Source of the DNA: Acidimicrobiales bacterium
Lineage (GTDB): Bacteria; Actinomycetota; Acidimicrobiia; Acidimicrobiales; MedAcidi-G1
Direction of reading: 5' to 3'
Assembly: GCA_022449565.1 (NCBI GenBank)
Contig: JAKUSA010000002.1
Coordinates: 1-50,241, forward strand
Length of the DNA stretch: 50,241 bases
The notes beneath the pieces are model-generated. The model made no database searches and was not told where the DNA came from. It saw nothing but the letters and a program-made list of their open reading frames with translations. This document shows, piece by piece, positions 1 through 50,241 of the stretch (the stretch's first letter is position 1; every line of letters begins with the position of its first letter). The translations under genes were made by a program, and so were the position numbers.

Positions 1-919
1 TGACATTCCCGTCGGGGGTGCCGCCGATCCCGAAGTGGTGCACATGAGCCCGGCCCGGGCCCATGGCCAGCATGTTTTCGGTGCGGGTCTCGAGCCACCG
101 CACTGGACGGCCCACCATGGCCGACAACCAGGGCAGAAGCACGTCCTCTGGGTAAGGAGCCAGTTTGGCGCCGAATCCACCACCCACGTCGGGTGTGATC
201 ACCTGGACACCACCGGTGGCCTGATCCCCGTAGAGGGCCTCCAGGACGCCCCGGACGCTGTGGGGGCCCTGGTTGGAGATCCAGACCACCAACTTGTCGC
301 CGTCCCAAGCGGCGGCCGTTGAACGGGGCTCGAGCGGAGCAGCGGCCGTCCGCTGGTGGACCACCCGGCCCTCCAGTACCACCTCGCAATCGGAGAAGAA
401 CGAGTCGTCACTGATCCCGGTGGCCATCCCGAGGTCAGCGAAGTCGATGGCCAGGTTGGTGCCGACCTGATCGTGGATCACCGTGGCGTCGGTGGCCGCC
501 TCCTCCAAATCGACGGCGACGGGCAGCGGCTTGTAGTCCACCTCAACCGCCTCGGCGGCATCGGCACCCTGATAGGGGTCCTCGGCGACGATGACGGCCA
601 CGCACTCGCCCACAAAGCGGACCGTGTCGGTGGCCAGGATCGGGCGATTCAGCATCGGCTCGGGGAACAGCGGTACCACCCCGGGGAGCACAGTCGGACC
701 GTCGAGATCTGCCGCGGTGTAGACGCCGACCACGCCGGGCATGCCAACCGCCGCTGAGGCGTCGACGGCGACCCGGGCGTGGGCCATGCTGGAACGGATG
801 AAGGTGACCCAGGCCGCCCCGTCGAGCCGGGCGTCGTCGACGTCCGCGGTGAACCGGGCACCGTGGGTCAGGAACCCCCGGTCCTCCCGGCGTAGGACGC
901 GATTTCCGAGAATACTCAT
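1..919 (-). CDS. Xanthine dehydrogenase / aerobic CO dehydrogenase large subunit family (molybdopterin-binding), 3' end outside window
   Basis: Minus-strand translation from ATG at 919: MSILGNRVLRREDRGFLTHGARFTADV...AAAPLEPRSTAAAWDG...VWISNQGPHSVRG...DVGGGFGAK; CoxL-like motifs; open to the window edge, so absent from the ORF track. Confidence 0.85.
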   Translation of the reverse strand, partial: MSILGNRVLRREDRGFLTHGARFTADVDDARLDGAAWVTFIRSSMAHARVAVDASAAVGMPGVVGVYTAADLDGPTVLPGVVPLFPEPMLNRPILATDTVRFVGECVAVIVAEDPYQGADAAEAVEVDYKPLPVAVDLEEAATDATVIHDQVGTNLAIDFADLGMATGISDDSFFSDCEVVLEGRVVHQRTAAAPLEPRSTAAAWDGDKLVVWISNQGPHSVRGVLEALYGDQATGGVQVITPDVGGGFGAKLAPYPEDVLLPWLSAMVGRPVRWLETRTENMLAMGPGRAHVHHFGIGGTPDGNV

Positions 920-1042
920 CGGCCTGCCTCCAGGCCCCGACGACACCTCCGGCCGACCGGGTACCGGCGGGACTGTACCGGCCCCCCCGATCGGGAGATC
1001 ACTTCGGCACCGGCTAGTGGCTGGCCGCTGCTAGGTGGGGAA

Positions 1043-4135
<3,093 letters not shown>

Positions 4136-4149
4136 ATCCGGACCGGTCC

Positions 4150-5019
4150 CTACCGGGGACCCTCGGGTGACACCATCCGCCCAACCATGGGATCCCAGGT
4201 GCCGTAGCGGCCGTCCACCTCCACGGTCCGGGTGAGGGTGGCGATCTGAAGAGCCACGCCGAACGTCCGGTCGCCGAGATCCTCGAAGGCGACCGGGGCC
4301 ACTGGGGCGATCTCATCGACTCTGATCACGTGGAAGCCGAACTGGCTGGGCACAGGGCCAACAAGAGTCTTCCCGTCCCTCAGCGCACCGAGGGTGGCCC
4401 GTTCGAACGTGGGGACGAACGAGCCGAGGGGTACGCAACCCAGCGCCCCGCCGCGGGCCGCCGAACCGGGATCCTGTGATAAGGCCCGGGCCAGCTCGGC
4501 GAACGGGCGACCTGATCCCAGCAGGTCGAGCACCTCCCGGGCATCGGCCTCACTAGCCACCAGTACATGGCTGGTGCACAGCTCGTGGCTCAAGAGGGTG
4601 ACATGGGCCTCATAGGCGGCTCGTACCTCTGGTCCGCCCGACGCGGCACGGGCCCTTACCGCCTGCCAGTCGATGTAGGTGGGAAGCCGCGCGTCTTCCG
4701 GGTCGATCCCCGCAACAAGGAGTTGGTCGCGGGCCGAGTTACGTGCTTTGTCGTCGGGGGTCCACCCGTGTTCGGCCAGCAGGTCGGCCAGCGACTCATT
4801 GACGATCCACTCGTCGATCGTCTCGACGACCATCCCCGATGGAATGGTCATTCCTGTCTCGACCCCGGTCCGGTCGGAGACCCAGGCCATGAGGCCATCG
4901 CGGTCAAGGGAGCGATCCCCCACCCGGACCGCGGTGGTCGAACTCCCACATCCGGAGCCGACCAGCGCTCCCACCATGGCGAGCGCGCACCAGGGACGGG
5001 CGGAGAGAAGGAACCTCAC
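4150..5019 (-). CDS. Peptidylprolyl isomerase, PpiC/SurA-like, exported lipoprotein
   Basis: Signal/lipobox-like VGALVGSGCGSS; parvulin core ASEADAREVLDLLGSGRPFAELARALSQDPGSAARGGALGCVPLGSFVPTFE...VSQFGFHVIRVDE-type. Confidence 0.85.
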   Translation of the reverse strand: MRFLLSARPWCALAMVGALVGSGCGSSTTAVRVGDRSLDRDGLMAWVSDRTGVETGMTIPSGMVVETIDEWIVNESLADLLAEHGWTPDDKARNSARDQLLVAGIDPEDARLPTYIDWQAVRARAASGGPEVRAAYEAHVTLLSHELCTSHVLVASEADAREVLDLLGSGRPFAELARALSQDPGSAARGGALGCVPLGSFVPTFERATLGALRDGKTLVGPVPSQFGFHVIRVDEIAPVAPVAFEDLGDRTFGVALQIATLTRTVEVDGRYGTWDPMVGRMVSPEGPR

Positions 5020-5031
5020 GAGAACAGGATG

Positions 5032-8000
5032 CTACGGGACCGGGTGGAGGACCGGAACCAGGTCTTCGAGCAGACCGGTCAACTCGGCCACTGGATCATC
5101 GGTGCCGAGCGGCAGGTGAAGTTGGCGGGTGCCTTCCTTGAGTAGGGCCTCAGGGTGGAGTCGGGCCAGCCGGGCCTGCCGACTAAGGGGCAGTTCGACC
5201 GGTGAGCAACGGGCCTCCAGTTGGGGCTTGGAGCCGAGGACGGCCCCTGGGCGCCGGGTCACGGTCGCCTCGGTGATCCCCCGGGATACGCAGACCGTCC
5301 TTAGTCGAGCGACGGCCAGTAGCGCCTCGGCGGGCGCAGGAAGCGGCCCGTAACGGTCCTCCCATTCGGTCCGGACCGCCTCGACGTTGGCGGCGTCGGC
5401 CGTCGCCCCGGCGGAGGTCAGCTTACGGTAGGCCTCCAGCCTGAGGTCGGCCCTGCCCACGTAGTCTTCGGGAAGGTGGGCGTCTACGGGCACCTCGACC
5501 CGCATCTCTACAGGGGCCTCCGGCGGCTCTCCGGACAACTCGGCCACCGCCTCGATCACCATCCGGCAGTAGAGGTCATAGCCCACGGCGGCCACGTGAC
5601 CACTCTGCCCGGTACCCAGTAGGTTGCCGGCGCCTCGGATCTCCAGGTCTCGCATGGCTAACCGGAACCCGGAGCCCAGCTCGGTTGTCTCGCCGATGGT
5701 CCGCAGCCTCTCGAAGGCTTCCTCAGTGAGAGCCCGGTCCGGGGGGATGAACAGGTAGGCGTAGGCTCGCTGGCCGGCCCGTCCGACGCGCCCCCGCAAC
5801 TGGTGGAGTTGGCCGAGGCCCAGCAGATCCGACCGGTCCACGACCAGGGTGTTGACGGTCGGCATGTCGATGCCCGACTCGATAATGGTGGTACAGACCA
5901 GGACGTCATAGAGGCCGTCCCAGAAGTCGAGGACCACCGTTTCGAGTAGGGCCTCGTCCATCTGCCCGTGGGCCACCGCCACTCGGGCCTCGGGCACCAG
6001 GTCCCGGAGCCCCCCGGCTATCTGGTCGATGTCGTGGACCCGGTTGTGGACGAAAAACACCTGCCCCTCGCGCAGCAGCTCCCGGCGGATGGCCTCGGCC
6101 ACGGCCCGCTCGTCGTACTCGCCGACGAAGGTCAGGATGGGTTGCCGGTCGGCTGGTGGGGTGTCGATCAAGCTCAGGTCCCGAATACCGGTCAGCGACA
6201 TCTCGAGAGTGCGGGGTATCGGCGTGGCCGTCAGGGTGAGGACGTCCACGTCGGTCCGGATCGCCTTGATGGACTCCTTGTGGGCGACGCCGAAGCGCTG
6301 TTCCTCGTCGATGACGAGGAGTCCCAAGTCGGCAAAGGACACGTCACCAGAAATCAGCCGGTGGGTGCCGATCACCACGTCCACCGAACCGTCGGCCAGG
6401 CCACCCACCACCCGGTGGGCCTCTTGTGCGCTGAGGAACCGGCTGAGGACCTCGACCCGAATCGGGTAGGGAGCGAAGCGGTCCCGGAAGGTCTCGCCGT
6501 GCTGCTGGGCGAGCAGCGTTGTCGGCACCAGGACCGCCGCCTGGCAGCCGTCCTGGACGGCCTTGAACACCGCCCTGATGGCCACCTCGGTCTTGCCGAA
6601 CCCGACGTCACCACAGACCACCCGGTCCATGGGTGTGGGCCGTTCCATGTCGGCCTTGACGTCTTCTACAGCGGTGATTTGGTCGACCGTCTCCTGGTAA
6701 GGGAAGGACTGCTCCATCTCCCGTTGCCACGGGGTGTCATCGCCGAAGGCCCGGCCGGGCGTGGTTCTCCGGTGGCGGTACAGGTCAACGAGTTCCTCGG
6801 CGATCTCGGCCACTGCCGACCGGACCCGAGATTTTGTCCGCTCCCAGTCGGTGCCTCCCATGCGGCTCAGAGTGGGGGCCTCGCCACTGCTGTAGGGGCG
6901 AACTGTGTCGATCTGCTCAGTGGGGAGGTAGAGCCGGTCGTCCCCCCGGTATTCGAGCAGCAGGTAGTCGCGTTCCACTCCGGCCAGGGTTCGGGTGACT
7001 AGCCCGGCAAAGCGGGCCACGCCATGGTGCTCGTGGACCACGTAGTCGCCGACGGCGAGGTCCTCGAAGACCCGGAGGGCAGCCCGACGACGGGGCCTGG
7101 ACCCCCGTCGGGTGCGGCGGCGGCCCGTGATCTCGGCTTCGGTGACCACGGCCAGCTTCGACCCGTGGAGGAGAAAGCCCCGCTCCAGGGCAGCGACGAC
7201 CAGGTGGGCGCCGGGTACAGCCGGGTCGGTCGCCGATTTCTCCTCTGCCAAGACAAGGCCGTCCTCGGTAAGCCGCTGCAGCAGCTGCACGGCGCTTCCC
7301 TCCCCGTCGGCGGCTACCACCACCCGGAACCCGTCGGCCAGCAGTTCGGCCAGGCGTAGCGCGACCCCTGGTGCCGCATGTTCCCCCTTGGACCCTGGCC
7401 GGTCGGTTACCCACCCCGAGGCCACCACCGTGTCAGCGCCGGGACCCGGCGCCACCGAGTCGACGGTCCACAACGGCGCATCGGTGTGTTCGAGGAGCCG
7501 CTCCCAGTCGAGGTGGAGCTGGGGGAACGCCAACCCATCGGCGCCCCAGGTGACGGCGAGCGATCCGGCCAGCTCCCGCTCCTCGTCCCGGAGGTCGGAC
7601 ACGCGGTCCCTTAGGCGGCGTGGCTCCACCACGACGACTAGGGCGTCGTCATCGAGTAATTCCACCAGCAGCCGCTCCTCGCGGTCCAGCCAGGGCAGCC
7701 ACGACTCCATCCCGTCGAATAGTTCGCCGTCTGCCAGACGCTCCCAGTGCTCGCGCCCCCACGGCTGTTCGGCCACCAGAGCCCCGGCCCGGGTCCGCAT
7801 CGCGGCGTCCGGAACCATCTCCCGGCAGGGATACACCTCGACCTCGGCCCGGACGACGGTGGTCCGCTGGTCGGCCACCCCGAACTCGCAGAGCCGTTCG
7901 ATCTCGTCGCCCCAGAAGTCGATCCTGAACGGGACTTCGGATGTGGACGGCCACAGATCGAGGATCGAGCCGCGGACGGCCAGCTCCCCGCGGTGTTCGA

Positions 8001-8505
8001 CCTGGTACTCGCGTCGGTAGCCGGCAGCCACCAGGCTGTCGACGAGGCCGGTCTGATCGACGATGTCGCCGGGGCCGAGGAGGAGAGGCCGCACTTCCCC
8101 TGCCGCGGGAGTCAACCGCTGTACCAGAGCCCGACCGGAGGCCACTACCACAGCCGGCCGGCCGGCCGGTTCGGTGAGCCGGTTCAGGATCCGCATCCGG
8201 TGGCCCATCGTCTCGATGCCCGGGCTGAGCCGCTCAAACGGAAGGGTCTCCCACGCCGGGAAGAGTTCGACCTCGTCTGGACCTAGGTAGTGGCCGAGGT
8301 CGCCGGCCAACCGTTCGGCCTCGCTGCCGGTGGGTACAACGGTGAGGAGCGGTCGGCGGCCGCTGCGTCGGGCCACTGCGGCTAGCACGATCGCCCGGGC
8401 CGGCTCGGGGACGACGAGTGCGGCCGATCGGCGCCCCAGGACCGAGGTGAGGGCCGGTTCGTCGCCCAACAGGTCGGGTAGAGCCTCGAGGAGGGGGCGG
8501 TCCAT
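5032..8505 (-). CDS. mfd: Transcription-repair coupling factor Mfd (start MDRPLLEALPD, shorter than the ORF at 8652)
   Basis: UvrB-like domain, CarD-like RID (GDYVVHEHHGVARFAGLV), helicase motifs CGDVGFGKTEVAIRA, IDEEQRFGVAHKE, TATPIPRTLEMS. Confidence 0.97.
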   Translation of the reverse strand: MDRPLLEALPDLLGDEPALTSVLGRRSAALVVPEPARAIVLAAVARRSGRRPLLTVVPTGSEAERLAGDLGHYLGPDEVELFPAWETLPFERLSPGIETMGHRMRILNRLTEPAGRPAVVVASGRALVQRLTPAAGEVRPLLLGPGDIVDQTGLVDSLVAAGYRREYQVEHRGELAVRGSILDLWPSTSEVPFRIDFWGDEIERLCEFGVADQRTTVVRAEVEVYPCREMVPDAAMRTRAGALVAEQPWGREHWERLADGELFDGMESWLPWLDREERLLVELLDDDALVVVVEPRRLRDRVSDLRDEERELAGSLAVTWGADGLAFPQLHLDWERLLEHTDAPLWTVDSVAPGPGADTVVASGWVTDRPGSKGEHAAPGVALRLAELLADGFRVVVAADGEGSAVQLLQRLTEDGLVLAEEKSATDPAVPGAHLVVAALERGFLLHGSKLAVVTEAEITGRRRTRRGSRPRRRAALRVFEDLAVGDYVVHEHHGVARFAGLVTRTLAGVERDYLLLEYRGDDRLYLPTEQIDTVRPYSSGEAPTLSRMGGTDWERTKSRVRSAVAEIAEELVDLYRHRRTTPGRAFGDDTPWQREMEQSFPYQETVDQITAVEDVKADMERPTPMDRVVCGDVGFGKTEVAIRAVFKAVQDGCQAAVLVPTTLLAQQHGETFRDRFAPYPIRVEVLSRFLSAQEAHRVVGGLADGSVDVVIGTHRLISGDVSFADLGLLVIDEEQRFGVAHKESIKAIRTDVDVLTLTATPIPRTLEMSLTGIRDLSLIDTPPADRQPILTFVGEYDERAVAEAIRRELLREGQVFFVHNRVHDIDQIAGGLRDLVPEARVAVAHGQMDEALLETVVLDFWDGLYDVLVCTTIIESGIDMPTVNTLVVDRSDLLGLGQLHQLRGRVGRAGQRAYAYLFIPPDRALTEEAFERLRTIGETTELGSGFRLAMRDLEIRGAGNLLGTGQSGHVAAVGYDLYCRMVIEAVAELSGEPPEAPVEMRVEVPVDAHLPEDYVGRADLRLEAYRKLTSAGATADAANVEAVRTEWEDRYGPLPAPAEALLAVARLRTVCVSRGITEATVTRRPGAVLGSKPQLEARCSPVELPLSRQARLARLHPEALLKEGTRQLHLPLGTDDPVAELTGLLEDLVPVLHPVP

Positions 8506-8518
8506 CCGGCCGGCCGGA

Positions 8519-9145
8519 TCAACCCCGGGCGTTGTAGCGACCCATAGCGGCGTCGAGGCCGTCGCGGAGAATGGCCTCGACGGCCTCGGCGGCTTCGGCG
8601 ACTGTCCTCGCCAGGTCAGTGGCTTCCTCCCGGCCGGGCCGTCGAAGGACATGGTCGGCTCCGCTGCGGCCCTCTGGAGGCCGGCCTACTCCGATCCGAA
8701 CACGGAGGTAGTCCCGGGTGTGTAGGTGGTCGGACACCGACCGGAGTCCGTTGTGTCCTGCTAGCCCCCCACCCTCCTTGATCCGGAGGATGCCGACCGG
8801 CAGGTCGAGTTCGTCATGAACCACGACCAGCCGGGCTGGGTCCTCGATACCGTGCCGTCGGCAGAGCCGTCCGACCGACCGGCCCGACTCGTTCATGAAC
8901 GTCTGGGGAAAGGCCAGGGCGACCCGACGCCCATCGATCCGGACCTCGGCCACTAGAGCCTGCTCCCGGGATCTCCTTAGGTGGGCCCCGTGACGGCGGC
9001 AGAGTTCGACCACCACGTCGGCTCCCACGTTGTGCCGGGTGCCGGCGTACTCGGCACCCGGGTTGCCCAACCCGACAACCAGTAGGTCGGTCGACTCGCT
9101 GGTGCGGAGAGTGGACCTGAGTCCGACCCGGAACCGCCGGGACAC
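8519..9145 (-). CDS. pth: Peptidyl-tRNA hydrolase
   Basis: LLVVGLGNPGAEYAGTRHNVGADVV, PQTFMNESGRSV, VVHDELDLPVG, GGGLAGHNGLRSV. Confidence 0.97.
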   Translation of the reverse strand: MSRRFRVGLRSTLRTSESTDLLVVGLGNPGAEYAGTRHNVGADVVVELCRRHGAHLRRSREQALVAEVRIDGRRVALAFPQTFMNESGRSVGRLCRRHGIEDPARLVVVHDELDLPVGILRIKEGGGLAGHNGLRSVSDHLHTRDYLRVRIGVGRPPEGRSGADHVLRRPGREEATDLARTVAEAAEAVEAILRDGLDAAMGRYNARG

Positions 9146-9160
9146 GGGCCGGTCCCCCGG

Positions 9161-9883
9161 CTACCCGTCGTCGCTGGAGTCGTCGGCGGCGGCCTTGCCA
9201 GGATCGGCTGCGTCAGCCGAGTCCTCAGACGGTTCGGCTCCCTCCACGCCCTCCTCGGCTGCTAGCAGGGCGGCCTCGGCTGCGGCGGCCTCGGCGGCCT
9301 CCTCGGCGGCGATAGCCTCGAGCGTCGAGCGGGTGATCGTGCCGACCGCCACCGCATCCTCGGGATCCACATCGGTGGACACTCCCACGGGTAGGGCGAG
9401 GTCCCCCACCCGAATGGAGTCGCCGACGGTGAGGTCCGAGATGTCGACCTCCAGTTCGGTGGGGATCCGGTCGGGTGGCGCGTTCACGCTAAGGGTGAAC
9501 AGGTTCTGGTCGACCATCCCGTCGGCGGCTATCAGCTCGCGGGCTTCTCCGACCATGACGATCGGGACGTCGACGGTGACATCCCGGGTCGGGTCAATGC
9601 GCAGGAAGTCAATGTGGAGGACGTCGCGACGCACCGGATGCCGTTGCAGGTCCTTAATGATCGACATGTGCCGCTCACCCTCCACCTCGAGCTGGATGAT
9701 GGCGTTCACCCCGGCTTCGGTGGTCAGGGCCCGGCGCAGGTCCGACCAGTCCACGGCGACGGTTACCGACTCGGCTCCGAGGCCGTAGAGCACCCCGGGA
9801 ACCCGACCATCGCGACGAATCCTCCGGCTCGTACGGGTACCGGTGGTCCGGTCGGTTGAGGCGGTGAGAACTATCTCGTCCAT
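9161..9883 (-). CDS. rplY: 50S ribosomal protein L25/general stress protein Ctc
   Basis: RRIRRDGRVPGVLYG, VLHIDFLRID, Ctc-type C-terminal domain with Ala/Glu-rich tail; prs-rplY-pth order. Confidence 0.93.
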   Translation of the reverse strand: MDEIVLTASTDRTTGTRTSRRIRRDGRVPGVLYGLGAESVTVAVDWSDLRRALTTEAGVNAIIQLEVEGERHMSIIKDLQRHPVRRDVLHIDFLRIDPTRDVTVDVPIVMVGEARELIAADGMVDQNLFTLSVNAPPDRIPTELEVDISDLTVGDSIRVGDLALPVGVSTDVDPEDAVAVGTITRSTLEAIAAEEAAEAAAAEAALLAAEEGVEGAEPSEDSADAADPGKAAADDSSDDG

Positions 9884-9944
9884 GGAGGCGCTTTCTCGAC
9901 GTGGAGGGCTGGTGACCGACGGGCGAGTCTACCGACGGATCGGA

Positions 9945-9960
9945 CGGGCCAAACGGCCCG
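9945..9960 (-). terminator. Short GC hairpin between prs and rplY (CGGGCC-AAAC-GGCCCG)
   Basis: Perfect 6-bp stem and 4-nt loop in the intergenic gap; no clear U tract. Confidence 0.4.
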
Positions 9961-9965
9961 GTCGA

Positions 9966-10946
9966 TCAGACCAGGTTGTTGCCGCCGAAGATCTCCGACA
10001 CTGAGGTGTCCTCGAAGACGGCCCTGATGGCCTCAGCGATGAGCGGGGCCACCGACACCACCTCGAACAGATCGGGATCGGCCCCGTCGGGCAGTGGGAG
10101 GGTGTCCGTGACGATCACTTTCTGGAGCGCCGAGTCGGCAAGGCGCTCCAGGGCAGGTTCTGAGAACACCCCGTGGGTGGTGGCCGCCACTACTTCGGCA
10201 GCTCCCCGGTCGGCGAGCTGGTTGGCCGCGGAGCAGATGGTGCCGGCGGTGTCGATCATGTCGTCAACGAGGACGCACAGCCGCCCTGATACGTCGCCCA
10301 CCACCTCCAGGGCCTCGACTGTGTTGAAAGCGGAATGGCTGCGACGCTTGTGGACGATTGCCAACTCAGCACCCAGCATGATGGCGTACCGTTCAGCCAC
10401 CTTCACCCGGCCGGCATCGGGGGAGACGATGGTCAGGTCCCCCTTCAGGGAGCTGAGACCCTCGATGAGTACTGGCATAGCAGTGAGGTGGTCCACAGGT
10501 CCGTCGAAGAACCCCTGGATCTGGCCGGAGTGCAGATCGATGCCAACCAGCCGACTGGCGCCCGCCTCTTTGAAGAGGTTGGCCACCAACTTGGCGGTGA
10601 TTGGCTCCCGGCCCGTGGCCTTGCGGTCCTGACGGCCGTATCCGTAGTGGGGGCAGACGACGGTGATTCGCTTGGCGGAAGCCCGACGAGCTGCGTCGAC
10701 CATGATCAACTGTTCCATCAGGGAGTCGTTGATCGAGGCCCCGGACCGCCCGCTGTGAGTCTGGAGAATAAACACGTCGCAGCCCCGGATGGACTCGGAG
10801 AACCGGCAATGGATCTCCCCGTTGGCAAACTCGGCCAGGTTGGGGTCGCCGAGGCCCACACCCAGTTCGCCGGCGATGGCCTCGGCCAACGGCAGGTTGG
10901 TTCGGCCGGAGACAAGGTAGAGCTTCTTATTGGTGACCAGTTCCAT
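9966..10946 (-). CDS. prs: Ribose-phosphate pyrophosphokinase
   Basis: FANGEIHCRFSESIRGCDVFILQTHSG, YGYGRQDRKATGREPITAKLVANL, VLVDDMIDTAGTI. Confidence 0.97.
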   Translation of the reverse strand: MELVTNKKLYLVSGRTNLPLAEAIAGELGVGLGDPNLAEFANGEIHCRFSESIRGCDVFILQTHSGRSGASINDSLMEQLIMVDAARRASAKRITVVCPHYGYGRQDRKATGREPITAKLVANLFKEAGASRLVGIDLHSGQIQGFFDGPVDHLTAMPVLIEGLSSLKGDLTIVSPDAGRVKVAERYAIMLGAELAIVHKRRSHSAFNTVEALEVVGDVSGRLCVLVDDMIDTAGTICSAANQLADRGAAEVVAATTHGVFSEPALERLADSALQKVIVTDTLPLPDGADPDLFEVVSVAPLIAEAIRAVFEDTSVSEIFGGNNLV

Positions 10947-11036
10947 GGGTCGGTTGGTGTGCCCTCCGGGATTCGCCCTCGAGTCGAGTGTAGGTCGGTG
11001 GCCGGGTCTGATTGCTCCTGAATCGGCGCGGGTGGG

Positions 11037-11900
11037 TCAGCAGACGTAGAGCGGCGTCGGGGGAATGCGCGGATCGGGGGTTGGATCGACAGCCAGGGTC
11101 GGCGGGGGGGCGGTGGTGCAGGGCGCCGGCGGCACCAGCGAGGTCGTAGTGGTCGGAATAGTGGTCGAGGTCGTAGTGGTCGGAATAGTGGTCGAGGTCG
11201 TAGTGGTCGAGGTCGTAGTGGTCGAGGTCGTAGTGGTCGGAATAGTGGTCGACCAACTGGTCGACATAGGCCCCATTCCCGCGGCGTTGATGGCCGACAC
11301 CTGGAAGTCGTAGGTCGTACCCCCGGTAAGTCCCAGCACGTTGTAGGTGGTGAATCCCGATCCGGTGTTGTCTATGACCACACTCCACATGTCCCCGCCG
11401 GTGATCCTCTGTTCGATCCGGTAGCCGGTCACCGTGGCCCCTCCAGTGAGGCCCGGTGCCGACCAGGAGAGCACCAGGAGCCCTTCGACTAGAACTCCAC
11501 CGAGCCCACCGGGCGGGCCGGACAGCGTGTAAGGAGTTCCCAGTACGGCCGTGGTGGCGGTTCCTGTCCCTTCCGCGTTGACGGCCGCAACGGTTACTGA
11601 GTACGAGCCACCGTTGGCAAGGCCGGTCAGGGTGTACGTGGTCGAAGTGGGCAGCGCGAGGACCATCCCGCCACTCATTCCAACGGTCTGGGTCGAGGTC
11701 CATTCAATCCGGTATCCAGTGACCGCCGACCCCCCATCTGTGGTCGGAGCGGTCCAAGACAAGACCAGTTGTCCCTCGCCGCCCACGACCCCCAGGCCAG
11801 TGGGCACCCCGGGCACAGCCGCGTCTGCGACTCCTGCTACCAGGACAACCGTGAGCGCAGCTAAGACGACTCCGACCGATAGGACTCGTCGCCATCGCAC
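11037..11900 (-). CDS. Secreted fibronectin type III repeat protein with Thr/Ser-rich C-terminal linker
   Basis: Signal peptide; two FN3 domains (VPGVPTGLGVVGGEGQLVLSWTAPTTDGGSAVTGYRIEW...); TTTTSTTTTSTT linker; GTG start. Confidence 0.85.
   Translation of the reverse strand: MRWRRVLSVGVVLAALTVVLVAGVADAAVPGVPTGLGVVGGEGQLVLSWTAPTTDGGSAVTGYRIEWTSTQTVGMSGGMVLALPTSTTYTLTGLANGGSYSVTVAAVNAEGTGTATTAVLGTPYTLSGPPGGLGGVLVEGLLVLSWSAPGLTGGATVTGYRIEQRITGGDMWSVVIDNTGSGFTTYNVLGLTGGTTYDFQVSAINAAGMGPMSTSWSTTIPTTTTSTTTTSTTTTSTTIPTTTTSTTIPTTTTSLVPPAPCTTAPPPTLAVDPTPDPRIPPTPLYVC
11143..11250. repeat. In-frame tandem repeat array coding the TTTSTT/IPTTTTS linker (15-bp GTAGTGGTCGAGGTC plus 12-bp GGAATAGTGGTC units)
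   Basis: Repetition visible on the + strand: gtcgtagtggtcgaggtcgtagtggtcgaggtcgtagtggtcggaatagtggtcg. Confidence 0.85.
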
Positions 11901-11972
11901 GGTCGGCGACGCTACTGAGGCCCGTCGGGGCTGTCACCCGGGCCACGGCCCCGAACGGGGAGGCTCATAGGG

Positions 11973-12014
11973 GGTTGCCCATCCGACGAACCTAGGCTCG
12001 TCGGATGGGCAACC
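11973..12014. promoter_or_regulatory. Perfect palindrome: 17-bp arms GGTTGCCCATCCGACGA / TCGTCGGATGGGCAACC around ACCTAGGC, covering the -10-like TAGGCT and the ATG of the downstream gene
   Basis: Base-by-base match; left arm 11973-11989, loop 11990-11997, right arm 11998-12014; ATG at 12005. Confidence 0.8.
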
Positions 12015-13264
12015 GTTCCCTCCCATCCCAGGGTCGACCGGCCAACGAGGTCCTAGCCGACTTGGCAGCCAAGCGCGACGGCGACGTCCGGTGGGCCGAG
12101 GGTCGTACCTTCGGCCTTGTCTTCGACGGTGGGACCGACGTGCGGGCTGTAGCCGAGGAGGCGGCCAGCCTCTACTTTCACGAAAACGCTCTGAACACCC
12201 AGGCTTTTCCTTCGCTGGGGGCCATCCAGTCCGAGTTGTGCCGCTGGACGGCCGACCTCCTTCACGGGGGCGACGACACCGCCGGCTTCCTGACCAGTGG
12301 TGGCAGCGAGAGCATCCTCTGCGCAGTCGAGGCGGCTCGGGAGCGGGCTCGGGCCGAGCGGGGGGTCACCGAACCGGAGTTGGTGCTGGCCACCAACGCT
12401 CATGCGGCCTTCCACAAGGCGGCCCACCTGTTCGGGCTACAAGCCCGTGTCGTCGGCGTGGGTGATGACTGGGCGGCCGACGTGGAGGCCATGGCCGACA
12501 TGGTCGGTCCCGACACGGCGCTGGTGGTGGCCTCGGCGCCCCCCTACCCGCAGGGCGTCGTCGACCCGGTCATCGAGATCGCCGAACTAGCCGCCACGGT
12601 TGGCGCCAACTGCCACGTGGACGCATGTATGGGCGGCTTCGTACTCCCCTTCGCCGAAATGGAGGGCCGCTCCACGCCAGCCTGGGACTTCCGGGCTGAC
12701 GGGGTGACCTCCATCTCGGCCGACCTGCACAAACTGGGGTACGCGCCGAAGGGGGTGTCGGTGCTCCTACACAGGAGCCGGGACCTGCGTCGGTACCAGA
12801 CCTTCGAGTTCGACGGCTGGCTTGGCGGCCGATACGCGACGCCGAACCTGCAGGGAACTCGGTCGGGACTTCCGATGGCGGCCGCCTGGGCGGTCGTCCA
12901 GTACCTAGGAGTCGACGGCTACCGGCGTCTGGTCCGAACCACCCTGAATACCGCGGACCGGATCCGGGAGCAGGTGCGGTCCATCGACGGCCTAAGGGTG
13001 CTGGGCGATCCAGTCCACCACCTTCTAGCCATCGCCGCCGACCCCGACTCCGACCGTCCGATAGAGCCGTTCGCCCTCGGTGAGGCTTTGGCTGCCCGGG
13101 GCTGGCACCACGACCGGCAGGGTCCACCGGAAAGCCTTCACCTAACGGTCAGCGCCGGGAACGCTGCGGCCCTCGACGAGTACCTGTCCGACCTCACCTC
13201 GGCCGCCGAGGAATCACGGGGCGGACCGTCCGGTCGGGCAACCAACTACGCCACCCTCGAGTAG
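12005..13264 (+). CDS. Pyridoxal-phosphate-dependent decarboxylase / sphingosine-1-phosphate lyase-like
   Basis: FLTSGGSESILCAVEAARERAR, VDACMGGFVLPFAE, SADLHKLGYAPKGVSVLLHRS (PLP Lys). Confidence 0.88.
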   Translation: MGNRSLPSQGRPANEVLADLAAKRDGDVRWAEGRTFGLVFDGGTDVRAVAEEAASLYFHENALNTQAFPSLGAIQSELCRWTADLLHGGDDTAGFLTSGGSESILCAVEAARERARAERGVTEPELVLATNAHAAFHKAAHLFGLQARVVGVGDDWAADVEAMADMVGPDTALVVASAPPYPQGVVDPVIEIAELAATVGANCHVDACMGGFVLPFAEMEGRSTPAWDFRADGVTSISADLHKLGYAPKGVSVLLHRSRDLRRYQTFEFDGWLGGRYATPNLQGTRSGLPMAAAWAVVQYLGVDGYRRLVRTTLNTADRIREQVRSIDGLRVLGDPVHHLLAIAADPDSDRPIEPFALGEALAARGWHHDRQGPPESLHLTVSAGNAAALDEYLSDLTSAAEESRGGPSGRATNYATLE

Positions 13265-13283
13265 GACCGGCCGTCAGGTCGGC

Positions 13284-14156
13284 TCAGGTGAATAGGCGCG
13301 AGGCGTCTTCAAAATCGACCAGCCAGGTGCGGCCGCCGCCCACCGACTGGTAGGAGCTCCAGCCGAGCAGTGTCCGGGCCCGTTCGGGCAGCAAGGAGGC
13401 CAGGTCCCGGTCGATGACCAGTGGACTGGCTTCCTCGGGGCGCAGCCAGCCGACGACGAAACTGACATGCATTCCGTAGCGCCAGTACTCGGTGGTGTTT
13501 GCCCCCGCGCCGTGGACGACCTTGCCGGTGTAGACCATGCCGCTTCCCGCCGGCATCGTTGCGTAGGCCACCTGTTCAGGCGACGGGTCGTCACCGCGCA
13601 CCAGGCCAGGTGGACGATTCTGACTACCGGGAACCACCACGGTGGCACCGTTGTCGATCGTGAAGTCACCCAGGGCGAACATGCAACTGACGGTGATCTC
13701 CCGGTTGGCGGCCACGGCCTCCGGCCAGTTGTTCTCGTCCCGGTGCAGGTACTGGGCCTGCTCCCCCGGTCCTACGGCCATCACCTGACCTGTGTTGAGC
13801 CAGTAGTCGGCACAGTTGGGCAGAAGCAGCCGGTCGGCGAGGGCGAGGAGCATGGGGTTGAGGAGTGCATGGTCAACGAAGGCCCGACTACGGGCAGCCA
13901 GGCCACAGAACCGCTTTGTAGAGGCTCCGTGGAACCTCTCCCACAACTCCATTCCGCTCTTGGAGCCTGGGCTCGTCCCATCCAGCGATGCCGCCAGTTC
14001 GTCGACGATGGCCTGCCGGGCCGAAGGGGTGAGGAGGTCGCCGATGATCACCCCGCCGTCGGCATCGAGAACGGCCAGCACCTCGTCGATTGCCGCCGAG
14101 CGGTCGACGGTTCGTAGTTCGGCCATAGCGCATCTTGAACCAGACGTGCCGGACAC
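13284..14156 (-). CDS. Phytanoyl-CoA dioxygenase (PhyH) family Fe(II)/2-oxoglutarate oxygenase
   Basis: QYLHRDENNWPEAV (HxD), NGATVVVPGSQNRPP, VHGAGANTTEYWRYGMHVSFVVGWLRPEE. Confidence 0.85.
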   Translation of the reverse strand: MSGTSGSRCAMAELRTVDRSAAIDEVLAVLDADGGVIIGDLLTPSARQAIVDELAASLDGTSPGSKSGMELWERFHGASTKRFCGLAARSRAFVDHALLNPMLLALADRLLLPNCADYWLNTGQVMAVGPGEQAQYLHRDENNWPEAVAANREITVSCMFALGDFTIDNGATVVVPGSQNRPPGLVRGDDPSPEQVAYATMPAGSGMVYTGKVVHGAGANTTEYWRYGMHVSFVVGWLRPEEASPLVIDRDLASLLPERARTLLGWSSYQSVGGGRTWLVDFEDASRLFT

Positions 14157-14278
14157 GCAATCACCGGCCTCCTCCTGGCCCGTGGCGACCCCAGGCTCTG
14201 ACAGCGCTCGACCGGGCCGCCGCGTTTATCACCGCCCGCACCCCAGTCGACACGCAGGCGGGATCGCTCTGAGCGTCG

Positions 14279-14331
14279 GCGTGCAGGCGCGAAAATAGTT
14301 TTCCACAGATTTCGTTTCGCGCCTTGCACGC
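14279..14331. other. Intergenic inverted repeat (16 paired positions, one bulge) with AT-rich 20-nt loop containing TTTTCCACA
   Basis: GCGTGCAGGCGCGAAA (14279-14294) / TTTCGCGCC-T-TGCACGC (14315-14331); loop ATAGTTTTCCACAGATTTCG. Confidence 0.75.
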
Positions 14332-14484
14332 GCCCTGAGTCGCGAGTAGCAATGGCCCCAGCCAGTCAGTGCTTCGGCACAGGTTGGCTCGGAGAGTGAG
14401 TCGGAAACGGCGAGGTCTCCGGGACCGTCCGCCCTCCGGGGCGGACGATCCGCGTTTTGGGGCAACTGGAGCGGCCACGGCCAG

Positions 14485-15720
14485 TCAGGCCGACCTCACG
14501 ATGTTGTGGTCGGGCCCATAGGGAAAGCCGGTGAGGTTCTCGTTGCCGTCGGCGGTGATGACCAGGATGTCGTGCTCCCGGTAGCCGCCCGCTGCGGGTA
14601 GCCCCTCCGGGATCATGAGCATCGGCTCCATGGACACCACCATGTTCGGCTCCAGCACTGTGTCGATGTCCTCGCGCAGTTCCAAGCCGGCCTCACGCCC
14701 GTAGTAGTGACACAGCACCCCGAACGAGTGGCCGTAGCCGAACGTCCGATACCGAAGCAGGTCGTGCTCGGCGTAGATCTCGTTGAGTGCGGTGGCCACC
14801 TCGCCACACACCGCCCCAGGCCGGAGCAGTCTCTTGCCCTCGTCATGGACCAGGCAGTTCACCTCCCAGATCCTTCGGTGGGCCTCTGAGGCCTCCTCGC
14901 AGAACAAGGTCCGCTCGAGAGCCGTGTAGTAGCCGGCGATCATCGGGAAACAGTTCAGGCTCAGAATGTCGCCCCGTTCCAGGCGCCGGGAGGTGACCGG
15001 GTTGTGGGCGCCATCGGTATTGACACCGGACTGGAACCACGTCCAGGTGTCCATGAGCTCGGCGTGGGGAAACGACCGGGCGATCTCGTTGACCATGGCC
15101 TGAGTCGAATGGAGCGCCACCTGATGCTCCGGGACCCCCTCGCCGATGACCTCCACGCAGGCCGCGCCGCCCAGGTCGGCAATGCGCGCTCCCTCCCGGA
15201 TGAGGGCGACCTCCTCGTCGGACTTCACCATCCGCAGCCGCATGCACTCGACCGATACGTCGACCAGCTCGGTATCAGGAAAGGCCGCCTCCAGCTTGAG
15301 TGAGGACTGGAGGTTCAGGTGGTCGTTTTCGACCCCCAGTCGTCCCCCATCGGGAACCAGTTGCTGCACGGCACGGAGGTAGTTGTCGCGGCGCCAGTCG
15401 GTGTAAACGAGGTTCTCTCCAAAGGTTCGCCTACCGGGTTGGCCGGCATCGATGTTGGCCGAGATCGACGTGGACCGCTCTCCGGTGACCACCAAGCCGT
15501 AGGGGCGGCCGAACGAGCAGTAGAGAAAGTCGGAGTAGTAGTTGACGTTGTGGATTGAGGTGAACAGGACGGCATCCAGGCCCTGGCGTCCCATCAGCTC
15601 TCGTAGTACGGAGAGCCGTGCGTCCATCTCCTCTTCCGAGAAGGTGCCTTGGACCCTGTCGCCGTTGGGAATCGATTTGGTGTCCGGTAGGTCCGACCCG
15701 GAACGTGGAACGTCATCCAT
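14485..15720 (-). CDS. Creatinase (creatine amidinohydrolase), M24-fold non-metal enzyme
   Basis: Near-continuous resemblance to Pseudomonas creatinase as recalled: FTSIHNVNYYSDFLYCSFGRPYGLVVT, SISANIDAGQPGRRT, YTDWRRDNYLRAVQQ, MDTWTWFQSGVNTDGAHNPVT, LSLNCFPMIAGYYTALERTLF, RTFGYGHSFG, GREAGLELREDIDTVLEPNMVVSMEPM. Confidence 0.87.
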   Translation of the reverse strand: MDDVPRSGSDLPDTKSIPNGDRVQGTFSEEEMDARLSVLRELMGRQGLDAVLFTSIHNVNYYSDFLYCSFGRPYGLVVTGERSTSISANIDAGQPGRRTFGENLVYTDWRRDNYLRAVQQLVPDGGRLGVENDHLNLQSSLKLEAAFPDTELVDVSVECMRLRMVKSDEEVALIREGARIADLGGAACVEVIGEGVPEHQVALHSTQAMVNEIARSFPHAELMDTWTWFQSGVNTDGAHNPVTSRRLERGDILSLNCFPMIAGYYTALERTLFCEEASEAHRRIWEVNCLVHDEGKRLLRPGAVCGEVATALNEIYAEHDLLRYRTFGYGHSFGVLCHYYGREAGLELREDIDTVLEPNMVVSMEPMLMIPEGLPAAGGYREHDILVITADGNENLTGFPYGPDHNIVRSA

Positions 15721-16294
15721 GGGCGGACCTGGAGCGGCCGCGACCGACCGGTGCGTCGAGGACGGCCTCGGACAGCAGGAACCCGGCGGCCTCTTGGTCC
15801 AGACGGGACCACAGCACCCGGTCGACTAGCAGGCCCTCGGCCAGCGCGGAGCGGGACCGCTCGGCGAACCAATCGGCCCCGCTGTCGGAACGCTCCGCCG
15901 CCGAAAGTTCCATGGTCGAGACCGGGTCGGTGCCCGTCGGCTCGACTGGGGCCGCTGACCACCGGAGGCCCCTCAAGGCACAGGACCGGACCGACCCGGC
16001 CACCAGGGCGAATGGTATGGGCGGATTCCAGTCTGTCCGGCTGACCCCCTCGGTCCTGGCTAGCGCGGCGACCAAGTCGATCTGACAGGAGGAGAGCACT
16101 GATTCGGCGAGACGCCCTGGGGCATCATCGACCAGCGCCGCCCACGCCGCTAGCCCACCGCCGTGGTGGGTCTCGCAGAAGGCCACCTCGGCGGCCACCC
16201 GGTTCGCTGCGCTGGAATCGCAGCCCCGGACCCGACTGGCCCGATACACCAGGTCGACGATCTCGCGGGGGGCGACGCGCTCCGTTTCCGTCAC
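15713..16294 (-). CDS. DUF3726-like protein of unknown function
   Basis: Overlaps both neighbours; REIVDLVYRASRVRGCDSSAANRVAAEVAFCETHHGGGLAAWAAL resembles the DUF3726 N-terminus; family assignment tentative. Confidence 0.6.
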   Translation of the reverse strand: MTETERVAPREIVDLVYRASRVRGCDSSAANRVAAEVAFCETHHGGGLAAWAALVDDAPGRLAESVLSSCQIDLVAALARTEGVSRTDWNPPIPFALVAGSVRSCALRGLRWSAAPVEPTGTDPVSTMELSAAERSDSGADWFAERSRSALAEGLLVDRVLWSRLDQEAAGFLLSEAVLDAPVGRGRSRSAHG

Positions 16295-17241
16295 CGGAAG
16301 ACCGTGGAGAAGAGGCGGAGCCAGTTGCCGCCCAGGATCGCGTCGCGGTCGGTCGGTGAGAGCCCTGCCTCGTCAAGACCCTCGGCTAGGGAACCGAAGT
16401 CCTCGGGACCTTGGAACCATGGCGGCCAATCGGGAAACTGAGGAGCTTCGTCGGGATCGTCGGGTCGGTTCCAACGTCCATTGCGCATCCAACCCAGGGC
16501 TCCGGGTTGCCATCCGAGGACCGCGTCGGATCCGACGGCTACATGTTCGGGCCCGATCCGCTCAGCGAGGTCAGCCATCATCCGGCAAAAGGACGAGCGG
16601 GGGGTGTCAGACCCGCCCATGAACAACGGGTAGAGGGTGCAGCCGATGACGCCGCCCCGTTCTGCGAGGGCGTCGATAAGTTCGTCTGGCTTGTTCCGCG
16701 GCGACTGGCAGAACGAGGCTGGGTTTCCGTGGGTCACGGCGATCGGCTGGCTGGAAGCGTCGATGGCCTCCCGACCGGTCCGGTTGCCGACGTGCGAAAT
16801 GTCGACCAGCACCCCGGCGTCGTTCAGGGCGGTGACCATCCGGCGGCCGGCGCGGGTCAGGCCGCCGTCCTCGGGCTCCCAGCAGCTCGAGCCCAGGTGG
16901 TTAGCGATGTTGTAGGTGAGTTGTACAACTCGGATTCCCACGTCGGCGAAGATCCCCGCGTTCTCCGGGTCGTCGCCCAGCATGGTGCTGTTCTGGAAGC
17001 CCAACAGGATCCCGAGCACCCCGTCGTTGCGCGCCCGTTCCATCTCCTCGACGCTGTCGACGATCCGGACGATGTCGGCGTTGGCTCGGGTGAAGTGCCG
17101 CCAGTCTGCAACCCGCCCCATCGCCCCGGCCAGGTCCTCCCACACCCCGCACGTTGCGTGGACGACGTCGACCCCGCCCTGACGGACGCGCTCGACGACC
17201 GGACGACTCCAGTCATTGATCTCCAAACCGTCGATGATCAT
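16291..17241 (-). CDS. Membrane dipeptidase (peptidase M19 family)
   Basis: MIIDGLEINDWS; GILLGFQNSTML; VVQLTYNIANHLGSSC; VLVDISHVGNRTGREAIDASSQPIAVTHGNP; VAVGSDAVLG; ILGGNWLRLF; ATG at 17241 overlaps the upstream stop. Confidence 0.88.
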   Translation of the reverse strand: MIIDGLEINDWSRPVVERVRQGGVDVVHATCGVWEDLAGAMGRVADWRHFTRANADIVRIVDSVEEMERARNDGVLGILLGFQNSTMLGDDPENAGIFADVGIRVVQLTYNIANHLGSSCWEPEDGGLTRAGRRMVTALNDAGVLVDISHVGNRTGREAIDASSQPIAVTHGNPASFCQSPRNKPDELIDALAERGGVIGCTLYPLFMGGSDTPRSSFCRMMADLAERIGPEHVAVGSDAVLGWQPGALGWMRNGRWNRPDDPDEAPQFPDWPPWFQGPEDFGSLAEGLDEAGLSPTDRDAILGGNWLRLFSTVFR

Positions 17242-18956
17242 GGGGAAACCTCCATGGGAGCCGTCGGCCACACCCATTCGTCGGTCGCGGGGGCAGCCAA
17301 CTCGCCGATACGGGGCGCCCCCTGGAAGAGGGTGACCCTCAGCCAATCTGTGGATTTCGGAGCGAAGTTGTCGAGACCGTACATGGCGAGTTGGAAACGC
17401 TGCAGTTCCAAGGGCAGGAACTCCGCGCCACATGCGTTGTCCCGGGGTTCCCCGTAGGGCACATCGCTGCCCAGAACCCTTCTCACCGCTGCCTCGTGGC
17501 CGAGGTTCCCGACCAGGAGAGTGGCCAAGGTGGTGTCGTCGGACGCGCCAGCAAGTAGACGACGCAACCCGGCCACCTGCAGGGCCACGTCGATGGCCAC
17601 CTCGCGGTGAGCCGGGTCCACGGCCCGACGCTCGGCGCGGCGCGGTTCTTCAGTGTTGTCCGAGATCACCCACCAATAGTGGTCCGCGTCAGATCCCCGG
17701 AGGTCCATTTCGTCGATCCACCCGAAACGGGACTCGAGTACCCGGCGAAGATCACCGACCAGCATTGCGGGGTCGTAGTCAATCCTCTCGTCGACTAGGA
17801 GCAGTTCGTCGACCTCCTCGTCGGCCAATCCTTCGTCGAGCTCAATCAGTAGGGAGACGACCATTTCACAGGTCTCGTCTCCCTGCCCCTCGGCCCACCG
17901 GCTCAAAGCGTCGAACGGCTGGGGTCGGCTGGCCACCGAGTCGAAGTGTTCTGAGATCCGCTCGATTTCAGCGGCCAGGGAGCGGGGGCCGAGCCACGGC
18001 GGCCGGTCGTCACCTCCGATGCCGGAGAAGTGCGAGTGCGCCTTGGCGATCCAGCGGCGCAGGGTGGCCACCCGCTCCTCCGTTCCCTCCAGGGCCCGAA
18101 CGTTGGCTAGAGCCAGCTCTCGGACTCCCACCCAGGAGTTCAGAACCTGCGGATGCTTGAAGAGATACGGGACAAGGCCGAGGCCGGTGGCGTTGCCTAG
18201 GCCAAAGAAGCGGCGCCAACCCGCCTCGAACGGAACCGCGGAATCTCCGCCTCGGGCCCGAGCACAGTGCTCCACGGAGTCGTAGCTCAATTCGCGGAAC
18301 AGCCAGGCGGTCAGGAACTGGGCCCGGTAGGGGGCACTCAGGGGATGGGCGTCCGGGTAGCCGAGGAAGGAACGCATGCCGAACTTTCCGTTCCCGTAGA
18401 ACGCCGTGCTGCGCATGATGTATCCGGCGTCGGAAACCCGGTCGGACTCAGGCTGCTGGCCGTCGGCCAAGCAGTCCACCAGGTATTCGTAGAAGCGCAC
18501 ACTGCGATTCCCGCGGGTCAAAACCAATACCCGCGGGTCGAGCCGGCCGTGCTCCTGGAGGGGAACCGACCGGGCAAGCTCAGCGAGAAACTCCTCGGAC
18601 AGCGGGCCGTCGACCAGAGCGGCAGTGATCTCCCACGCCTCGGCTACCACCCGGTCGGTGTGGGTGGACTCGTCGAGTGTGTCGGTGAAGGCTACGAAGT
18701 GGACCTCATGGCCTCGGGCTTCCACCCGATAGATTGCTCGGCCCCGGCCCTCGGCATCAAGATCGAGTTCCACACGGTCGGCCAGCCAACCCTGCCGGAA
18801 GGCGCTACGGAGCAGGGTTCGGGTGAAACTGTATCGGGTTGGTCGCGCGGCACCCATGCGAGCCGACGCCATGACCACCTCGGGAGCCCGGAGGTCCCGA
18901 CATCGCCGATTGAGTCGCCCGAGGAGACTCCGGTCGTCATGATCCATCCGGGTCAC
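17238..18956 (-). CDS. Conserved hypothetical protein, 572 aa, function unknown
   Basis: Long ORF with 4-bp overlap to the M19 gene; no family recognised. Confidence 0.8.
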   Translation of the reverse strand: MTRMDHDDRSLLGRLNRRCRDLRAPEVVMASARMGAARPTRYSFTRTLLRSAFRQGWLADRVELDLDAEGRGRAIYRVEARGHEVHFVAFTDTLDESTHTDRVVAEAWEITAALVDGPLSEEFLAELARSVPLQEHGRLDPRVLVLTRGNRSVRFYEYLVDCLADGQQPESDRVSDAGYIMRSTAFYGNGKFGMRSFLGYPDAHPLSAPYRAQFLTAWLFRELSYDSVEHCARARGGDSAVPFEAGWRRFFGLGNATGLGLVPYLFKHPQVLNSWVGVRELALANVRALEGTEERVATLRRWIAKAHSHFSGIGGDDRPPWLGPRSLAAEIERISEHFDSVASRPQPFDALSRWAEGQGDETCEMVVSLLIELDEGLADEEVDELLLVDERIDYDPAMLVGDLRRVLESRFGWIDEMDLRGSDADHYWWVISDNTEEPRRAERRAVDPAHREVAIDVALQVAGLRRLLAGASDDTTLATLLVGNLGHEAAVRRVLGSDVPYGEPRDNACGAEFLPLELQRFQLAMYGLDNFAPKSTDWLRVTLFQGAPRIGELAAPATDEWVWPTAPMEVSP

Positions 18957-18986
18957 CGGCGGTCGTCCCGCGGTTTGCGGTCATCG

Positions 18987-19059
18987 CTGGCCGGGCAGGT
19001 CTCGAACCTGCAACCTCCTGATCCAAAGTCAGGCGTTCTACCCGTTGAACTACCGGCCA
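18987..19059 (-). tRNA. tRNA-Gln (anticodon TTG)
   Basis: Minus: TGGCCGGTAGTTCAACGGGTAGAACGCCTGACTTTGGATCAGGAGGTTGCAGGTTCGAGACCTGCCCGGCCAG; 7-bp acceptor, anticodon loop CTTTGGA, T arm GGTTCGAGACC; CCA not encoded. Confidence 0.95.
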
Positions 19060-19136
19060 CCCGGCAACACCGTACCGTCGTCCGATTGCCACGAGGAGCG
19101 GGTTCGTCCTCGGGGAGCGCTACGGTGTCCGCCGCC

Positions 19137-19235
19137 ATGGGTTCCCTGATAAAGAAGCGCCGGAAGCGGATGCGCAAGAAGAAGCACCGGAAGATGCTCA
19201 AGCGCACCCGAGCTCAGCGGATGCGAGGGCGGTAG
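19137..19235 (+). CDS. Small ribosomal subunit protein bS22 (AURKAIP1/COX24-domain, 32 aa)
   Basis: MGSLIKKRRKRMRKKKHRKMLKRTRAQRMRGR; matches the recalled actinobacterial bS22 pattern MGSVIKKRRKRMxKKKHRKLLxxTRxQRR. Confidence 0.9.
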   Translation: MGSLIKKRRKRMRKKKHRKMLKRTRAQRMRGR

Positions 19236-19243
19236 CGGCCGGG

Positions 19244-19960
19244 CTACGACGCCGGCAGCGTTTTCACCACCCGACGCCCCTTCCCGGGGAAGGCCCCATC
19301 CACGAACCAGGTGCTCCCGCTGCCCGCCATGCGCGGGCACTCCCCGGTCGCCTCACCCAGCGCATCCCGCCAACGAGCTAGTTCGGGAACCAGGTCGATC
19401 GCCGCCGGCTCCAGGTCGTTGCCGGTCTCGCCAGACGGCCCGCCCATCTCGTCCCAACGCCGGTAGACCTCGCCCGTCGGGCAGGACAGCGGCGGGACGA
19501 GCAGGGTAATGGTCCGCTCCTCGAAAGGACGCTGTTCGACGACCTCTCCTGTGCCGGACACCCGGGCCCGGCCTCCCACCAGACAAAATGGCACGTCGGC
19601 CCCGAGTATCGCCGCCCCCCGCGGGTCGCCGTATGCGGCCCATCGGAGTACCGCGGCGGCGTCAGCCGACCCTCCGCCGAGGCCGACGCCAGCGGGTATG
19701 GCCTTCACGATCCGCACCATGGCCTGCCTTCTGACCAACGCAAGGGCCCGGCTCACCAGGTTCTGGTCTCCATCCGGCACAGGAAGGCCGCAGCCAGCCT
19801 CGATGACCTCCAGGCCGTCGCCGTCCGAGAGCGTCAGGTGGTCGCACAGGTCGACGGTGGTCATCTCGGCGTCGATTAGGTGGTAACCGTCGTCGCGAAC
19901 CCCGGTGATTCGCAACGACAGGGTCACCTTGGCCGGAGCGAGCACCTCAACGGTCATCAC
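19244..19960 (-). CDS. ispE: 4-diphosphocytidyl-2-C-methyl-D-erythritol kinase
   Basis: VLAPAKVTLSLRITGVRDDGYHLIDAEM, IPAGVGLGGGSADAAAVLRW, RMAGSGSTWF. Confidence 0.95.
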   Translation of the reverse strand: MMTVEVLAPAKVTLSLRITGVRDDGYHLIDAEMTTVDLCDHLTLSDGDGLEVIEAGCGLPVPDGDQNLVSRALALVRRQAMVRIVKAIPAGVGLGGGSADAAAVLRWAAYGDPRGAAILGADVPFCLVGGRARVSGTGEVVEQRPFEERTITLLVPPLSCPTGEVYRRWDEMGGPSGETGNDLEPAAIDLVPELARWRDALGEATGECPRMAGSGSTWFVDGAFPGKGRRVVKTLPAS

Positions 19961-20799
19961 GGCCCCCCGCCCTCTGCCAAGTGCTGGGTGGCCACCGCTG
20001 CCCAGTCGTCAAGCCCCAGGTCTTCCGCCCGGGCGGTCGGATCCACCCCGGCGACGATCAGCCCTTCCTCGTCGATCAGGTTGCGCAACGAGCGCCGCAG
20101 CATCTTGCGGCGCTGCCCGAAGCCGGCCCGGACCACGCCGAACAGCACCTGGGGATCCACGTCGACTAACGGGGCCGGCCGTCGGACGATTTCCACTAGT
20201 GCCGACTCGACCCGGGGTCGGGGTAGGAAGACTGAGGGGGGTACTCGGCCGACGGTGCGCGCCTCGGCGTGGTAGGACACTTTCACCGAGGGCAAGCCGT
20301 ATGCGGCGTCGCCCGGCCTGGCCACTAGTCGGGCGGCGACCTCCCGTTGGACCATCACCAGCATCCGACCGATGGCCTCTACGCCGTCGAGCAGATCACA
20401 CACGAGGGGAACCGAGATGTTGTAGGGCAGGTTGGCCACTAGGTGCCACGACCCGGCCCGATCGCCGAGGAGGCGGTCCCAGTCAACGGTCAGGGCGTCA
20501 CCGCCGACGATCCGCAGGTCGGCATAGGGACTCCGGGAGACCACCTCCTCCAGAGCGCCAACCAGGGCATCGTCAACCTCAACGGCGGTGACCGCGGCCC
20601 CGGCCTCCAACAGGGCCAGGGTCAACGACCCGACTCCTGGGCCGACCTCGACCACCTGGTCGCCCGGTCCAACCCCGGCCAGTTCGACGATCCGACGGAC
20701 TGTGTTGGGTTCGACTACGAAGTTCTGGCCGAGCGAACGCTTCGGGCGAAGACCGTGCCTATCCAGGATCGACCGGACCTCAGTCCGGGTGAGGGTCAC
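19957..20799 (-). CDS. rsmA: 16S rRNA (adenine1518/1519-N6)-dimethyltransferase
   Basis: RPKRSLGQNFVVEPNTVRRIVELAGVGPGDQVVEVGPGVGSLT, NLPYNISVPLV; probable GTG start at 20799. Confidence 0.95.
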   Translation of the reverse strand: MTLTRTEVRSILDRHGLRPKRSLGQNFVVEPNTVRRIVELAGVGPGDQVVEVGPGVGSLTLALLEAGAAVTAVEVDDALVGALEEVVSRSPYADLRIVGGDALTVDWDRLLGDRAGSWHLVANLPYNISVPLVCDLLDGVEAIGRMLVMVQREVAARLVARPGDAAYGLPSVKVSYHAEARTVGRVPPSVFLPRPRVESALVEIVRRPAPLVDVDPQVLFGVVRAGFGQRRKMLRRSLRNLIDEEGLIVAGVDPTARAEDLGLDDWAAVATQHLAEGGGP

Positions 20800-20806
20800 C
20801 GGGCTA

Positions 20807-21583
20807 CTAGGGCAGGTACCGGCCGCACACCGGCCACTGTCCACGGCCCCTCAGGTCGTAGAGGACCCGGGCCATCCGATCCTGGTCGACGGCCCTCGCC
20901 TCAGCCGGGTCGAGGCCGATCAGGTGCTCGTAGTACAGGCCGGCGATCCAGTCCCAGGTCTCGACGCTGAACTGGTAGGCCCCCCGGTATTTACCGGTCG
21001 GACTCACTGCGCCGTAGTTGCCGGTGGCCTCGCAATAGCGCAGTGCCTCCCACTGGATATCCGACGGGCCTTCCTCGATTGGTGGGGTCGCCGCAATGGT
21101 CGTCGTCGGCCCCGAGGTGGTCATGGCTCGCGCCCGTCGGGCGTCCTCCTCGTCCAACAGTCGCTGGCGTTCCCGTTCCTTGCGTAGCTCGGCGATCGAC
21201 GCGGCAATCCTTTGGTGTCGGGCGTATTCGAAGTCGGCGACCTCACGGGCTAGGGCAATGGCCTCGGCCTCATGTTCGGCCGCGGCCGAATCGAGGCGGA
21301 GGATTATTGCCATCGTCGCCCGGGCGTCGTGCCAGTGCTCGGCCCTCTCGACCAGGGGGGTCATGTCGAAGGATCGGTCGGCAGTGGCAACGGCGGTCAG
21401 CGCCCGGGCGGGCGCGTCCGCGGCATCGGCCACCCCGGTCAGGGCACCAGTCGACGCCGGGTTCTCGAGCACGAACAGTGGCAACGCGGCGAGCGTGGCT
21501 AGTGCCACGACGGCTACGCGCCATCGTTCGATGGTTGGTTCGGCCGCCAGAGCTCCGTCCCTTTCCCCTCTGGGCACGGCCAT
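20807..21583 (-). CDS. Rpf-like/transglycosylase-like secreted protein
   Basis: N-terminal TM; coiled coil; C-term WEALRYCEATGNYGAVSPTGKYRGAYQFSVETWDWIAG, Rpf-type fold motif. Confidence 0.8.
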   Translation of the reverse strand: MAVPRGERDGALAAEPTIERWRVAVVALATLAALPLFVLENPASTGALTGVADAADAPARALTAVATADRSFDMTPLVERAEHWHDARATMAIILRLDSAAAEHEAEAIALAREVADFEYARHQRIAASIAELRKERERQRLLDEEDARRARAMTTSGPTTTIAATPPIEEGPSDIQWEALRYCEATGNYGAVSPTGKYRGAYQFSVETWDWIAGLYYEHLIGLDPAEARAVDQDRMARVLYDLRGRGQWPVCGRYLP

Positions 21584-21675
21584 CTGAAACCGTGCTGGCC
21601 CGCCCGATACGGTAGGAGCGGCCCCCCGGCCCCGCAACCCGGAGACCGGACTGGGAGCGGGCCCTGTAATCCGGC

Positions 21676-22437
21676 TCAGTCCGACCCAGATCCCGGGCCG
21701 AGACCGTAGAAGCGTCGAGCGGTGGCCGTAGTCGCCTCGGCCACCTCCACAGCCGGCCGCCCCATCGCTATGGCGAGCGCCTCACCGACCAGGCCTACCT
21801 TGGCCGGTTCGTTGGTCCTGCCGCGGTAGGGCACCGGAGCCAAGTACGGGGAATCGGTCTCTACCAGGACCCGATCTAGGGGGCAACGGGCGGCAGCCGC
21901 CCGAACCTCGTCGGCGGTCGGGAAGGTGATAATTCCGCTGAAGGAGACCAACGCCCCCCGATCGAGGCAGCCCTCGACCTCGTCCGGTCCGCCGGTGAAG
22001 CAGTGGAACACGGTACGTCGCGGGGTCCCCTCGGTATCGAGTATGGCGAACGTCTCCTCCCAGGCCTCGCGGGAATGGATCACTAGCGGCAAGTCCGTCC
22101 GGTGAGCCAACTCGACCTGAGCAGCGAACACGACAGCCTGGGCGTCCCTCGGTGAATGGTCGTAGTGGAAATCGAGGCCCGCCTCACCAACGGCCACCAC
22201 ACGGCCCTCGTCGAGAAGTTCAGCGATGCCGTCTAGGCCGTGTCGGGCCTCATGGGGGTGTACCCCGACGGTGGCCCACACATCGGGGTGGGCGTTAGCC
22301 ACAGCGATAGCAACCCGGCTGTGCTCCAAGTCCGTGCCCACGGTGACCAACCCGACCACCGAGGCCCCACGGGCCCGGGCGAGGACCTCATCGGCTTCGG
22401 TGTCGAGATGGCAATGGCTGTCGAACCAGTCGGCCAC
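21676..22437 (-). CDS. tatD: TatD family DNase
   Basis: WFDSHCHLD, GVHPHEA, AVGEAGLDFHYDHSPRDAQ, VIHSREAWEET, FHCFTGG, VETDSPYLAPVPYRGRTNEPAKV. Confidence 0.95.
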   Translation of the reverse strand: MADWFDSHCHLDTEADEVLARARGASVVGLVTVGTDLEHSRVAIAVANAHPDVWATVGVHPHEARHGLDGIAELLDEGRVVAVGEAGLDFHYDHSPRDAQAVVFAAQVELAHRTDLPLVIHSREAWEETFAILDTEGTPRRTVFHCFTGGPDEVEGCLDRGALVSFSGIITFPTADEVRAAAARCPLDRVLVETDSPYLAPVPYRGRTNEPAKVGLVGEALAIAMGRPAVEVAEATTATARRFYGLGPGSGSD

Positions 22438-22444
22438 CGGGGCC

Positions 22445-24112
22445 TCACCCCGGCTCGTCGTCGACCAGCCCGTCCAGGGTGGTCGGGTCGACCTTGGCAA
22501 AGAGCGGGGACGGTCGCTCGATGGGCCTCCCGGGCTCCACCTCGGTGCGACACCACCCCTCGACCGGTCCGAGGATCCCGTCGAGTGCAGCGTTAGAAAA
22601 CGGCAGGTACGGCGAAAGGCAGACCCGTATCCCGTTGACCGCCGACAGGGCGGTTCCCAGGATCACTCGAGCCCTCTCGGGGTCGTCCCGGGCAGCCTTC
22701 CAGGGTTCGGTAGCGTTGAGGTAGGCGTTGACCGCCGCGGCGGCCGCCATTCCCGACTGGAGGCCGGCCCGGAGCTCTACCCGATCGATGTGTGCGGCGA
22801 CCCGCTCCAGAGCAGCGTCCACATCCGCCAGCAGCGCCGTGTCGTTGCGGGCGCGCTCCCCCACTGGCGGAACGACGCCGCCGCAGGTGCCGTGGACCAT
22901 CGACAGCACCCGGTTGACCAGGTTTCCCCAGGTGGCCACCAGTTCCTCGTTGATGCGACGGGCGATCTCGTTGACTGTCAGTTCAGTGTCGCTCTGCTCC
23001 GGGAGCGAGGCAGCCAGCGCGTACCTGAGAGCGTCCGGCTCGAATAGGTCGAGCCCCTCATCGATGGTCAGGCCCACGCCCCGGCTGGCCGACGCCTTGC
23101 CGCCTCGGAAGGTGACGTACTGGTTGGCCGGCACGTCGGTCGGGAGGTTCAGGCCCCCGTATCCCTGGAGCATCGCTGGCCAGATGATGGTGTGGAACGG
23201 GATGTTGTCTTTGCCGATGAAGTAAACCGACCGGGCGTCCGGGTTCTCCCACCAGTCTCGCCACGCCTCGGGGTCATCCTGGTCGGTGGCCCACTCCTTT
23301 GTTGCCGACAAGTAGCCGATGACCGCCTCGAACCAGACGTAGATCCGTTTCCCGGGTCCCAGGTCGTCGACCGGTACGTCAATCCCCCAGTCAAGGTCGC
23401 GGGTGATGGCCCGGTCCTGGAGGCCCTCTTCGATCCAGCCCTTCGAGAAGTTCAGGACGTGGGCCCGCCAGCCTTCGCGAGAATCCAGCCAGTCCCCCAG
23501 CGACTCCTGGAAGTCCGACAGGCGGAGGAAGAAGTGCTCGGTCTGGCGCGGGACGGGTTCGCTGCCGGTGATCTTGGACCGTGGGTTGATCAGCTCCTCC
23601 GGGTCGAGGGTTCTCCCGCAGCTCTCGCACTGGTCGCCGCGTGCCTCGGTGTAGTCGCAGTGCGGGCAGGTGCCCTCGATGTAGCGGTCGGGCAGGAACC
23701 GCTCGGCTTCCTCGTCGTAGTACTGGTCGGACGTTCGCTTGTCGATGTGGCCCTTCCCGAGAAGGCGCAGGAAGATGTCGTGGGTGACCGCGGCATGGTT
23801 GTCGGTGCCCGTGGAGGTGTAGCGGTCCCAGCTGATGCCGAGGCGCTCCCAGTTGTCGACGAACTCGGCGTGGTAACGGTCGACGATGTCGTTCGGCGTG
23901 ACCCCGTCGGCGTCGGCCCGAACGGTGATTGGTGTGCCGTGCACGTCGGAGCCGCTGACCATGAGTACCCGGTTACCGACCCGCCGCTGGAAGCGGGCGA
24001 ACACGTCGGCTGGCAGGTAGGCGCCGGCAAGGTGGCCGAGGTGGCGAGACCCCGAGGCGTAGGGCCAGGCCACGGCAACCAGGACTGGTCGGGCCACGCC
24101 GTTCGACGACAT
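22445..24112 (-). CDS. metG: Methionyl-tRNA synthetase
   Basis: VAVAWPYASGSRHLGHLAGAYLPADVFARF, CPHCDYTEARGDQCESCGRTLDP zinc motif, FIGKDNIPFHTIIWPAML; ATG at 24112. Confidence 0.96.
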   Translation of the reverse strand: MSSNGVARPVLVAVAWPYASGSRHLGHLAGAYLPADVFARFQRRVGNRVLMVSGSDVHGTPITVRADADGVTPNDIVDRYHAEFVDNWERLGISWDRYTSTGTDNHAAVTHDIFLRLLGKGHIDKRTSDQYYDEEAERFLPDRYIEGTCPHCDYTEARGDQCESCGRTLDPEELINPRSKITGSEPVPRQTEHFFLRLSDFQESLGDWLDSREGWRAHVLNFSKGWIEEGLQDRAITRDLDWGIDVPVDDLGPGKRIYVWFEAVIGYLSATKEWATDQDDPEAWRDWWENPDARSVYFIGKDNIPFHTIIWPAMLQGYGGLNLPTDVPANQYVTFRGGKASASRGVGLTIDEGLDLFEPDALRYALAASLPEQSDTELTVNEIARRINEELVATWGNLVNRVLSMVHGTCGGVVPPVGERARNDTALLADVDAALERVAAHIDRVELRAGLQSGMAAAAAVNAYLNATEPWKAARDDPERARVILGTALSAVNGIRVCLSPYLPFSNAALDGILGPVEGWCRTEVEPGRPIERPSPLFAKVDPTTLDGLVDDEPG

Positions 24113-24165
24113 GGTGACCGAGGCTACCGGTGCTCTAGCGAGCCGACCCGGGCTGACCAGCCCGG

Positions 24166-25005
24166 TCAATCGCCGAGCGCCAGGCGGTAGGCGCGGCGGC
24201 GTGACACACCGAGTCGCCGGACGGCCTCGTCAGCTGCGTCCCGGGTTGACGCTCCCCCGGAACGGGCCTCGGTGACCACGGCCAGGACCCGCTGGTCGTC
24301 CGGCTCGTCGGCCGGAGGGGCCCCGGCCACCACGATGACCACTTCACCCTTCGGTGCCTCGACGTAGTGGTCAACCGCCCCGGCCAGCGTGCCCCTCCAC
24401 GTCTCCTCGTGCAGCTTGGTTAACTCGCGGGCCACGGCCACCGACCGGTCCCCGCCGAGTGCCCCGGCCAGGTCGCCGAGCGTGGCAGCCAATCGACGGG
24501 GCGACTCGAGGAGGACGATCGTCCGCTCCTCGACCCCCAGTTCGGCCAATCGGGCGACCCGGTCGGCTCCTTTCCGCGGAAGGAAGCCCTCCATGCACCA
24601 GCGGTTGGTGGCCAGTCCGCTGGCTACCAGTGCGGCGACCGGGGCGGTTGGACCAGGAATGACCGACACCCGATGGCCGGCGTCGAGCACCCGCCTGACC
24701 AGTCGTTCGCCGGGGTCGGAGATCCCGGGGGTGCCGGCGTCGGTGACCATGGCCACCGTTCGGCCCTCGTCGAGGTGGGTGACGATCCGGGCGGCGACCC
24801 GGTCCTCGGTGTGGGCGTCGACTCGGAGCAGCCGCGCCCCGTCGACGCCAGCGTGCTGGAGGAGGCGGCCGGTCCGCCGAGTGTCCTCGCAGGCCACAAC
24901 GTCGGCGGCGGCGAGGGTTGTGGCAGCCCTCGGCGAGAGATCGCCCAGGTTGCCGATGGGGGTGGCCACCAGGATCAGACCACCCGCCCCCGGGTCGCCT
25001 GTCAC
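24166..25005 (-). CDS. rsmI: 16S rRNA (cytidine1402-2'-O)-methyltransferase
   Basis: LILVATPIGNLGDLSPRAATTLAAADVVACEDTRRTGRLL, VSVIPGPTAPVAALVASGL, ELTKLHEETWRG. Confidence 0.96.
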   Translation of the reverse strand: MTGDPGAGGLILVATPIGNLGDLSPRAATTLAAADVVACEDTRRTGRLLQHAGVDGARLLRVDAHTEDRVAARIVTHLDEGRTVAMVTDAGTPGISDPGERLVRRVLDAGHRVSVIPGPTAPVAALVASGLATNRWCMEGFLPRKGADRVARLAELGVEERTIVLLESPRRLAATLGDLAGALGGDRSVAVARELTKLHEETWRGTLAGAVDHYVEAPKGEVVIVVAGAPPADEPDDQRVLAVVTEARSGGASTRDAADEAVRRLGVSRRRAYRLALGD

Positions 25006-25331
25006 AACCGAACCTCCAGTACGTCACCCTCCGACAGCCCCGGTGGGCCAACCGACCCGGCTGGAGCTTCGACTGCCGCACCGGCCGTCAGCACCGGCAT
25101 GCCGACCCGGCTGCGGGCCATAGTGGTCGCCCACAGCACTTGTAGGTCTCGGCCCAGGTGGGCACCGTCAACGGCGGACCTCATGCCGACGGTGCGGACG
25201 TTGCGGACCGGTCGCAATAGCACCGTCCCGTCGCTGGCTTCCCGACCCAGTGGTCCCCGCCGTCGCTCGGTCCGGGTGTGGGCGACCGCCACGCTGGCCA
25301 ACACCTGTTCTTCGGACACCAACCCGGGCAT
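25002..25331 (-). CDS. DUF192 family protein
   Basis: RTVGMRSAVDGAHLGRDLQVLWATT...VEAPAGSVGPPGLSEGDVLEVRL; DUF192-like layout. Confidence 0.6.
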   Translation of the reverse strand: MPGLVSEEQVLASVAVAHTRTERRRGPLGREASDGTVLLRPVRNVRTVGMRSAVDGAHLGRDLQVLWATTMARSRVGMPVLTAGAAVEAPAGSVGPPGLSEGDVLEVRL

Positions 25332-25348
25332 GCCCTAGAGCGTAGGGC
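25332..25348. terminator. Hairpin GCCCTA-GAGCG-TAGGGC at the 3' end of ychF
   Basis: Perfect 6-bp stem overlapping the ychF stop; no U tract. Confidence 0.35.
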
Positions 25349-26421
25349 TAGACGTTGAACCGGAACTCCATCACGTCGCCGTCGACCGGCCGGTAGTCCT
25401 TCCCCTCGCTGCGGACCAGGCCGGCCTCGCGGGCGCCGAGCCAAGAGCCCTTCTCGATCAGGACATCCCAACCGATGGTCTCGGCTCGGATGAAACCGCG
25501 TTGAAAGTCGGTGTGGATCCGACCCGCGCACTCCGGCGCCGTGGACCCGGCCCGGAAGGTCCACCCACGACTCTCCTTCTCGCCGGTGGTGAAGAACGTT
25601 CGCAGCCCGAGAAGGTGGTGAGCGGCATGGGCGAAGCGGGGCAGAGCGCCCTCGCCGAGTCCAAGCCCCTCGAGTATCTCGGACTGCTCGTCGTCGGCGA
25701 GGACGGCCGCTTCGGCTTCGAGTTGGATACACATGGCAACCGCGTCAGCGCCCCCCATCTCGGCGACCACCGGGGCGAGGACCGCGCCCGGGTCGTCGAG
25801 CTGGTCCTCGTCGAGGTTGACCACGGCCAGGACGGGCTTGTCGGTGAGGAGGAAAAACCGGCGCAGCAACGCTCGGTCGGCCTCCTCTAGGTCGCCACGG
25901 TAGAGGGGCACACCGTCGGCCAATTGCTTCACGGCACGCCCCGCCGCCTCGACTACCGGGGCCAAGCTAGGGTCCGCCTTAACGGACCGCTGCTGCTTCT
26001 CCAACTGCCGCTCACAGGTCTCAAGGTCGGCCAGAGCCAGTTCCACCTCGAGCACCCGAAGGTTCTCGAGGGGGTCGGTGGAGCCCGGTATGTCAGGGTC
26101 GCCGAAGGCCCGGAGCACGTACACAATGGCGTCCACCTCGCGAATCCCGGCCAGGAAGCGGTTCCCTAGGCCCTCCCCCCGGGCCGCTCCCTCCACCAGG
26201 CCGCCAATGTCGGTGAACTCGACAGTGGTGGGCACCACGTCGGCGGAACGACTCATAGCCCCCAGGCGCTCGAGGCGCGAATCAGGAATCCGGGCCATCC
26301 CGACATTGGCATCGGTGGTGGCGAAGGCGTAGGGGACGGCCAGGGCCCCGCCCCCGACGAGGGCGTTGAAAAGCGACGACTTGCCCGAGTTCGGCAGGCC
26401 AACGAACCCAAAACGTTCCAC
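25348..26421 (-). CDS. ychF: Redox-regulated ATPase YchF
   Basis: FGFVGLPNSGKSSLFNAL, FTDIGGLVEGAARGEGLGNRFLAGIREVDAIVYVLRAF, TFFTTGEKESRGWTF, C-terminal TGS; GTG start 26421. Confidence 0.95.
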   Translation of the reverse strand: MERFGFVGLPNSGKSSLFNALVGGGALAVPYAFATTDANVGMARIPDSRLERLGAMSRSADVVPTTVEFTDIGGLVEGAARGEGLGNRFLAGIREVDAIVYVLRAFGDPDIPGSTDPLENLRVLEVELALADLETCERQLEKQQRSVKADPSLAPVVEAAGRAVKQLADGVPLYRGDLEEADRALLRRFFLLTDKPVLAVVNLDEDQLDDPGAVLAPVVAEMGGADAVAMCIQLEAEAAVLADDEQSEILEGLGLGEGALPRFAHAAHHLLGLRTFFTTGEKESRGWTFRAGSTAPECAGRIHTDFQRGFIRAETIGWDVLIEKGSWLGAREAGLVRSEGKDYRPVDGDVMEFRFNV

Positions 26422-26521
26422 CGCCGCTCCTCCGATTCCGGACGCACCGGTCGGGCCGGCCGAGAACCAGGTTAGGTCTCGATCGGTCGGATCAGGGCGA
26501 GGGGCGGGTACTCTCTCGGCC

Positions 26522-26611
26522 ATGTCGAAGAAGACGAGTAAGAGGCGGACCAACGCCCGTCGCAAGAAGGCCAACCACGGGCAGAAGCCCAACGCAGGAC
26601 GCAACAGCTGA
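26522..26611 (+). CDS. Candidate 50S ribosomal protein bL37 (29 aa, highly basic)
   Basis: MSKKTSKRRTNARRKKANHGQKPNAGRNS; shares the KANHG(K/Q)(R/K)PN signature with the small actinobacterial bL37 (recalled); TACTCT 7 nt before ATG. Confidence 0.7.
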   Translation: MSKKTSKRRTNARRKKANHGQKPNAGRNS

Positions 26612-26654
26612 CCCGCCTTGTCGTCAGCCTCGTGACCGTCGACCCGGGGGCGCG

Positions 26655-27698
26655 GTGAACATCAGATCGGCGCTCGTACCGGTGCTGGCGGTGGCCTTGG
26701 CCATCGCCGTCGGCGCGGTGATAATCGCCTTGTCGGGGTCATCGCCTGTCGACGCCTACCGTGCCCTGATCGAAGGGTCGCTGTCCGACCCCAAGAGCAT
26801 CGGGCGCACGCTCGAGAAGGCCACACCCCTCGTGATGGGGGGCCTTGCGGTGGCCTTTGCCTTTAAGGCCGGGCTGTTCAACATCGGCGGGCAAGGCCAG
26901 TTGGTCGTCGGTGCCATCATCGCCGGTGCTGTCGGCTACGGGATCAGCGACCTGCCGTGGATCATTCACGCCCCGCTGGCTCTACTGGTCGGGGCCCTGG
27001 CTGGCGCGGCCTGGGGGGCCATCCCGGGTGTCCTCAAGGCCACCCGGGGAGCCCATGAGGTCATCACCACCATCATGTTGAACTTCGTGGCCCTCAACCT
27101 GACCGACTGGCTGGCCTCCAAGGTTTGGCGGGAGCCCGGGGTGATCGTCCGCACGCCCCGCATCGAGCCCAGCGCCGAGATCCCCCGATGGGGCGAGATC
27201 CCCACTGGCTTCTTCCTAGCTGTGGTCGCTGCGCTGGCCTGCTGGTACCTGCTACGCGGAACCACCTTCGGCTTCGAGATCCAGTCGGTGGGCCTCAATG
27301 CCGACGCGGCGCGCTACGCCGGGATCTCGGTGCGCCGGATCTTTGTGACCACCATGGCCATCAGTGGAATGTTGGCCGGTCTCGGTGGGGCCATCGAGAC
27401 CAATGGGATAGTTGGACGGTACGAGCCGGGGTTCAACGCCGGGCTGGGCTTCGAGGGAATCACCATCGCCCTGCTGGCCCGGACCCACCCGCTGGGGGTG
27501 ATTCCGGCGGCGATCCTCATCGGGGCCATGCAGGCCGGAGGGTCAATGATGCAGTTCAAGGCCGACGTGCAGCCAGAGATCACCAAGATCATCCAGGCCC
27601 TGATCTTGGTTTTCGTGGCCACCCCGATCATCGTCCGGTGGCTCCTCAACAAGAGGGAGGCCGACGAGTTGTCGGTGTCCAGCACATGGGGCTCGTGA
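26655..27698 (+). CDS. ABC transporter permease, nucleoside (BmpA-type) importer
   Basis: ATPLVMGGLAVAFAFKAGLFNIGGQGQLVVGAI, GAHEVITTIMLNF; NupP/YufP-like. Confidence 0.88.
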   Translation: MNIRSALVPVLAVALAIAVGAVIIALSGSSPVDAYRALIEGSLSDPKSIGRTLEKATPLVMGGLAVAFAFKAGLFNIGGQGQLVVGAIIAGAVGYGISDLPWIIHAPLALLVGALAGAAWGAIPGVLKATRGAHEVITTIMLNFVALNLTDWLASKVWREPGVIVRTPRIEPSAEIPRWGEIPTGFFLAVVAALACWYLLRGTTFGFEIQSVGLNADAARYAGISVRRIFVTTMAISGMLAGLGGAIETNGIVGRYEPGFNAGLGFEGITIALLARTHPLGVIPAAILIGAMQAGGSMMQFKADVQPEITKIIQALILVFVATPIIVRWLLNKREADELSVSSTWGS

Positions 27699-28716
27699 TG
27701 GCCGACGACGCCAAGCACCGCAACGTTCTTGCCGCCATCGTCTACCGGTTGCGGTGGTGGCTGGTCACCGGAGCGCTACTGGTGGCCTTCACACTCTGGA
27801 CCGGCGAATTCCACCAGGCCCAGACGACGGCCATTCTGGCCAGCACCCTCCGCCACTCAACTCCGCTGGTCCTAGGGGCCCTCTGCGGCATGCTGGGGGA
27901 GCGCTCCGGGGTGATCAACATCGGCATCGAGGGCCAGATGCTCATGTCAGCCTGGGGCGGCTTTATGGTCGCCTCAGCCACCGGGGATCTGCTCATCGGG
28001 GTCCTGGCCGGGGTGGCGGTCGGCATGCTCATGGGAGCCGTCCTGGCCGGCATCTCGGTAGGCCTACGCGGTGACCAGATCATCGCCGGGACGGTGCTCA
28101 ACATTGCGGCGATCGGGATCACCAGTTTCTTCTTCACCCAGGGGCGGACCCTGCCCTCAGGCAAGCTTCGACCGATCCGGCTCGGCCCGCTGGCCGACCT
28201 CCCCGTGGCGGGACGGGTCCTGTTCTCCAACAAGCCGATCACCTACCTGACCCTCCTCTTGGTGCCCGTGGTGTGGTTCGGTCTTTTCCGCACCACCTGG
28301 GGGTTACGGACCCGAGCGGTCGGTGAACATCCCAGCGCCGCCGAGACGGTAGGTATCTCGGTGGTCGGGATGCGCTACCTAAACCTGATTCTCGGCGGGG
28401 GCATCGCCGGCCTGGCCGGGGCTTACCTGAGCCTCGAGGCGGTGGGATCCTTCGAACGGGGAATGACTAACGGTAAGGGCTTTGTGGCCCTCGCCGTCAT
28501 GATTTTCGGCCGCTGGAACCCCATTGGGGCATGGGGGGCGGCCCTGCTATTCGGCTACGCCAGCGCGGTGCAAACCCAGTTCCAGTTCCGTGACTGGCTC
28601 ACCAGCGACCCCCAGTTCGTCGGGATGATTCCCTTCGTGGTGACCATCGTCGTCCTCGCCGGCTTCGTTGGCCGGGCCCGCCCACCGGCCTCCATTGGCC
28701 AGCCCTACTCGAGGGA

Positions 28717-28720
<4 letters not shown>
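27698..28720 (+). CDS. ABC transporter permease, nucleoside importer, second subunit
   Basis: STPLVLGALCGMLGERSGVINIGIEGQMLM; NupQ/YufQ-like; ATGA overlap with the upstream gene. Confidence 0.88.
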
Positions 28721-30257
<1,537 letters not shown>

Positions 30258-30261
<4 letters not shown>

Positions 30262-31025
30262 ACGGCGACGAGCCGGAGTCCCGGTTACGGCTCGACGAGC
30301 GGGTGGCCCTGATCACCGGGGCCAACAGCCCCATCGGTGCGGCCATCGCCCGCCGGTTGGCCGCCGCCGGGGCCCAGGTCGTTCTCGGCGCTCACCGCGA
30401 GACCGACCGGGTGGAACCGCTGGCCACCGATCTGGGCGCTCCGATGCTCGTTGCCGACCTCGCCGACCCGTCATCGGCCGAACGCCTGGTCGACGAGACG
30501 GTCGAGGTCGCGGGACAGCTCGATGTCCTGGTCAATAACGCAGCGCTACAGACGGTCGAGCCGCTGGCCTCGACTACCGCCGAGGCGTGGGACGAGGTTC
30601 TTGACACGAATCTGCGGGCAGCGCATCTGATGATGCGTGCCGCTTTCGGGCCCCTCAGTGGGAACGATGGCGGTGCCGTGGTGAACGTGGCCTCCGTTGA
30701 GGCCCATCAACCGGCCGCCGGTCATGGCCACTACGCGGTCTCTAAGGCGGGCCTGGTGATGCTTACCCGTGCCGCGGCACTCGAATACGGGCCGGCCGGC
30801 GTTCGGGTCAACTCGGTGTCCCCCGGCCTCATCGACGACGGCACCCTGGCCGAACGATGGCCTGACGGGGTGGAGCGCTGGCTGGCCGCCGCTCCACTGA
30901 GGCGGATCGGCACACCCGGTGACGTGGCCGATGCGGTGATCTTCCTGGCCTCGCCCATGGCCCGCTGGGTAACCGGAGCGGACCTGGTGGTCGATGGTGG
31001 GATCCTGGCCGTTCCGACCTGGTGA
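30258..31025 (+). CDS. SDR family oxidoreductase
   Basis: VALITGANSPIGAAIARRLAAAG, VLVNNAAL, HYAVSKAGLVMLTRAAALE. Confidence 0.92.
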
Positions 31026-31040
31026 CGAGCCGCCTAGTTC

Positions 31041-31499
31041 TCAGGCCCGGGTGAGGTCGGCAATCCTCGCCGCAGCGGTCGGCCACCTGTCGAGGAGGTC
31101 GTCGCGACGACCCAGCTCGAACATCTCATCGGTGTAGGGCGGCGTCATAGTCGTGCCGAGCAGGCTCCATCGGCCAAGGGTCGACGAGCCTTGCCAAACA
31201 CCCGCGGGGACCAGAACCTGGGGGCGTTGACCACCCTCAAGATCGGGGCCCAGCACAGGTTCGGTGACCTGCCCGTCGGGGTGGAGCAGGAGTAGGAGCG
31301 CCGGGTCGCCCCCGTAGTGGTGGTACAGCTCGGGGGATTGAAGCCGGTGGATAGCCGAGAAGTCACCCTGGGCGAGCAGGTAGTAGATCGCCGTCGACTG
31401 TCCGTCCCGCACCGTCTGGGCCCAGCGGCCGCCTTCTGCGGGGAGGGGCGCTAGGCCGAGCAGGTCGGCCACCCGGTCGGCTTCCATCGATCCGCTCAT
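31041..31499 (-). CDS. Cupin superfamily protein (DUF985/cupin_5-like)
   Basis: LAPLPAEGGRWAQTVRDGQSTAIYYLLAQGDFSAIHRLQSPELYHHYGGDPALLLLLHPDG...WRWSLLGTTMTPPY-type. Confidence 0.88.
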   Translation of the reverse strand: MSGSMEADRVADLLGLAPLPAEGGRWAQTVRDGQSTAIYYLLAQGDFSAIHRLQSPELYHHYGGDPALLLLLHPDGQVTEPVLGPDLEGGQRPQVLVPAGVWQGSSTLGRWSLLGTTMTPPYTDEMFELGRRDDLLDRWPTAAARIADLTRA

Positions 31500-31505
31500 C
31501 GACCC

Positions 31506-32822
31506 TCAGCCCTCAGCCAGGCGAACAGCCCGACTACTCACCTCGGCCCGGGCCCGGTCCTCGTCAACATTGGTCACCCGGCCGTCGACCACCACCGGCT
31601 CACCGGCCACCCAAACATCGGTGACCCGCCGATCCGACCCGGCCCACACCAGGTGGGCCAGTAACTCACTGGGTTCGGTGACCGGTACAAAGGTGCTGTG
31701 GTCGAGATCGATCCGGATCATGTCGGCAACAAAGCCCTCGGCGAGCCTCCCGACATCATCGAGGCCGACGGCCGCGGCGGCGCCCCGGGTTGCCATGGCC
31801 AGGACCTGCGCCGGAGTCACCGCGGTGGAGTCGAGGGCGGCCACCCGGGCCAGTAGCGCGGCCATCTTGACCTCCTCCCACAGATCGAGACTGTCGTTGG
31901 AGGCCGGCCCGTCGGTCCCCAGTCCGAGTGTGACTCCGGCGGAGAGCATCGCGGCCAGCGGGGCGATTCCCGAGCCCAACTTCATGTTGGACACCGGACA
32001 ATGGGCGACTGCCACGCCGGCATCGGACAGTACGGCGATGTCGGCGTCGTCAACCCACACGCAGTGGGCGGCCAGCACCCGGCCACCGAACACCCCGTGT
32101 TCGGCCAGGATCCTCACGATGCTCGCCCCGTGTTCGGCCTCCAGTGCCGCACTCTCCATCTTGGTCTCGGCCACGTGCAGGTGCAGGACCACCTCGAGCG
32201 ACCGGGCCAGGTCGGCCAGCTCGGAGCACGCGGCGACCCCCAGGTCGTAGGCCGAATGCGGGGCAACTCCCACGGTGATCCGGCCCACCGGGTCGTGGTG
32301 ACGAGCATGGAATTCCGCCAGGGCGACCATGCGGTCGCTGCCATGACCGTGGCTATCCGCGTGGAGAGCCGACAAGACCCCGGGGGTCATCACCAGGCGA
32401 GCCCCCGACACGGTTACCGCTTCGACCAGAGCCTCCTCAAACAGGTACATCTCACAACTGGTCGTCACCCCGGCCCTGAGCATCTCGGCCGAGCCGAGGG
32501 TCATCCCCCACCACACGTCTTCGGCTGTCATCCGCCCTTCCCGGGGCCACATGGCTTCCCTCAACCACCGGTCGAGAGGTAGGCCGTCGCCGGCCCCCCG
32601 TACCAGGGTCATCGGAGTGTGGCAGTGGGAGTTGACCAGCCCAGGCATCAACAGCCCACCCAGATGGTGGACAGTGGTCGAGTCGTCGACAACCGCTTCT
32701 CCGTCCAACGGGCCGACCCAGGCGATCCGATCGCCGACTACCTCGACCACCCCGGGCGTGTAGACGGCGTCGGTCGCGTCGCAGGTGACCACGGCGTCGG
32801 CCACGTAGCGGTGGCGGTCCAT
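31506..32822 (-). CDS. Amidohydrolase, 5-methylthioadenosine/S-adenosylhomocysteine deaminase-like
   Basis: LMPGLVNSHCHTPMTLVRGAGDGLPLDRWLREAMWPREGRMTAEDV, AHCVWVDDADIAVLSDAGVAVAHCPVSNMKLGSGIAPL, LGTDGPASND; start MDRHRYV at 32822. Confidence 0.9.
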   Translation of the reverse strand: MDRHRYVADAVVTCDATDAVYTPGVVEVVGDRIAWVGPLDGEAVVDDSTTVHHLGGLLMPGLVNSHCHTPMTLVRGAGDGLPLDRWLREAMWPREGRMTAEDVWWGMTLGSAEMLRAGVTTSCEMYLFEEALVEAVTVSGARLVMTPGVLSALHADSHGHGSDRMVALAEFHARHHDPVGRITVGVAPHSAYDLGVAACSELADLARSLEVVLHLHVAETKMESAALEAEHGASIVRILAEHGVFGGRVLAAHCVWVDDADIAVLSDAGVAVAHCPVSNMKLGSGIAPLAAMLSAGVTLGLGTDGPASNDSLDLWEEVKMAALLARVAALDSTAVTPAQVLAMATRGAAAAVGLDDVGRLAEGFVADMIRIDLDHSTFVPVTEPSELLAHLVWAGSDRRVTDVWVAGEPVVVDGRVTNVDEDRARAEVSSRAVRLAEG

Positions 32823-32946
32823 CGGGCGGAGGCTACCGGGCATCCCGATCCCGGCTGTCCCCTATCGGTCCCCGCCAGAGGGGGGGTCGGCGTCCGGACC
32901 ACGAAGTAGGGTCGCCCGGCACCGTCGAGCGAGGCCGGGAGGGTCG

Positions 32947-33864
32947 ATGAGCGGATCGCTGGATGCCGACCGGTGGGTCGGCGTGGAACCAGTAGGTAGC
33001 GGGGGAACATCTTCTTGGAGACGTTCACCTTCTTCTTTCCGCCTCGGACGATCAACACGTCGCCATCGGCTCAGCGACCAGCGCCCCTGGTGGGACACCT
33101 TCCCCTGGTGGGGAGCGGTGATCCTGGCGATCCTCGTCTGGATGGCCTTCAAGATCATCACCGACGACGACTACGATCTGGCCTGGACCCGCATCTGGCC
33201 CGGGTTGCGAATAACCATCGAGGCGACAGCTGAGATCTTTGCCATCGCCCTGGTCATCGGACTTGTCTTCGGCATGGGCCAGTTGTCCCGCAACGTGGTG
33301 TCACGCAATGTGGCCCGGACCTACGTGGAGTTCGTCCGCGGCATACCCATCCTGCCCCTCATGTTCACCTTGGCCCTGGTCATCGTCCCCCAGGCCACCA
33401 ACGCCCTCAACGGACGCCTCGACGCCTGGTTCGGTTGGGAGTTCAAACTCTCGTTCCAATGGCGGGCCGTCGTCACCGTCGCCCTGATCTACGGGGCCTA
33501 CATGGCCGAGGTCTTCCGGGGCGGCATCCAGTCCATCCCCCCCGGCCAGGTCGAGGCGGGCCGGTCACTCGGGTTGAGCCGACGCCAGACCATGAACTCG
33601 GTGGTCCTCCCCCAGGCCATGCGGGCCATGATCCCGCCGCTCGGCAACAACTTCATCGCCATCCTCAAGGACACATCGCTGCTGTCGGTCCTCGGGGTGC
33701 TCGAGATCACCCAGCGAGCCCGACAGTTCTCGGCGAGCAGCTTCAAGTTCCGGGAGGGCTACTTCGTGTCGGTCTTCATCTACCTGGTACTGGTGATGGC
33801 CCTGAGCCTGCTACTGAGCGTGTTGGAGCGGCGGATGACCCGGGACCTGAAAGGTGGCCGCTGA
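32947..33864 (+). CDS. Amino acid ABC transporter permease (HisM/GlnP type)
   Basis: [74 protein letters not shown] before ATG. Confidence 0.92.
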
Positions 33865-34594
33865 GATGATCTCGGTCCGCGGCCTCTCCAAGACCTTCGA
33901 CCGCACCATCCACGCGGTACGTGACCTCGACCTTGACGTCGCCGAGGGCGAGGTGGTGGTGATTGTCGGGCCGAGCGGGTCAGGCAAGTCCACCGTGCTG
34001 CGCTGTATCAACCTGCTGGAGATTCCAACCGAGGGCACGGTCGTGGTCGACGGTGCAGACCTCACCGACCCGTCCACCGACATCGACAAGATCCGAGCCG
34101 AGGTGGGCATGGTCTTCCAACAGTTCAACCTGTTCCCGCACCTCACCGTGTGCCAGAACATCACTCTGGCCCAGCGCAAGGTCCGGGGTCGTAGCCGTCA
34201 GGAAGCCGAGGAGATGGCCATGGCGCAACTGACCCGGGTAGGGATCCCCGAAAAGGCCGAGGCCTACCCCCGACAACTCTCCGGCGGCCAGCAGCAGCGG
34301 GTGGCCATCGCCCGGTCACTGGCCATGGAACCCAAGGTGATGCTCTTCGACGAGCCCACCTCGGCTCTCGACCCGGAGATGGTCAAGGAGGTCCTCGACG
34401 TGATGCTGGAGTTGGCCGCCGAGGGGATGACCATGGTGGTGGTCACCCATGAGATGGGATTCGCCAAAGCGGCCGGAGACCGGCTGGTCTTCATGGACGA
34501 GGGAGAGATCGTAGAAACCGGAATGCCGGATGAGGTCTTCTCCAACCCTCGCCACCAGCGCACCAGAGACTTCTTCGACAAGATCCTCTACTGA
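33854..34594 (+). CDS. Amino acid ABC transporter ATP-binding protein (GlnQ type)
   Basis: [74 protein letters not shown]. Confidence 0.95.
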
Positions 34595-34663
34595 GCCCTC
34601 AGGGGTCGAACAGCCAGAGCCGGCAGCCCGGAGACGCCGAGCCGGCCAGCGGTAGGCTGAGGC

Positions 34664-35749
34664 ATGGAGGACCATCCCAACACCACGATCGCCGAGGCGA
34701 TCCTTCGAGCACCCAAGGCGGTACTCCACGACCACCTCGACGGTGGACTTCGCCCCGCCACGATCGTCGAACTGGCCGACGCACACGGGTACCAGGACCT
34801 CCCCACCGACGACGCCGTAGAACTGGCAACCTGGTTTCTGCGCGGAACCAACCGACGCGACCTCAGCCTCTACTTGGAGACCTTCGCCCACACCGTCGGC
34901 GTCATGCAACACGCCGAGGCTTGCCACCGGGTGGCCGCCGAATGTGCCACCGACCTGGCCGACGACGGCTGCGTGTACGCCGAGGTCCGGTTCGCCCCGG
35001 ACCTGCACACCTCACAGGGGATGAGCCTCGACGAGGTCATAGAAGTCGTGCTGGCCGGCTTCGCCGACGGGTCGGCCGGAACCGCCCTGACCATCCGGGC
35101 ACTCGTGACAGCTATGCGCACCGACGACAACTCGAAGGCGGTAGCCGAGGCCGCTGTTCGATTCAGGGACCGCGGGGTCGTCGGCTTCGACATCGCCGGC
35201 CGGGAGGCCGGCTACCCGCCGACCCTGCACCTCGACGCCTTCCAGTTCCTGCAACGGGAGAACTTCCACTTCACCATCCACGCCGGTGAGGCGTTCGGGC
35301 CGGCATCCATCTGGGAGGCCGTGCAATTCTGCGGGGCGGAACGACTCGGCCACGGCGTTCGCATCGTCGACGACATCGTCGCCGAGGCCGGAGGCCCGGC
35401 CCGCTTAGGCCGGCTGGCATCCTTCGTGCGCGATCGCCGGATCCCCCTCGAGCTGTGCCCGACGTCGAACGTGCACACCGGAGCGGTAGACGACATCGCC
35501 AAGCACCCCATCGGGTTGTTGCGCGACCTCGGCTTTCGGGTAACCGTCAACACCGACAACCGGTTGATGAGCGGGGTCTCCATGACCTCGGAGATGATCG
35601 CCCTGCACAATGCCTTCTCGTGGGGGCTCGGAGACCTGCGCTGGCTGACCATCAACGCCATGAAGAGCGCCTTCCTGCCCTTCGACGAGCGACTGCGGCT
35701 GATCAACGATGTCATCAAGCCCGGTTGGGCCACCCTCGGGGCCGACTAA
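34664..35749 (+). CDS. add: Adenosine deaminase
   Basis: [76 protein letters not shown]. Confidence 0.95.
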
Positions 35750-35767
35750 CCCGCTCCCGGGGAGAGG

Positions 35768-36427
35768 GTGATAGCAATCCCCAGCATGGGCACCGTTTCC
35801 GAGGCCCGGTCACGGCAACTGGTCGAGGCAGCAGGCATCCCTGTTTCGCCATGGGCGTCGGCCGGCGATCCCGATCGGGCGGTTGAGGCGGCTCGGAACC
35901 TGGGGTTCCCGGTGGCCGTCAAGCTCAACGGCGATGCGGTAATCCATAAGACCGAAGGGGGCTTGGTCCGTCTCGGGTTGGCGTCCCCCGACCAGGTGGC
36001 GGAAGCAGCGGCCCAACTGCTGGCGGGAGCTGGCGAGGGCACCGACCTGCTGGTGACCCAGATGGTCGCCGGCCACCGTGAGTTGATCGCCGGTCTGGTT
36101 ACCGACGAACGGTTTGGGCCGTGCATAATGCTCGGGCTGGGAGGGGTACTGGTCGAGGCGATGGCCGACGTGGCCTTCCGGCTGGCCCCCCTCGGGGTGG
36201 TCGACGCCCTTGACCTGATCGACGACCTGGGCGCCCAGACACTCCTTGGTCCCCTCCGGGGGGAGCCGGCCCTCGACCGCGAGGCCACCGCCGACCTTCT
36301 GGTCGCCATCGGGACCATGGCCGACGATCCGAATGTGGTGGCCGTTGACCTGAACCCGCTAGTCGTGGCCGATGGGAGGCCGGTAGCAGTAGATGCCCTG
36401 GTCGAGTTGTCCGACGGGGCACAGTGA
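35768..36427 (+). CDS. Acetate-CoA ligase (ADP-forming) beta-type subunit, ATP-grasp domain
   Basis: FPVAVKLNGDAVIHKTEGGLVRLGL, ELIAGLVTDERFGPCIMLGLGGVLVEAMADVAFRLAPL. Confidence 0.88.
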   Translation: MIAIPSMGTVSEARSRQLVEAAGIPVSPWASAGDPDRAVEAARNLGFPVAVKLNGDAVIHKTEGGLVRLGLASPDQVAEAAAQLLAGAGEGTDLLVTQMVAGHRELIAGLVTDERFGPCIMLGLGGVLVEAMADVAFRLAPLGVVDALDLIDDLGAQTLLGPLRGEPALDREATADLLVAIGTMADDPNVVAVDLNPLVVADGRPVAVDALVELSDGAQ

Positions 36428-37887
36428 TGGCCCCTGACCTGCGGCCCCTGTTCGAACCGAAGGGGGTGGTCGTCACCGGTGTGTCCGCCCACCCAGGCAA
36501 ATTCGGCTTCGTGGCCCTCCACAACCTCCTGGCCTGTGGCTACACCGGTCCGGTGTTCGCCGTGGGTCGGGAGGAGGGAACAGTTCTCGACCGGCCAGTT
36601 CTCGCATCGGTGGACGCGGTGCCCGACGGAGCCGCCGAACTGCTGGTGCTGTGCACCCCGGTGGCCGCCAACGCCGAGATCGTCCGCTCGGCGGCCGCCC
36701 GGGGGGTGCGGGCCGTGTTCTGTGCTGCGGGCGGCTACTCGGAAGCGGGGCCAGATGGCGCGGAGGCCGAGGACCAGTTAGTGGCCTTGGCCGACGAACT
36801 GGGCATAGTCCTGGCCGGCCCCAACGGGCAGGGCGTGGTGTCGACCCCCGTTGGCCTGTGTGCCCAGATCGTGGCTCCCTTCCCTACGGCCGGTCGGATT
36901 GCCGTGGTTTCTCAATCAGGCAACTTCGTCTCCAGCTTCCTCAACTACGCCAACCAGACCGGAGTTGGCATAAGCCGGGCCGTCTCGGCCGGCAACGCGG
37001 CGGCTATCGGCGTCGCCGACTACCTCGAATGGTTCGCCGACGACCCGGAGACCGAGGTGGCCCTCTGCTACCTGGAGGGGCTGGCTGACGGGCGCGGCTT
37101 CTTTGAGAGGGTTCGGGAGGTGACCCGGCGGATGCCGGTGGTGGTGGTCAAGGGCGGGACAACGGCGGGCGGACAACGGGCCGCCGCCTCCCACACCGGG
37201 TCACTAGCCAACGACGACCAGATCTTCGACGGCATGGCCCGGCAGGCCGGCCTGGTCCGGGCGGCCAACATTGAATCGGCCTTCGAGGCGGCAGCCACCT
37301 TTGCCACCCAACCGCTGCCCGCCGGGAACCGGATCGTGGTACTTAGTACGGCCGGTGGTTGGGGGGTCGTGACCGCCGACGCTGTGACCGCACACCGCGA
37401 CCTCGACCTCACCCCCCTGCCCGCCGACCTGATGGCGACCATCGACAAACTGGTGCCACCCCGGTGGAGCCGCAACAACCCAGTGGACCTGGCGGGGGGC
37501 GAAACCAGGGACACCATCCCCGCCGTTCTCGAGGCAACTGTGGCCCATCCCGCGGTCGACGCCGTCGTGCAACTGGGCCTGGGCATCCAGGGGAACACGG
37601 CGGCCCTGACCCGTGGTGGGCCGTTCCACCCGGACCACGGCCTGGGACGGATCGTCGACTTTCACGAACACCAGGAGCGGCGCTACGCCGAGGCGGCCGA
37701 CTCCGCCTCCCGGAGCCACGACAAACCGGTGCTGGTGGCCTCCGAGTTGGCGGTGGCCCGCCCGGACAACCCGCTAGTCCAGGCGGTGAGGGAATCGGGT
37801 CGGCTGTGCTACCCGTCGGCCGATCGTGCGGTGGTCGCCCTGGGCCACCTGGTCAGATACGCCGACTGGAGGCGTCGACGCCCCTGA
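36424..37887 (+). CDS. Acetate-CoA ligase (ADP-forming) alpha-type subunit, CoA-binding
   Basis: LFEPKGVVVTGVSAHPGKFGFVALHNLLACGYTGPVFAVGR, VVSQSGNFVSSFLNYANQTGVGISRAVSAGNAA, SHTGSLA. Confidence 0.9.
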   Translation: MMAPDLRPLFEPKGVVVTGVSAHPGKFGFVALHNLLACGYTGPVFAVGREEGTVLDRPVLASVDAVPDGAAELLVLCTPVAANAEIVRSAAARGVRAVFCAAGGYSEAGPDGAEAEDQLVALADELGIVLAGPNGQGVVSTPVGLCAQIVAPFPTAGRIAVVSQSGNFVSSFLNYANQTGVGISRAVSAGNAAAIGVADYLEWFADDPETEVALCYLEGLADGRGFFERVREVTRRMPVVVVKGGTTAGGQRAAASHTGSLANDDQIFDGMARQAGLVRAANIESAFEAAATFATQPLPAGNRIVVLSTAGGWGVVTADAVTAHRDLDLTPLPADLMATIDKLVPPRWSRNNPVDLAGGETRDTIPAVLEATVAHPAVDAVVQLGLGIQGNTAALTRGGPFHPDHGLGRIVDFHEHQERRYAEAADSASRSHDKPVLVASELAVARPDNPLVQAVRESGRLCYPSADRAVVALGHLVRYADWRRRRP

Positions 37888-37935
37888 CGGGCGATCCCGT
37901 GGGGTGCCCGACACCTCGGTAGCCTGAGCGTCGTC

Positions 37936-38550
37936 ATGCTGGACCACGTCTTCTCCGACGCCATCGGCGCTCTCCGGGAGGCGCTCGAGTCGGCCCGACT
38001 GGAACGCCAGTCGCTCGAGGAGCGGTTCCACTCCGACATCCTGCTCGGCAACGTCACTTGGGAGACCTCCTACGTCCTTCCCGGTGAGGGGAACCCGCCC
38101 CGGGTCCACTGCGACCTGACCCTCGAGTGGCCGACCGGGTCCCAGACCGCCTACCGGCACTGGTACCTGGAGGGCGAGTTGGGCGACCCACCGGAGATCA
38201 CGGTGGCCGTAGTACTGCGGGTCCAACGGCTGGCCACCTCCCCCCGGCCGTCGGACATCCTGGCCGTACTACCCGCCGAATCGCCGACTCTGGGCGATGC
38301 AGAACTGGAGCGGTCGGGGCCCACCGTCGAGACCATCTACGACCCCGGTCAGGTAGCTGACCTTGACGACCCCGAGTGGGCCATCGAGGTCAGCTACGAG
38401 GGGACCTACGAGTTGGGCGAGGCGATCCTCGCTGACGGCGCCGAACTTGATGAGCACTTTGGCGACCTTGGCGGTTGGGTGAGCGGCGCCCTGGTACGCC
38501 TGGGCGACCTCAAACTGGAGTACCGGCCGGTCGACGCTTCCGGCGACTGA
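37936..38550 (+). CDS. Hypothetical protein
   Basis: 204-aa ORF with TAGCCT upstream; no family recognised. Confidence 0.7.
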   Translation: MLDHVFSDAIGALREALESARLERQSLEERFHSDILLGNVTWETSYVLPGEGNPPRVHCDLTLEWPTGSQTAYRHWYLEGELGDPPEITVAVVLRVQRLATSPRPSDILAVLPAESPTLGDAELERSGPTVETIYDPGQVADLDDPEWAIEVSYEGTYELGEAILADGAELDEHFGDLGGWVSGALVRLGDLKLEYRPVDASGD

Positions 38551-38579
38551 CCGCCCAACCAGGCCCGGTGAACGGCCGG

Positions 38580-39428
38580 TCAGACGACTTCGTCGAGGTC
38601 CGGGCGCAGAGGCAGCAGGTCGTCGAAGTTAGGTTCCCGACCCTCCCCCTTCGCGGCGAACGCCTCGACCATGTCAGCGGGTTGGAACATTCCGGCCTGC
38701 CAGGTTGCGATGTGATCGAGGGAGTCGGCGGTGGAGTGGTCCCGTGCGTAGGTAATCATCTCCTTTGAGCCCCACACGGCCAGCGGCGACTGGCCGGCGA
38801 TCTGGCGCGCCACCTCCCCCACTCCGTCTAGGAGGGCCTCGTGGTCTTTGAACACGTCGTTGACCAGACCTACTGCCTTGGCCTCGGCGGCCGGCATGCG
38901 CCGACCGGTGTAGGCCAGTTCCCGACACACCCCTTCGGGGATCAGCTTGGGGAGTCGCTGCAGGGTGCCCACGTCGGCTGTCATACCAAGGTTGATCTCC
39001 TGGATGCAGAAGAAGGCGTCCTCGGTGGCGTAGCGCATGTCGCAGGCCGTGACCATGTCGACCGCACCGCCCACGCACCCTCCTTGGATGGCGGCCAGCA
39101 CCGGGATTCGAGCCTTCTCCAACACGCTGAAAGTTCCCTGGAGGTGCAGGACGCCGGCCCGCAGGTTGGCCCGCACCCGTCCGACCTCCGCCCCTCTCCT
39201 GCCGGTGCCGGCACCGAACACCGACAGGTCCATGCCGGCCGAAAAGTGCCGTCCGGTGGAGGCCAGGACCACCACCCGGACCTCGCCCGAGGTGTCCAGG
39301 TCGTGGGCCAGGGCGGGCAGTTCCTTCCAGAAGGAAGGGATCATGGTGTTGAGTTCGTCGGGTCGGCAGAGGGTGACCGTGGCCACGCCGGCGTCTGTCG
39401 ATACGTCGAAGCACGTGTAGTCGCTCAT
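38580..39428 (-). CDS. Enoyl-CoA hydratase/isomerase family protein
   Basis: VRVVVLASTGRHFSAGMDLSVFG, IQGGCVGGAVDMVTACDMRYATEDAFFCIQEINLGMTADVGTLQRLPKL. Confidence 0.92.
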   Translation of the reverse strand: MSDYTCFDVSTDAGVATVTLCRPDELNTMIPSFWKELPALAHDLDTSGEVRVVVLASTGRHFSAGMDLSVFGAGTGRRGAEVGRVRANLRAGVLHLQGTFSVLEKARIPVLAAIQGGCVGGAVDMVTACDMRYATEDAFFCIQEINLGMTADVGTLQRLPKLIPEGVCRELAYTGRRMPAAEAKAVGLVNDVFKDHEALLDGVGEVARQIAGQSPLAVWGSKEMITYARDHSTADSLDHIATWQAGMFQPADMVEAFAAKGEGREPNFDDLLPLRPDLDEVV

Positions 39429-39475
39429 AGTCCGGACGCTACCCCGGGTGGTCCCGGGGGGCGCCAGTGAGCCCC

Positions 39476-40462
39476 TCAGAGGCCCAGGTCGCCGACCGAC
39501 CCGGCCAGGTCGCCTTCGGGGCGGGCGCCCAGGTGGCCGATGACCTCAGCGGCCGCGACACTACCCAGGCGGGCAGCATCGTAGAGAGACACACCGCGGC
39601 TGAGGCCAAAAAGCACCCCGCTGGCGTACAGGTCTCCGGCCCCAGTGGTGTCCACCACCCGATCCACAGGCATAGCCGGCACCTCCAGGCGTTGGTGGCC
39701 CTCGGCCACCAGCGAGCCCCGGGCTCCAAGGGTGGTGAACACCAGGCCCACCTGGGAGGTGGCGGTTCCTAGGGCCCGGGGGAGGTCGGGGGATCCGTAG
39801 AGCGAACAGACCTCCTGCTCGTTTCCAAACACCACGTCCACGAATCTCTCCAGCAGGTCCAGCCATTCCTGACGGTGCCGGTCCACACAAAACACGTCGG
39901 ACAAAGCAAGGGCCACAATGCGACCAGCCCGGCGCGCCGCGGCCATGGCGTGGCGGATAGCCGCCTTGGCATCCTCGGTGTCCCACAGGTAGCCCTCGCA
40001 GTAGAGGATCCGCGCCGAGGCGACCAGGTCCGCATCGACGTCGGCGGGTGACAGGTGGGCGGAGATCCCCAGGTAGGTGTTCAGGGTGCGCTGGGCATCG
40101 GGAGTCACCTGGATAAGGCAGCGGGCGGTCGGGAGGTGCGTACCATTGTCGACGTCGAAGTCGACGCCGGCAGCGGCCAGGTCCTGGCGGAACACCCGGC
40201 CCAGGTCGTCGTCGGCCACCTTGCCGATATAGCCGGCCCGACCCCCCAGGGCGGCTACCCCGACCATGGTGTTGGCGGCCGAGCCCCCCGACATCTCCAT
40301 GCCCTCCGGCATCTCTGCGTAGAGGTCGGCGGCCCGGTCGGCATCGATGAGGGCCATGCGGCCCTTGTCGAGGCGGTGTTCGACGATGAACGACTCGCCA
40401 ACCGGGGCGAGCACGTCGACGATGGCATTGCCGACACCGACCACGTCCAGGTTGGCTTCCAC
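39476..40462 (-). CDS. PfkB family kinase, adenosine kinase-like
   Basis: VEANLDVVGVGNAIVDVLAPV, MSGGSAANTMVGVAALGGRAGYIGKVADDDLG, DTTGAGDLYASGVLFGL; GTG 40462 with GGAGGAGG upstream. Confidence 0.9.
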   Translation of the reverse strand: MEANLDVVGVGNAIVDVLAPVGESFIVEHRLDKGRMALIDADRAADLYAEMPEGMEMSGGSAANTMVGVAALGGRAGYIGKVADDDLGRVFRQDLAAAGVDFDVDNGTHLPTARCLIQVTPDAQRTLNTYLGISAHLSPADVDADLVASARILYCEGYLWDTEDAKAAIRHAMAAARRAGRIVALALSDVFCVDRHRQEWLDLLERFVDVVFGNEQEVCSLYGSPDLPRALGTATSQVGLVFTTLGARGSLVAEGHQRLEVPAMPVDRVVDTTGAGDLYASGVLFGLSRGVSLYDAARLGSVAAAEVIGHLGARPEGDLAGSVGDLGL

Positions 40463-40533
40463 CGAGACCTCCTCCGGGTACAGGACTCTCACCGGCCGGA
40501 CAGTCTGTCCGACGGGTTCCCAGTCGTCAGGGT

Positions 40534-41085
40534 TTAGCCGCTCGGGGCGTCGAGGCGGAATAAGCCGGTGGTGTCCAGGAGGGTGGCCACCAACCGGTGG
40601 GCTCGCCCGTGGGGGCCGAACACCGTGCAGTCGAAGACCTGCCCGGCCCGGGCGATCCGGGCCTCGGGTCGGCATGCCATTCGATTGCTGACCCCCAGGT
40701 CAGCATCGAGGCGCGCTACAGCCTGCTCAGCCACATCGGAGGCCCACACGACCGTGGCTGGGGAGGCCACCCGCACCCCTCCGAATGGATCGGGTCCCGT
40801 GACGGCGACTGACATCGGGTAGCCGGCGATGGTGACCGAACAGGAAACGGTGGCCAGCGTCGCGGCGGCCATGACCGGGCAGGAGACCTGCTCCACTAGC
40901 TGGGGAGCGGTCGGTAGTAGGGCCACAGGTATGGACCGCTCCAGGGCGGCCCCGTCGAGGAGTTCCGGCTCAGCAGACCCACAGGCCGCGCCGATCAAAA
41001 GGGCCAGGGCGACCAGCGCCCGGAGGGGGGCTCGGACTTCGGCGGTCAACCCAGTTCCCTGGCGTAGGCCAGTGCCTCCTCCCAT
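40534..41085 (-). CDS. Putative lipoprotein with two DUF4333-like domains
   Basis: Lipobox-like LLIGAACGSAEP; two modules with paired Cys (VSCPVMAAATLATVSCSVTIAGY; MACRPEARIARAGQVFDCTVFG). Confidence 0.7.
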   Translation of the reverse strand: MGGGTGLRQGTGLTAEVRAPLRALVALALLIGAACGSAEPELLDGAALERSIPVALLPTAPQLVEQVSCPVMAAATLATVSCSVTIAGYPMSVAVTGPDPFGGVRVASPATVVWASDVAEQAVARLDADLGVSNRMACRPEARIARAGQVFDCTVFGPHGRAHRLVATLLDTTGLFRLDAPSG

Positions 41086-42251
41086 GTGGCTTCCTGGTCG
41101 ATCAGCGACTTGAACTGCATCACCTGGCGTGGTCGGTTCATCCCGAACACGGCGTTGAACCGTCCTCCACTGCCGTAAAGGGCAGTGAACCGGCCCTCCT
41201 CAGGTGATCCGGTGACCATGCGGACCTCGTCGTCCGGGTGGGTCAGGCCAGCCACCTGGATCTTCCGGTCGTACTGATCGCTCCAGAACCATGGCACGGG
41301 GGCGTAGGCCGTGGCCTCCTCGTCGGTCTGTAGGAGCCGCCGGGCGGCATGGATGCCCTGTTCGACGGCGTTGTCCCAGTGTTCCACCCGAACGGACCTC
41401 CCGTAGCGCGGGTGGTCCCACCGAGCCACGTCGCCCGCCGCGGTGACGTCCGGCGCGGCCAGGCAGGTCGCGTCACAACAAACGCCGTCGTCGAGGTCGA
41501 GACCCGAGGACTCCAACCAGTCGGTGTTGGGGACCACGCCGATGCCCACCACGACCACGTCAGCCTCGACCACTGAACCGTCATCGAGCATGGCCGCCCT
41601 CACCCGGTCCTCGCCCACCAACTCGACCACGCCCACCCCGCAGCGAAGGTCAACTCCGTGGGAGCGGTGAAGGTCGGCCATGGTCGTTCCGATCTCGGCG
41701 CCAAGCACACGCACCAAGGGAACGGGGAGAGCTTCCACCATGGTGACCTCCACCCCGCGGTCGACCGCCACGGACGCCACCTCGGAGCCGATGAACCCGG
41801 CGCCCACCACGAGGAGCCGCCGGGGTACTCCCTCAAGGGCCGCCCGAATAGCCAGGCAATCGTCGAGGGTCCGAAGGGTGTGGACCCCCGCCAGATGCCC
41901 GGTGCCGGGCAAGGCCCGACATTGGGCCCCGGTGGCGATTAGCAGTCCGTCGAATCTCTCGGCCACCCCGTCCACCTCCACAGTGTGAGCCTCCAGGTCG
42001 AGGCCGGTGGCCCGCTGACCGAGGCGCAGGTCGACCTGAAGGTCGGCAAGCCGGTCCGGGGCTGCCAGGTGGATCCGATCGGGCTCCCAGTCGCCAGCCA
42101 GGACCTGTTTGGACAGAGGCGGTCGGTCGTAAGGCTGGTGGGACTCCTCGCCCACCAGGGTGATCCGACCGTCGAAGCCGTCCGAGCGGAGCGTCTCGAC
42201 GCCTCGGAGACCGGCCAGCGAGGCCCCGATGACGGTTATGGCCTCGCGCAT
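41046..42251 (-). CDS. FAD/NAD(P)-dependent ferredoxin reductase (rubredoxin/putidaredoxin reductase type)
   Basis: ITVIGASLAGLRGVETLRSDGFDGRITLVGEESHQPYDRPPLSKQVLAG; LLVVGAGFIGSEVASVAVDRGVEVTMVE. Confidence 0.93.
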   Translation of the reverse strand: MREAITVIGASLAGLRGVETLRSDGFDGRITLVGEESHQPYDRPPLSKQVLAGDWEPDRIHLAAPDRLADLQVDLRLGQRATGLDLEAHTVEVDGVAERFDGLLIATGAQCRALPGTGHLAGVHTLRTLDDCLAIRAALEGVPRRLLVVGAGFIGSEVASVAVDRGVEVTMVEALPVPLVRVLGAEIGTTMADLHRSHGVDLRCGVGVVELVGEDRVRAAMLDDGSVVEADVVVVGIGVVPNTDWLESSGLDLDDGVCCDATCLAAPDVTAAGDVARWDHPRYGRSVRVEHWDNAVEQGIHAARRLLQTDEEATAYAPVPWFWSDQYDRKIQVAGLTHPDDEVRMVTGSPEEGRFTALYGSGGRFNAVFGMNRPRQVMQFKSLIDQEATWEEALAYARELG

Positions 42252-42320
42252 CGACTCAGGTCCCCGACAGGAGCTTGTCCGACCCGGCCGGTGATCAGTC
42301 GCCCCGACGCGATCTCGGGG

Positions 42321-42512
42321 TCAGTCCTGGATGGAGATGGCCTGCTTGGGGCAACGCTGGACGGCCTCCTCCACGGCGGACCGTCGGTCCTCTCCGGGCT
42401 GCTCGTTGAGGACGTAGAGGAAGTCATCGTCGCGCACCTCAAAGATCTCCGGTGCGACCTGCATACAGATTGCGTTGCTCTCGCAGAGGTCGAAGTCCAC
42501 TACCACCCGCAT
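42321..42512 (-). CDS. Small 3Fe-4S-type ferredoxin
   Basis: MRVVVDFDLCESNAICMQVAPEIFEV...CPKQAISIQD; C-x5-C...CP pattern typical of P450-partner ferredoxins. Confidence 0.9.
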   Translation of the reverse strand: MRVVVDFDLCESNAICMQVAPEIFEVRDDDFLYVLNEQPGEDRRSAVEEAVQRCPKQAISIQD

Positions 42513-42603
42513 CGGATACACCTCTCCCAACCCCGGCCGTTCGACGACCGAACCAACGATCCCCCGATGGTAGGCAAGATCGGTGCAAGCCGCCGAATCC
42601 TCG

Positions 42604-43767
42604 TCAGGGCTTCTGGTCACCGACCACCCACATGGCGAAGTACTGGGCCCCACCGCCGTAGGCGTGGCCGAAGGCCCGTCGGACTCCGTCTACCTGATGG
42701 TCCCCGGCCATCCCACGAACCTGGAGCGCAGCCTCGGCGAAGCGAATCATGCCGGAGGCCCCAATCGGGTTGGAGGACAGCACCCCACCGGAGCAGTTGA
42801 CCGGCAGGTCGCCTCCCTCGATGTCGGTGGACCCGTCCTCGACCATGCGCCACCCGTGATCCACCTCGGCGAACCCGAGGCTCTCCAGCCACATCGGTTC
42901 GTACCAGGAGAACGGCACGTACATCTCGACCACGTCGATTTCGGCGCGGGGGTCGACGATGCCGGCCTGGCCGAAGACGTCAGCCGCGCACTCCCGGCTT
43001 GCCAAAGGGTTCACCTCGTCGCGTCCGGGAAAGTTGTTGGCCTCGGAGCGCATGGCCGTGCCGTGCACCCAGGCCACCGGGCTGTCAGAGGCGTCCCCGG
43101 CGGCCTCGTCGCCGAGCACCATGGCGCACGCCCCGTCAGAAGAGGGGCAGGTCTCCGAGTAGCGGATCGGGTCCCACAGCATCGGTGATTCGACGACGGC
43201 TTCGAAGGTCAGGTCGGCCTGGTGCAGGTGGGCAAAGGGGTTAGCCAGGGCGTGGCGTCGGTCCTTGAAAGCAACCATGCAGCCGATCAGGTCCGGGGCG
43301 CCCGAGCGGGCCATGTACTGGCGGATTATCGGTGAGAAATAGCCACCGGCCCCGGCGTTGATGGACACCGAGAACGGTTGGGGAAGGGAGAGGGCCCAGG
43401 TGGCATTGGACTCGGACTGCTTCTCAAAGCCCAGGGTGAGCACCCGCCGGTGGACCCGCGACTGGACTAGCGATGCGGCAACCAACGCTGTGGAACCGCC
43501 CACCGACCCAGCGGTGTGGACCCGCAGCATCGGTTTACCCACACATCCCAGGGCGTCGGCCAGGTACAGCTCCGGCATGACCACCCCCTCGAAGAAGTCG
43601 GGGGCTTTGCCGATGACCACTGCGTCGATCTCCGCCCATCCAAGGCGGGCGTCCTCAAGGGCCCGGTAAGCGGCCTCGCGTACCAGTCCGGCGATGGACA
43701 CGTCGCCCCGGTTGGACGAGTACCTGGTCTGGCCGACTCCCAAAACGGCGGTGCGCTCACCTCCCAT
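42604..43767 (-). CDS. Thiolase-fold protein (lipid-transfer protein/SCP2-thiolase family, Ltp-like)
   Basis: MGGERTAVLGVGQTRYSSNRGDVSIAGLVREAAYRALEDARLGWAEIDAVV; NPIGASGMIRFAEAALQVRG; HAYGGGAQYFAMWVV. Confidence 0.88.
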   Translation of the reverse strand: MGGERTAVLGVGQTRYSSNRGDVSIAGLVREAAYRALEDARLGWAEIDAVVIGKAPDFFEGVVMPELYLADALGCVGKPMLRVHTAGSVGGSTALVAASLVQSRVHRRVLTLGFEKQSESNATWALSLPQPFSVSINAGAGGYFSPIIRQYMARSGAPDLIGCMVAFKDRRHALANPFAHLHQADLTFEAVVESPMLWDPIRYSETCPSSDGACAMVLGDEAAGDASDSPVAWVHGTAMRSEANNFPGRDEVNPLASRECAADVFGQAGIVDPRAEIDVVEMYVPFSWYEPMWLESLGFAEVDHGWRMVEDGSTDIEGGDLPVNCSGGVLSSNPIGASGMIRFAEAALQVRGMAGDHQVDGVRRAFGHAYGGGAQYFAMWVVGDQKP

Positions 43768-44840
43768 CAGTCGCCCTCCAGGACGCACACCAGGTTCTGC
43801 TGCAGGCACGGTCCCGAGGTGGCGTGAGCCAACGCCCGGTCCGCGGTGCCGGCCCCCACGCGGGCCGCCGCTTCGGCGATCCGGATGAGCCCCGAGGCCA
43901 TGAGGGTGTCCGCGGCCAACGCCCCACCCGACGGGTTCACATCGGTTCCCCCGGCGATACCCAGTTCCCTCTGCAGTATCCACTCCTGACTGGTAGTCGG
44001 GCCGTGGATCTCGGCAATGTCGAGCCGGTCGGAGGAAGCACCGACCTCCTGGGCGGCCATGGCCGCCGACGGGGCCCGAGTCAGATCCCGGGTGCCGAGG
44101 GCGTGACCATCGATCCGATGGTCGATGCCACGGATCCACGCCGGTCGTTCGCACAGGGCTCGGGCCCGTTCCCCGGCGGCTAGCACCACGGCACAACCGC
44201 CGTCGGCCACCTGGGCCAGGTCACTGGCCCGGAGCGGGTCAGCCACCGGTTCGGCGGCCAGCAGTTCCTCAGGCGTCGCTTCGGCCGAGGCCCGAACCGC
44301 GTTCGGGTTGCCAACCGCATTGTGCAGGCTGCGGACAGCCACCTCGGCCAGGGCCTCAGGGGTGACCGTCCCGGAGTCCAAGAGCAGACGGGCTTGCAGG
44401 GCGGCCAGGGCATGGGCGTCCGGCCACAGGGGTGCCAGGTAGTAGGGATCCAACTGGAGGGCGAGTACGTCACGCACCGAACCAGCCGAGGGTTTGCCGT
44501 AGCCGTATACCAGGGCCGTGTCGACGTCGCCGATCTGGAGCTTCACCCAAGCCTCGTAGAGGGCGAAGGCCCCGTCCATCTCCACGTGGCTTTCACTTAT
44601 CGGCGGGAAGGCTCCGACCGCGTCGAGGGTCTGGACGAACGAGAAGGCCTGGCCGGCCAGGAAGTCGCTGCTCCCCGAGCAGGTGAACCCGATCTCGGCT
44701 TGGGAGAGGCCCACTGCGTTACGGGCCCGGTTGACTAGATCGACCAGCAACTGGACCTCGTTCTCGTCGGTCAGGGCCTCCTCTTGGCGCACCGCGACCG
44801 ATACAACGGCCACGTCGCGTTGGCCGGCGCCCTCAGCCAT
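43767..44840 (-). CDS. Second thiolase-fold protein (lipid-transfer family)
   Basis: LVDLVNRARNAVGLSQAEIGFTCSGSSDFLAGQAFSF; NPSGGALAADTLMASGLIRIAEAAARVG. Confidence 0.85.
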   Translation of the reverse strand: MAEGAGQRDVAVVSVAVRQEEALTDENEVQLLVDLVNRARNAVGLSQAEIGFTCSGSSDFLAGQAFSFVQTLDAVGAFPPISESHVEMDGAFALYEAWVKLQIGDVDTALVYGYGKPSAGSVRDVLALQLDPYYLAPLWPDAHALAALQARLLLDSGTVTPEALAEVAVRSLHNAVGNPNAVRASAEATPEELLAAEPVADPLRASDLAQVADGGCAVVLAAGERARALCERPAWIRGIDHRIDGHALGTRDLTRAPSAAMAAQEVGASSDRLDIAEIHGPTTSQEWILQRELGIAGGTDVNPSGGALAADTLMASGLIRIAEAAARVGAGTADRALAHATSGPCLQQNLVCVLEGD

Positions 44841-45414
44841 CGGTTCGTCCCCTCCAGGCCCGGTTTCCGGCCCGTCCCACCGGAACGTCGGGTTCCCCGC
44901 TGGGCTCCCAGTAGAGGACGTTCTCAGCGGTGGGTCCCAGCTGCTCGTCGGGCTTCCACACGGCACGCACCCGCATGCCGATCCGTACTTCCTCGGTGGC
45001 GCAGCCAGCGACCAGGCCCAGGAAGCCAATGTCGGCGCCGTCGAGGTGGATCCATGCGCTCACATAGGGCACCTCCAGGTCGTCCCGTCCCGGGATGGGC
45101 AGGTGGGTGACGCAGAAGTTGCCCACATGGCCGGTGTCGGCCAGGTCCACAGTCTCGTCGATGGCCGTTCCGTGGCGGGGGTCGACCCCGCGGGGCGGCA
45201 CGAAGACCGCCCCGTCGACCGGGGACCGGTGACCGAGGATCCGCTTCTCAGCGTAGGCCCGAAGGTAGGCCTGGGCCGCCGCGCTGGGTACGAAGTCGTA
45301 GACCAGTCGTATCGGCGTACGGACCGACCGCACCGGCTCAAGGCCGGCCAGGGCCTCCGGAGTGACGACCGCCTCGGCGAGCGCCCGGGGGGGGATGTCG
45401 GGGTCGGTCATCAC
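44833..45414 (-). CDS. OB-fold (DUF35) protein
   Basis: RIGMRVRAVWKPDEQ; VPYVSAWIHLDGADIGFLGLV; VFVPPRGVDP in place of the zinc ribbon. Confidence 0.8.
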   Translation of the reverse strand: MMTDPDIPPRALAEAVVTPEALAGLEPVRSVRTPIRLVYDFVPSAAAQAYLRAYAEKRILGHRSPVDGAVFVPPRGVDPRHGTAIDETVDLADTGHVGNFCVTHLPIPGRDDLEVPYVSAWIHLDGADIGFLGLVAGCATEEVRIGMRVRAVWKPDEQLGPTAENVLYWEPSGEPDVPVGRAGNRAWRGRTDG

Positions 45415-45421
45415 AGGGGGC

Positions 45422-45868
45422 TCAACTGGCCTCGGGGCGGAAGCCGTCCAGATCGGCGATGTGGCCGACCCGTTGGTCGGCCCACACCGCTCGGACCCGC
45501 ATACCGGTGGTCATCTCGGTCGGCGAGTCGACCAGGACGCCGTGGAGCATCGCCGTGTCGGCACCGTCGAGGCGGATCATGGCCAGGGCGTGCGGGACCT
45601 CCCACGGCGACTGGGGACGCGGTGGGTCGACCCAGGTCCAGGTTTCGACCACGCCAGCCTGGCCGACCTCCACCATTTCGGTGAGGGGTTCGCTGGTCAC
45701 CGGGTCGTACTCGGTGGGCGGGACCAAGACCGTCCCGTCTCTCCGCTGAATCCCAAGCAGGATCCCCTCGCGCAGGCCGGTTAGGAATGCGCCGACCACC
45801 GGCCCGGTGCTCCGGGTGAACGGGTACTCGACGACCAGGTCGGCCCGTAGCAGCTCCGACTCGGCCAT
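45422..45868 (-). CDS. OB-fold (DUF35) protein
   Basis: LREGILLGIQRRDGTVLVPPTEYDPVT; ALAMIRLDGADTAMLHGVLVDSPTEMTTGMRVRAVWADQ. Confidence 0.82.
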   Translation of the reverse strand: MAESELLRADLVVEYPFTRSTGPVVGAFLTGLREGILLGIQRRDGTVLVPPTEYDPVTSEPLTEMVEVGQAGVVETWTWVDPPRPQSPWEVPHALAMIRLDGADTAMLHGVLVDSPTEMTTGMRVRAVWADQRVGHIADLDGFRPEAS

Positions 45869-45909
45869 ACCCCTCCCGTTCTGAGGGCCCGACCGGCCGG
45901 CTGGTCGGC

Positions 45910-46992
45910 TCAGAAGTCGATGACCTGGCGGACGATGTCAGCGTCGCCCAGGCACGCCATGGCGTCGTTCACCTCTTCGAGGCCGATCCGTCGGGAGATC
46001 ATCCCCACCAGGTCCAGTTGGCCGGCCTGGTGGAGCCGTAGGAACCGGTTGAAGTCGGTTCGCACGTCGGCGCTGCCGTACATCGACCCGACAAGGATCT
46101 TTTCGGAAAAGAACATCTCGAAGGCCGACAGAGCGAAGGTCTCCTCGATCCGGCCCACGCCGACGATGCAGCAGGTGCCGCCCCGCCGGGTCAGGTCGAA
46201 GGCCTGCCGCATAGTGGCCGGCATCCCGATGCACTCCAGGGCGAAGTCGAAGCCCTCCCCGCCGGTTATTTCAGCCACCGCCGCGGGGAGGTCATCGGGG
46301 AGCACCCCGTGGGTGGCCCCGAATGTCTTGGCCCGCTCCAACTTGCCCTCGTGGAGATCCACGGCGATGATCGCCGCCGCTCCGGCCACCCGAGCACCCT
46401 GGATGGCGGCCACCCCAACGCCCCCGCAACCGATGACCACTACGGACGAGCCTGGGGTCACCTGAGCTGTGTTGAGAGCGGCACCGACGCCAGTGGTCAC
46501 GCCGCAGCCGATGAGCGCGGCGACGTCTAGTGGCACGTCGTCGTCGATCTTGATGGCGGCGATCCCGGGCACGATGGTCTCCTCGGCGAACGTGCCACAT
46601 CCAGTCATCGACCCGACCACCCGGTCGCCCTGACGGAACTGCATGTTGGTGCTCATCAACACCAGTCCAGTCATGCACAGGTTGGGCTGGTGCCGTCCGG
46701 TGCAGAAGGGGCAGGTCCCGCAGGGCGGGGAGAAGGCGATGATGACGTGGTCGCCCGGAGCCACGTGGGTGACCCCGTCGCCCACGTCGACCACCACGCC
46801 GGCGCCCTCGTGACCTAGCACGGCGGGCGGTTCCTGGGGGATCGTCCCGTTCATGGCCGAGAGGTCCGAATGGCAGACCCCACTGTGGGCGATCTTGACC
46901 CGGACGTCGCCGGGACCAATGTCCCGGAGCGTGACATCGTCGGCGACCACCAGTTCCTCGGTGGGCACCGTTTCGAGAATGGCGGCAAGCAT
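45910..46992 (-). CDS. Zn-dependent medium-chain alcohol dehydrogenase
   Basis: SGVCHSDLSAMNG, LGHEGAGVVVDVGDGV, CGTCPFCTGRHQPNLC, VVVIGCGGVGVAAIQGARVAGAAAIIAVD. Confidence 0.95.
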   Translation of the reverse strand: MLAAILETVPTEELVVADDVTLRDIGPGDVRVKIAHSGVCHSDLSAMNGTIPQEPPAVLGHEGAGVVVDVGDGVTHVAPGDHVIIAFSPPCGTCPFCTGRHQPNLCMTGLVLMSTNMQFRQGDRVVGSMTGCGTFAEETIVPGIAAIKIDDDVPLDVAALIGCGVTTGVGAALNTAQVTPGSSVVVIGCGGVGVAAIQGARVAGAAAIIAVDLHEGKLERAKTFGATHGVLPDDLPAAVAEITGGEGFDFALECIGMPATMRQAFDLTRRGGTCCIVGVGRIEETFALSAFEMFFSEKILVGSMYGSADVRTDFNRFLRLHQAGQLDLVGMISRRIGLEEVNDAMACLGDADIVRQVIDF

Positions 46993-47155
46993 CGTCGGCT
47001 CCGATCGGAGGGTTTGTTCCTCTGCGCGGCGACCCTAACGGACCGGCTGAGGTCGCGGGAAGGCGACCGGCATCCCAGATCGTGCCAACATGGCCGACCC
47101 CGGTCACCGCAGATCGGGACTCGGGCCCGCTCATCCCCGGCCACCGGAGCGCGAC

Positions 47156-48184
47156 ATGCAGATCGACATCGGGCTCACCACCGCCCTCCGGCTCGTCCCC
47201 GACCGGGCCCGAGAGCTCCGGGAGGCGGGGTTCGACGGCGTGTTCACCGCCGAGGCTGCCCAGGACGTCTTTGCCCCCCTTGTGCTGGCCGCCGAACACA
47301 GCGACCTCTTCTGCTACACGAACATCGCACTGGCCCTGCCCCGCAGTCCCATGCTCCTTGCTTCCACCGGCTGGGACCTGCAGCGCTACACGGAGGGCCG
47401 GATGGCCCTAGGCCTGGGTAGCCAAATCCGACCGCACATCACGAAACGCTATTCGGCCCTCTGGGACCGGCCGGTCGCCCAGATGCGGGAGGTGGTCGAG
47501 TCGATCAGGGCCATCCACGCCTGCTGGTCCGACGGAACGCCCCTTGACTACCGGGGCGAGTTTTACACCTTCACCCTGATGACGCCGATGTTCGTGCCGG
47601 AGGCGAACCCGTGGGGTGCCCCGCCGATCTGGCTGGCCGCCCTTGGCCCGATGATGACCCGGCTGGCCGGTACGGTCGCCGACGGGATACTCGTTCACCC
47701 GTTCAGTACCCGAAGGTTCCTCGACCAGGTCACCCGGCCCAACCTGGCCGAGGGGATCCGGCGGGCTGGGCGCTCCGACGACGACGTGAACCTGGTCGTC
47801 AACGCCATCGTCTGCGCCTACCGGGACGACGCTGAGCGCGAGCAGGCGATTCGGGGGGCCCGCTTCAACCTGGCCTTCTACGGTTCGACCCCCGCCTACC
47901 GGGTCACCCTGGAGGCCCACGGATGGGAGGACCTCCAACCCCAGTTGAACCAGCTCACCAAGGAAGGCCGATGGGACGATATGCCTTCAGTGATCACCGA
48001 CGAGGTGCTGCACACCATCGCGGTGGTCGGCAGCCCGGCCGAGGTGGGTGACCAGTTGGTGGACCGGTACGGCGACGTGGCCGACCGTCTGGGACTGTCC
48101 GTGCCCTACGCGGCGCCCACCGATCTGTTGGCCGAAGTGGTTGAGGGAATCCGCCGAGCCTCGGAGGGCGGCCAGGACGGCTAA
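47156..48184 (+). CDS. LLM class F420-dependent oxidoreductase
   Basis: MQIDIGLTTALRLVPDRARELREAGFDGVFTAEAAQDVFAPLVLAAEHS; RMALGLGSQIRPHITKRYSALWDRP. Confidence 0.88.
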   Translation: MQIDIGLTTALRLVPDRARELREAGFDGVFTAEAAQDVFAPLVLAAEHSDLFCYTNIALALPRSPMLLASTGWDLQRYTEGRMALGLGSQIRPHITKRYSALWDRPVAQMREVVESIRAIHACWSDGTPLDYRGEFYTFTLMTPMFVPEANPWGAPPIWLAALGPMMTRLAGTVADGILVHPFSTRRFLDQVTRPNLAEGIRRAGRSDDDVNLVVNAIVCAYRDDAEREQAIRGARFNLAFYGSTPAYRVTLEAHGWEDLQPQLNQLTKEGRWDDMPSVITDEVLHTIAVVGSPAEVGDQLVDRYGDVADRLGLSVPYAAPTDLLAEVVEGIRRASEGGQDG

Positions 48185-48570
48185 CCGCCCGGGCGGCCGA
48201 GGAATTCCCGGATCCTCTCCCGGGGTCGGCCGACGCAGGCAGCGAGCGGGCCGTCACCATCCAGGTCACCCTTGATCAGCACCGGTCGCTGGAGGAGCGC
48301 CTTGCGAGCGGCCAGTAGGGCGACCACCGAGTCAGGGGCGTCCACGTAGTCCTCAGGTTTAAGTTCCAACTTTTTGAACTGCGAGTCCTTGCGCACCAGG
48401 TCCTCCACCGGACCTTCTAGCCCGGCAGTGATCCGTCGCAGCAGGGCCTCGTCAGGGGGCTCCTTCATGTAGAGCACCACTTCCACCTCAACCCCCATCT
48501 CCTCGGCGACCGCCAAGGCTGTCTGGGAGGAGTTTCAATGCGGATTGTGAAGGATGGTGATCTCGGCCAT
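48181..48570 (-). CDS. ArsC/Spx-family arsenate reductase-like protein, candidate selenoprotein with in-frame TGA (Sec) at residue 12
   Basis: Minus: MAEITILHNPH-[TGA]-NSSQTALAVAEEMGVEVEVVLYMKEPPDEALLRRITAGLEGPVEDLVRKDSQFKKLEL...LLQRPVLIKGD...VGRPRERIREFL; TGA (48537-48535) sits on the HNPxC catalytic Cys; AGGAG RBS before ATG. Confidence 0.85.
48499..48532 (-). promoter_or_regulatory. Candidate bacterial SECIS hairpin 3' of the UGA
   Basis: Minus CUCCUC-CCA-GAC-A-GC(CUUG)GC-G-GUC-GCC-GAGGAG: 6-bp lower stem, GAC/GUC and GC/GC upper pairs; apex about 18-21 nt after UGA. Confidence 0.6.
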
Positions 48571-48727
48571 CGGCTGGCTCCTGTCCGGTCGGGTTGGTGG
48601 GCGGTCGCCCAGTCTGGGGATCTGTGCCCGACGGGGCCCGGGAGTGGGTCACCTCCCCGTCGGTCCGGCCTGCCGGCCGGGCGTAGTCAACCACGGCACT
48701 GGGGCTCCCGCTGGCGCCCTACCCCGT

Positions 48728-49564
48728 TTAGAAGCCGCGCCAAACCGGGTCGCGGCGCTCCAAGAACGCCGCAACCCCTTCGGCTGCATCGAGGGTCGAA
48801 CTGTTGGCCTCAACGGCCCACGCCTCCAACTCAGCCAGGGTGTTCCGGTCCACGTCAAGGGAGCGGTTGAAAAGAGCCTTGGTCAGCATGAGGCTCCGGG
48901 TCGGTCCCGAGGCGAGTCTCCCCGCCCACTCGGCCGCCGCCCCCTCGAGTGAGTCGCCGTCGACCACCCGGCCGCAGAGGCCTATCCGAAGGGCCTCGTC
49001 GGCCGGGATGTCCTCAGCAAAGAAGGCCAGTTCCTTGGCCTTTTGCAGGCCGACCAGTCGGGGCAAGATCCACGCCCCCAGCCCGTCGGGAACCAGCCCC
49101 CGACGGGCGAACACCTCGATGAACCGGGCATGGTCTGCCATAACGACTAGATCGCAACACAGGGCTAGGTGGGCGCCCACTCCGGCCGCGGTGCCGTTGA
49201 CCGCAGCCACCACGGGAAGTTCGCAGTCCAGCACCGCCGACATCAACCGGATCTGGCCGTCGAGCATTGTCCGACGGACTTCGCCTGTCGCGGATCGAGG
49301 GGCTCCGTCGGGACGGGGGGCGGGCGGGCGAAGCGCACTCAGGTCTGCGCCCGTACAGAAACTCCTCGTACCGGTAGCGGTGACCACTGCGGCGCGAGCG
49401 TCGAACTGGCCGTTGAGGCTCCCGAACACCTCGGCAAGACGGTCACGCATACCGGGCGTTAAAGCGTTGCCGCGTTCAGGGTTGTCGATGGTGACCCAGG
49501 CCACCTGGTCCCGGATCTCCAGCCGCACCCGGTCCTCGAGATCCAACTCGGAGGTGCCCGTCAT
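48728..49564 (-). CDS. Enoyl-CoA hydratase/isomerase family protein
   Basis: VAWVTIDNPERGNALTPGMRDRLAEVF; AAVVTATGTRSFCTGADLSAL; AAVNGTAAGVGAHLALCCDLVVMADHARFIEVFARRGLVPDGLGAWILPRLVG. Confidence 0.93.
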   Translation of the reverse strand: MTGTSELDLEDRVRLEIRDQVAWVTIDNPERGNALTPGMRDRLAEVFGSLNGQFDARAAVVTATGTRSFCTGADLSALRPPAPRPDGAPRSATGEVRRTMLDGQIRLMSAVLDCELPVVAAVNGTAAGVGAHLALCCDLVVMADHARFIEVFARRGLVPDGLGAWILPRLVGLQKAKELAFFAEDIPADEALRIGLCGRVVDGDSLEGAAAEWAGRLASGPTRSLMLTKALFNRSLDVDRNTLAELEAWAVEANSSTLDAAEGVAAFLERRDPVWRGF

Positions 49565-49615
49565 GGCAGGACGGTAGCCCGGACCACCACGCTTCCCCGG
49601 CAGTCGGGGCCCTCC

Positions 49616-49990
<375 letters not shown>

Positions 49991-50099
49991 TCACGACTGC
50001 GCCCGCTAGTGGCACAAGAATGCTCTGCACCGGATTCTGATGCCAACTATTCGACCCGACCCGGGATCATTTGCCTTTTCCTACCAGTACAGCAGGCAG

Positions 50100-50241
50100 T
50101 TGAGGCGTTCCCCGGCCCTGGTCGACTTCTCAGACCAAGCCGGACGGGCACGGCGCCTGGTCATCCACCTGGCCCCCCGGGCCGCAATCCCCCTGTTCGA
50201 ACAGGTCCGGGCTCAACTCTCCGCGATGGTGGACGTTGGCC
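50100..50241 (+). CDS. Probable GntR-family transcriptional regulator N-terminus, truncated by window end
   Basis: In-frame ...VIHLAPRAAIPLFEQVRAQLSAMVDVG resembles the N-terminus of GntR winged-helix proteins; TTG start at 50100 is a guess. Confidence 0.45.
   Translation, partial: MRRSPALVDFSDQAGRARRLVIHLAPRAAIPLFEQVRAQLSAMVDVG

Follow-up and report, generated by a model that had tools for sequence, protein, structure and literature searches.

The locus studied here raises the question of whether an in-frame TGA at the catalytic position of an arsC-like gene ends translation or is read as selenocysteine (Sec), and, if it is read, what the product is likely to do. The window, meaning the whole 50,241-nucleotide stretch of DNA that was analysed, comes from a fragmented metagenome-assembled genome (MAG; 74.6% complete, 3.7% contamination) of an uncultured actinobacterium, marine judging from its relatives. 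We consider it almost certain that the UGA at codon 12 is read as Sec, and very probable that this is a functional selenoprotein gene in which SelB and a SECIS element guide Sec into an ArsC-type reductase. The computed basis consists of the reading frame, the U/C exchange at codon 12, a covarying hairpin, the presence of the Sec machinery in the same genomes, and the fold and key residues of ArsC; of these, the exchange, the machinery and the hairpin bear out the selenoprotein interpretation proposed by a first-pass annotation of the same DNA.

The reading frame and codon 12

The frame opens with ATG and closes with TAG, and the TGA at codon 12 is its sole internal stop. This agrees with the first-pass annotation, which had the start at 48570, the TGA at 48537-48535, 129 otherwise intact codons and an AGGAG upstream. 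The features of the locus and of its flanks are as follows.

48570..48181, minus strand: arsC-like gene, predicted to encode a selenoprotein; 129 codons including U12, then TAG; product begins MAEITILHNPHU; match to PF03960
48537..48535, minus strand: in-frame UGA, predicted Sec codon 12, opposite the catalytic Cys12 of R773 ArsC
48582..48578, minus strand: AGGAG, likely ribosome-binding site, 7 nt 5' of the ATG by direct reading
48518..48501, minus strand: predicted SECIS hairpin CCUUGGC-GGUC-GCCGAGG, 7 bp, loop GGUC at 48508-48511, 23 nt past the UGA
48728..49564, minus strand: enoyl-CoA hydratase gene, directly upstream of the arsC-like gene; homologs nearby in 33 of 83 loci compared
49616..49954, minus strand: P-II nitrogen regulatory protein gene; homologs nearby in 48 of 83 loci compared
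47090..48184, plus strand: luciferase-like (LLM) monooxygenase gene, convergent, with a 4-nt overlap with the arsC stop; nearby in only 8 of 83 loci

Codon 12 was compared across a sample of 149 genomes of the window's order (Acidimicrobiales, judging from named relatives), 87 of which have an ArsC relative. In the 77 distinct homologs examined it is TGA in 45, TGC or TGT in 32, and no other codon occurs. A search of GTDB species genomes was also made, from which the best 80 loci, from named genome records, were kept as close relatives, and all 80 have TGA at this codon, a recurrence that, judged from the sequences, lies far beyond chance. These best loci are nearly all MAGs (the one record without a MAG mark is AG-414-N20) and are recorded as Acidimicrobiales, Acidimicrobiaceae, Acidimicrobiia, Candidatus Microthrix or under other actinobacterial names. 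A base-calling error is excluded because the TGA recurs in 80 independent genome records, so the codon is no misread TGC or TGT. The earlier claim that the TGA falls on the catalytic Cys of the ArsC HNPxC motif held, as did the expectation, set as a check, that homologs have C or U at this residue: the PDB sequence matches put U12 opposite the catalytic Cys, and only the two kinds of codon were found among the homologs examined.

A tree built from the 77 homologs on 117 columns leaves many forks unresolved; on it the Sec/Cys label changes 5 times versus about 25 in shuffles, and so few changes fit a trait inherited mainly within the order. One genome listed only as of the same phylum (G394) also has the TGA form.

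Many genomes of the source family also have another TGA-containing ArsC (HNPGUGKSRGAL), divergent from the first copy and encoded on the opposite strand. It is seen on the plus strand at loci L050, L051 (7210-7554) and L052. Its distance upstream of the first copy is about 2-8 kb in G129, G055 and G097, and many other genomes have it at about 6 kb. The source MAG, where the arsC contig ends 1.7 kb upstream, yielded no such copy.

A hairpin downstream of the UGA

A search for a SECIS element after the UGA returned the covarying hairpin at 48518-48501. The bacterial SECIS model that was used (PMC13188914) has an apical loop of 3-9 nt, an upper stem of 4-16 bp, a spacing of 16-37 nt, a G in the first two loop positions and an MFE <= -7.5. 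The hairpin agrees with this model in every respect (4-nt loop GGUC, 7 bp, 23 nt between the UGA and the apical loop, -10.7 kcal/mol), and the conserved 18 nt by themselves give a z of -3.4 at this free energy. As many as 41 places within the window fit the same published criteria, which are thus unspecific alone, and the hairpin counts only through its covariation.

That covariation is considerable. The GGUC loop never varies among 102 distinct sequences, and standard pairs fill 712 of 714 pair cells, with pair 24-33 appearing as G-C, A-U or G-U, pair 22-35 as U-A, G-C, C-G or U-G with one mismatch, and pair 21-36 as C-G, U-A or U-G. The covariation score (30 distinct sequences) is 0.338 against 0.172 when shuffled, none of 500 shuffles reaching as high, while slid pairings in the same sequences give at most 0.154. 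In four loci (L044, L045, L070 and L071) both arms of the stem are altered jointly at the cost of a protein change from ALAVAE to AVAVAT; some hairpin changes alter the protein to keep the pairing. Third-position entropy in the GGUC group is 0.24-0.87 bit over the hairpin codons versus mostly 1.4-1.9 bit elsewhere. The E. coli fdhF SECIS likewise has a GGUC loop.

Longer folds, reaching 40-50 nt past the UGA, were also tried and set aside: they gave two differing long structures with unimpressive z values (-1.7 and -1.8), and the 18-nt hairpin is the meaningful unit. Seven loci (L039, L042, L043, L048, L072, L073 and L075) belong to another Sec-ArsC group with a differently placed candidate hairpin closer to the UGA, with a GCAAUGC or AAUGC stem and a CGUGC loop. 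Such differently placed hairpins suggest that the SECIS may have been remodelled within one protein family.

The selenocysteine machinery

All of the genes looked for (selA, selB, tRNA-Sec and selD) are present in the source MAG. At 65.9 bits the tRNA-Sec clears its cut-off of 47, and ARAGORN agrees, with anticodon TCA; selA and selB adjoin each other, and the sel genes are on contigs other than the arsC contig. The selD gene (L019, G000:C147:5390-6307) has an in-frame TGA at the position of its own catalytic Cys (SHGAGUGCK) and is therefore itself a selenoprotein gene.

Across genomes, selA is found in 41 of 41 with TGA-ArsC versus 93 of 149 in the order sample (Fisher p 9e-11, phylogeny ignored). 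The genome G103 has a Cys copy that groups with Sec copies in the tree and gave no selA match, as would be expected after loss of the Sec trait, and a replacement of Sec by Cys is likely there.

Protein family, active site and predicted fold

The protein matches Pfam ArsC (PF03960) at 36.2 bits against a gathering score of 24 (E 7.5e-9). With C substituted for U, the NCBIfam equivalog TIGR00014 comes out at the top of the library with 70.6 bits, under its cut-off of 106.05. Spx/MgsR (TIGR01617) gives 35.8 bits, under its cut-off of 75.05, and the CxxC switch of that family is absent from the protein, where the motif is U-N-S-S. By sequence, arsenate reductases are the best matches in the PDB. 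AlphaFold2 gives a confident model (pLDDT 90.2), and the eight best structural matches to it in the PDB are all arsenate reductases (3rdw at E 9e-8, 1jzw at TM 0.76), with Spx next, so the predicted structure has the ArsC fold.

The anion-binding arginines of R773 ArsC are R60, R94 and R107, with the nucleophile at residue 12. In a 14-sequence alignment, in which one sequence has Cys for Sec, H8, N9, U12, R60, R95 (QRP) and R115 (GRP) are invariant, and U12 and the three arginines match the nucleophile and anion-binding arginines of R773. The first-pass annotation had already named these arginines; R60 is exact and the other two are R95 and R115. In the window's family about 7-8 residues are inserted ahead of the GRP motif, within residues 101-114 (48229-48268, minus strand).

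No further cysteine lies within the stretch examined in 56 of the 80 best loci, and because of this we infer reduction by an outside thiol. A cysteine at the C112 position was considered as a general resolving thiol and rejected, being present in only 22 of the 80 best loci. Matches to mycoredoxin-like candidate electron donors were found in 24 of 49 family genomes, all under cut-off, and none in the source MAG.

The mechanism we propose is then as follows. SelB, directed by the SECIS hairpin 3' of the UGA, would bring Sec-tRNA(Sec) to codon 12. The product would be a 129-residue ArsC-type reductase with a glutaredoxin fold and a UxxS motif, in which a selenolate is the nucleophile. This selenolate may attack arsenate, a similar oxyanion or an oxidised thiol held by R60, R95 and R115, and an external thiol would probably resolve the seleno-adduct, as in glutaredoxin-coupled ArsC.

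Gene neighbourhood and possible substrates

The genes beside arsC had been described as fatty-acid and F420 genes, and this can be corrected to enoyl-CoA hydratase, P-II protein, luciferase-like monooxygenase and zinc alcohol dehydrogenase. OB-fold and thiolase-type genes complete the scanned neighbours, among which no ars genes were recognised. Neither Acr3 nor ArsB was found in the 49 family genomes (0/49 for each). The exporter search covered these two, and arsenate reduction without Acr3 or ArsB is possible through other exporters. The lack of Acr3, ArsB and neighbouring ars genes weakens the arsenate part of the interpretation and leaves the Sec reading unaffected. An arsenate reductase function is plausible, and we lean modestly towards arsenate as the physiological substrate, our confidence being limited because of these same absences.

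A strong competing view, which we think quite possible though not the one we favour, is that the gene does encode a selenoprotein, but one that serves as a thiol-oxidoreductase of the ArsC/YffB group, with other oxyanions or mixed disulfides, for instance, as substrates, and has no part in arsenate detoxification. Such a role would fit the missing Acr3 and ArsB, the nearest conserved neighbours (P-II, enoyl-CoA hydratase and alcohol dehydrogenase genes), the TIGR00014 score under its cut-off, and the second divergent TGA copy in many family genomes, which suggests split roles. It fits less well with the invariance of all three anion-binding arginines and with the arsenate reductases at the top of the structural matches, and the scope of the exporter search also tells against it. 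More tentatively still, Acidimicrobiales may retain Sec-ArsC, often with a second Sec copy in the source family, for a non-arsenic redox task that relies on an external thiol, the protein itself lacking a resolving cysteine; the substrate may be a different oxyanion or mixed disulfides on proteins.

Elsewhere in the window, at 41046-42653, two conserved frames are seemingly joined by a TGA. In one relative (L112) the frames differ, and given this the TGA probably serves as a normal stop that separates the two genes.

Other readings of the TGA

Whichever substrate applies, reading the TGA as Sec has to be weighed against simpler explanations. Standard-code ORF calling places the start at TTG 48516, 3' of the TGA, which cuts the protein short at the active site. 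Were this the true start, as the output of the mechanical caller has it, the upstream TGA would end an unrelated short frame. We regard this as very unlikely. The ten codons 5' of the TGA (codons 2-11) have mean non-consensus values of 0.16, 0.09 and 0.42 at codon positions 1, 2 and 3, the coding type of variation concentrated at third positions, and they encode the conserved HNP motif; moreover, the Cys homologs are continuous through codon 12 and the ribosome-binding site sits before the ATG. The TTG start is an artefact, as the first-pass annotation had it. A sequencing error or a decaying pseudogene might be suspected from one stop codon on a single MAG contig, but with the same TGA in all 80 independent records, an ArsC relative in 46 of the 49 family genomes, no second stop in frame and strong constraint, its probability is negligible. 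The in-frame TGA could also mean that the organism decodes UGA in general, by reassignment or by readthrough, with Trp or Gly as possible residues. This is extremely improbable, since the window's long open frames end in TGA more often than in any other stop and Cys is aligned at codon 12 in all non-TGA homologs examined.

Comparison with known systems

Taking the UGA as Sec, the protein belongs to a kind already known since 2005, and what is added here is its genomic home in Acidimicrobiales. The first-pass remark that ArsC-like Sec proteins occur in marine metagenomes is correct: the Sargasso Sea selenoproteome of 2005 has a Sec arsenate reductase family of 14 sequences (COG1393, motif UXXS; PMC1088965), the GOS selenoproteome of 2008 has ArsC 1 with 77 sequences (pfam03960, UxxS; PMC2398784), and a 2026 review enters Sec-ArsC as TIGR00014 UxxS (PMC13188914). 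A selenoprotein family from ocean metagenome reads can now be tied to a defined uncultured order as a maintained trait. The further remark that an actinobacterial copy is little described fits our literature searches, in which the titles and abstracts of open-access papers showed nothing evident on Sec or selenoproteins in Acidimicrobiia or marine actinobacteria; however, the gene is lineage-wide and no isolated oddity. The natural U/C pairs, together with the likely replacement in G103, make the gain from Sec over Cys in ArsC directly testable.

The Sargasso and GOS proteins, likened here by description, share with ours the Sec at the ArsC catalytic Cys, the UxxS motif, a SECIS just downstream and a marine source. 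They differ in being metagenome reads without an assigned organism, whereas here the gene is found lineage-wide in Acidimicrobiales genomes with Sec machinery. The E. coli R773 plasmid ArsC (PDB 1i9d, 1jzw) is alike in its Grx-like fold, residue-12 nucleophile, R60 and two further arginines; the present protein has Sec for Cys12 and about 25% identity, and its gene lies in a neighbourhood where no ars genes were recognised. Spx and YffB (PDB 1z3e, 1rw1) have the fold family PF03960 in common with it, but the motif here is UxxS and not CxxC, and the structural and HMM matches to them are weaker. The GOS arsenate reductase 2 (cd03032) is likewise an ArsC-related selenoprotein, with UxxC where the protein described here has UxxS.
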